The notes under the pieces are model-generated. The model had not been told where the DNA came from and made no database searches. It saw nothing but the letters and a program-made list of their open reading frames with translations. This document shows positions 1-45,070 of a stretch of 45,070 bases of DNA, piece after piece (the stretch's first letter is position 1; every line of letters begins with the position of its first letter). The translations under genes were made by a program, and so were the position numbers. The DNA lies in NCBI GenBank assembly GCA_947591245.1, contig CANQCY010000014.1, forward strand, positions 1-45,070, read 5' to 3'. This DNA is from an uncultured Lachnospiraceae bacterium. Lineage in GTDB: Bacteria; Bacillota; Clostridia; Lachnospirales; Lachnospiraceae.

Positions 1-1
1 G

Positions 2-496
2 AGCGGGAGACGGATTTTGGAAATGTCTGCGGCGGATGCGCTGGCGGGAAAGCTGTTTCCGCTTATGAAGCTGATCACGCCGAATCTGCCGGAGGCGGAA
101 TTTCTGTTGGGCAGGCGCGTTTCATCGGATGCGCAGCGGGAACAGGCGGCGGCGGAACTTGCGGAGAGATATGGCTGTTCGGTTCTGATCAAGGGCGGAC
201 ATAGCGCGGGCAATGCGGACGATTTATTGTATAATCAGGAAAATGGCAGCCGGACGTGGTATAGGACGGAGAGGATTTCAAATGATAATACGCACGGAAC
301 AGGCTGTACGCTGTCGTCTGCGGCAGCATGCGGACTGGCTCAGGGAAAAACGCTGGAAGAGAGCGTCCGGGAAGCAAAGGAATATATTACCGGTGCGATT
401 CGGGACGGTATGAACTTGGGAAAAGGAAATGGGCCGTTAAATCATTTTTGGAAGATGGGAGGCAGCAGAGCTTATGGCACAGAACATAAAATATAA
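2..496 (+). CDS. thiD: Hydroxymethylpyrimidine/phosphomethylpyrimidine kinase, C-terminal part (cut by window edge)
   Basis: Phosphorylates HMP and HMP-P in thiamine pyrophosphate synthesis, in the cytoplasm. The frame is open from the first bases, so the 5' end lies outside the window; about 165 residues remain of a family usually near 265. Visible ribokinase-fold marks are TPNLPEAEFLL, IKGGH, the anion-hole/catalytic segment THGTGCTLSSA and the ThiD-typical C-terminal GPLNHF. The last 23 bases overlap the next gene, suggesting cotranscription. A bifunctional ThiD/ThiE or a pyridoxal kinase-like paralogue cannot be excluded without the N-terminus. Confidence 0.9.
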   Translation, partial: SGRRILEMSAADALAGKLFPLMKLITPNLPEAEFLLGRRVSSDAQREQAAAELAERYGCSVLIKGGHSAGNADDLLYNQENGSRTWYRTERISNDNTHGTGCTLSSAAACGLAQGKTLEESVREAKEYITGAIRDGMNLGKGNGPLNHFWKMGGSRAYGTEHKI

Positions 497-1223
497 GAAA
501 TCATCATTAAAGGATGACGCGTCTATTTATAAAAAGAGAGATGAGGATGAGTCGGAGAAGAGCAAGTGGAGTAAGATGGACATGAGGCAGCGGTGGACGC
601 ATTTTAAAACGTATTACCTCCGTTTTGTTGTGATCGGATGCATTGTACTGCTTTTGGCGGGATTTTTCATCTATCGGGACGTGCTTCACAGGACAGAGGT
701 CATTTACCGGTGCGCGCTGATTAATGAGGTCGCAGCAGAGGCTCCGATACTGGCGTTTGCAGATGGATTTCTGGAATCAATGAATATTGATACGGAACGG
801 AATGATGCGTCTTTTCATTTGTACTATACGAACAGCGAGGCGGCGGAGAAAGTAGGCGCGTCGCTGTCGTCGGATCTGACTCATGTGTCCTCGTTGATTT
901 ATGCCGGGAAGCTGGACTCGATGATAGCTGGCCAGAAAGACTTCGACGGATATTTAGAAAAAGACTTTTATACCGATCTCACAGAGCTTCTGACCGACGA
1001 ACAGCTGGCGCTTATAAAGGACAAGCTGTATATTCCCGATGTGCCGGAAAATACAGAGAAGCGCCCATACGGGGTATACTTGGATGGAAACGAAGTATAT
1101 GGCCGCATCTTTGAAATGGGCGGCGGCATGGTTGAAAAGCCTATTTTCGGCGTTATGGTCAATTCACAAAATAAAGAGGCTTCACGCCGGCTTTTGTATT
1201 ATCTGTTTCCGATGTTGGAATAG
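474..1223 (+). CDS. Single-pass membrane protein of unknown function
   Basis: I do not recognise a family. The 249-residue product has a charged cytoplasmic N-terminus of about 44 residues (KKSSLKDD, KKRDEDESEKSK), one transmembrane segment near residues 46-68 (FVVIGCIVLLLAGFFIY) and an extracytoplasmic domain of about 180 residues. The start ATG lies inside the end of thiD with a GGAGG 11 bases upstream, so translation is probably coupled. The extracellular part contains repeated acidic stretches (DFDGYLEKDFYTDLTELL), resembling the small membrane proteins that follow extracellular binding-protein folds in Clostridia, but that is only an impression. Confidence 0.7.
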   Translation: MAQNIKYKKSSLKDDASIYKKRDEDESEKSKWSKMDMRQRWTHFKTYYLRFVVIGCIVLLLAGFFIYRDVLHRTEVIYRCALINEVAAEAPILAFADGFLESMNIDTERNDASFHLYYTNSEAAEKVGASLSSDLTHVSSLIYAGKLDSMIAGQKDFDGYLEKDFYTDLTELLTDEQLALIKDKLYIPDVPENTEKRPYGVYLDGNEVYGRIFEMGGGMVEKPIFGVMVNSQNKEASRRLLYYLFPMLE

Positions 1224-1243
1224 CAATTGTAGCGTTAATAATA

Positions 1244-1360
1244 ATGGCTGCCTTTGCTGTGGTTTTTATTGATGTATATAAAATATTAAAATTGGTAAAT
1301 CATGAGACAGATGTTGATGTCATTGAATTTGATAAGTGTGTTTTACCATATAAGAGGTAA
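1244..1360 (+). pseudogene. Short open frame encoding one membrane segment; probable C-terminal remnant of a membrane protein
   Basis: Just after the previous gene a 38-codon frame reads a hydrophobic helix (IMAAFAVVFIDVYKIL) followed by a charged tail ending VLPYKR. The same frame is open further upstream, back to about 1175, but it has no ribosome binding site and no convincing start. I read it as the tail of a lost membrane protein; a genuine small membrane protein is the alternative. Confidence 0.25.
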
Positions 1361-1454
1361 TTATGGAAAAGGAAACATATGACAGTTGACAGACATAAAG
1401 CATATGTATTTTAATAGTCGTCAAGCGCTTTTTACGAAAAAATAGAAAAAGGGG

Positions 1455-1483
1455 TTGACATTTGATAAAAGTGCGCATATAAT
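1455..1483 (+). promoter_or_regulatory. Strong sigma-A promoter for the amt leader
   Basis: TTGACA at 1455-1460 and TATAAT at 1478-1483, both perfect consensus, with a 17-base spacer. Transcription would begin near 1490, about 107 bases before the amtB start, and run straight into the hairpin at 1504-1531. Confidence 0.85.
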
Positions 1484-1499
1484 GGCATATGTAAATGAC

Positions 1500-1541
1500 A
1501 AAGGCGTCAGGTGATTTCAATCACTTGGCGCTTTTCTTTTT
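1500..1541 (+). terminator. Intrinsic terminator/attenuator in the amtB leader
   Basis: A 12-bp stem (1504-1515 with 1520-1531, two G-U pairs, loop TTCA) is followed by TTTTCTTTTT. It lies only about 15 bases after the predicted transcription start and about 55 bases before the amtB start, so it can act only on the amtB leader itself. This is the layout of an attenuated nitrogen gene; the rest of the 1224-1596 gap holds only the membrane-protein remnant and this promoter. Confidence 0.75.
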
Positions 1542-1596
1542 GCGATTATTTCAAGGGAGTGTTTTAGAATCGCATAAATAAAGGAAAGGTATGGTG

Positions 1597-3360
1597 ATGT
1601 ATATGGACATCGTAACAGGATTACAGGAAATCGTTGAGGAGGCAAGCTCGCAGGTTGGTTTCGGCATCTGGTATTTGATCGGGGCAGCGCTTGTATTTTT
1701 TATGCAGGCAGGCTTTGCCATGGTGGAGACCGGATTTACGAGGGCGAAAAACGCAGGCAATATTATTATGAAAAACCTGATGGATTTTTGTCTTGGCACA
1801 ATCGTATTTATGTTTCTCGGATACGGGATTATGAACTCGGAGAATTACTTCTTTGGCGTGATCGGAATGCCGGAGTACCAGATGTACACGGATTTTGCAG
1901 GATTTGAATGGAAGACGTTTTTCTTTCAGCTCGTATTTTGTGCAACGTGTGCGACGATCGTTTCGGGGGCAATGGCAGAGCGTACAAAATTCAGTATGTA
2001 TTGCCTGTATTCGATCATTATAAGTGCGATCGTGTATCCGATCGAGGCGGGATGGACATGGAACGGGCAGGGATGGCTTTGCAAACTTGGCTTTATTGAT
2101 TTTGCGGGTTCCGCTGTAATACATATGGTGGGAGGCATTACCGCTTTGGTGGGCGCAACGATCCTTGGAGCGCGAATTGGCAAGTTTGACCGGCACGGCA
2201 AACCGAAGGCGATTCCGGGCCACAATATTACGATCGGCGCGCTGGGCTGTTTCATTCTTTGGTTTGCATGGTACGGTTTCAATGGCGCCGCGGCGACAAG
2301 TGTTGAAGAGATGGCAAAAATTATGGCGACGACGACGATTGCACCGGCGATTGCCACGACCGTCTGTATGATATTCACATGGGTAAAATATGGCAAGCCC
2401 GATGTTTCTATGTGTTTGAACGCCTCTCTCGCCGGTTTGGTCGGTATCACGGCAGGCTGTGCAAATGTAGATGCGATCGGAGCGGCAGTGATCGGAGCGG
2501 TGGACGGACTGCTTGTTGTATTTGGCGTGTGGTTTTTAGATAATAAGCTGAAAGTGGATGATCCGGTAGGAGCGGTGGCCGTCCACGGATTTAACGGCGC
2601 ATGGGGTGCGATTGCCGTTGGACTGTTTGATTATCAAAACGGGCTGTTCTATGGCGGCGGATTTCACCAGTTGGGGGTACAGCTGCTCGGCGTCGTATCA
2701 ATCGGCGTCTATGCAGCGGTTGTTATGGGCATTGTATTTTGGGCAATTAATAAAGCGTTTGGGTTGCGTGTGACTGCAGAAGAGGAAATTCTCGGACTCG
2801 ATTCGACCGAGCATGGACTGCCGTCAGCGTATGCCGATTTCATGCCGGCAGGAGAGCGTTTCTATGCCGATTTGGAAAGCGGCGGCAGCGTTGCGGTCGG
2901 AAGCGTGCCGGCAGAACGCGCCGTGCCGGTGACGGAAGTGACGCCGGCAACGAAAGCGCCCGTGCCGAAAGATTCCGCTTCTGTACAGGAGAATGGCGAT
3001 GGCGCAAAGATCAAACGCGTTTCGATTATATGTAAGCAGAATAAGTTTGAAGAGCTGCAGGCGGCTCTGAACGAAATCGGCGTAAAGGGCATCACGGTCA
3101 CCCAGGTGCTGGGATGCGGTACGCAGAAAGGAAACGCTGAGTATTATCGTGGCGTGCCGGTAGACTTTACGCTGCTTCCGAAAATCAAAGTAGAAGTCGT
3201 AGTAAGCGCCGTTCCGGTAGATGAAGTGGTGAAGGCGGCGAAACAGGCGCTTTACACAGGCCATATCGGGGATGGAAAGATTTTTGTATATGATGTGGAA
3301 GAGGTCGTTAAGGTGCGAACCGGTGAAACCGGGGTTGACGCGCTTCAGGATGATGACTGA
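1597..3360 (+). CDS. amtB: Ammonium transporter fused to a C-terminal PII domain
   Basis: Conducts ammonium across the cytoplasmic membrane; the fused PII domain presumably gates the pore from the cytoplasm. Residues 1-400 are an Amt/Rh channel with about 11 membrane segments and both pore histidines (IHMVGG and AVHGFNGAWG). A Pro/Ala/Val-rich linker (about 425-470) leads to a complete PII domain (471 to about 572) with T-loop GTQKGNAEYYRG and C-terminal signature GDGKIFV. The position of GlnB Tyr51, the uridylylation site, appears to be Val (RGVPV instead of RGAEY), so control is probably by nucleotides and 2-oxoglutarate. ATG 1597 is chosen because it sits 7 bases after AAAGG; ATGs at 1591 and 1603 are also in frame. 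Confidence 0.93.
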   Translation: MYMDIVTGLQEIVEEASSQVGFGIWYLIGAALVFFMQAGFAMVETGFTRAKNAGNIIMKNLMDFCLGTIVFMFLGYGIMNSENYFFGVIGMPEYQMYTDFAGFEWKTFFFQLVFCATCATIVSGAMAERTKFSMYCLYSIIISAIVYPIEAGWTWNGQGWLCKLGFIDFAGSAVIHMVGGITALVGATILGARIGKFDRHGKPKAIPGHNITIGALGCFILWFAWYGFNGAAATSVEEMAKIMATTTIAPAIATTVCMIFTWVKYGKPDVSMCLNASLAGLVGITAGCANVDAIGAAVIGAVDGLLVVFGVWFLDNKLKVDDPVGAVAVHGFNGAWGAIAVGLFDYQNGLFYGGGFHQLGVQLLGVVSIGVYAAVVMGIVFWAINKAFGLRVTAEEEILGLDSTEHGLPSAYADFMPAGERFYADLESGGSVAVGSVPAERAVPVTEVTPATKAPVPKDSASVQENGDGAKIKRVSIICKQNKFEELQAALNEIGVKGITVTQVLGCGTQKGNAEYYRGVPVDFTLLPKIKVEVVVSAVPVDEVVKAAKQALYTGHIGDGKIFVYDVEEVVKVRTGETGVDALQDDD

Positions 3361-3404
3361 CGTCCGATAGGGTTCAAAGTCAAGAGGGTGTCCCAAAAGC
3401 CATG

Positions 3405-3434
3405 AGGCGGCTTGAGGGGCCGCCTTCTTTTTTT
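3405..3434 (+). terminator. Intrinsic terminator after amtB
   Basis: Stem AGGCGGC (3405-3411) with GCCGCCT (3419-3425), 7-base loop, followed by a run of T. It closes the amtB transcript. Confidence 0.85.
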
Positions 3435-3561
3435 GGTTGCCGGGATGTGTTTTGCGGGGGCGCTTCGGAATACAAAAAGGCGGGAAAAAGAAAAAGCTTT
3501 ATTTTTTTGTTTTGATATCGTATAATAAGAATGAATTTTGGGTTGCAAGGAGGATCGTGGG

Positions 3562-4926
3562 ATGAAGGAATTAGTATGGAATGATCGGTTTAATATCGGC
3601 ATTGAGGAGATTGACCGGGATCACAGAAGGATTTTTTCTACGATAAATAAGATGATCCAATTCGACGACTATGATACAAAGGGCGAGTGGCTTTGCGTTC
3701 AGAGCATCAAGTATTTCAAACGGCATGCGGAGGAGCACTTTGATGCGGAAGAAGAGTATATGCAGTCGATCGGGTACAGCGATTATGAAAAGCACAAGCG
3801 CCTTCATGATGATTTCCGGTATAAGCTTCTGCCGGCCTTGGAGCGCGAGCTGGCGGAGGAGTATTATTCGCAGATGGCGGTGCGGCATTTTGTGGGGATG
3901 TGTGTCGGTTGGCTGTCTAGGCATATTATGATGGATGACCGCGCGATCGTGGGAATGGCTGCGAGCAAATGGGGCGACCTCCGCCCGGAGTCTGAGCTTA
4001 TGGATCTGAGCCAGACGGTTATATTGCTTATGCAGGAGACGTTTGGCATCGTGTCTGAGCTGATCAGCTCGTTTTATGGTGGGGAGAATTTTGGCGAAAG
4101 CATCGCCCTCCGGCTGAATTACCGTTCTGCAAACGGGGAGAGCCGGCAGGTATTTTTCATATTTGAGAACTCGCTGCTCGTGGAGAAGATGAGCGACGTA
4201 CTCGGGATACATCTGGACAAGATGAGCAATATTGTCGTGAATGCTGCGAGAAACCTTATCACGCAGTTTATGAGCCGCCTATACCGGTACGTACCGAACC
4301 TTGACCTTCGCAAGCTGGAGAAGGAAAGCGTTATGACGGAAGAGCAGATGATGGAAATATTCCAGGACGGCTGCCCCCAGTACAGTATGCTATTTGATAC
4401 GGGGATCGGGTACTTCGCGTTCTGTATCATTACTCCCCCGCCGCCGGAAGGGGAGGAATTGCCGGCGCTGGATGAGGAGGAGATCGCCGAGAGGATCTCC
4501 GAGCATCAGGACGAGATGGCGAGCCGCAAGAGGGTGCTTGTGGTGGACGACTCCAGCGTGTTTGTGGAAAGCATGAAAAAATTGCTTGGAAGCGAGTATT
4601 ACATAACGGTGGCATATTCAGCCTATACAGCGATTAAAAGCATTGTCTTAAACAGGCCGGATTTGATTTTGCTGGATTATGAGATGCCGGTCTGCGATGG
4701 CAGGCAGCTGCTTGAGATGCTGCGTGCGGAGCCGGAGACGAAAGATATACCGGCTATCTTTTTGTCGGGACGGGGCGACAGGATGAGCATCCTAAACGTC
4801 ATGAAGCTGAATCCGGCCGGATATCTGCTAAAGTCGATGCAACCGGAAGAGATGAAAGGGACGATCAGAGAGTTTTTTGAGAAACAGGCGATTCAGGAGC
4901 GGATGAGGGAGGAGAGGGGGCTTTGA
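3562..4926 (+). CDS. Bacteriohemerythrin - CheX-like domain - response receiver protein
   Basis: A 454-residue cytoplasmic three-domain protein, probably an oxygen- or iron-responsive signalling protein. Residues 1-130 are bacteriohemerythrin with all expected diiron ligands in place: EIDRDHRRIF, EEHFDAEEEYM, HKRLHDDF and RHIMMDD. Residues about 140-305 resemble the CheC/CheX phosphatase fold (LALRLNY-type strand, IVVNAARNLI helix), a weaker call. Residues 323-440 are a receiver domain: VVDDSS, phospho-acceptor Asp372 in LLDYEMP, and LLKSM for the conserved lysine. There is no output DNA-binding domain. ATG 3562 follows AAGGAGG by 8 bases. It is a single-gene unit between two terminators. Confidence 0.85.
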   Translation: MKELVWNDRFNIGIEEIDRDHRRIFSTINKMIQFDDYDTKGEWLCVQSIKYFKRHAEEHFDAEEEYMQSIGYSDYEKHKRLHDDFRYKLLPALERELAEEYYSQMAVRHFVGMCVGWLSRHIMMDDRAIVGMAASKWGDLRPESELMDLSQTVILLMQETFGIVSELISSFYGGENFGESIALRLNYRSANGESRQVFFIFENSLLVEKMSDVLGIHLDKMSNIVVNAARNLITQFMSRLYRYVPNLDLRKLEKESVMTEEQMMEIFQDGCPQYSMLFDTGIGYFAFCIITPPPPEGEELPALDEEEIAERISEHQDEMASRKRVLVVDDSSVFVESMKKLLGSEYYITVAYSAYTAIKSIVLNRPDLILLDYEMPVCDGRQLLEMLRAEPETKDIPAIFLSGRGDRMSILNVMKLNPAGYLLKSMQPEEMKGTIREFFEKQAIQERMREERGL

Positions 4927-4986
4927 ATATATCCGCAGGAACCCCGGCGGGACGGATACCGCCTGCGCATGGCGCCGGACATTATT

Positions 4987-5061
4987 TCATATCAGATGAT
5001 GCGCCCTAGTCTGGCGGCATACTGATATTTTTACCAGATTTTCTCCTACAATAATACTCAT
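4987..5061 (-). pseudogene. Truncated 5' end of a gene with a strong ribosome binding site
   Basis: On the minus strand AAGGAG lies 8 bases before ATG 5061, opening a 24-codon frame that begins MSIIVGENLVKI and then turns into an unlikely sequence before TGA. The opening resembles the start of ABC-transporter ATPases, but there is no Walker motif before the stop. I infer the start of a gene cut off by a deletion or rearrangement. The rest of the 4927-5271 gap holds only this and the terminator at 5120-5152. Confidence 0.3.
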
Positions 5062-5119
5062 TGCACATTCTCCTTTACATGTTTTTCTCACAACTAACAT
5101 CATAAAAAATTGTGTGATT

Positions 5120-5152
5120 GGGAAGAGGTTTCGGCTTCTTCCCTTTATTTTT
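5120..5152 (+). terminator. Intrinsic terminator
   Basis: Nine-bp stem GGGAAGAGG (5120-5128) with CTTCTTCCC (5135-5143), one G-U pair, then TTTATTTTT. It lies about 190 bases after the hemerythrin gene and only 20 bases before the next open frame begins, so it may have belonged to a gene now lost. Confidence 0.7.
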
Positions 5153-5271
5153 GCCAACAATAATTTTACGCTAACAATCCGGATCCGGATTCATTTCGGT
5201 TTATAGATAAGGGAAACAAATATTCGACGGATTCGCAGAAGGCGTACACCGGGATAGAACCTGCAGATATT

Positions 5272-6687
5272 GTGTATCAGGATGTGAAGTATGAAAATGA
5301 AGGAACAAGAAGGGTGAAAGGCGGGTATATTGCAATACCTTTTAGCAACGGTACCGATGGAGGAGAATTGTATCTTCAGGAAAGAAGGGTGACAGGAACA
5401 CATGCGGTCCACGGTACGGTTATGGGGATGAGTGAGTATGAGTATGAAACCATTGAAAAAGATTATGAGTATAGAGATACCGAAGCTAAGGTTCAAACCG
5501 AGGCGGTTATGGATGTTGCTGATTATTTAATATCAACATACGGTGATAGCAGAAAACCGTATTTTGATAATTTATCAGAGATACAGAGATGCTTTGGGAA
5601 GGAATGCCTTTATTACGGAGTTTATGTTTTTGGTGATCAGAAAAGGAGTACAAAGAGGCCGTATTACAGTCTTGCGAGCGCCGGCCATGTAGATCTGGAT
5701 TTTTGTATCTTAAGCCCATATTATAGATTGGGAAATAAAAGCATGCTTGTATCACAGTTATATCCCATGATATATGACTCTTTGGGCTTTCCGTTTGTTA
5801 TGTGGAAGGTTGCTGAGAGGCTTGACAGTACGGTGAGCGTCAAGAGATCCGCTGAAGCCCACTATAGCATTGATGTAACGTATCATGGCGAGACCAGGCA
5901 TTATGGCGGCGCCGGAGTGGGAGGGGGACAGGGGATTTATGCCGATCAGGTTAAGTATTGGTATTCCTTTGACGGTTCTGCCGATGATGCATATATGAAG
6001 CGCAGCCTAAAAGATGTTTCATCAATGATCCGGGAATATGGCGAACTGAAAGTTATGGAGGAACCTGCGGATGAGCCTGAGCTTACGATGGAATCTATTC
6101 GTGAGACTGTTGGCAAAGAAGGAAGCTATGTAAAGATTACGATAATAAGCTCGGGCTTTGGCGCAAATACGACCGGATATACGTTTGTGTATGATGATGA
6201 AAATAAGGGCGGAGGCATCGGACATTTTTCAAATGCGTGGTATGACGGGAGATACTTCAATAAATGGGAATATTATTTTCCGGGAGCCGAATTTGAGGAT
6301 ACCGTTAAAAGGGTGTCGCCCAATATTGTGATGAAGGACGTAAATATTAAACTGCCTGAGGATGGAAAAGCTTATTATTACGGCGCTTCGCCTATAGATG
6401 AGATAGATCGGTATAATGCTGAAACAGGCCGATGGAGCGGATTTATGGAATATCGCTATGACTCGCAAAGCCGGACATGGAAAGCGGATATTCTTAACCG
6501 TATTTGCTATCGTGGCGATAATGGAACTCAACGGATAGACGACCAGAATTTTATTGACGCCTGTACAATTACAATGGACGAGGCGCTTGCGATGAAGCTG
6601 GACGCAAATACGAATAAAGCGCCTTCAAGTTATTATATTTATGATGGCTTGACAAGTCCCGGAACATATTTCAGTGAAGGGAACTAA
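5272..6687 (+). CDS. Hypothetical protein lacking a normal 5' end (probable truncated gene)
   Basis: Unrecognised 471-residue product rich in Tyr, Asp and Gly (SEYEYETIEKDYEYRD, YDSQSRTWKAD), with the look of a secreted or cell-surface domain but no signal peptide. GTG 5272 is the first possible start and has no ribosome binding site. The frame stays open upstream to 5164, just after a TAA, and that stretch (DPDSFRFIDKGNKYSTDSQ) reads like real protein. The true N-terminus therefore seems to be missing, removed at a junction beside the terminator at 5120-5152. Its bases look more AT-rich than its neighbours, which fits acquired DNA. It may be a non-expressed remnant. Confidence 0.55.
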   Translation: MYQDVKYENEGTRRVKGGYIAIPFSNGTDGGELYLQERRVTGTHAVHGTVMGMSEYEYETIEKDYEYRDTEAKVQTEAVMDVADYLISTYGDSRKPYFDNLSEIQRCFGKECLYYGVYVFGDQKRSTKRPYYSLASAGHVDLDFCILSPYYRLGNKSMLVSQLYPMIYDSLGFPFVMWKVAERLDSTVSVKRSAEAHYSIDVTYHGETRHYGGAGVGGGQGIYADQVKYWYSFDGSADDAYMKRSLKDVSSMIREYGELKVMEEPADEPELTMESIRETVGKEGSYVKITIISSGFGANTTGYTFVYDDENKGGGIGHFSNAWYDGRYFNKWEYYFPGAEFEDTVKRVSPNIVMKDVNIKLPEDGKAYYYGASPIDEIDRYNAETGRWSGFMEYRYDSQSRTWKADILNRICYRGDNGTQRIDDQNFIDACTITMDEALAMKLDANTNKAPSSYYIYDGLTSPGTYFSEGN

Positions 6688-6707
6688 TTTTAGGAAATGA
6701 GAAACGG

Positions 6708-6749
6708 AAAAAGGAACAGAGCCCGAATGGAGTGTTGGACCCTGTTCCT
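6708..6749 (-). terminator. Intrinsic terminator of the beta-helix gene
   Basis: Read on the minus strand, a stem of up to 12 bp (GGAACAGGGTCC with GGGCTCTGTTCC, two G-U pairs, 12-base loop) is followed by TTTTTCC. One arm and the loop are the same 24 bases found in the unrelated locus at 12897-12920. Confidence 0.75.
6714..6737 (+). repeat. 24-base exact repeat, copy 1
   Basis: Identical to 12897-12920 over 24 bases, with similarity reaching about 12 bases further upstream. A match of this length is not expected by chance within 45 kb. Here it forms part of a transcription terminator; in the other copy it is coding (RTEPEWSV) and the same frame could be read here. Confidence 0.8.
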
Positions 6750-6759
6750 GGAAGAAATA

Positions 6760-7983
6760 TTATTCATTAAATTCAATCTTTTTGTAGTGGCGATCGCTTT
6801 TGGCGATATACGCAATCTCGCGGTTGTTGATAGCAGCATATCGAAACATGGCGTTGCTGCCAAGCGTGTTGTTTTTCATGCTATCGAGCGAAGCGGGAGA
6901 AAAGCTGGAGTATGTGGCGGGGTAGTTGATATCGGCGTCGGTGCGGTTGCCTAATGCATAAATCGGAAGATATACGCGGTCAAACGTATTCTCGCTGACG
7001 ATCGGGTCAATGACGCCGCCGCGCATAAAAATACCGAATTTTTCATTCTGAATATTCGTGCCGTTCCAGCCCTTCACCATATCGATTTTATTTCCGCGGA
7101 TCACTGCGTTTTTCCAGTTCAGCATCATGATCGGGCTCTGTACGCTGTTTGTAAATGTACAGTCGAGCACCTGAACATTCGTGTGATATTTTCCCGGTGA
7201 ATAGCGGTGCGTGTCGATGCCCCGGTGAAGATCGGTAAAGGTACAGTTCTGAATCGTTAAGTTGATGTTCGGCGTTTTGTCAAATTTGGAGTAAGCGCCG
7301 TTAAATCCGTCAGTTTTTTTGTCCGGCGTGTCAATGTTGATAGCGCAGCGCTCGCCGTTTAGGTTCTTGGAAAACGAGCAGTTCTTTATCGTCACGTTTT
7401 TGGAGGCGTCCACTTCGATAAAATGTCCGTCCCGCAGGTTGTAGAAGGAGAGGTTTTCGATCGTCACATTCTGGCAGTGGGGAATGCGGATCGCTGCGCT
7501 TTTGTTGCATTTGCCCAGATTGATTTTTACGGTTCCCTGACCGACGATGCGGATGTTTTTCTCTCCGTTATATTTTCCGATGACGCCTTTTTTATTAATT
7601 CTTGATCCGCGCACGCACTCAAATAGGACATGTCCGGCTTTGAGCGCTTTGGTGTGGGAATTGTCTGTCTTATTTAATACGACGCCGTCTTTCAGTATGA
7701 TTGTGACGTTTGACGGTATAACAATGGCGTTGGTCAGATTGTAGGCGCCTTTTTTCAACGTCAGCGTGCCGCCTCCCTGGGTAGACATATAGTCAAGGTA
7801 TGAGCGGATTGTCAGATAATGCTTCGTATATTTGTTATATGCCGGTGAGGCGGTGTATTTGTTTTTGTACGGCTTGGAGCTGGCGCTAAGCGTAAAGTTC
7901 TTTTTTGCTTCCGCCTGTTTTGGCGCGCAGAAGCAGAGCGCTAAGCTGAGAACGGCAAAGAGCAGCGTAAAAATTTTTTTCAT
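6760..7983 (-). CDS. Secreted right-handed beta-helix protein (pectate-lyase-like fold)
   Basis: The 407-residue product starts with a clear Sec signal peptide (KKIFTLLFAVLSLALCF, cleavage probably after AEA). The mature part is a parallel beta-helix: repeated turns such as NVTIENLSFYNL, NVTIKNCSFSKNL and NLTIQNCTFTDL, and the hallmark opening in which a sequence of strands follows TLTLKKGAYNLTNAIVIPSNVTIIL. Such proteins are usually carbohydrate-active (polysaccharide lyases or hydrolases), but I cannot place catalytic residues, so the substrate is unknown. ATG 7983 is chosen over upstream in-frame ATGs because GGAGG lies just before it and the signal peptide begins there. It has its own terminator. 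Confidence 0.8.
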   Translation of the reverse strand: MKKIFTLLFAVLSLALCFCAPKQAEAKKNFTLSASSKPYKNKYTASPAYNKYTKHYLTIRSYLDYMSTQGGGTLTLKKGAYNLTNAIVIPSNVTIILKDGVVLNKTDNSHTKALKAGHVLFECVRGSRINKKGVIGKYNGEKNIRIVGQGTVKINLGKCNKSAAIRIPHCQNVTIENLSFYNLRDGHFIEVDASKNVTIKNCSFSKNLNGERCAINIDTPDKKTDGFNGAYSKFDKTPNINLTIQNCTFTDLHRGIDTHRYSPGKYHTNVQVLDCTFTNSVQSPIMMLNWKNAVIRGNKIDMVKGWNGTNIQNEKFGIFMRGGVIDPIVSENTFDRVYLPIYALGNRTDADINYPATYSSFSPASLDSMKNNTLGSNAMFRYAAINNREIAYIAKSDRHYKKIEFNE

Positions 7984-8057
7984 ATTCAATTCCTCCATTT
8001 TATGTGATTTAATATTTATAACGTCACGGTTAAAAAGCGTTTTGCCCCTACCGGATG

Positions 8058-9653
8058 TCATACGGATGCGCTTGAAACCTCGCCGAGGCGCAGCCCTTCA
8101 TTCCGCTCAAGTACGGTCTGTATGCTCCAAGGATGCGTAAATAACAGAAGCGGATTGCCTTTGAAATCCTTGACCTTTTTGGTGTCGGAAGTGACGGACA
8201 GGCTGCTTACATCAATGTCTTCGTTTTCAATCCAGCGCACATGCTCATACGGAAGCGGTTCCATCCGGATTTCCACATTGTATTCATTTTGAAGGCGGTA
8301 CTGCAGTACCTCAAATTGCAGTACGCCTACGACGCCTACAATGATTTCCTCCATTCCGGTATTAAATTCCTGAAAGATCTGAATCGCACCTTCGAGGGCG
8401 ATTTGAGTGATGCCTTTCATAAACTGTTTCCGTTTCATCGTATCTACTTGCCGTACCCGTGAAAAATGCTCCGGTGCAAAGGTCGGGATGCCGGCGTAGC
8501 GGATATTCTTTCCGGCTTTGCACAGGGTGTCCCCGATCGAAAAGATGCCCGGGTCGAAAATACCGATAATATCGCCGGCGTAGGCTTCCTCTATGTGTTT
8601 GCGCTCCTGCGCCATCATCTGCTGCGGCTGGGCAAGGCGGATTTTTTTGCCTCCCTGTACGTGCATGACTTCCATTCCGGCGGTAAACTTGCCGGAGCAG
8701 ATCCGCATAAAGGCGATGCGGTCGCGATGCGCTTTATTCATGTTTGCCTGTATTTTAAATACGAAAGCGGAAAAATCCTGCGAAAACGGATCCACCGGCT
8801 CATCGCCCGAAAAGCGGGGGAGCGGGGAGGTTGTCATTTCAAGAAAATGCTGTAAAAATGTTTCCACGCCAAAGTTTGTAAGGGCAGAGCCAAAAAAGAC
8901 AGGGGACAGCTTGCCGTCCCGAACCTTGTCTAAATCAAATTCATCGCTCGCTCCGTCTAAAAGCTCAATTTCCTCTGTCAGAATATCATGATATTCCTTC
9001 GTGATCAGGTCGTCTAAGCCGGGGTCTCCCAGTTTTGCTTCGATGGACTCCGTCCTGCGGCCGTTATCGGATGAAAGAAAGCGGGAAATTGTCTGTGTAT
9101 TCCGGTCATATACTCCTTTGAAATTTTTTCCGGAACCGATCGGCCAGTTGACCGGGCATGTGCGGATTCCGAGAACAGTCTCGATTTCATCCACCAGTTC
9201 AAAAGGATCTCTTGCTTCACGATCCATTTTATTGACAAAGGTAAAGATCGGTATGCCGCGCATGACGCAGACCTTAAACAGTTTGATCGTCTGTGCCTCA
9301 ACGCCCTTTGAGCCGTCAATGACCATGACGGCAGAATCGGCCGCCATCAGCGTACGGTACGTATCCTCCGAAAAATCCTGATGTCCCGGCGTGTCAAGTA
9401 TGTTGATGCAGAAACCGTCATAATTGAATTGAAGGACGGAGGAGGTCACGGAGATTCCGCGCTCTTTTTCGATTTCCATCCAGTCCGATACGGCGTGTTT
9501 GGCGGCCTTTCTTCCCTTTACAGAACCGGCGAGATTGATCGCTCCGCCATACAGCAGAAATTTTTCGGTCAGAGTGGTTTTTCCGGCGTCCGGATGCGAG
9601 ATAATGGCAAATGTGCGCCGCTTTTCAATTTCCTGTTTTAATGTATCGCTCAT
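8058..9653 (-). CDS. prfC: Peptide chain release factor 3
   Basis: GTPase that removes RF1/RF2 from the ribosome after termination. The 531-residue length is normal. G-domain motifs are complete: SHPDAGKTTLTE (G1), DTPGHQDF (G3), NKMD (G4), with the RF3-typical start KRRTFAIISHPDAGKT. Domains II and III follow (GIFDPGIFSIGDTL, VGVLQFEVLQYRL). The ribosome binding site before ATG 9653 is weak. The gene lies 74 bases upstream of the beta-helix gene on the same strand; a functional link is unlikely. Confidence 0.95.
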   Translation of the reverse strand: MSDTLKQEIEKRRTFAIISHPDAGKTTLTEKFLLYGGAINLAGSVKGRKAAKHAVSDWMEIEKERGISVTSSVLQFNYDGFCINILDTPGHQDFSEDTYRTLMAADSAVMVIDGSKGVEAQTIKLFKVCVMRGIPIFTFVNKMDREARDPFELVDEIETVLGIRTCPVNWPIGSGKNFKGVYDRNTQTISRFLSSDNGRRTESIEAKLGDPGLDDLITKEYHDILTEEIELLDGASDEFDLDKVRDGKLSPVFFGSALTNFGVETFLQHFLEMTTSPLPRFSGDEPVDPFSQDFSAFVFKIQANMNKAHRDRIAFMRICSGKFTAGMEVMHVQGGKKIRLAQPQQMMAQERKHIEEAYAGDIIGIFDPGIFSIGDTLCKAGKNIRYAGIPTFAPEHFSRVRQVDTMKRKQFMKGITQIALEGAIQIFQEFNTGMEEIIVGVVGVLQFEVLQYRLQNEYNVEIRMEPLPYEHVRWIENEDIDVSSLSVTSDTKKVKDFKGNPLLLFTHPWSIQTVLERNEGLRLGEVSSASV

Positions 9654-9720
9654 GTTACACCCATTTCCGCACGGCGAACAAAGTTCGCGCTTAAGCTTAT
9701 GCTAGATATTTTATTTAAGT

Positions 9721-9761
9721 AAAAGAAAAGCTTTGAAAAACGGATATGTCTTCAAAGCTTT
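9721..9761 (-). terminator. Intrinsic terminator after tRNA-Gln
   Basis: On the minus strand an 11-bp perfect stem, AAAGCTTTGAA with TTCAAAGCTTT (9727-9737 and 9751-9761), is followed by TCTTTT just downstream of the tRNA. Confidence 0.85.
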
Positions 9762-9765
9762 ATAG

Positions 9766-9837
9766 CTGGGCTACAAGGATTCGAACCTTGAAATGCTGGA
9801 GTCAGAGTCCAGTGCCTTACCATTTGGCGATAGCCCA
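9766..9837 (-). tRNA. tRNA-Gln (anticodon CUG)
   Basis: Full cloverleaf on the minus strand: acceptor TGGGCTA/TAGCCCA with the U1-A72 pair typical of glutamine tRNAs, anticodon arm CTGGA-CTCTGAC-TCCAG giving anticodon CUG (codon CAG), T arm AAGG-TTCGAAT-CCTT. The discriminator is G and CCA is not encoded. In Firmicutes such tRNAs are normally charged with Glu and converted by GatCAB. Confidence 0.93.
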
Positions 9838-9941
9838 ATCTCAGTCACGAAAGATATTATACATGATTATCTGGAAAAATGCAAGCCTTTTTTGAAAAAA
9901 ATGAAAAAAATTTATGTTGGGAAGCTCAAATGAAAATTCCC

Positions 9942-12110
<2,169 letters not shown>

Positions 12111-12116
<6 letters not shown>

Positions 12117-12141
12117 GATATGGTTAGTATCTCAGCCGTGT
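12111..12141. terminator. Bidirectional terminator between the amidase and dCMP deaminase
   Basis: Ten-bp perfect stem GGCTGAGATA (12111-12120) with TATCTCAGCC (12128-12137); GTGTTTTG follows on the plus strand and GCTTTTTAA on the minus strand. The amidase stop codon lies in the stem. It serves two converging genes. Confidence 0.85.
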
Positions 12142-12147
12142 TTTGTA

Positions 12148-12627
12148 TTAAAGATTTATCGTCAATTTTTTTTCTGCTTCTTCGTATTTGCGGTAAGAGA
12201 TCCCGGCGGATTTCATCATTCGCTTGGCGGCGATGACGCTGGAAGTGTCCGAGTATTTGTCTTCCCGGTAAATAACTTCACGGATGCCGGACTGAATGAG
12301 CGCTTTCGTGCATTCGTTGCACGGAAACAGAGTGGTATAAATACGCGCGTCTTTTACCGTGGGACCGGAATGGTTCAGCAGGGCGTTCAGTTCCGCATGG
12401 CAGACATACAGATACTTGGTGTTCAGCGGTTCGCCCACATTTCCCCAAGGATATTCGTCATCGGAGCAGCCCCGCGGCATGCCGTTGTAGCCGACAGACA
12501 GTATTTTGTTGTCCGTATCAACGATGCAGGCGCCTACGCGGGTGTGGGGATCCTTGCTCCGGCTGGCGGATAACAGGGCAATTCCCATAAAATATTGATC
12601 CCATGAAAGATAGTCCGTGTTTTTCAT
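12148..12627 (-). CDS. dCMP deaminase (ComEB-like)
   Basis: Zinc enzyme converting dCMP to dUMP for dTTP synthesis. The 159-residue length fits. Motifs are complete: VCHAELNAL (zinc His and catalytic Glu) and TLFPCNECTKAL (two zinc cysteines). SASRSKDPHTRVGACIVD is the typical N-terminal stretch. ATG 12627 follows a weak purine stretch. It is an independent unit ending in the shared terminator; in many Firmicutes the orthologue is annotated comEB although the competence link is not general. Confidence 0.93.
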   Translation of the reverse strand: MKNTDYLSWDQYFMGIALLSASRSKDPHTRVGACIVDTDNKILSVGYNGMPRGCSDDEYPWGNVGEPLNTKYLYVCHAELNALLNHSGPTVKDARIYTTLFPCNECTKALIQSGIREVIYREDKYSDTSSVIAAKRMMKSAGISYRKYEEAEKKLTINL

Positions 12628-12751
12628 ATATCTTATCCTCGCTTACGTCATCATTTGCCGGGACAAAATATGTTTTGAACCCAACATTTTATATAGAAAA
12701 TAATACCATCTTTTTCACGCTTTGTAAAGGTGATTCAGACTTGCAGAAGAT

Positions 12752-13000
12752 TTGAAAGAAACTTATGATGATGTTATTATTGAAGAGAACATCTTACTCT
12801 CAGCCAACACGATGGACAAAAAGGCAGAGAAGAAAAAGCTTTATGAGCAGTGGGAAAAGGAAGAAGCCGAAAGGGAAGAAGCCAAAAAGGAAAAAAGAAC
12901 AGAGCCCGAATGGAGTGTTGAAGCGATCAATGCAGATGGGTTAGATGAGGAGACCAGCGGATCCCAAAAGGTAAAAGTTGCTACAAAAACAACGTGTTAA
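12752..13000 (+). CDS. Short charged hypothetical protein, probably a gene remnant
   Basis: The frame encodes an 82-residue, very charged, coiled-coil-like peptide (EKKKLYEQWEKEEAEREEAK). TTG 12752 has no ribosome binding site and the frame simply continues from a stop at 12731, so the 5' end seems lost. It contains the second copy of the 24-base repeat, coding RTEPEWSV. It lies in a decayed stretch between dCMP deaminase and rpsT. No family recognised. Confidence 0.3.
   Translation: MKETYDDVIIEENILLSANTMDKKAEKKKLYEQWEKEEAEREEAKKEKRTEPEWSVEAINADGLDEETSGSQKVKVATKTTC
12897..12920 (+). repeat. 24-base exact repeat, copy 2
   Basis: Same 24 bases as 6714-6737. Here no hairpin can form because the complementary arm is absent, and the bases are coding in the charged remnant. 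Confidence 0.8.
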
Positions 13001-13107
13001 TACAAAGAATCACTTTTAAGCTGAAAAAATAGCAAGGAAAAATTCTGCAAAATCAAAGTTAAAATTTGCGTTGAAAAACAACTAAAATGAGTGTAACCCC
13101 CAAAACT

Positions 13108-13182
13108 GATGCAAGGTAATCAGGACGGATGCTGCATGGGTTTGGCATCAGCCCGAAACTGTATGAAGAGTTTTACTGACAC
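13108..13182 (+). other. Decayed DNA between the charged remnant and rpsT
   Basis: The 13001-13182 stretch has no intact gene. A short frame ending near 13180 (MLHGFGISPKLYEEFY then stop) looks like the C-terminus of a lost protein, but is too short to place. Confidence 0.2.
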
Positions 13183-13212
13183 GAAAAAGAGCGCCGTAAC
13201 AATTACGACGCT
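13183..13212 (-). terminator. Intrinsic terminator of rpsT
   Basis: On the minus strand a 10-bp stem with one mismatch (AGCGTCGTAA with TTACGGCGCT, loop TTG) is followed by CTTTTTC, 35 bases after the rpsT stop. Confidence 0.8.
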
Positions 13213-13246
13213 TCTGTATTGCGAACAGGTTAATAAACGTTATATT

Positions 13247-13510
13247 TTACGCAAGTTTGTTTACTGCAACCGTCAAATGGGACACTTTTCTAGCGGCAGT
13301 ATTTCTATGATAAACGCCCTTCTGAGCAGCCTTGTCGATCGTGGATACTGCATTTGCTAAAGCATCCTGTGCAGCGGCTTTGTCGTTTGCCGCAATAGCA
13401 GCCTCTACTTTTTTGATCGAGGTCTTAACCTTTGAACGAATTGCTTTATTGCGCTCAGTTTTTTTCTGGGATACAAGAATTCTTTTCTTTGCTGATTTGA
13501 TATTTGCCAA
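13247..13510 (-). CDS. rpsT: 30S ribosomal protein S20, UUG start
   Basis: Binds 16S rRNA during small-subunit assembly. The 87 residues match the family (ANIKSAKKRI at the start, YHRNTAARKVSHLT near the end), helical and Lys/Ala-rich. The start is TTG at 13508-13510, with GGAGGTG 6 bases upstream; no ATG is available. E. coli rpsT also begins with UUG, which is part of its autogenous control. It is transcribed away from gpr, the classical rpsT-gpr-spoIIP neighbourhood of spore formers. Confidence 0.95.
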   Translation of the reverse strand: MANIKSAKKRILVSQKKTERNKAIRSKVKTSIKKVEAAIAANDKAAAQDALANAVSTIDKAAQKGVYHRNTAARKVSHLTVAVNKLA

Positions 13511-13595
13511 CTTTCACACCTCCATCTTTGTATAATGATACGATTCTGATGCCTGGTTAAACGGACACGGACATTAACTCAAACATACTTTACTT

Positions 13596-13624
13596 ATAAT
13601 AGTACAAATCATCTTCCGTGTCAA
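13596..13624 (-). promoter_or_regulatory. Sigma-A promoter for rpsT
   Basis: Minus strand TTGACA (13619-13624), 17-base spacer, TATTAT (13596-13601), about 85 bases before the rpsT start. Confidence 0.75.
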
Positions 13625-13692
13625 TACATAAATCGAATTATTTTGGTAAATTCTATCTACTGCAGGGATTCTTTATAAAAATTGGAGGGACT

Positions 13693-14598
13693 ATGTCAGA
13701 AAAAATAACAGATCTTGCCTTGGAGATCCGGGAGACCTTCCCGCGAAATAATGTGGAAATCAAGGGAGTTATACTGGAAAAGCGTTACGATAAGGAGGGA
13801 CATGCCAATATCACGACAGTGCATATAAAGGATGACCGGGGAAGCAGGGCGATGAGGAAGCCAAAGGGATATTACGTGACGATCGAATCAGATGATATGC
13901 TGCGGGATGATCTGCCCAAAGAGAACCTTCTTTTATGCATCAGCCGGGAATTGGAAAAGATGGTTAAGGATCTGCGGCATAAATCAGTACTGATTGCGGG
14001 GCTCGGAAATCGGCAGGTTACCAGCGATTCCCTTGGACCGCGCATGGTGGAGTATATTTTTGTCACAAGGCATTTTGAAAAGGAGTTCGGCAAGCAGTTT
14101 ATGTCGGATAATGAATATGGCATGGTCAGCGCGATCGCTCCGGGCGTAATGGCACAGACGGGAATGGAGGCCGGCGAGGTTTTGGAGGGAGTCGTCAAAA
14201 AAACCAGACCGGACGTCGTTATTGTCGTGGATGCGCTGGCGGCAAGAAGCATGTCGAGACTGTGTACGACGGTGCAGATCACGGATACGGGCATCAGCCC
14301 GGGTTCGGGAATCGGAAACCACAGACAGCCGTTATCCCGGGAAAGCCTTGGCGTTCCGGTTATTGCGATCGGCGTGCCGACGGTCGTTGATGCGAAGACG
14401 ATCATCAGCGATCATTTGGAGCGGGTGCTTACGAAGCAAGGTTACAGCGAAGATGAGATAGATAAATTTATAAAAGAAGTGTTTCAGGAAGAGATGGACA
14501 ATTTGTACGTGACGCCGAAAAATATTGACGAATCAGTCGCCATTATCGCCAAGGATCTGGCAAAGGCGATCAACCGCTGTCTTCAGAAAAAGGAATAA
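13693..14598 (+). CDS. gpr: Germination protease (spore endopeptidase GPR)
   Basis: Degrades small acid-soluble spore proteins during germination; made as a zymogen in the forespore. The 301-residue product starts MSEKITDLALEIRE, close to the TDLA.E autoprocessing region of the family, and carries the conserved blocks GLGNRQVTSDSLGP, PGVMAQTGMEAGEV, VVDALAARS and GSGIGNHR; the Asp in the first and third blocks are candidates for the catalytic pair known in Bacillus GPR. ATG 13693 follows GGAGGG. It is 59 bases upstream of spoIIP and probably cotranscribed; a sigma-G-type promoter could not be fixed by eye. Confidence 0.95.
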   Translation: MSEKITDLALEIRETFPRNNVEIKGVILEKRYDKEGHANITTVHIKDDRGSRAMRKPKGYYVTIESDDMLRDDLPKENLLLCISRELEKMVKDLRHKSVLIAGLGNRQVTSDSLGPRMVEYIFVTRHFEKEFGKQFMSDNEYGMVSAIAPGVMAQTGMEAGEVLEGVVKKTRPDVVIVVDALAARSMSRLCTTVQITDTGISPGSGIGNHRQPLSRESLGVPVIAIGVPTVVDAKTIISDHLERVLTKQGYSEDEIDKFIKEVFQEEMDNLYVTPKNIDESVAIIAKDLAKAINRCLQKKE

Positions 14599-14657
14599 AA
14601 ACGGCAGGATATGCTATATATTATATAAATACGCCGGCGATGGATCGGAGGAATTTA

Positions 14658-15842
14658 GTGAGAGGAAAGATAGTCAAGATCATGCTGTCTGCGTGCATGA
14701 TCGCGATGCTAATCTGTCTGGAGGGCGCGGGCAGGGAATATAAAGAGATTGTTTTAGAAAAAATAGGCGCGGCATTATATGAAAGTTCGCTTTTTGTGCC
14801 GAAGATGAAACCGGGAGACTGGGTAGTGCGGCTCGCGATGGGGAATAAGCTTTTTTTTGTGTGGGATGATACGAAAACGAAGCCGGCAAGCAGCATGGTT
14901 TATAAGGAAAACCAGAGCGGCGCGTCCGGTGCGGAAAATGAGCTTGCAGAAGATGAAAACGAGTCCGAGCTTTACAGCTCGGGGGATGCCTCTGCCGTGG
15001 CTGGTGAAAACCTTGCGACGGTACAGGCGCTCGGCGGCGGCGCGTCCGGTACGGCGGCATATGTCAATAAGCTTCGTGAGAATAAAGACGTGTCATATCT
15101 CTGGAATCATTTCTATATTATTGATTCTACGACGTCGGTTACAAAAAAGCTGTTTGACGTGGAGAAAATGCTGAACCGCAATATGACGCTGAAGCAAAAG
15201 CCGGGAAAAAAGCAGATTCTGATTTATCATACCCATGGGGCGTCCGAGGCCTTTCAGGACAGCAAAAGCGGAAAAGAAGAGGATTCTGTAATAGGCGTTG
15301 GAAATGAATTGACGAAGGAACTGGAGAAAAACGGGTATTTGGTTTATCATGACACGACGAAATATGACTGGATCAACGGGGCGCTCGACCGGAGCAAGGC
15401 GTACAATATGTCGTTGGAGGGCGTTCAGAAAATCATGCGGGAGAATCCGGATATTCAGGTCACGATTGATCTTCACCGGGATTCGGTGGGGAAAAATAAG
15501 CGTACATATACGATGATTGATGGAAAGAAAACGGCGATCGTCATGCTTTTTAATGGGATGAGCCGCACGAGATCCGGTAAGATTAATTATCTGCATAATC
15601 CGAATCTGGAGGCAAACCTCTCATTTAGCCTTCAGTTGAAATGCCATGCGATGGAAACGTACGAGGGATTTACAAAACCGATTTATCTCAAAGGATACCG
15701 ATATAATCTTCATGTGGCAGAACGTGCACTATTGGTAGAATTGGGAAATGAAAATAATACAGTGGAAGAGGCTAAAAATGCCGCAAAACCGCTTGCTAAG
15801 GTGATAACTGATGTGCTGAAAGGGGAAGTGAACGGATATTAA
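14658..15842 (+). CDS. spoIIP: Stage II sporulation protein P
   Basis: Membrane-anchored amidase/endopeptidase of the DMP complex (SpoIID, SpoIIM, SpoIIP) that thins septal peptidoglycan during engulfment. The 394-residue product has an N-terminal membrane segment (about residues 8-26, IMLSACMIAMLICLEG), a variable acidic/Ser linker (about 80-140), and a SpoIIP domain with ILIYHTHGASEAF and VTIDLHRDS, which hold the zinc-binding residues. GTG 14658 is preferred because GGAGG lies 6 bases before it; ATG 14640 in the same frame has no such site. Confidence 0.93.
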   Translation: MRGKIVKIMLSACMIAMLICLEGAGREYKEIVLEKIGAALYESSLFVPKMKPGDWVVRLAMGNKLFFVWDDTKTKPASSMVYKENQSGASGAENELAEDENESELYSSGDASAVAGENLATVQALGGGASGTAAYVNKLRENKDVSYLWNHFYIIDSTTSVTKKLFDVEKMLNRNMTLKQKPGKKQILIYHTHGASEAFQDSKSGKEEDSVIGVGNELTKELEKNGYLVYHDTTKYDWINGALDRSKAYNMSLEGVQKIMRENPDIQVTIDLHRDSVGKNKRTYTMIDGKKTAIVMLFNGMSRTRSGKINYLHNPNLEANLSFSLQLKCHAMETYEGFTKPIYLKGYRYNLHVAERALLVELGNENNTVEEAKNAAKPLAKVITDVLKGEVNGY

Positions 15843-15862
15843 TATACACTATAGGTAATATT

Positions 15863-16240
15863 TTAAAAGAAACTTTTCTGGTATGTCTTTGTTCTGCCGC
15901 TTCGGATGCGGATCAGCGTCTTTGCCATGACGCAGAGGGCGTTCACTTCTTCATTGTTCAGAGCTTTCGCATATTGGACAAGCCGGTGGATCTGAGGGGT
16001 AAAAAGCGATCTTTCGCCGTCATGTATTTCAAACAGAGTCTGGCAGGGGATTTCTAATGCTTTTGCGATGCGAATCAGCGTTTCTGCTTTCGGGTTGTTT
16101 TCGCCGCGCTCGATTTTTCCGATGGTGACGGTCGAAAGCCCTGCCTGATGAGCCAATTGTTCCTGGCTGATGTGCCCTGCCTCGCGGTATTTTCGTATTT
16201 GAAGTCCTATAGATGCAGAATTTTGTTTCTTAATATTCAT
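15863..16240 (-). CDS. XRE-family transcriptional regulator
   Basis: A 125-residue cytoplasmic DNA-binding protein. The helix-turn-helix occupies residues 13-67 (SQEQLAHQAGLSTVTIGKIERG), Cro/CI type; the C-terminal half (about 70-115) is helical and probably for dimerisation. AAAGGAGA precedes ATG 16240. Two copies of AAACTA(C/T)AGTA lie over its own promoter, so it probably represses itself. It lies convergent with spoIIP. Confidence 0.85.
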   Translation of the reverse strand: MNIKKQNSASIGLQIRKYREAGHISQEQLAHQAGLSTVTIGKIERGENNPKAETLIRIAKALEIPCQTLFEIHDGERSLFTPQIHRLVQYAKALNNEEVNALCVMAKTLIRIRSGRTKTYQKSFF

Positions 16241-16366
16241 AGTATAAGGTCTCCTTTTTTCGTTTAGTCTCGCGTGCGCAATGAGCCGGGCGTGCCGGCC
16301 GATATTTTGTCGTATTGCCGCGGAGTGATTGATTTAAGTGTAATTGCGTATGGATTGTTTCACAAG

Positions 16367-16415
16367 AAACTACAGTAGTTTTTGACCTTATATAAAAATA
16401 AACTATAGTACGCAA
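16367..16415 (-). promoter_or_regulatory. Promoter and two likely operators of the XRE regulator
   Basis: Minus strand TTGCGT (16410-16415), 17-base spacer, TATAAG (16387-16392). The sequence AAACTACAGTAGTTT (16367-16381) is a perfect inverted repeat with a 1-base centre, and AAACTATAGTA recurs at 16400-16410 in the spacer, 33 bases away, about three helical turns. The rest of the 16241-16577 gap shows no gene. Confidence 0.6.
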
Positions 16416-16577
16416 ACAGAAAAAAATTTATTGGCATCAATCCCCGAAACAACGGAAATCAGAGGCGTTTCGAGATAAATATGACAAAATATGAACTATC
16501 CATCCGAGGCGAAAAGAGTTAAAATAAGTATAGGCGCAGGGTGAAATATCAGGATCGGGAAAGGAGGCAGGGATAAG

Positions 16578-16925
16578 ATGACGGATGCTGTAAATAGCAG
16601 TGTGGGAAAGCGGATTAGAAGGATCAGGGAAATGTTTGGGATTAAAGTGGCGGAGATGGCGGACAGCCTTGAGATCAGCGAGGGCCATTACCGTAAGCTG
16701 GAGAGGGGGGATCATGCGGTCGGCCTCAATATATTGATCCGCCTGCATGAATTGTATGGGGTGGATTTAAACTATCTGATCAGCGGGCGTGCAAGGGAAG
16801 AAGATATCGCGAGGGATATGGTGCGCGGAAAGCCGGAGGAATTGTTTTATCTGCTGCACCGGCTGTTAGATTCATGCGAGAAGGAGTATATGATTTACAA
16901 TCGAGAGGAGGATCAATGGCGATAA
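16578..16925 (+). CDS. XRE-family regulator, first gene of an XRE-LytTR pair
   Basis: A 115-residue protein with an N-terminal helix-turn-helix (residues 9-65: KRIRRIREMFGIKVAEMA, then SEGHYRKLERG) and a short C-terminal helical tail. AAAGGAGG is well placed before ATG 16578. The coding sequence overlaps the LytTR gene by 10 bases, so the two are almost certainly cotranslated and may act together. Confidence 0.85.
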   Translation: MTDAVNSSVGKRIRRIREMFGIKVAEMADSLEISEGHYRKLERGDHAVGLNILIRLHELYGVDLNYLISGRAREEDIARDMVRGKPEELFYLLHRLLDSCEKEYMIYNREEDQWR

Positions 16926-17272
16926 AAAGTATTATCAGAGATGGGGAGGATGTATTTGTGTGCGTCGAGGGACGTATGAACCATGTCGTGATCGAAGATA
17001 TTATTTATGTGGAACACAATAGCAGAACCGTGTTTTTGTATACGGTGAAAGGCGTTATTTACATTCCGTACATATCGTTAAACCGGATTTATGATGTGCT
17101 GGGAACGGATTATCTGTTCCAGTGCCACAAGTCGTATCTGGTCAACAGGATATATATTGAGAGGATTGACCGGACGGAGAACTGTATTATGCTGAAAGAT
17201 TATTTGGGGACGGTTGCGATCGGGAGAAAGTATAAGACGGAATTATTGCGGAAAATGCATTATCTGCCGTGA
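16916..17272 (+). CDS. Stand-alone LytTR DNA-binding domain protein
   Basis: A 118-residue protein consisting of a LytTR domain alone (residues 18-115: DIIYVEHNSRTVFLYT, FQCHKSYLVNRIYIERI, GRKYKTELLRKM). There is no receiver domain, so phosphorylation by a partner kinase is unlikely. ATG 16916 follows GAGGAGG and overlaps the XRE gene. No downstream target is obvious; candidates are this operon or its neighbours. Confidence 0.85.
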   Translation: MAIKSIIRDGEDVFVCVEGRMNHVVIEDIIYVEHNSRTVFLYTVKGVIYIPYISLNRIYDVLGTDYLFQCHKSYLVNRIYIERIDRTENCIMLKDYLGTVAIGRKYKTELLRKMHYLP

Positions 17273-17308
17273 CAAGGATAGATTTCCCCACTTTTTTATG
17301 AGATGATC

Positions 17309-17337
17309 TTGATGTTTCATTTGTGATATGTTATTCT
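17309..17337 (+). promoter_or_regulatory. Possible promoter for the phosphatase-MATE unit
   Basis: TTGATG (17309-17314), 17-base spacer, TATTCT (17332-17337), about 95 bases before the phosphatase start. Both hexamers are one or two bases off consensus. Confidence 0.45.
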
Positions 17338-17432
17338 AATGAATAATTCAGTTACGAATACCAGCGCGGCATTATTGCATTGTGCGTGATAAAGGCGCGG
17401 AATTGAAGTTTTGCGCAGAAATGAGGGGAAGC

Positions 17433-18086
17433 ATGAAAGAGATTTTTCTGATCCGGCACGGAAGGCAGCGCTCCAAGCTTTGCAACGCGGACGTCGGGCT
17501 GGACGGCGCCGGCGGACGGCAGGCGGCTCTGGCAGCGGAGCGCCTGAAACGTTATAGAATAGAAAAACTGTATACGAGCGGTCTGAAGCGGGCGCTGGAG
17601 ACGGCGGAGGTGATCGGCGGGCAGCTGGGTCTGGAGCCGGTCGTTGTCGAGGCGTTCCGGGAGATTGATTTTGGGACGATGACCGGAAAAGAGGATTCCG
17701 TCATTGCCGTGGAATATGCCGCTTTTCGGAAAGAGCGAATGCTGCAGACCAGCGATCTGCCCTATCCCGGGGGAGAGTGCGGAGGAGATGTGGTGGCGCG
17801 GGTTCTTCCGCCGTTTGAACATATTTTGGAGGCGCAGGAAAACCGGGTGGCGATTGTCACGCATGGCGGCGTGATCAGGTCATTATGCGCGCATTTGCTC
17901 GAAACAGATATGAAAAATAAATTAAAATTTGCAATAGATCTGGAAAATACGAGCATTACCCAGATTAGCTATGATGAAGCAAGGGGGCTTTTTTATCTGG
18001 AGAGGTTTAACGATTTTGCACATCTGGAAGATGAGCCGGAATTGTTGAGGAACTGCTGGAAGACGTCGATGATACGACAGATGTAG
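17433..18086 (+). CDS. Histidine phosphatase family protein (phosphoglycerate mutase-like)
   Basis: A 217-residue member of the histidine phosphatase superfamily. It has the phospho-histidine motif IRHGR near the start, the second Arg region (KLYTSGLKRALETAE), the conserved Glu in FREIDFGTMTGKE and the second catalytic His in VTHGGVIRSL. Substrate unknown: cofactor-dependent mutase, alpha-ribazole phosphatase (CobC) and broad-range phosphatase are all possible, and no cobalamin genes are nearby. ATG 17433 is preferred to GTG 17382 because the core fold begins there and a purine-rich GAGGGGAA precedes it. MATE follows by 15 bases. Confidence 0.85.
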   Translation: MKEIFLIRHGRQRSKLCNADVGLDGAGGRQAALAAERLKRYRIEKLYTSGLKRALETAEVIGGQLGLEPVVVEAFREIDFGTMTGKEDSVIAVEYAAFRKERMLQTSDLPYPGGECGGDVVARVLPPFEHILEAQENRVAIVTHGGVIRSLCAHLLETDMKNKLKFAIDLENTSITQISYDEARGLFYLERFNDFAHLEDEPELLRNCWKTSMIRQM

Positions 18087-18101
18087 AAAAGGAGAAGCAA
18101 T

Positions 18102-19478
18102 ATGGAACAGACAGAGAAGAGAGAAGAAAATAAAATGGGTACGATGCCCGTGAAACCGTTGATTTTGAGCATGTCGCTTCCGATGATGGCGTCTATGCTT
18201 GTGCAGGCGCTGTATAACATCGTAGACAGCGTGTTTGTATCGAGAATCGGAGAGGACGCGCTCACGGCGGTCTCCATGGCGTTCCCGGTACAGATGCTCA
18301 TGGTGGCGGCTGCCGGAGGTACCGGCGTAGGCGTAAATGCGCTTTTGTCCAAAAGCCTGGGAGAGAAAAAATTTGAGGTGGCAGATCGGTCGGCGAATGC
18401 CGGCGTATTTCTGATGGCTGTCAGTTATGTCGTGTTCTGCCTGTTTGGAATTTTTGGTTCGGGTTTCTTCTTTCAGACGCAGGTGAATGCAGCGCAGCCG
18501 AACGCGGCGGCGATCGTGGACTATGGAACCGGATATCTGAAGATCTGTATGGTCGGTTCGATCGGGTTTATGATGGAGATGATGCTGGAACGGCTGCTGC
18601 AGGCGACAGGAAAGACATTTTATACAATGATTACACAGGGTACGGGTGCGGTGATCAACATTATTCTGGATCCGGTTTTGATATTCGGCCTTTTTGGCAT
18701 GCCGAAGCTCGGAATCCGCGGCGCAGCGCTGGCAACAATCGTCGGACAGATTGTTGCCATGTCGCTTTCCCTTTATTTTAATATCACAAAGAATAAGGAA
18801 ATCAGCCTCTCCTTCCGCAAGATGCGCCCGCATGGGGAGACGATTAAAAAAATATACTGGGTGGGCGTTCCGTCCATTGTCATGCAGGCGATCGGCTCGG
18901 TTATGACCTACAGCATGAATAAGATTCTGGCGCCGATTTCGACGACGGCGGTTGCGGTGTTCGGAGTGTATTTTAAATTAAACAGTTTTGTCTTTATGCC
19001 GGTGTTTGGGCTGAACAACGGTCTGATTCCGATCGTGGCATACAATTACGGGGCAAGAAATAAGAAGCGGATTATGGAAGCGGTGCGGTTCAGTATGATG
19101 ATTGCAGTCAGTATTATGGCAGTCGGGCTTGTCATATTCCTGAGCATACCGGACAAGCTCCTGCTCCTGTTTGACGCCTCTCCGAATATGATTGAGATTG
19201 GCGCGCCGGCGCTTCGCATCATCGGCATCAATTTTATTTTTGCCGGCATTACCATCGTACTGATGTCAACTTTTCAGGCGTTCGGCGAAGGTTTCTTAAG
19301 CCTGATGGTATCCGTTCTCCGCCAGCTTGTCATTATTTTGCCGACGGCTTATATACTGTCAAAAATCGCCGGACTCGGCGCGGTCTGGTGGGCATTCCCG
19401 ATCGCAGAGATGTTTTCGCTGCTGCTGAGCTGCCTGTTCTTTAAAAGGCTTTACAAAAATAAGATAAAAATGTTATAA
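18102..19478 (+). CDS. MATE family efflux transporter
   Basis: A 458-residue inner-membrane antiporter with 12 predicted helices in two homologous halves, NorM/DinF superfamily. Recognisable parts are the start PVKPLILSMSLPMMASMLVQALYNIVDSVFV and the second half's ALRIIGINFIFAGI. Substrate cannot be inferred; cationic drugs or metabolites are usual. It follows the phosphatase closely, and its end carries the proS promoter. Confidence 0.93.
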   Translation: MEQTEKREENKMGTMPVKPLILSMSLPMMASMLVQALYNIVDSVFVSRIGEDALTAVSMAFPVQMLMVAAAGGTGVGVNALLSKSLGEKKFEVADRSANAGVFLMAVSYVVFCLFGIFGSGFFFQTQVNAAQPNAAAIVDYGTGYLKICMVGSIGFMMEMMLERLLQATGKTFYTMITQGTGAVINIILDPVLIFGLFGMPKLGIRGAALATIVGQIVAMSLSLYFNITKNKEISLSFRKMRPHGETIKKIYWVGVPSIVMQAIGSVMTYSMNKILAPISTTAVAVFGVYFKLNSFVFMPVFGLNNGLIPIVAYNYGARNKKRIMEAVRFSMMIAVSIMAVGLVIFLSIPDKLLLLFDASPNMIEIGAPALRIIGINFIFAGITIVLMSTFQAFGEGFLSLMVSVLRQLVIILPTAYILSKIAGLGAVWWAFPIAEMFSLLLSCLFFKRLYKNKIKML

Positions 19479-19479
19479 T
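19450..19479 (+). promoter_or_regulatory. Sigma-A promoter for proS inside the end of the MATE gene
   Basis: TTTACA (19450-19455), 18-base spacer, TATAAT (19474-19479). The leader to the proS start is about 30 bases, too short for a T-box. Confidence 0.65.
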
Positions 19480-19513
19480 CTGAGAACATAAACGAAAGGA
19501 GAAATGGGAAGAT

Positions 19514-21226
19514 ATGAAACTTGAAAAAATGGTAGGAGACAGATTCAAGGAAAAACCGTCGGACTGTGTGATTGACAGCCATGCGCTTATGGTTCGCGGC
19601 GGTTATATGAAGAATGTGGCAAATGGAATATATTCGCAGTTTCCGCCGCTCAAGCGAGTGACGGAAAAAATTGAACATATCATAAGAGAAGAGATGGATG
19701 CCATCGACGGGCAGGAGGTTTTATTCCCGGTCGCGCTTCCGGGAAGCCTTTGGGAAGAATCCGGGCGCTTTGAGAGCGTGGGAAGCGAGCTTTTGCGTTT
19801 TAAGGACAGAAATCATTCGCAGATGATTCTCGGTATGACCCATGAAGAGGCGGCGGTTCACCTTGTTCGGGAATATGGCAACAGCTATACAAAATATCCG
19901 TTTATGATCTATCAGATTCAGACGAAGTTTCGAGATGAAGCCCGCCCGCGTGCCGGACTGATCCGCGTGAGGGAATTTACGATGAAAGACGCGTATTCTT
20001 TTCATACTTCTCAGGAGGATCTGGAAGAATATTATAAGAAATGTTATGACGCTTATATGCGTATTTTCGCCCGCGTCGGCATTCCGCAGGTTGTTGTCGT
20101 GGCTTCGGATTCCGGCATGATGGGGGGGAGCATTTCTCACGAATACATGCTTCTTACGCCGGTCGGGGAGGATACCATCGTTTTGTGCGGCGAATGTGAT
20201 TTTCGCGCCAATATGGAGGCGGCGGAGTGTATTGTGGAAAATAGCCAGAAGCTGCCCCAGGAGGAGCTTGCGCTCGTGGACACGCCGGATAAGCACACGA
20301 TTGAAGAGGTATGTGAATTTTTAAAACTTCCGGTGGAAAATTCATGTAAGGCGGTCGTATACCAGAGGAACGCAGATGATTCCTATGTCGTACTGTTTCT
20401 CCGGGGCGACTTGGAAGCCAATGAGACAAAGCTTACAAATTATCTGGGCTGTGCGATTCATGCGGCTGTTATTACGGAAGAATGCGGCCTGAAAGCGGGT
20501 TCGATCGGCCCTTATAAATTGGAGGGCGATTACACCGTTTTGTATGATCGTTCTTTAGAGGGGGTTGCGAATCTCTGCTGCGGAGGAAATATCGACGGCA
20601 AGCATTATACGGGTCTGGATATCGGACGCGATATCGGCGGGGTGGAGTACGGAGATTTCGCCAAAGCTGCGGACGGCGGGATCTGTCCATGCTGTGGGAA
20701 AAAAGCCCTTAAGATCGAGAGGGGAATCGAGGTGGGAAATATATTCCAGCTCGGAACGAAATATACGAAGCCGATGAAAATGGAATATTTGGATAAAGAC
20801 GGAGAGAAACACAATCCGATTATGGGATGTTATGGAATCGGCGTCGGAAGGCTGGCGGCGTCAGTCTGCGAGGCGTCACATGATGAATACGGCCCGATCT
20901 GGCCGATCGCGATTGCGCCGTGGGAGGTACATCTTTGCTGTGTGCGCGCGGATGATGAAGAAAGCCATGCATTTGCGGACAAGCTGTATGATACGCTGCA
21001 GAAAAAACATATTGAAGTCATATATGACGACCGCAGCGTGCGTGCGGGCGTGATGTTTTCGGATGCGGATCTGCTTGGCGTGCCGGTGCGGGTTGTGGTC
21101 AGCCCGAGGAATATGAAAAACGGCTGCGTGGAAATCGTTACGAGGGATAAGTCCGTGAGCAAACAGGTTGCGCTGGATGAGGCGGTTTCTGCGATAGAGG
21201 AATTGATTATGACGCTGTCGTCATGA
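19514..21226 (+). CDS. proS: Prolyl-tRNA synthetase (bacterial type with editing insert)
   Basis: Charges tRNA-Pro. The 570-residue length and architecture are of the bacterial ProRS type: motif 2 (TKFRDEARPRAGLIRVREF), then a YbaK-like INS editing insert about residues 225-390 (CKAVVYQRNADDSYVVLFLRGD), motif 3 (GCYGIGVGRLAASVCE) and a C-terminal anticodon-binding domain (DDRSVRAGVMFSDADL). ATG 19514 follows AAAGGAGAAATGGG. The stop overlaps the ATG that opens the metH frame, so metH is probably cotranscribed. Confidence 0.97.
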   Translation: MKLEKMVGDRFKEKPSDCVIDSHALMVRGGYMKNVANGIYSQFPPLKRVTEKIEHIIREEMDAIDGQEVLFPVALPGSLWEESGRFESVGSELLRFKDRNHSQMILGMTHEEAAVHLVREYGNSYTKYPFMIYQIQTKFRDEARPRAGLIRVREFTMKDAYSFHTSQEDLEEYYKKCYDAYMRIFARVGIPQVVVVASDSGMMGGSISHEYMLLTPVGEDTIVLCGECDFRANMEAAECIVENSQKLPQEELALVDTPDKHTIEEVCEFLKLPVENSCKAVVYQRNADDSYVVLFLRGDLEANETKLTNYLGCAIHAAVITEECGLKAGSIGPYKLEGDYTVLYDRSLEGVANLCCGGNIDGKHYTGLDIGRDIGGVEYGDFAKAADGGICPCCGKKALKIERGIEVGNIFQLGTKYTKPMKMEYLDKDGEKHNPIMGCYGIGVGRLAASVCEASHDEYGPIWPIAIAPWEVHLCCVRADDEESHAFADKLYDTLQKKHIEVIYDDRSVRAGVMFSDADLLGVPVRVVVSPRNMKNGCVEIVTRDKSVSKQVALDEAVSAIEELIMTLSS

Positions 21227-21243
21227 TTGGAAGCGAGGAAAAT

Positions 21244-23709
21244 ATGAATTTCAGGGAGCGTTTAGAAAAGGGCTTTGTCATTTTAGACGGGGCGACGGGG
21301 TCGAATCTCCAGACGCATGGCATGCGGGCGGGGGATTGTCCGGAGACATGGATATTGGAGCATCCGAACGTGTTTGTGGAACTCCAGAAAGAATATATTG
21401 CCGCGGGAAGCGATGTACTGTATGCGCCGACCTTTACTGCAAACCGGATCAAGCTTGCGGAATATGGCTTGGAGGATCGTCAGCGGGAGCTGATTTCCGA
21501 TCTGGTGCGCCTGACAAAACAAGCAGTCAGAGAGAGTCAGACAGACAGAAAGATATATATCGCCGGGGATATGACAATGACGGGGGAGCAGCTGTATCCG
21601 GTGGGAACGCTGCCGTTTGAAGAGCTGATTGACGTGTACAAAGGACAGGCGGCGGACCTGATGGATGCGGGCGTGGACTTGTTTGCGGTGGAGACGATGA
21701 TGAGCCTGCAGGAATGCCGGGGGGCGGTGCTGGCGATCAAGGAAACATGCGGGGATGACGTGCCGGTCATAGTGACGCTCACATTTCAGGAAGATGGCAG
21801 GACGCTTTATGGTACGAATCCGGAAACGGCGGCGATCGTTATGGAAGCGATGGGGGTTGATGCTGTCGGCGTGAACTGTTCAGCAGGACCGGACCGGATG
21901 GCGGACATAGTAGAACGGATGGCGGGAGTGTGCGGCATTCCCATAGTGGCGAAGCCAAATGCCGGTTTGCCGCAGCTCGTGGACGGAAAAACGGTATACA
22001 GCATGGGTGCGGAAGAATTTGCGGACGCCATGCTGCCGCTGGCAAGACTTGGGGCTTTAGTTCTGGGCGGCTGCTGCGGTACGACGCCGGAGCATATCCG
22101 TGCCCTCTGCGGGAAGCTTTCGGGGGAAACGGCGGTTATGCCGCAAAAGAAAGCGGTAAGGGCGCTGACGAATGAGCGGAATTTTCTGCCGATTGATCTG
22201 GATGGCGCATTTTCAATCGTAGGCGAGAGGATTAACCCGACCGGCAAAAAAGACCTGCAGGCGGAACTTCGTGCGGGAACCTTTGATCTTGTGCTCTCCA
22301 TGGCGGAAGAACAGGTGGAACGGGGAGCGAAGGTACTGGACGTAAATATGGGGATGAACGGGATTGATGAAAAAGAAATGATGCTCCGCGCCATTAGCGA
22401 GCTGACATTGACCGTGGACGTCCCGCTCAGTATTGACAGCAGCTATGCCGACGTTGTGGAAGAGGCCCTTCGGATTTATCCGGGAAGGGCGCTGATCAAT
22501 TCCATTTCGATGGAACCGGAGAAAATGAAACGGCTTATCCCGGCGGCGAAAAAGTACGGAGCCATGTTTATCCTGCTTCCGTTGTCGGAAGAGGGGCTTC
22601 CGAAGGATTTGGAAGAAAAAAAGAATATTATCCGCACGATTTTAGACGAGGCGAAGAGGCGGGGGCTGTCAGAAAAGGATATCGTTGTGGACGGGCTTGT
22701 GACGACGATCGGAGCCAATAAGAATGCGGCGATGGAGACGCTGGAAACGATCCGTTACTGCCGGAGGGAGCTGGGCGTTGCCACGATCTGCGGCCTCTCC
22801 AACATTTCTTTTGGCCTGCCGGAGCGGCAGTTCGTAAACAGCGCCTTTTTGACGATGGCGATCGGACAGGGGCTGACGATGGCGATTGCGAATCCCAGCC
22901 AAACGCTTTTGGCGAATGCGGCGCTGGCGTCTGATCTCCTCTTAAATAAAACAGATGCGGATTTGAATTATATCAACGGCGTGCGCCGGGCGGAAATATC
23001 GACCGGCAGCCGGAAAGCGGCACAAGACGGAACGAGTGCGGAGGAGCATGGCGTACCGCGGCAGGAACCGGGTGCAAACGGGGAACATTCGTTATTTCTC
23101 TCAGTTGTAAAAGGCAAAAGCGCTTCGATTGTCGATCTCGTGAAGGAACAGCTTGAAAAAGGGGAAAGGCCGGCGGCAATCATTGACAGCTACCTGATTC
23201 CGGCGATTAACCGTGTGGGAGAATTGTTTGAGAAGGGGACATACTTTCTCCCGCAGCTGATATCAAGCGCGGAGACAATGGAGCTTGCGATTGATTATCT
23301 GGAACCGCTGCTCGCAAAGGAACGCGGCGATAAAAAGCTCGATACGATTGTGATGGCGACGGTAAAAGGCGATATTCACGATATAGGAAAGAATCTTGTG
23401 ACTTTAATGCTGAAAAATTACGGATATGAGGTTATTGACCTCGGCAAGGATGTGGACAGCCAGTGCATTCTCGATACGGCAAAGGAGAAAAATGCCGCCG
23501 TGATCGGGCTGTCGGCATTGATGACGACGACGATGACAGAGATGAAGCGTCTGGTCGAAATGGCGAAAGAACAGGGCGTTCAGGCGAAAATCATAGTGGG
23601 CGGCGCTGTCGTTACGGAGGATTATGCGCATGAGATCGGCGCCGACGGATATTCTAAGGATGCGAGAGAGGCGGTAAAACTTGTAAACCGTCTGCTGGGC
23701 AGGGAATGA
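21244..23709 (+). CDS. metH: Cobalamin-dependent methionine synthase lacking the reactivation domain
   Basis: Transfers the methyl group of methyl-tetrahydrofolate to homocysteine through cobalamin. Domain order in 821 residues: homocysteine/zinc barrel (1-290; zinc cysteines in GVNCSAGP and LGGCCGTTP), pterin-binding barrel (about 315-590; GERINPTGKK, DINMG-like DVNMGMNGID), B12-binding cap and Rossmann domain (about 630-820; DIHDIGKNLV with the cobalt-ligand His712). A charged insert (about 588-620) separates the last two. The C-terminal AdoMet activation domain found in E. coli MetH is absent, so a separate reactivation partner must exist elsewhere. ATG 21244, after GCGAGG, is favoured over ATG 21223. 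Confidence 0.93.
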   Translation: MNFRERLEKGFVILDGATGSNLQTHGMRAGDCPETWILEHPNVFVELQKEYIAAGSDVLYAPTFTANRIKLAEYGLEDRQRELISDLVRLTKQAVRESQTDRKIYIAGDMTMTGEQLYPVGTLPFEELIDVYKGQAADLMDAGVDLFAVETMMSLQECRGAVLAIKETCGDDVPVIVTLTFQEDGRTLYGTNPETAAIVMEAMGVDAVGVNCSAGPDRMADIVERMAGVCGIPIVAKPNAGLPQLVDGKTVYSMGAEEFADAMLPLARLGALVLGGCCGTTPEHIRALCGKLSGETAVMPQKKAVRALTNERNFLPIDLDGAFSIVGERINPTGKKDLQAELRAGTFDLVLSMAEEQVERGAKVLDVNMGMNGIDEKEMMLRAISELTLTVDVPLSIDSSYADVVEEALRIYPGRALINSISMEPEKMKRLIPAAKKYGAMFILLPLSEEGLPKDLEEKKNIIRTILDEAKRRGLSEKDIVVDGLVTTIGANKNAAMETLETIRYCRRELGVATICGLSNISFGLPERQFVNSAFLTMAIGQGLTMAIANPSQTLLANAALASDLLLNKTDADLNYINGVRRAEISTGSRKAAQDGTSAEEHGVPRQEPGANGEHSLFLSVVKGKSASIVDLVKEQLEKGERPAAIIDSYLIPAINRVGELFEKGTYFLPQLISSAETMELAIDYLEPLLAKERGDKKLDTIVMATVKGDIHDIGKNLVTLMLKNYGYEVIDLGKDVDSQCILDTAKEKNAAVIGLSALMTTTMTEMKRLVEMAKEQGVQAKIIVGGAVVTEDYAHEIGADGYSKDAREAVKLVNRLLGRE

Positions 23710-23723
23710 AAATGGGGGCAGTT

Positions 23724-24656
23724 ATGGCGGATCGTATTGATGTGGTCATTCCGGTTTATCGCCCGGATGAGAAACTGGAACAGCTCATAGAACGGCTGAA
23801 TATGCAGAGCGTCAAACCGGATCATGTATGGTTTTTACAGACAATGACGGGGACGGGGGAGGATGAAGCGGTGCGCAAAATACTGGAGAGGGCGGATGGC
23901 GCACAGGTAGCCGCGGTGGAAAAGGGGTCCTATGACCATGGGGGCACGAGAAACCGGGGGGCTATGCTCTCCAAAGCGGACAGCATCCTCTTTATGACGC
24001 AGGATGCGGTTCCGGCCGACAATCTGTTGATCGAGACGCTTCACCGACGGCTTATGTCGGACAGCCGGATCGCAGCGGCTTATGCGAGGCAGATTCCGGA
24101 CGATCGGGCGGGCGAGATTGAACGCTATACGAGGCTGTTTAATTATCCGGAGGTATCGTCGGTAAAGGATGAAAGCGATCTTGGGCGTTTGGGGATAAAA
24201 ACGTATTTCTGTTCCAACGTATGCGCCATGTACCGGCGGGAGGCGTATGAAAAGCTGGGCGGTTTTGCGGCGCGGACAATTTTTAATGAGGACATGATTT
24301 TTGCATCAAAGGCCGTGCGCGCAGGGTACAAAATTGCTTACGCAGCAGATGCGGAGGTGATTCATGCCCATAAATACTCGTACTGGCAGCAGCTGACAAG
24401 AAATTTTGATCTGGGGGTGTCTCAGCGGCAGTATCGGGAGGTTTTTGAAAATGTGAAGTCAGAGTCGGAGGGTATGCGGCTTGTGAAAGACACGGCAAAG
24501 TATTTGATGAAACAGGGGAAATGGTATTTGATACCGGATCTGGTAATTCAGAGCGGTTGCAAACTGATAGGCTATAAACTGGGACTTAAGTATGAAAAGC
24601 TTCCGAAGGGCATTGTGAAAAAGCTGAGTATGAATAAACAGTACTGGGGGAAATGA
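23724..24656 (+). CDS. GT2 family glycosyltransferase (rhamnosyltransferase-like)
   Basis: A 310-residue GT-A enzyme of family 2 adding sugars to a cell-surface glycan. It starts with the nucleotide-binding strand IDVVIPVYRPDEKL, followed by GTRNRG and MTQDAVPAD (acidic metal-binding motif), then FNEDMIFASKAVRAGYKI. The SYDHGGTRNRGA context is typical of rhamnosyltransferases, a tentative substrate. ATG 23724 begins close to the fold; ATG 23706 overlapping the metH stop is possible. Confidence 0.8.
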   Translation: MADRIDVVIPVYRPDEKLEQLIERLNMQSVKPDHVWFLQTMTGTGEDEAVRKILERADGAQVAAVEKGSYDHGGTRNRGAMLSKADSILFMTQDAVPADNLLIETLHRRLMSDSRIAAAYARQIPDDRAGEIERYTRLFNYPEVSSVKDESDLGRLGIKTYFCSNVCAMYRREAYEKLGGFAARTIFNEDMIFASKAVRAGYKIAYAADAEVIHAHKYSYWQQLTRNFDLGVSQRQYREVFENVKSESEGMRLVKDTAKYLMKQGKWYLIPDLVIQSGCKLIGYKLGLKYEKLPKGIVKKLSMNKQYWGK

Positions 24657-24658
24657 TC

Positions 24659-25588
24659 ATGGGCAGTCTGATCCATATAGTGCTCGCCACATACAATGGA
24701 GAGCGTTTTATCAGGGAACAGCTGGATTCGATACTGGGGGGGACGATGGATGATTTCTCTATCGAGGTCTGCGACGACGGTTCCGCCGACAGGACGTTGG
24801 AAATCGTAAGGGAGTACGCAGAAAAATATGAATGCATCCGCGTCCATGAAAATGAAAAAAATCTGGGTTATGCGAGAAATTTTATAGAGGGAATAAAGAG
24901 AAGCGGGAGCCCGTATATCATGCTCTGCGATCAGGATGATATATGGAAGCCGGACAAGATAGCCCGCACGCTGGAGGCGATGAAGGCGTTGGAACAGGAA
25001 TGCCGGCGTGGGGAGGAGCGGCCGCTGCTTGTTTTTACCGACGCTATGAATTATGAGGACGGGACGGGGCGGGAGCTCGGTTCCTTTCATCAGAGCAGCC
25101 GCCTGAATGTAAAGAAAACGGATCCGGCTCATCTGTTGATGGAAAATAAGTGTATTGGATGTACCGTGATGGTGAATGCGGCGGTCATTCCCTATCTTGA
25201 GACAGTGCCGGAAGAGATCCGGGTTCATGACTGGTGGCTCGCCCTTATTTGCAGCTGCTTCGGAAAAATTCATTATTTACCGGAAACAACCTTGCAATAT
25301 CGGCAGCATCATGGTAATATGATTGGCGGAAGCGGATTTTTTGCCTATATGAAAAACCGCATTATGAATTTGAAGAAACAGCGCGCGGCGCTGGAACAGA
25401 CCTTTGCACAGGGACAGGCTTTCTATCTTTTGTTTCGGGACAGGCTCGGCGAAAAAGAAAAGAAGGCGGTACAGGCGTTCTCGCGTATGAAGGAGGCGGG
25501 ACCGCTCCGCCGGAGATGGTACGTGGTCCGGTTTGGATTTTGCAAGAGCGGACTGATGAGGAATGCGGCTCTGTTTTTGATCTTATAG
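24659..25588 (+). CDS. GT2 family glycosyltransferase
   Basis: A 309-residue GT2 enzyme similar in kind to its neighbour: IHIVLATYNGERFI, acidic CDDGSADRT, NLGYARNF, and the hallmark MLCDQDDIWKPDKI. The DQDDIW motif is common in rhamnose-adding enzymes of Gram-positive wall polysaccharides. It overlaps the previous gene's end within a few bases and is followed 23 bases on by an LCP ligase, which would join the finished polymer to peptidoglycan. Confidence 0.83.
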   Translation: MGSLIHIVLATYNGERFIREQLDSILGGTMDDFSIEVCDDGSADRTLEIVREYAEKYECIRVHENEKNLGYARNFIEGIKRSGSPYIMLCDQDDIWKPDKIARTLEAMKALEQECRRGEERPLLVFTDAMNYEDGTGRELGSFHQSSRLNVKKTDPAHLLMENKCIGCTVMVNAAVIPYLETVPEEIRVHDWWLALICSCFGKIHYLPETTLQYRQHHGNMIGGSGFFAYMKNRIMNLKKQRAALEQTFAQGQAFYLLFRDRLGEKEKKAVQAFSRMKEAGPLRRRWYVVRFGFCKSGLMRNAALFLIL

Positions 25589-25611
25589 GAATGAGATGGA
25601 GGGATATGGGT

Positions 25612-26637
25612 ATGGCAAAAACGAAAAAAAAGGGGAAAGGAAAAGTTGCGGCAAGGGTTTTTCTCGTGCTTGGCATCATACTGAGTATGGCAGTCGGGAG
25701 CGGCGCGGCGGTAGTCATGAACACGGCGAATGATTCGCTGAGCTTGTTAAACTATGATAAAAACGCTCTGGAGGATGTGGACGTCTCCAAATATGATACG
25801 GTCAGTGATTCGGAGATTATCAATATACTGCTCGTGGGAGCGGATAAAAATGAGAATGAACAGAATTCAGTCAGCGCGGCGAGACGGTCGGACTCGATGA
25901 TGATAGCAACGCTGGATATGAAACATAAGAAGCTGAAAGTAACGTCGCTGATGCGTGATATGTATGTGCCGATACCGGAACACGGCAGCCAGAAGCTCAA
26001 CGCAGCTTATTCAAACGGGGGGATTCAGCTTCTGTACAAGACGGTTGCGTCCAATTTCGGAATTAAGGTGGACGGCTATGTAGAAGTCAATTTTGATAAT
26101 TTCGTGGAAGTGATCAATGCCGTCGGCGGCGTGGAGGCGACGCTGACCGAGTCAGAGGCAGTGAATTTGAATGATACGAATTATATTAAGCGGAAAAAGT
26201 ACAGGAATGTAAAACCGGGCAAACAGATTTTAAATGGGTATCAGGCTCTCGGATACTGCCGGATTCGTCACGGAAAAAAGAGAAACGGCCATACTCCGTC
26301 CGTTGTGACCGCATCCGGAAAAGCGGACGACTACGGGCGTACGGAACGGCAGCGTCTCGTCGTTCAGGCGCTTCTCAAAAAAGTGAAGGCGATGCCGCCG
26401 GGGAAATGGCTGGAACTTCTGGGAATCGTGCTTCCCAATGTGAAGACGGATTTGAGCAAGGATAAGATTAAGTCATACATGTACGCTGCCATCAAAACGG
26501 GAGCGACGGAAGTGAATCAGTGCAGCCTTCCGGTCGACGGCAGTTATTCGAGCCAGATGATCAACGGACAGGCTTGCCTCGTACCTGACCTTGCAAAAAA
26601 TAAAGCCGCGCTTTCGGACTTTATCTATAAGAAGTAA
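25612..26637 (+). CDS. LytR-CpsA-Psr (LCP) family glycopolymer transferase
   Basis: Transfers lipid-linked wall glycopolymers to peptidoglycan at the outer membrane face. The 341 residues have a Lys-rich start, one membrane helix (about residues 13-36, VFLVLGIILSMAVGSGAA), then an LCP domain: NILLVGADKN, RRSDSMMIATLD, SLMRDMYVPIP with the conserved Arg, LNAAYSNGG, and DDYGRTERQRLVVQAL. ATG 25612 lies 8 bases after GGAGGG. The preceding two glycosyltransferases suggest one cell-wall glycan unit. Confidence 0.92.
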   Translation: MAKTKKKGKGKVAARVFLVLGIILSMAVGSGAAVVMNTANDSLSLLNYDKNALEDVDVSKYDTVSDSEIINILLVGADKNENEQNSVSAARRSDSMMIATLDMKHKKLKVTSLMRDMYVPIPEHGSQKLNAAYSNGGIQLLYKTVASNFGIKVDGYVEVNFDNFVEVINAVGGVEATLTESEAVNLNDTNYIKRKKYRNVKPGKQILNGYQALGYCRIRHGKKRNGHTPSVVTASGKADDYGRTERQRLVVQALLKKVKAMPPGKWLELLGIVLPNVKTDLSKDKIKSYMYAAIKTGATEVNQCSLPVDGSYSSQMINGQACLVPDLAKNKAALSDFIYKK

Positions 26638-26655
26638 GAATTAAAAGCGGGGCGG

Positions 26656-26684
26656 TTGACAAGAATGCTTGAAATTGGTACAAT
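26656..26684 (+). promoter_or_regulatory. Sigma-A promoter for ilvN
   Basis: TTGACA (26656-26661), 17-base spacer, TACAAT (26679-26684). The leader is about 23 bases, so no T-box or attenuator. Confidence 0.8.
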
Positions 26685-26713
26685 TACTTTTTGAAAAGCA
26701 AGGAGGGAATGTA

Positions 26714-27211
26714 ATGCGTAATATGGTGCTTTCCATTTTGATTGATAATACGCCGGGCGCTTTGTCCCGTGTTGTCGGTTTGTTCAGCCGGCGCGGATAC
26801 AATATTGACAGTCTGACAGTGGGTGAAACTGAAAATATGAAGGTTTCCAGAATGACGGTAGCGGTCACGGGAGATGGGATCATCCTTGATCAGATTGAAA
26901 AACAAATCAAAAAGCTCGAAAACGTGATTGAAGTGAAAGAACTGGCCAGCCATGCTTCTGTGTGCCGGGAGCTGATTCTTGTGAAGGTGGCTGCCGCGCA
27001 GGAGGAACGCCCTGCGATCAATGCGATTGTCGAAATATTCAGGGCAAAAATTGTCGATGTGGCATCGGATACGATGATGATCGAGCTCACGGGAAATCAG
27101 GCGAAGCTGAATGCTTTTACAAAGCTTTTGGACGGATATGAGATCAAGGAGCTTGTACGCACCGGTATTACTGGTCTGGCGAGAGGATTTCTCGATGACA
27201 ACGGGCAGTAA
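26714..27211 (+). CDS. ilvN: Acetolactate synthase regulatory (small) subunit
   Basis: Binds valine for feedback control of the catalytic IlvB subunit in branched-chain amino-acid synthesis. The 165 residues hold an N-terminal ACT domain (MVLSILIDNTPGALSRVVGLFSRRGYNID, about 1-75) and the C-terminal domain (about 80-160, ELILVKVAA, ELTGNQAKLNAF). AGGAGG lies 7 bases before ATG 26714, and a promoter just upstream. No ilvB is adjacent, so the large subunit is encoded elsewhere. ilvC follows by 114 bases in a short run that contains no terminator. Confidence 0.93.
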   Translation: MRNMVLSILIDNTPGALSRVVGLFSRRGYNIDSLTVGETENMKVSRMTVAVTGDGIILDQIEKQIKKLENVIEVKELASHASVCRELILVKVAAAQEERPAINAIVEIFRAKIVDVASDTMMIELTGNQAKLNAFTKLLDGYEIKELVRTGITGLARGFLDDNGQ

Positions 27212-28348
<1,137 letters not shown>

Positions 28349-28362
28349 TCTTGAAATGATTC

Positions 28363-28395
28363 AGCCCGGTTGCAGTTCCGACCGGGCTTTCTTTA
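28363..28395 (+). terminator. Intrinsic terminator after ilvC
   Basis: Stem AGCCCGGT (28363-28370) with ACCGGGCT (28381-28388), 10-base loop, then TTCTTT. Confidence 0.85.
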
Positions 28396-28449
28396 CTAAA
28401 AAGCGTTGGAATATCTGGTCGGGAGCGTGTGCGAATGGAGGGAAAATGT

Positions 28450-29247
28450 ATGGTTCGGCTTATCGTTACGGATGTGGACGGTACTCTTGTGAAAGACGGA
28501 GGATCTGTGGACTCATTCAATCCCGCTTATTATGACGTGATCCGCCAATTAAAGGAAAAGGGCATTACATTTGCCGTGTGCAGCGGCAGACAGCTGGTGA
28601 GCCTGGAAAAATTATTTTATCCGGTGAAGGACATCATTTATTTTATTGTGGACGGCGGCAGTATGGTATTTAACCGGGGAGAATGTATTTATTCAAAGGT
28701 TCTTCCGAAGCGGGTGTGCGATGAGCTTATTGACGACGCCAGACAGATTCCCCAGTGTGAAATCATGGTGTGCGGATTGAAACGCGCGTATGCGGCGAGT
28801 GCGGATTCCGAGATGTACCGGTGGATGGTCGACGGGTACGGGTACGACATACTTGCGGTAGGCGATATAAAGAAGAATGTGCCGGATGAAGTGGTGAAAA
28901 TATCTCTGTATCATCACAATATGGTAGAGAAGCTGACAGATCCGTGGTTCCGCCCGAGATGGGAAAACCGCGTCCGGTTAAACATTGCCGGAATTCAGTG
29001 GCTGGACTGCGTTCCGCCGGACTCTGGCAAGGGTAGCGCCGTTGCTTTTATTCAGGAACAGCTTGGCGTTTCAAAGGAAGAGACGGTCGCATTTGGGGAT
29101 AATCAGAACGATATTGATATGCTGAGACGAGCGGGAAAGAGATTTGCTGTGGAAAATGCAAGAGAGGAATTGAAAGCGGAGGCTACCGATATATGTGGTC
29201 TTTGTTTAGAAGATGGAGTGTTGAAGGAATTGATTAAGATGCTTTGA
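28450..29247 (+). CDS. HAD-family phosphatase (Cof type, IIB)
   Basis: A 265-residue soluble hydrolase with all HAD motifs: VTDVDGTLV with the nucleophilic Asp (I), FAVCSGRQ (II), GKGSAVAF with the lysine (III) and FGDNQNDIDML (IV). The cap is the type IIB inserted between II and III. Sugar phosphates or pyridoxal phosphate are usual substrates; none can be assigned. ATG 28450 follows GGAGGG. Confidence 0.9.
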   Translation: MVRLIVTDVDGTLVKDGGSVDSFNPAYYDVIRQLKEKGITFAVCSGRQLVSLEKLFYPVKDIIYFIVDGGSMVFNRGECIYSKVLPKRVCDELIDDARQIPQCEIMVCGLKRAYAASADSEMYRWMVDGYGYDILAVGDIKKNVPDEVVKISLYHHNMVEKLTDPWFRPRWENRVRLNIAGIQWLDCVPPDSGKGSAVAFIQEQLGVSKEETVAFGDNQNDIDMLRRAGKRFAVENAREELKAEATDICGLCLEDGVLKELIKML

Positions 29248-29260
29248 GGGGAGAATGCAT

Positions 29261-29980
29261 ATGGAAAATAATGTATATATGTGGCTTGCCGCCATGCTGG
29301 TCTTCGTACTTTCCTGTATGGTATTTTGTTTCTTTTATATTAAGGTGCAGATGAGGAAAATGAAAAAGAAAAAGGAAATATATCAGTCGATATTGAACCA
29401 GTCGATGGAGACGTTTGCACATGCGATTGATGCGAAGGATAAGGACACCAACGGCCACTCGATTCGCGTTGCCACCTATTCGAGAGAGATCGCGCGGCGA
29501 ATGAATATGGATGAAGAGAAGCAGGAGAAACTTTACTATATGGCGATGCTTCATGATATCGGGAAGATCGGCATTCCGGATTCGATTTTGAAAAAGCCCG
29601 GGAAATTGACAGAAGATGAAATAAAGATCATTCGAAGCCATCCTACGATCGGTGGCGAAATATTGCAAAATTTCACTGTGATTGAGGGAATCAGCGATGG
29701 CGCCAGATACCATCATGAACGGTATGACGGAAACGGATATAATGAGGGGCTCAAAGGAGAGGAGATTCCGCTGTTTGCCCGGATTATCTGCGTCGCGGAC
29801 TGTTATGATACGATGTCAAGTAAACGGGTTTATAAAGAGAACCGCGATGAAGCGTACATATTAAAAGAATTGGAGGAGTGCAGCGGCAAACAGTTCGACC
29901 CCAATATCGTCCCTTATATGATTGATATGATCAAGGATGGAACGGCGCGTTTGCAGGGAATGATTGAGGTGGAGATGTAG
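29261..29980 (+). CDS. Membrane-anchored HD-GYP-type phosphodiesterase with altered GYP motif
   Basis: Predicted to hydrolyse cyclic di-GMP or a related nucleotide. The 239 residues have one N-terminal membrane helix (about 7-29) and a complete HD-GYP domain: TFAHAIDAKDKDTNGHS, LHDIGKIGIPD (HD) and RYHHERYDGNGYNEGL. The usual GYP triplet reads GYN. The metal-ligand histidines and the DGNG segment are kept, so hydrolysis may still work, but the change falls at the motif that names the family. ATG 29261 lies 8 bases after GAGGGGA. Confidence 0.88.
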   Translation: MENNVYMWLAAMLVFVLSCMVFCFFYIKVQMRKMKKKKEIYQSILNQSMETFAHAIDAKDKDTNGHSIRVATYSREIARRMNMDEEKQEKLYYMAMLHDIGKIGIPDSILKKPGKLTEDEIKIIRSHPTIGGEILQNFTVIEGISDGARYHHERYDGNGYNEGLKGEEIPLFARIICVADCYDTMSSKRVYKENRDEAYILKELEECSGKQFDPNIVPYMIDMIKDGTARLQGMIEVEM

Positions 29981-30011
29981 GGGCGCTTCCTGATGCCGGC
30001 GCCGATTTTTT
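29981..30011 (+). terminator. Possible terminator after the HD-GYP gene
   Basis: Stem GGCGC (29982-29986) with GCGCC (29999-30003), then GATTTTTTC. Short stem, so moderate support. Confidence 0.5.
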
Positions 30012-30012
30012 C

Positions 30013-30041
30013 TTGAAAACGGGATTGGCATATGGTATGAT
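30013..30041 (+). promoter_or_regulatory. Promoter for the SSS symporter
   Basis: TTGAAA (30013-30018), 17-base spacer, TATGAT (30036-30041), about 69 bases before the symporter start. Confidence 0.65.
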
Positions 30042-30109
30042 AGACCGTGGCAAAATGATTAAATAAGAAAGCCTGGCCGATTTGGTGCGGAAAGCATGGA
30101 GGATTCAGA

Positions 30110-31654
30110 ATGGTTATTAAAATATTTTTTTTGATTTTGTTTTTTGGCGTAATGGTTGGAGTTGGATTGTACTCCAGAAAGCATGCGACAAATGTCAATG
30201 ATTTTGTGCTGGGCGGCAGGAACGTAGGTCCGTGGCTGACTGCATTTGCATACGGCACATCTTATTTTTCGGCAGTTGTGTTCGTAGGATATGCCGGGCA
30301 GTTTGGTTATCGGTATGGGCTTGCTTCTACGTGGGTCGGTATCGGAAATGCCCTGATCGGTTCGCTGCTTGCCTGGGTTATTTTGGGCAGGCGTACCCGT
30401 ATTATGACAAATCATCTTTCGGCGGCGACGATGCCTGATTATTTCGGGAAGAGATATGGAAGCAATGCGCTTCGCATAGCGGCTTCCGCGATTGCGTTCG
30501 TATTTTTGATTCCCTATACCGCGTCCGTGTATAATGGATTGTCGCGTTTGTTTGGCATGGCGTTCGATATTCCTTATGAGATCTGCGTCATTGTTATGGC
30601 GGTGCTGACGTGCGTATATGTCATTCTCGGCGGTTACATGGCGACGGCGATTAATGACTTTATACAGGGGCTTATTATGCTTGGCGGTATCATTGCCGTG
30701 ATTGCGGCGGTGCTAAACGGACAGGGAGGTTTTCTGGCGGCAGTGAGGTCGCTCTCGGAATTTGAGAGTGATGTTCCCGCGACGCTGGGGCAGCAGGGGG
30801 CGTTTGCTTCGTTTTTTGGACCGGATCCCCTGAATCTGCTGGGCGTGATTATTTTGACGTCGCTGGGAACATGGGGGCTTCCTCAGATGGTACATAAATT
30901 CTATGCGATTAAGGATGAGAAATCGATTCAGTCAGGAACGATCATCTCCACATTCTTTGCAGTTATCGTTTCCGGCGGGTGCTATTTTCTGGGCGGTTTT
31001 GGACGGCTTTTTGACACGGCAGCCATTCATAAAGAAGACGGAAGCGTGATCTTTGATGCGATTATTCCGTCCATGCTGTCGACGCTGCCGGATATTTTGG
31101 TCGGTATTGTGATCGTACTCGTGCTTTCCGCATCCATGTCAACGCTCTCATCTCTCGTGCTGACGTCGAGTTCGACACTGACGCTGGATTTTTTGAAGGA
31201 TAATATAATTAAGAAAATGACAGAGAAGAAGCAGCTTTTTTGCATGCGGATTCTGCTGGTGTTTTTTATCGCCTGCTCTGTTGTGCTTGCGCTTTTTCCG
31301 CCGAAATCGGCGGCTCAGTTTATCGCGCAGCTGATGGGAATTTCATGGGGAGCGCTGGCTGGCGCATTTTTGGCTCCGTTTCTGTACGGGCTGTACTGGA
31401 AGGGGGTAACGCGTGCGGCTGTGTGGGCGAGTTTTATATGCGGTATCGGCATAACCGTATCGAACATGTTCCTGTCTTACATTTCCTCGCCGATCAATGC
31501 CGGCGCGATCGCTATGGCGGCCGGTCTGATTGTAGTACCGTTGGTGAGCTGGCTGACGCCGCGCATGGATCAAGCGGAGGTAGATGATATTTTCGCCTGT
31601 CTGGACGAACAGGTAGTGGTAGACCAGAAAACGGCGCTGCCAAAGAAAAATTAA
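30110..31654 (+). CDS. Sodium:solute symporter (SSS family)
   Basis: A 514-residue membrane transporter with about 13 helices. The start (GVGLYSRKHATNVNDFVLGGRNVGPWLTAF) and the AYGTSYFSAVVFVG segment are typical of the proline/pantothenate branch; the YFSAVVFVG segment includes the helix that binds sodium. The substrate may be proline, pantothenate or another small carboxylate. GGAGG precedes ATG 30110. The ABC-class ATPase gene starts 32 bases on. Confidence 0.9.
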   Translation: MVIKIFFLILFFGVMVGVGLYSRKHATNVNDFVLGGRNVGPWLTAFAYGTSYFSAVVFVGYAGQFGYRYGLASTWVGIGNALIGSLLAWVILGRRTRIMTNHLSAATMPDYFGKRYGSNALRIAASAIAFVFLIPYTASVYNGLSRLFGMAFDIPYEICVIVMAVLTCVYVILGGYMATAINDFIQGLIMLGGIIAVIAAVLNGQGGFLAAVRSLSEFESDVPATLGQQGAFASFFGPDPLNLLGVIILTSLGTWGLPQMVHKFYAIKDEKSIQSGTIISTFFAVIVSGGCYFLGGFGRLFDTAAIHKEDGSVIFDAIIPSMLSTLPDILVGIVIVLVLSASMSTLSSLVLTSSSTLTLDFLKDNIIKKMTEKKQLFCMRILLVFFIACSVVLALFPPKSAAQFIAQLMGISWGALAGAFLAPFLYGLYWKGVTRAAVWASFICGIGITVSNMFLSYISSPINAGAIAMAAGLIVVPLVSWLTPRMDQAEVDDIFACLDEQVVVDQKTALPKKN

Positions 31655-31686
31655 GCAATGTTTATTTTTGCGCTTGGAGGGAGAGT

Positions 31687-33381
31687 ATGAAACAGTCATC
31701 AGAATTAAATCGAATGTTGCGCCAGATTGACCATAAAGGATATCCGGCTTATAAGCAGCTGCGCGGGGAATATCAGTTTCCCGGGTATGTTTTGGGGATC
31801 GATCATGTACAGGGAGATCCCTTTGCGGCGCCGTCTAAGGTGAGCATTCATATAAAAGGAAAACAGGCGGGATTTCCGGAAGCGCTTTACCGCTTGCCAT
31901 GCCAGAAAACAGCGCTGGAAAATGTGCTTCTCCGGCAAATGGGAAGGCAGCTGCACAAAATGTCGTTTCAGGCCAAAGGCTCCGGCAAATCGGGGCTTAT
32001 GTCTGTGAGCAGTCCGGGGCAGGAGGTTCTGCCCAGAAGCGGCTGCCAGCTGGATCAAGAGACCGGGGATCTGGTACTTCGTATGGAGGTTGGCTTTCCG
32101 GCGAACGGGAGGACGATCAACGCCCGGGAATTGGAAAAGATTTTGTTTGATTTTATTCCGGAATCGGTAAAAAGGAGCTTGTACTATCAGGCGTTTGATC
32201 CGGATCAGCTGCAAAATACGGCGGAGCTTGCCGAAGATCAGGAGGCGATCCGCCAGCAGCTGCCGGAGAGGAAACTGGCGGCATTTGTGGCGAACGGTTC
32301 AATTCTTCCGAGGGAGTCCGGCGTGAGCAGCCGTCCGATGAAACAGGCAGTGGCGTTTCAATCGCCGCAGTCGATGGAGGTTGAGCTTACGCTTCCCAAC
32401 CGCGGCGCGATCCGGGGAATGGGCATTCCGCTTGGCGTCACATTGATCGTCGGAGGAGGCTATCATGGAAAATCAACTCTTTTGAAAGCGCTGGAGCTTG
32501 GCGTCTATAATCATATCGCCGGGGACGGGAGAGAATATGTGATCACGGATCAGACGGCGATGAAGCTGCGCGCGGAGGACGGAAGAAGCGTAAAAGATGT
32601 CGATATTTCTCTCTTTATAAATAATCTGCCGAATGGCAAGGATACTGTGAAATTCTGCACGGAGGATGCCAGCGGCAGCACGTCGCAGGCAGCTGGCGTG
32701 GTCGAGGCGATGGAAGCGGGAAGCCGCGTGTTTCTCATCGATGAAGACACGAGCGCAACGAATTTTATGATCCGGGATGAGCTGATGCAGCGCGTCGTTC
32801 ACCGGGATGTTGAGCCGATTACGCCGTATATAGAGAGGGTGCGGGAGTTATATGAAATGTTTGGCATCTCTACGATTTTGGTGGCGGGAAGCTCCGGCAG
32901 CTATTTTCATAAAGCGGATTGCATTTTGCAGATGAACCGCTATGTGCCGGCGGATATTACGGATTTTGCCAAAGAAGAGGCAAAAGCGTTTCCTGTACTG
33001 GAGGAAGCGCCGAAAATGGCTCAGCCGTCATTTGCGAGGGTGTTCGCACAAAACCGCAAGCTGGCGGGAAGCGACCGGGTTAAGATGAAAACGATGGGGA
33101 TGGACGGGATCAGCATTGACAGGGAGACGGTTGATCTGAGGTATTTGGAGCAGCTTGCTGATCCGGAACAGCTGACGATGCTGGCGCAGATTTTAAAATA
33201 TGCGGAGATCAATGTGTTTGACGGAAAAAAGACGCTGGCGGAAGTGGTTGACGTTCTTGAGGACAGGCTGAAGAAGCTGGGGTTTGCCGGAATATGCGGG
33301 GAAAGAAATGTGAGTTCCGGCCTGGCGATGCCGAGAAGACAGGAGATATTCGGATGCCTGAACCGATACCGGAAGCTGTAA
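31687..33381 (+). CDS. ABC-class ATPase (PF09818-type), possible nucleic-acid-acting
   Basis: A 564-residue soluble ATPase of the 'predicted ATPase of the ABC class' family; no transporter domain. The N-terminal domain (about 1-240) has RGEYQFPGYVLGIDHVQGDPFAAPS. The ATPase core has Walker A GGGYHGKST (near residue 260), Q-loop-like ITDQTAMKLRAEDGR, signature-like SGSTSQAAGVVEAMEAG, Walker B VFLIDEDTSATNF and switch VAGSSGSYF. Related eukaryotic proteins bind RNA, so an RNA-linked role is possible. ATG 31687 follows GGAGGGAG. It is directly upstream of the Ter biosynthetic genes on the same strand (43 bases). Confidence 0.85.
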   Translation: MKQSSELNRMLRQIDHKGYPAYKQLRGEYQFPGYVLGIDHVQGDPFAAPSKVSIHIKGKQAGFPEALYRLPCQKTALENVLLRQMGRQLHKMSFQAKGSGKSGLMSVSSPGQEVLPRSGCQLDQETGDLVLRMEVGFPANGRTINARELEKILFDFIPESVKRSLYYQAFDPDQLQNTAELAEDQEAIRQQLPERKLAAFVANGSILPRESGVSSRPMKQAVAFQSPQSMEVELTLPNRGAIRGMGIPLGVTLIVGGGYHGKSTLLKALELGVYNHIAGDGREYVITDQTAMKLRAEDGRSVKDVDISLFINNLPNGKDTVKFCTEDASGSTSQAAGVVEAMEAGSRVFLIDEDTSATNFMIRDELMQRVVHRDVEPITPYIERVRELYEMFGISTILVAGSSGSYFHKADCILQMNRYVPADITDFAKEEAKAFPVLEEAPKMAQPSFARVFAQNRKLAGSDRVKMKTMGMDGISIDRETVDLRYLEQLADPEQLTMLAQILKYAEINVFDGKKTLAEVVDVLEDRLKKLGFAGICGERNVSSGLAMPRRQEIFGCLNRYRKL

Positions 33382-33424
33382 AATCCGGCTGATTTCCGAA
33401 TAGCTTTATATTGCGAGGGGAGTT

Positions 33425-34552
33425 ATGTACGAAGAGAAGGATTTGGTTCGCGTGGCGAGGCGGGAAAATAATACAAAGCGCACGTATTTGGTAGTTAATC
33501 GGCTTCAAGCAAAGCATATCCCGTCTGTTCCGGACGAGACATTGCGGATGTTTGACCGGCTTGCCGAAGTAATAAAAAGGGAATACGGAGAAGAGGCGCT
33601 TCTGCTTGTCGGTTTTGCCGAGACGGCAACGGCAATCGGCGCAAGGCTTTCGGTTCTGCTGGATTCATATTATATGCAGACGACGCGGGAAGACGAGACG
33701 GGAGCGTCTTATCTTTATTTCAGCGAATCCCACAGCCATGCCACGGAACAGAGGCTGATGAAAGATGGGCTTGATCAGGCGGCGCGCCTGGTAAGAAGAA
33801 TCGTGTTCGTGGAGGATGAGGTGACAACGGGGAATACGATTATGAAAATCATCCGCATTATTCGCAAAGAATATGCCGGAATGTTCTCCTTTTCCGTCGC
33901 CTCTCTTTTAAACGGGATGAGCAGGGAAAATATGGAAAAATATGCGAAAGAAAACATTGCTCTCCATTATCTCGTGAAAACGAATCACGATGCTTATTCA
34001 CAGAAAGCATTGTCATATCGGGGAGACGGAGGTTATCATGTGATGGCGCGCGATGGCGGGGCGGGAAGGATTTCCGTTCGGGATGTGGAAGGATGTATGA
34101 ATGCGCGCCATCTTGTGAGAGGCAGCGAATATCAGGAGGCGTGCCGGAGACTGTGGACGCGCATATATGAGGATCTGGGCGGCGTTACGAAAAAGAAGAT
34201 ACTTGTTTTAGGGACGGAGGAATTTATGTATCCGGCGATTTATGTGGCGGACCGGTTTCAAAAGGAAGGAAATGAGGTTCGCTGCCACTCGACGACGCGA
34301 AGCCCGATTGAAGTGAGCCGGGAACAAGACTATCCGCTGCATGAGAGATATGAGCTCGTGAGTTTGTATGACAGGGAGCGGACGACTTATCTATATGATA
34401 TTGGGACGTATGATCTGGCGGTTGTCCTGACGGATTCAGCCTGCGTGCCGGACGAGGGGCTTGCTGCGCTTACCCGTGCGCTTGAGGCATGTGGAAACGG
34501 GAGTATTGCGTGTTATGCATGGAGGTGCGAAAGACGCCGCCATGATTCATGA
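33425..34552 (+). CDS. Ter-associated phosphoribosyltransferase with TRSP domain
   Basis: A 375-residue enzyme of the Ter biosynthetic module. The PRTase fold (about residues 1-200) has the PRPP-binding motif VFVEDEVTTGNTI; the C-terminal TRSP domain (about 230-370) carries the sequence after which it is named, HSTTRSPIEVS. Phosphoribosyltransferases in these clusters are thought to help make a nucleoside-like metabolite; the true substrate is unknown. ATG 33425 follows GAGGGGAG. It overlaps nothing and StiP starts 21 bases later after GGAGG. Confidence 0.87.
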   Translation: MYEEKDLVRVARRENNTKRTYLVVNRLQAKHIPSVPDETLRMFDRLAEVIKREYGEEALLLVGFAETATAIGARLSVLLDSYYMQTTREDETGASYLYFSESHSHATEQRLMKDGLDQAARLVRRIVFVEDEVTTGNTIMKIIRIIRKEYAGMFSFSVASLLNGMSRENMEKYAKENIALHYLVKTNHDAYSQKALSYRGDGGYHVMARDGGAGRISVRDVEGCMNARHLVRGSEYQEACRRLWTRIYEDLGGVTKKKILVLGTEEFMYPAIYVADRFQKEGNEVRCHSTTRSPIEVSREQDYPLHERYELVSLYDRERTTYLYDIGTYDLAVVLTDSACVPDEGLAALTRALEACGNGSIACYAWRCERRRHDS

Positions 34553-34573
34553 ATTGGTTGGAGGGTAAACAGC

Positions 34574-35623
34574 ATGAGGTCGTCTTATAAAGAAGCCGAT
34601 GTGACATTATTATTAAAAGACATAACCGGACTTGTGAAGCCGCAGCCAACGGAAGAGAGGGAGAAGCTGATTCAGGCGGGCAGGCATTACTGCGAGATGC
34701 TTCCCGTCGAGTATGTGCCGTCGGAACGCTATATGAAGGCATATCGGGAGGCGTTAAAGCATTTTGCGAAACCGACAGCTGCCGCCGTGGGAGTTCTGGC
34801 GGACAGGATTATGATGCGAAAAGGAAAGGATACCGTCATCGTTTCACTTGCGAGAGCCGGCATTCCGATTGGCATTTTACTCAAACGGTATATTGCGAAA
34901 AAATATCACGTTGATTTAAAGCATTATTCCATCTCGATCATACGGGGAAGGGGCATTGATGGCAATGCGATGAAATACATGCTTGCAAGGCATGCGCCGG
35001 AAACGCTTTTGTTTGTGGATGGGTGGATCGGCAAGGGCGCTATTTTGGGCGAACTGCGGAAAGAAGTCGCTCGTTACGATGGCGTTTCACCGGACATCGC
35101 GGTTTTGGCGGATCCTGCCAATATGACGGATTTGTGCGGGACGCATGAGGATATTCTGATTCCCAGCTCCTGTTTGAACTGTACGGTATCCGGCCTGGTA
35201 AGCAGGACGTTTCTGAGGGATGACATCATACGTGAAAATGATTTTCACGGAGCGGTTTACTATGGGGAGTTGAGCGGAAATGATTTGTCCTATGAATTTA
35301 TAAATGCGATCGAAAAAGAATTTCTGTTTGATTATAAAGCAGATCGATATTGCGCGGAGGGGCTTGGAATCGACGAGGTCAGAGAGCTGGCGGATGCGTT
35401 CGGCGTGTCGGATGTAAATTTCATTAAGCCGGGCATCGGAGAGACGACGCGCGTCCTGCTGCGGCGCGTCCCGTGGAAGGTTCTCATTGACCGGAAATAC
35501 GGGGAAGATCCATCCCTTCTGCCGGTTATCCGGCTTGCTGAAGAAAAACAGGCGCCGGTAGAATTTTATCCCCTGCGGCATTACAAGGCATGCGGTATTA
35601 TAAAAAAGCTGCCGGATGTGTAA
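34574..35623 (+). CDS. StiP/PRTase-like protein with PELOTA-type RNA-binding domain
   Basis: A 349-residue partner of the preceding PRTase in Ter modules. The StiP-family fold covers about residues 1-250: SLARAGIPIGILLKRY, IIRGRGID, VDGWIGKGAI and PSSCLNCTVSGLVSRTF; the cysteines in the last motif are why a cysteine protease role was proposed, though its sequence is also PRTase-like. A PELOTA-type domain (about 258-349, YCAEGLGIDEVRELA, FIKPGIGETTRVLLRR) could bind RNA. Its stop is only 6 bases from the converging lyase gene. Confidence 0.83.
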   Translation: MRSSYKEADVTLLLKDITGLVKPQPTEEREKLIQAGRHYCEMLPVEYVPSERYMKAYREALKHFAKPTAAAVGVLADRIMMRKGKDTVIVSLARAGIPIGILLKRYIAKKYHVDLKHYSISIIRGRGIDGNAMKYMLARHAPETLLFVDGWIGKGAILGELRKEVARYDGVSPDIAVLADPANMTDLCGTHEDILIPSSCLNCTVSGLVSRTFLRDDIIRENDFHGAVYYGELSGNDLSYEFINAIEKEFLFDYKADRYCAEGLGIDEVRELADAFGVSDVNFIKPGIGETTRVLLRRVPWKVLIDRKYGEDPSLLPVIRLAEEKQAPVEFYPLRHYKACGIIKKLPDV

Positions 35624-35629
35624 GAATTA

Positions 35630-36589
35630 TCATCTGACGCCGTAGATTTCAGCTTTCATCAGTATTTGACGGGCCCAGTTGGTATGTGTTTTGAATTCAT
35701 TCATCCGGCTGTGGCCGCTGCTGCGGGACACGAAAGAAGGATTGGTTTTGTCCCATGCGAGCAGCTGTTTTGCATCTTCATACTCTTCCCGCGATACTTT
35801 GTGCGCTTCGTTTATGACAGCGATCTGCTTCGGATGTATTGCCGTTTTTCCGGTGAAACCGAATAGACGGTCTTTTTTCAGCTCCTCCCGAAGACCGGAT
35901 TCCCAGTTCGCGCCGTCATAGTATTCCCATACGGGACCGGAAACGATATAATCTTTGCCGAACACAGTGACGATATCGCATAGCAGATCGGAGACCGGTC
36001 GTATATCGTAAATTGTTTCGTCTGCGCGGCGTCTGCTTCCGAATATATGGCAGAGGTCGCTGCCGCCGACACGGATATTCAGGACATAGTTTTCAATAGC
36101 GTCCAGCTTTTCTTTTAGCCCGTACAGGATATCGTATCTTGTTCTCAGGTCAATAAAGGAGGCGCTTTCAAAAATGGGCATCATATATACCGTTTTGCCA
36201 GAGCCTGCATTTATATTTATAATCTCCCGTATATAAGCGTCTGCATTTTCCAGTGAAAATTTAGGTATGATAAATCCGGACAATAATTTATTCGCGCCGC
36301 CTAAAGTCCCGTACAGACGGTTTATCTGCTCCGGATTTCTGACTCGGATAAAAATATGGGGAATATAAAAGGAAGATTTTTCCTTTTCCCTGTATATGGT
36401 ATGTAACGTCTGAATCATTATGTTTTCCGCCTCTTCGACGAAATCATCGTTGACGGTGTCCTCCAAGCAGAGCGCCAGAGAGTATGGCAGATCGAATTTT
36501 TCCATAATGACAGAGCTTGCAATCGTAGTCTTGTTGGCGGGCGTATACAAAAGCGCACCGACGCTATAACACAGCGTGTTGTCTTTCAT
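35630..36589 (-). CDS. HpcH/HpaI-citrate-lyase-like C-C bond lyase of the Ter module
   Basis: A 319-residue TIM-barrel lyase. Metal and substrate sites are visible: LALCLEDTV (acidic ligands), IRVRNPEQ, RVGGSDLC and FTGKTAIHPKQI. It belongs to the citrate-lyase-beta-like family of Ter modules. AAGGAGG precedes ATG 36589. Unlike the others it is on the minus strand, facing StiP and separated from it by 6 bases, so it is independently expressed from the 36590-36694 region. Confidence 0.87.
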   Translation of the reverse strand: MKDNTLCYSVGALLYTPANKTTIASSVIMEKFDLPYSLALCLEDTVNDDFVEEAENIMIQTLHTIYREKEKSSFYIPHIFIRVRNPEQINRLYGTLGGANKLLSGFIIPKFSLENADAYIREIININAGSGKTVYMMPIFESASFIDLRTRYDILYGLKEKLDAIENYVLNIRVGGSDLCHIFGSRRRADETIYDIRPVSDLLCDIVTVFGKDYIVSGPVWEYYDGANWESGLREELKKDRLFGFTGKTAIHPKQIAVINEAHKVSREEYEDAKQLLAWDKTNPSFVSRSSGHSRMNEFKTHTNWARQILMKAEIYGVR

Positions 36590-36694
36590 GCTGCGGTTCC
36601 TCCTTAAAATTAACTGTCACTATAGTACCATAATGAAATGAAAAAAGATAGCATTTTTTTCCGCTCTGTGCTAAAATAAAAACAGGTGATGAAA

Positions 36695-38092
36695 ATGGCT
36701 GAACAATTTACGACGCGCCTGAATGTGATGACTATCTCCTCGATGAGTACGTTTGCCAATATAAAGGGCGGTTTTCGCAAAGGCTGCAAAGACGTATATT
36801 TTTATCGGCTGCTCGGAATATCAGGGAACTATGTCGGGCAGATCGGGGAAATGGATGAAATGCTCAATGCCCGCATGCAGGCGGGAGCGGTTTCATATAA
36901 GAGAATACGGGAGCTTCCTAAAGTGGGCGTGGGTGATGAAATGGCGGTTTACATCCGTATTTACAAGGAGTGGCTGGAAAGCGGCAGAACGGCGCTGGCA
37001 TTTCCGCCGCTGGAGGACGATTGCTTTCGGAAGGTTCTGAGTATGGCTTGCAACAGGGTGTTGGAGCAGTACCGGAGTATCAATCCGAATTCAAATGACT
37101 CCCAGGAGCAGAATTTCATAATCAAGTTATTGTTCTGGCTTGACCGGCTGATGGAGGGATGGCTGACGGCATGGACAGAGGGGGAGAGCATCAAACTTGT
37201 GTCCGAAAACGTAAATAAAAAGCAGGAATATTTATTTTACATATTTCTCACTTTTCTCGGATTTGATGTGCTGCTGCTCCAATATAAAACAGACATCAGT
37301 GAGGATATGGAACGCCTTAATCTGTCGGGGAAATGCGTGATCGGTTCCTTTTCCGATGTTGATGTGCCGCCCTATGAGTACCGCGGGGAAAAAACGGCTG
37401 CTGCGCCGCCGCAGCGGACAGGTCAGGGGAACATGCGGGAAAGGATAGCGCCGCAGCGGACAGGGCAGGCATATGTGCGGGAAAGGATAGCCCCGCAGCG
37501 GACAGGTCAGGAAGAGCGGAGGGAAAAAACATACGAAGAGCTTGCCATGCTTTCGTCTTCTGTTGTCATGATCGCGATTCACAATCGGAAAGGCGACGTT
37601 ATAGGAACCGGTTCGGGCATCATGATCAACAAAGACGGATACATATTGACGAACAACCATGTTGCGAGCGGCGGTGCGTTTTATTCGGTGAAAATAGAGG
37701 ATGACGAACAAGTATATAAGACGGATGAGATTATTAAATACAATCCAGACATGGATCTCGCGCTGATCCGGATCTGCCGCCGCTTCAGCCCATTGCAGAT
37801 ATACCGGGGAAGCGGGCTGGTGAGAGGGCAGAGAGTGGTCGCGATCGGAAGCCCCTTGGGGCTGTTCAATTCGATTTCCGACGGTATAATCGCCGGATTC
37901 CGAAAGATCAACAATGTTGATATGATACAGTTTACTGCCCCGATTTCGCATGGCAGTTCGGGCGGTGCGCTGATGAACATGTACGGTGAGGTGATCGGAA
38001 TCAGTACGGCGGGATTTGACGACGGACAGAATATAAATCTGGCGGTAGGATATGAGTGTATCCGGATGTTTGCGGGGGGCTTTGTACAATAG
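36695..38092 (+). CDS. YceG-like N-domain fused to trypsin/HtrA-like serine protease
   Basis: A 465-residue soluble protein without signal peptide or membrane helix. Residues 15-230 (VYFYRLLGISG, IIKLLFWLDRLMEGW, YLFYIFLTFLGFDVLLLQY) resemble a domain of YceG, the next gene. A linker with three 14-residue repeats (about 239-280, PQRTGQ...RERIA) leads to a trypsin-like domain (about 285-465): VASGSGIMINKDGYIL-like opening, H322 in TNNHVAS, D354 in DMDLALI and S422 in GSSGGAL, a complete catalytic triad with HtrA-like spacing; no PDZ domain. ATG 36695 starts well after AGGTGATG. It is thus probably a cytosolic protease tied to the Ter system. Confidence 0.85.
   Translation: MAEQFTTRLNVMTISSMSTFANIKGGFRKGCKDVYFYRLLGISGNYVGQIGEMDEMLNARMQAGAVSYKRIRELPKVGVGDEMAVYIRIYKEWLESGRTALAFPPLEDDCFRKVLSMACNRVLEQYRSINPNSNDSQEQNFIIKLLFWLDRLMEGWLTAWTEGESIKLVSENVNKKQEYLFYIFLTFLGFDVLLLQYKTDISEDMERLNLSGKCVIGSFSDVDVPPYEYRGEKTAAAPPQRTGQGNMRERIAPQRTGQAYVRERIAPQRTGQEERREKTYEELAMLSSSVVMIAIHNRKGDVIGTGSGIMINKDGYILTNNHVASGGAFYSVKIEDDEQVYKTDEIIKYNPDMDLALIRICRRFSPLQIYRGSGLVRGQRVVAIGSPLGLFNSISDGIIAGFRKINNVDMIQFTAPISHGSSGGALMNMYGEVIGISTAGFDDGQNINLAVGYECIRMFAGGFVQ
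37409..37534 (+). repeat. Three tandem 42-base coding repeats in the protease linker
   Basis: Units begin at 37409, 37451 and 37493, each with CCGCAGCGGACAGG. They encode a 14-residue Arg/Gln-rich segment (PQRTGQ, then RERIA); the third unit is degenerate after its first half. They form a flexible basic linker. Confidence 0.9.
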
Positions 38093-38099
38093 AAATTTC

Positions 38100-38128
38100 T
38101 TGCGCTCAAGGGCGACATGTGGTACAAT
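38100..38128 (+). promoter_or_regulatory. Promoter for the YceG-TelA-TerD-TerD-HAD unit
   Basis: TTGCGC (38100-38105), 17-base spacer, TACAAT (38123-38128), 8 bases after the protease stop. The transcript would have a leader of about 60 bases. Confidence 0.7.
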
Positions 38129-38196
38129 TTACACGTGAAGTTTTCGGCTTGGCCGGGCGTAAAGAGGCAAGAAAAATCGGTAATGAAGGTGAAGGC

Positions 38197-40491
38197 ATGT
38201 TTGAACGCGGAAAGATTGGCAAACTGGAAGATTTTTTTGCTGATTTAAGCGGGCGTAGGCAGAAAGGCGTATATTTTTACCGGATATACGGTTATAATGA
38301 ACAGATTGCCGCGTTTATCCGCCGGTATTATGAGGAAGCAAGGAAATCCGGTATCGTGATCGAAGGGAAAATTCAAAATCCGGATAAAAACAACCTTTCG
38401 TACTATGACGAGATAATGGGGATGGATTTTCAGGCGAATCCGGGTTTTATCCTTACAAGCTTGGGAAAATGGCTGCCGAGAATGAATGAGTATCAGAGAA
38501 AAACCGTAGCGGAGGCGATTTACGATTCGCTTGAGCTTTTGAGGAAAAGCGGCAAAAATATAAACATGCTGAAGAATGCATATATTAAGTTTATGTGCTG
38601 GCTGTATTATAAGTTTGAAAGAATCGTCAGCCGCCTCGGGGAGGATACAGTACCCAAAATACTATATGAAGGAAACATCAGCAGTTACGAACTGATGATG
38701 TTTTCGATTTTATCGAGTGCCGGATGCGACATTGTTTTACTGGAGTATTCAGGGGACGCCGGTTATGGGAAACTGGATCCGGCAAATGAGAAGTCGGATC
38801 CGCTCGTACTCCCGCAGATGGCGCCGTTTCCGGAAGGATATAATTTAAAAAGGGTTGGGCAGGAAATCAGGGAACAGATTGACAGGGAAAAGCTGTACGG
38901 CGATATGCCGTTGCTGCTGAATTGCACAAATGCATGGATTACCGGAAACGGTTTGGCAGATGTGCGGATGAGTCCCGCCATAAGAGGACGGGACGACCGC
39001 TTGTTTTACAATTGCTTTTACCGCATCCGCGGCGTTGAGGACAAGCTTCTCTATGTGAATGAATTGTACCAGTTCCAGCTTGGAATGCAAAACAGCGGGA
39101 GAAAGCTTGTTATTGTTGACCAGGGAATTCCGAATCCGGAGCCGGAAGAGATTAACCGTATTCAGAGAAGCTCTTATACGGACGCAAAGCAGATGATTTT
39201 CGGTTTGCTGTCGAATCTCCGCGATGTGCCGGATGGCGAATTGAAAAAGCTGATGAAAAAGGCATTCATTGATGTGATGCTGGAAGAATCAGCCAAACTG
39301 GAGACGTCCGGATCAACAGGCTTGAATATAAATAAATTGATCAATAAGGCGGTTTATCTTTTGTGCTGTCTGCGGCGCTACGAGAAACAGCTGTTTGACA
39401 GATGGGACAGGGAAAGCATTGCCTGCTTTATTTATTTCGGAGCGTGCAGGAACGCAAACGAGGTGCTGTTTTTGCGGATGCTGGCGAGGCTTCCGGCGGA
39501 CGTCGTGCTGCTTGAACCCAATTTAAATGAGACCGTTCCGATCGACGATCCCATTTTGTATGAAATTTGTTATAATGAGACCATGTCGGTAAGCAGGTTT
39601 CCGAGGCAGAGTCCCGAAGTGCATTTGGGAACTGCGGCATATCATGCGGAGCGGGAACTCGATTCCATTATATATCAGGATTCGGGGATTTACCGAAACC
39701 AGCAGTATGCGAAGGCAAATGTCGTGACGCTGCAGACGATGTATGAGGAAATCGCTATTTTATGGGATCAGGAATTAAAATACCGTCCCAATTTCAGCGT
39801 TGTTGGCGAGGTGTTGACGATCCCTGTACTGTGCGCGAAAATTTCGGGGATTAAGGATGGAAATATAAATAATTATTGGGCGTCCGCGAAAAGACTTATG
39901 ACGGACGATACCACGGTGATCAGGAATGTACCGCATCTTAGGCGGGAAGACCCCAATCCGGTCAGGGCGTTTGCTGCGGAATTTTTGAAAAACGGGCGGC
40001 TTCTGCGTAAGAAGATTAAGGAGCACAGGAGTTATCAGTATGGCGTTTTGCGTGAAGAAATTCAGGAGCACATGTTGGACAAGCTTCAGGAGATTATTGA
40101 CCGGAAGGTGATAAAGGGTACATTTGAAAACGGAACGGAATATACGATTATCTCAACCGTTTTAAACCTGGACAAAGGCATTGTCAGGATGATTCAGAAA
40201 TTCGACTTTACGAAAAAAAATCCGAAGGTCATATATTTCTGTACCGGAGAAGAGCAGTTGTCTCTGGAAGACGCGGTTATGGCGCTGTTTTTAAGCCGTA
40301 TCGGATTTGATATTTTATTTTATGTACCTACGGGGTATCAGGTAGTGGAACAGTATTTTCAGGTCAAGGTGATGGAGGAACATCAGATCGGGGAGTTTGT
40401 ATACGACTTGGAGCTTCCTGATTTTGATGCCATTTCATCTCACAATACGCGCTGGTCGTGGCGGGAAAAAATATTTAAGAGAGGTACGTGA
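38197..40491 (+). CDS. yceG: YceG-family protein of the Ter module (three related repeats)
   Basis: A 764-residue cytoplasmic member of the Ter biosynthetic-module family YceG_bac; biochemical activity unknown. I see three copies of a related region, ending at about residues 152-180 (PKILYEG, then AGCDIVLLEY), 407-437 (ACFIYFG, then LPADVVLLEP) and 676-707 (PKVIYFCTG, then IGFDILFYVP), each a strand, a helix and a second strand. The previous protease carries one copy. ATG 38197 follows GAAGGTGAAGG, a moderate site; the long upstream frame to 38056 overlaps the protease and reads poorly. TelA starts 2 bases after its stop. Confidence 0.85.
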   Translation: MFERGKIGKLEDFFADLSGRRQKGVYFYRIYGYNEQIAAFIRRYYEEARKSGIVIEGKIQNPDKNNLSYYDEIMGMDFQANPGFILTSLGKWLPRMNEYQRKTVAEAIYDSLELLRKSGKNINMLKNAYIKFMCWLYYKFERIVSRLGEDTVPKILYEGNISSYELMMFSILSSAGCDIVLLEYSGDAGYGKLDPANEKSDPLVLPQMAPFPEGYNLKRVGQEIREQIDREKLYGDMPLLLNCTNAWITGNGLADVRMSPAIRGRDDRLFYNCFYRIRGVEDKLLYVNELYQFQLGMQNSGRKLVIVDQGIPNPEPEEINRIQRSSYTDAKQMIFGLLSNLRDVPDGELKKLMKKAFIDVMLEESAKLETSGSTGLNINKLINKAVYLLCCLRRYEKQLFDRWDRESIACFIYFGACRNANEVLFLRMLARLPADVVLLEPNLNETVPIDDPILYEICYNETMSVSRFPRQSPEVHLGTAAYHAERELDSIIYQDSGIYRNQQYAKANVVTLQTMYEEIAILWDQELKYRPNFSVVGEVLTIPVLCAKISGIKDGNINNYWASAKRLMTDDTTVIRNVPHLRREDPNPVRAFAAEFLKNGRLLRKKIKEHRSYQYGVLREEIQEHMLDKLQEIIDRKVIKGTFENGTEYTIISTVLNLDKGIVRMIQKFDFTKKNPKVIYFCTGEEQLSLEDAVMALFLSRIGFDILFYVPTGYQVVEQYFQVKVMEEHQIGEFVYDLELPDFDAISSHNTRWSWREKIFKRGT

Positions 40492-40493
40492 TT

Positions 40494-41645
40494 ATGGGAT
40501 TGGATTTTAGCAAGACGCCGGCACAAGAGCCGGAGACGGAAGCGGTTGCCGTGGCGGAAAATGGAGCGGAGGTTATTCAGGAATATGATATCGCTGCAGA
40601 GCGGCAGAAAATGAATGAACAGCTTGTAAACTCTCCGGAGGTTGATGCGCTCGTGAGCACGATCGAGCTCGATAATATGGAGACGATTGTGTCATTTGGC
40701 GCACAGACGGCGGAAGAAATATCGAAAGCGTCCGACATCGTGTTAAACAGCATGAGCATGACGCAGATCGACCACTCGGGCGAGATGCTGAATACGCTCG
40801 CCAAGATTATGGGCAAGTTTGATATAGAGGAAATCAGGGATAATCCGGGACTGTTTGGAAAGATGTTCGGGAATCTGAGGAAGAAACTGGACAAAATATT
40901 GGAGAAGTACCATACGATGGGGGATGAAATTGATAAAATTTACGTCCAGCTCAAGCAGTATGAGACGGAGATCAAACAGTCCAACCGGAAACTGAACGAG
41001 ATGTTTGAAGCAAATGTGCAGTATTATCATGATCTCGTAAAATATATTTTAGCCGGAGAGCAGGGATGCCGGGAGATCGAGGCTTATATTGAGAAGCGTC
41101 AGGCGGATATGGAGGAGAGCGGCGACAAGTCGATTCAGTTTGAGCTGCAGTCGCTGCAGCAGTCGCTGATGATGTTAGAGCAGCGGACTCAGGACCTGAG
41201 GACGGCGGAAAATGTTGCGCTGCAGTCGATTCCTATGATCAAGACGATGGAATTCAGCAATATGAATCTGGTGCGGAAGATCAATTCAGCGTTTATTGTC
41301 ACGCTGCCGGTATTTAAACAGGCGCTCGCACAGGCGATTATGCTCAAGCGCCAGCGGATTCAGGCAGAAGCGATGTCCGCTTTGGATGAGAAGACAAATG
41401 AAATGCTGGTTAAAAATGCGAGGAATACGGTTGAGGCGTCGAAGCTGACAGCACAGCTTACATCGGGCAGCTCAATCAAGATCGAGACGCTTGAAACGAC
41501 GTGGAGGACGATTGTCAGCGGCATTAACGAGACGAAGCAGATTCAGGAAAACGCGAAAAGGAAGAGAATCGAAGACCAGCAGAGGCTGGAGCGTATCAAG
41601 GCTGAGTTTGAACAGTCGTACAGCGTGCCGTCAAAACAAAGTTAA
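40494..41645 (+). CDS. telA: TelA-family toxic anion resistance protein
   Basis: A 383-residue soluble, mostly coiled-coil protein of family PF05816; associated with tellurite resistance but mechanism unclear, often proposed to act at the membrane with TerD. Recognisable are [29 protein letters not shown], the helical [17 protein letters not shown] and the C-terminal ESLET-like [21 protein letters not shown] is placed for ATG 40494; the YceG stop lies 2 bases before, so translation is coupled. Confidence 0.92.
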
Positions 41646-41668
41646 TACAATTTAAGGAGGTATATATT

Positions 41669-42250
41669 ATGTCAATCAGTTTAACAAAAGGGCAGAAAGT
41701 TGACCTGACAAAAGGCAATCCGGGGTTAAAAAGCGTCATGGTCGGATTGGGCTGGGATGTAAATGCGTTTGATTCCGGCACGGATTTCGACTTGGATGCA
41801 TCCGCTTTTTTGGTTGGGGAAAATGGAAAATGCCCGACGGAGAAAGAATTTATTTTCTATGGCAATCTTGTGCATGCCAGTGAAGCCGTCAAGCATATGG
41901 GGGATAATCTTACCGGCGAAGGCGAAGGGGATGATGAGCAGATCATGGTTGATCTGACGAAGATCCCAGCCAATATTTCCAAAATCGCATTTACGGTTAC
42001 GATTTATGACGCGGAGGCGCGCCGGCAGAATTTCGGACAGGTGTCCAATGCGTATATCCGAATTTTGGATGAGACGACGGGAACGGAACTGATCCGCTAC
42101 GATCTCGGAGAAGATTTTTCGATTGAGACGGCCGTCGTCGTGGGCGAGATGTACAAAAATAACGGTGAATGGAAATTTAATGCGATCGGAAGCGGATTCC
42201 AGGGAGGTCTTGCGGCGCTGTGCGGCCATTATGGAATTGACGCCAGCTGA
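41669..42250 (+). CDS. terD: TerD-family calcium-binding stress protein (copy 1)
   Basis: A 193-residue TerD-family protein. Calcium-site motifs are [10 protein letters not shown] and [28 protein letters not shown] and YRYNGEW-like [16 protein letters not shown] are family marks. AAGGAGG lies 10 bases before ATG 41669. It is 23 bases after telA and followed by a second TerD gene. Confidence 0.95.
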
Positions 42251-42293
42251 TCCGGTATGGGAAACGTGAAAGGTGCGAATGGAGGAAAAAATA

Positions 42294-42884
42294 ATGTCTA
42301 TTAATTTGCAGAAAGGGCAAAAAGTCAGTTTGTCCAAAGATAATGCAGGATTGTCGCGGGTAATCGTCGGACTGGGCTGGGACGAGGCTCCCAGAAAAAA
42401 GGCCGGCTTCTTTGCGCCGAAACCACAGCCGATTGACTGCGATGCTTCTGCCATCATGCTTCGTAATGGGAAATTTGTTGATAATGCGGATCTTGTTTAT
42501 TTCGGAAATCTGCGCCATAGGACAGATACGGTGATCCACATGGGCGATAACCTGACCGGCGCCGGGGACGGCGACGACGAGCAGATCGTCGTTGACCTCG
42601 CAAACATCCCGCAGGAATATGACAAAATTGTTATTGTTGTCAATATTTATGACGCGGTAAAGAGAAAGCAGCATTTCGGAATGATTGCGAACGCATTTGT
42701 CCGCCTTGTGGATGCCCGCAATAATAATGAGATATGCAAATATAACCTCTCTGAAAATTATGAGGGCATGATGGCAATGGTGTTTGGTGAAATTTACCGC
42801 TACAATGGAGAGTGGAAATTTAATGCGATCGGCCAGGCAACGATGGATCCGGGTATCGGACAGCTCGTCAACCGGTATGTATAA
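42294..42884 (+). CDS. TerD-family protein (copy 2)
   Basis: A 196-residue paralogue of the preceding gene: VGLGWDEAP, an inserted hydrophobic, basic segment (RKKAGFFAPKPQP), reduced first calcium motif (PIDCDASAIML) and intact second one (MGDNLTGAGDGDDEQI), ending [14 protein letters not shown]. The insertion and altered first site suggest divergence of metal or membrane binding. ATG 42294 follows GGAGG by 7 bases, so 42294 rather than 42273 is chosen. Confidence 0.93.
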   Translation: MSINLQKGQKVSLSKDNAGLSRVIVGLGWDEAPRKKAGFFAPKPQPIDCDASAIMLRNGKFVDNADLVYFGNLRHRTDTVIHMGDNLTGAGDGDDEQIVVDLANIPQEYDKIVIVVNIYDAVKRKQHFGMIANAFVRLVDARNNNEICKYNLSENYEGMMAMVFGEIYRYNGEWKFNAIGQATMDPGIGQLVNRYV

Positions 42885-42889
42885 TTGTT

Positions 42890-43720
42890 ATGGACGTATT
42901 TTATACTGATCTTGACAATACAATCATTTACTCGTATAAATGCGATATCGGCGGGAATAAAATGTGCGTGGAGATTTATGAGGAAAGAGAAATTTCATTT
43001 ATCACCCGCCGGACGGCGGGCTTGCTGTCAGAGCTTTCCGGGCGCGCGCTGTTCATTCCGGTAACGACGAGGACGATAGAGCAATATCGCAGAATTAAAC
43101 TTCCAGTCAGTACTCCTCCATATGCGCTTGTGTGCAATGGCGGAGTGCTTCTGGTTGAGGGAAAAGAATGCGGGGAATGGTACCGAGAATCCATGGAGCT
43201 TGCGGCGGATTGCCAGAGCGACCTGCGGAGGGCGGAAAAGATGCTTTGCAGTGATCCGGACGTTGATTTTGAGGTGAGAAATATAAAAGGACTCTTTTTG
43301 TTTACAAAGAGCGCAAAGCCGCAAGAGACGGCAAAACGCTTGCGGGAGGGACTGGATGGCGGAGGCGCGGACGTGTTTGAAAACGGGAAAAAGGTATACG
43401 TTGTGCCAAAGCAGATGAATAAGGGGCTGGCGGTCAGAAGGCTGCAGGAAAAGCTGCGCGCCGGCGGCGTTATTTCAGCAGACAGCCGCATCATTGCGGC
43501 GGGGGACAGTGAATTTGATATCCCAATGCTTGCTGCCGCAGATATGGCTGTGGCGCCGTTTGCGCTTGCCCGGTCGGCGGAACTTCCGGAAGAAACTGTG
43601 GTGATGGGCGAAGGCGGCATTTTTTCCGATTTTCTGCTCGGCCATGTGCACGGGATTTTGCGAGCTGGAAAACTTGCTATGAAGCGCAGCCGCACAGGCG
43701 AAAAAACGGTTATGAATTGA
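42890..43720 (+). CDS. HAD-superfamily hydrolase of the Ter unit
   Basis: A 276-residue hydrolase with FYTDLDNTI (nucleophile motif DxD), VTTRT (motif II), PKQMNKGLAVRRL with the motif III lysine and AAGDSEFDIPML (motif IV). HAD enzymes are regular members of the Ter biosynthetic module, and this gene lies 5 bases after TerD. No ribosome binding site is seen, so coupling to TerD translation is likely. A mannosyl-3-phosphoglycerate- or sucrose-phosphatase-like fold is a family alternative. Confidence 0.88.
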   Translation: MDVFYTDLDNTIIYSYKCDIGGNKMCVEIYEEREISFITRRTAGLLSELSGRALFIPVTTRTIEQYRRIKLPVSTPPYALVCNGGVLLVEGKECGEWYRESMELAADCQSDLRRAEKMLCSDPDVDFEVRNIKGLFLFTKSAKPQETAKRLREGLDGGGADVFENGKKVYVVPKQMNKGLAVRRLQEKLRAGGVISADSRIIAAGDSEFDIPMLAAADMAVAPFALARSAELPEETVVMGEGGIFSDFLLGHVHGILRAGKLAMKRSRTGEKTVMN

Positions 43721-43748
43721 CGAGGAGGAGAAACCGGAGGGAAAAGAC

Positions 43749-44252
43749 ATGGAAGAAAAAGAGGAAGCTGCAGTTATCGCCGCAGATGTGAGAAAACAGC
43801 GTGCGATGGACTTTTTTTTGGAGGGCTATAACTGCACGCAGTCTGTTGTCCTGGCTTTTGAGGACTTGCTGCCGTCGTCGCGCCGGGATGAGATCCTCTG
43901 TATGGCATCCGCATTTGGCGGCGGGATGGGACGATTGCGGGAGGTGTGCGGATCGGTGAGCGGGATGTTTCTCATCGCCGGACTTCTGTATGGATATTCG
44001 GGACCGGAGACCGGAACAAAAAAGGCGGAGCTTTACGGCAAAATTCAGGAGCTGGCGCACCGGTTTGAGGAAAAAAACGGGTCGATTGTCTGCCGCGAAC
44101 TGCTCGGGCTGTCCGTGAAGGAAGAGGCTCCGGTTCCATCTGCCAGAACGGAGGAATACTATAAGAAGCGCCCTTGTAAGGAATTGATCGGAATGGCTGC
44201 GGAAATACTGGGCGATTTCATAATTGAAAATAATGTTGTAGACAAATCTTGA
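43749..44252 (+). CDS. C_GCAxxG_C_C family redox protein
   Basis: A 167-residue soluble protein of the C_GCAxxG_C_C family, named for conserved cysteines. They are seen in EGYNCTQSV, GRLREVCGSVSGMF, SIVCREL and RPCKEL. The conserved cysteines suggest redox or metal-cluster chemistry; function unknown. Strong GGAGG sites lie before ATG 43749. It follows the Ter HAD gene by 28 bases with no terminator, so may share its transcript. Confidence 0.85.
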   Translation: MEEKEEAAVIAADVRKQRAMDFFLEGYNCTQSVVLAFEDLLPSSRRDEILCMASAFGGGMGRLREVCGSVSGMFLIAGLLYGYSGPETGTKKAELYGKIQELAHRFEEKNGSIVCRELLGLSVKEEAPVPSARTEEYYKKRPCKELIGMAAEILGDFIIENNVVDKS

Positions 44253-44325
44253 GAAAGTTGGTAATATGTTATAGGAGAGAGGATAACAAAGTTTAGGAAA
44301 TGGCTTATGCTTTGAGAGGGAAATT

Positions 44326-45051
44326 ATGGAAATCATCTTTATCATAATGGAAGTTTTGGGGATATGCGTGATCCTTTTTACCCTGAGGCTTTTGTTAAAA
44401 GGCGACGGTTCCAGTGAACAGAGATTGATGGGATATTTCATCACCGGGGCGCTTATACAAAATGCAGGCTACCTTTTGGAATTGACGTCTACTACGCTGG
44501 AGGCGGCTCTCACTGCAACGAAAATGCAATATCTGGGATCGATTTTTGTTCCGTTATGTTATTGCTGGTTTATATTCCTCTACTGCTATGAGAAACCGCC
44601 CTTGAAAGTGTTTGGATTTCTGGCGGTCATTGACCTGTGCCTGTTGGTGCTTATTTTTGTGGCGGGTTCGCATCCTTTTTACTATAGGGAGCTGGGATGG
44701 CTTGTGACAGAGAGCGGGCACCATTATCTTGATATTACATATGGTCCCGGATATCCGGCGTTTTTAATATTCGGGTGTGCGATTCCCTATATCCTGTCGG
44801 TCCGCGTACTGGTTCGGGCCTCTTATACGAGGCGTGAGCGCGGAGCCAGCAGAAAGTATAAGACAATGCTGATTCTGTCTGTATTACCTGTTTTGGCATT
44901 GATTTCATACTCCGTAAAGCTGACATATGTGTACGACCCTACGCCCGTTGTGATGGGAGTTGTGCTTTCCATGGTTGTCATTCTTATATGGGGAAGATGT
45001 TGGGGTCAAAAGCCCCACTATAGTACCTTGAAAAGTTCATGTATTTTGTAG
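44326..45051 (+). CDS. 7TM sensor-like membrane domain, gene truncated near the window edge
   Basis: The 241 residues form seven membrane helices like the N-terminal sensor region of clostridial histidine kinases and diguanylate cyclases (LLLKGDGSSEQRLMGYF, YLGSIFVPLCYCWF, VVMGVVLSMVVILIWG). After IWGR a normal family member continues into a linker and output domain. Here the frame changes character (CWGQKPHYSTLKSSCIL) and stops at 45051, a sign of an interruption near 44995. ATG 44326 follows GAGAGGG. Confidence 0.7.
   Translation: MEIIFIIMEVLGICVILFTLRLLLKGDGSSEQRLMGYFITGALIQNAGYLLELTSTTLEAALTATKMQYLGSIFVPLCYCWFIFLYCYEKPPLKVFGFLAVIDLCLLVLIFVAGSHPFYYRELGWLVTESGHHYLDITYGPGYPAFLIFGCAIPYILSVRVLVRASYTRRERGASRKYKTMLILSVLPVLALISYSVKLTYVYDPTPVVMGVVLSMVVILIWGRCWGQKPHYSTLKSSCIL
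45001..45017. other. Short hairpin at the break in the sensor gene, possible end of a mobile element
   Basis: TGGGG (45001-45005) and CCCCA (45013-45017) pair around TCAAAAG. This is just where the sensor gene loses its normal sequence. Too little remains of the window to name an element. Confidence 0.3.
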
Positions 45052-45070
45052 TAAATACAAGACTAAATGG

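Follow-up and report, generated by a model that had tools for sequence, protein, structure and literature searches.

The Fusion Gene and Its Ter Cluster

The window analyzed here, a stretch of 45,070 nucleotides, is one contig (C14) of the draft genome of an uncultured Lachnospiraceae bacterium (2.07 Mb, 55 contigs, 85% complete). At 36695..38092 on the forward strand it carries a gene for a protein of 465 amino acids in which, according to Pfam and AlphaFold, a YceG repeat is joined through a linker to an HtrA-like serine protease domain. The open reading frame of this fusion is complete, with an ATG at 36695, a stop codon that ends at 38092, and the sequence AGGTGA 5′ of the ATG; a scan for promoters and terminators at the gene gave nothing clear. 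Downstream, on the same strand, lie the genes for YceG (38197..40491, 764 amino acids, three PF14266 stretches), TelA (40494..41645, PF05816), two TerD-domain proteins (41669..42250 and 42288..42884, both PF02342), and a HAD-family phosphatase (42890..43720, from the Pfam scan). The divergent neighbor on the other side encodes a C-C bond lyase (35630..36589, reverse strand, PF15617) and is preceded by two forward-strand genes, one for StiP plus PELOTA_1 (34574..35623, PF11202 and PF15608) and one for PRTase_2 plus TRSP (33425..34552, PF15609 and PF12500). Encoded with TerD, TelA, and YceG, the fusion is by its location a candidate component of a Ter system. The YceG in question is of the Bacillus type and not the YceG of E. 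coli, which is MltG, a cell-wall enzyme. Anantharaman et al. reportedly described, in 2012, Ter gene clusters in which a biosynthetic module accompanies TerD, TelA, and YceG; the kinds of neighboring genes are the same as here, but the clusters presented in this work add the fused protease and, often, a rhomboid. The gap between the fusion gene and yceG in the window is 104 bases, which leaves no room for a rhomboid gene. As a minor observation, a P-type cation ATPase gene follows the terD genes in many related clusters and was found in 57 of the 80 loci described below; in the window the HAD phosphatase comes directly after the terD genes (42884-42890) and the ATPase is absent at that place.

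Architecture of the Fusion Protein

The AlphaFold model of the fusion protein (70 sequences, mean pLDDT 86.6) consists of a folded N-terminal domain, a disordered linker, and the protease, in that order. The N-terminal YceG repeat (36695..37390, forward strand, residues 1-232, delimited by Pfam, hhalign, and AlphaFold) is well predicted up to about residue 232, with pLDDT values mostly of 85-98 in ten-residue blocks. A sequence-only reading of this DNA had proposed that this domain resembles part of the adjacent YceG, and the resemblance holds. The YceG_bac profile (PF14266) matches residues 111-195 (E 1.8e-9, 38.0 bits against a gathering cut-off of 25), and BLASTP of residues 1-235 against the adjacent YceG returned E 3e-5, with 26% over 186 alignment columns. 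When an alignment of 79 fusions plus the window was compared by hhalign with one of 63 YceG sequences plus the window, the profile-profile match was significant for YceG repeat 1 (E 1.4e-10, probability 97%) and repeat 2 (E 2e-7), and no useful match to repeat 3 was obtained. Other fusions scored 71 bits (G592) and 77 bits (G571, downstream piece) against PF14266. YceG itself is modeled as three units of similar make-up (44 sequences, mean pLDDT 85.1), and the main helix/strand order of the fusion domain is that of repeat 2 and close to those of repeats 1 and 3, as listed by hand from the two AlphaFold outputs without superposition and with short elements omitted, including a helix of five residues in YceG repeat 2 and one of four residues in the fusion. 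On the sequence-profile comparisons we consider the homology of the domain to a YceG repeat confirmed. The likeness to Bacillus-type YceG (PF14266) thus lies in one repeat, shared by sequence profile and by predicted helix/strand order; YceG has two or three such repeats in tandem, whereas the fusion has a single PF14266 stretch, a single such domain in its model, and a protease. A Walker A motif was found in none of the 80 N domains. Mean identity to the window across the aligned fusions is 37% in this domain versus 74% in the protease; the N domain evolves fast, at a pace unusual in a strict docking module.

The HtrA-like catalytic domain (37523..38089, forward strand, residues 277-465) matches Trypsin_2 (PF13365) at residues 306-436 (E 3.3e-25, 89.9 bits against a cut-off of 27.6). 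The triad read earlier from the sequence, H322, D354, and S422, is exact in its numbering and, together with the glycine preceding the catalytic serine pair, invariant in 80 of 80 aligned rows. By its chymotrypsin-like fold and His-Asp-Ser triad the domain belongs with HtrA/DegS/DegP-type proteases (S1C, PF13365). Unlike these, it has no PDZ domain (none in the Pfam scan up to E 1, and the modeled protein terminates directly past the last helix of the catalytic domain) and no evident signal or membrane helix; an N-terminal YceG repeat is present instead, and the HtrA/DegS/DegP-type model gives the fusion 113 bits, far under its cut-off of 416 bits. A tree of 34 protease domains had unsettled bootstrap values and long branches, with three HtrA rows falling among the fusions. 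The closest PDB sequence match, and so the closest solved sequence relative of the domain, is clostridial RsgI9 (7sjy, E 1.9e-21), an anti-sigma-factor protein by its PDB name. Some clostridial HtrA-like relatives may lack activity, and with RsgI9 as the best match the fusion could be read as a catalytically dead scaffold that retains the HtrA fold; the invariance of the triad and its neighboring glycine makes this extremely unlikely, and the fusion protein is presumably an active protease.

In PADLOC the top match of the fusion was RT-Protease_XI (E 3.4e-16, residues 278-452). Both have a trypsin-like domain in the C-terminal part of a longer protein, but the match covers the protease part only. 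RT-Protease_XI requires a reverse transcriptase domain plus a protease, and the Pfam scan of the fusion contained no reverse transcriptase.

Export and membrane insertion were judged from hydropathy and the AlphaFold model. The hydropathy peak (19-mer mean 1.62, residues 179-197) is borderline for a membrane helix, and the model places these residues in a helix plus a strand within the alpha/beta domain, at pLDDT of about 97-98. On these grounds the protein has no evident signal peptide or membrane anchor and is probably cytosolic; the host's two other Trypsin_2 proteins, unlike the fusion, have N-terminal hydrophobic stretches, as assessed by eye. It had been suggested from the sequence that an HtrA-like form that is not extracytoplasmic is unusual. 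This was overstated: in passages of PMC7159879, the fusion of trypsin-like domains to other domains is a recognized theme of bacterial conflict systems, so there is precedent for such a domain that is not at the cell surface.

The disordered linker (37397..37507, forward strand, residues 235-271, pLDDT mostly under 50) is overlapped by an in-frame 42-bp tandem repeat at 37407-37511. Linkers could be extracted from 73 of 80 fusions, and 29 of the 73 match the motif [VIL]x[VIL]x[LIV]Px[RK], compared with an average of 0.19 and at most 2 in 500 residue shuffles, a comparison in which the pattern was devised after viewing those same linkers and the shuffles take no account of kinship. Two looser patterns occur in 36/73 and 37/73 (2.9 and 1.5 in shuffles). 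A related pattern was present in 31 of 80 fusions and in 3 of 2511 other ORFs; among the cluster proteins it was found in none of 68 YceG, 63 TelA, 110 TerD1, 67 TerD2, 50 PRT2, 50 StiP, 58 C-C lyase, and 49 HAD sequences. The window linker has merely a degenerate form (RERIAPQR), within the 42-bp repeat. A role for the motif as pseudo-substrate or docking strand is conjecture.

Distribution of the Fusion

To describe the distribution we used family, order, and class samples, which overlap in part. YceG_bac matches were found in 28 of 299 sampled family genomes, the window included. A fusion-type protease, called at E below 1e-69 and at least 59% identity, was present in 15 of these 28 and in none of the 271 genomes without YceG (Fisher's exact test, p 5e-18, with kinship ignored and the window counted); the next protease matches in the family, from a search with a cut-off of E 1e-25, reached at most 46% identity and E 3.7e-33 at best. 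All 15 genomes have a YceG match separate from the fusion, and in one of them (G240) the N domain was unseen because the protease gene runs off the contig end. Given the invariant triad and this co-occurrence, the fusion is likely an active protease linked to Ter systems that contain YceG, and the proposal of a proteolytic arm of the Ter response, made earlier from the sequence, gains support, albeit by inference. No fusion was detected in the other 13 of the 28, some of which are incomplete drafts, and YceG therefore probably functions without it. A genus-mate (G108) had neither YceG nor TerD matches.

The sequence-only reading also implied that the fusion should recur in other Ter clusters, as it does. 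At the level of the order, 52 of 295 genomes had a YceG_bac match and at least 13 of the 52, from five families and with the window counted, had the fusion; this is a lower bound, as eighteen stretches were examined, of which twelve held fusions, and the window was added. Both halves were matched in those twelve (G780, G798, G909, G713, G940, G884, G894, G943, G948, G912, G937, and G906), and all 13 genomes have a separate YceG match. In the class sample (YceG match in 20 of 391 genomes), fusions were found in G592, near a terD gene, and in G571. The fusion gene of G571 (L234:2708-4123) is interrupted by an in-frame stop; TerD is present in that genome and no separate YceG match was found.

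A tblastn search of 84,980 species genomes yielded 293 stretches with one of two signature peptides that were confirmed as relatives. The best 80 of these, some of them also in the family sample, were studied, so not all 293 need be fusions, but the family of fusion proteases looks sizeable. Records whose titles do not call them MAGs, among them Anaeromicropila populeti 743A (L105) and Clostridium sp. MSJ-8 (L128), carry it as well. Overall, an HtrA-like protease, probably cytosolic and fused to one YceG repeat, is often encoded next to the tellurite/stress (Ter) genes of gut bacteria related to Lachnospiraceae. Neither half is new; for the pairing, its distribution, and its association with YceG we found no description in the literature searched, including the portion of PMC7159879 available to us, and an earlier one, for example in the 2012 Ter work, is possible. 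An origin in mobile elements was considered and rejected: tblastn matches to the fusion in 18 of 50,697 phage and 898 of 72,556 plasmid records were partial, none covering 80% of the protein. One Ter cluster of the Lachnospiraceae type (L094) lies in a record titled Candidatus Gastranaerophilales, possibly a binning error.

Genomic Context of the Fusion Gene

Across the 80 loci, yceG was the next recognized downstream gene in 67. A rule that yceG adjoins the fusion was rejected, as the next recognized gene differs in the other 13. Five of these have little or moderate downstream sequence (L083, L092, L111, L130, and L136), seven have about 9 kb without any recognized gene (L087, L100, L122, L146, L152, L155, and L156), and in L126 YceG lies on the opposite side of the fusion. 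A YceG match apart from the fusion was present in 12 of the 13 genomes, on the same contig in G680 (L087) and G687 (L126) and, in G690 (L122), as a fragment that spans 65 positions of the profile where a contig begins. The exception is the MAG G681, which may be incomplete, where the fusion lies at a contig end and no separate YceG or TerD match was found.

Between the fusion and yceG, a rhomboid gene was found in 34 of 68 loci, nothing recognized in 33, and a different order in one. The rhomboid identity (PF01694) comes from a Pfam scan of four examples, and 36 of 37 ORFs matching the rhomboid have GxSG and a following H-x-x-G. These intramembrane proteases could form a two-step cascade with the fusion and thereby set free a Ter-system factor bound to the membrane. 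In 33 of the 68 loci, however, nothing recognized intervenes, as is the case in the window, and rhomboid genes are also present where the genome lacks the fusion (clusters L073, L074, and L075), which leaves such a cascade very unlikely. Irrespective of the fusion, a rhomboid gene directly upstream of yceG is seen in many Ter clusters (L020:10932-11528, L024:11265-11855, L077:12278-12850, and L073:7815-8399), an arrangement for which we found no description in the literature searched. In some clusters the fusion is immediately preceded by a DUF445 gene (L083:7316-8176, L024:9005-9829, and L253:485-1321).

On the upstream side, the C-C lyase gene was the nearest recognized one in 52 of 80 loci, a count that falls to 49 once DUF445 and others are included among the recognized genes. 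This arrangement fits a fusion whose YceG repeat senses a small molecule made by PRTase, StiP, and C-C lyase, the ligand switching on the protease as a stress or anti-phage effector without docking to YceG. In four of the seven loci with about 9 kb downstream lacking a recognized gene, biosynthetic genes stay beside the fusion (PRTase, StiP, and C-C lyase in L087, L146, and L152; C-C lyase alone in L122), and both the PADLOC match, limited to the protease part, and the trypsin-like domains of conflict systems (PMC7159879, as far as the available portion goes) are in keeping with an effector. L100 and L156, however, have long flanks in which the fusion has no recognized Ter or biosynthetic neighbor, the N domain has neither a Walker A motif nor a known ligand site, and the conservation of the protease probably exceeds what would be expected of a fast-evolving effector. 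We regard ligand sensing as possible, if doubtful.

A Possible Role in YceG-Containing Ter Systems

The reading toward which we lean, if only slightly, is that the fusion is a dedicated protease of the Ter system, docked by its YceG repeat to the YceG/TelA/TerD machinery or sensing through that repeat the same signal. PDZ domains commonly switch and target HtrA proteases. Here the PDZ domain is missing and a YceG repeat flanks the catalytic domain at its opposite end, so the simplest explanation would be that the repeat replaces PDZ as the targeting or switch module. It may pack against YceG, which is a scaffold built from repeats of this kind, or against its partners TelA and TerD, or alternatively bind the same signal as YceG; either event would bring the protease to, or activate it on, a client held by the complex during stress. 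Against a dedicated protease speak the YceG genomes without a fusion, loci L100 and L156, genome G681, the fast-evolving N domain, and the lack of a YceG column that tracks the fusion, described below. A more elaborate version, in which the scaffold of YceG repeats recruits the cytosolic HtrA-like protease through a detached repeat of its own, often along with a rhomboid, and the V-x-V-x-L-P-x-R linker motifs act as a docking or pseudo-substrate latch of this regulated proteolytic branch, is speculative and, taken as a whole, rather unlikely. The role of Ter clusters with YceG and TelA is poorly known. The fusion protease points to a protein-cutting branch of this poorly understood stress system and offers a biochemical readout that can be measured; its substrate, once found, would reveal what the YceG complex handles.

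YceG could itself be the substrate or could target the protease through the shared domain, as the sequence-only reading suggested, or the protease and YceG repeat 1 could compete for the partner of that repeat. Repeat 1 is the closest to the N domain of the fusion, the two genes are adjacent in most loci, and YceG has, between repeats 2 and 3, a highly conserved stretch predicted with low confidence (residues 473-498, window 39613-39690). This stretch is similar in genomes without the fusion, however, and no YceG column was both conserved (at least 85%) in the YceG of 64 fusion-linked clusters and rare (at most 20%) in 11 YceG from genomes lacking the fusion, a crude comparison that would miss a site common to all YceG. 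By this measure YceG gives no sign of a dedicated cleavage site, and we consider cutting or competition unlikely. The consensus of the stretch, GTAAYHAERELD..MYQDSG.YRN, may represent a binding motif. The YceG repeats (window 38197-40491) show a weak likeness to the P-loop NTPase fold, below noise, and the Walker A motif is mostly absent from them. Finally, genus g545 (L240, L241, and L242) has a divergent YceG relative of about 490 amino acids, without a match to the fusion protease, in genomes that have no other YceG match; it contains one PF14266 match and adjoins TelA.
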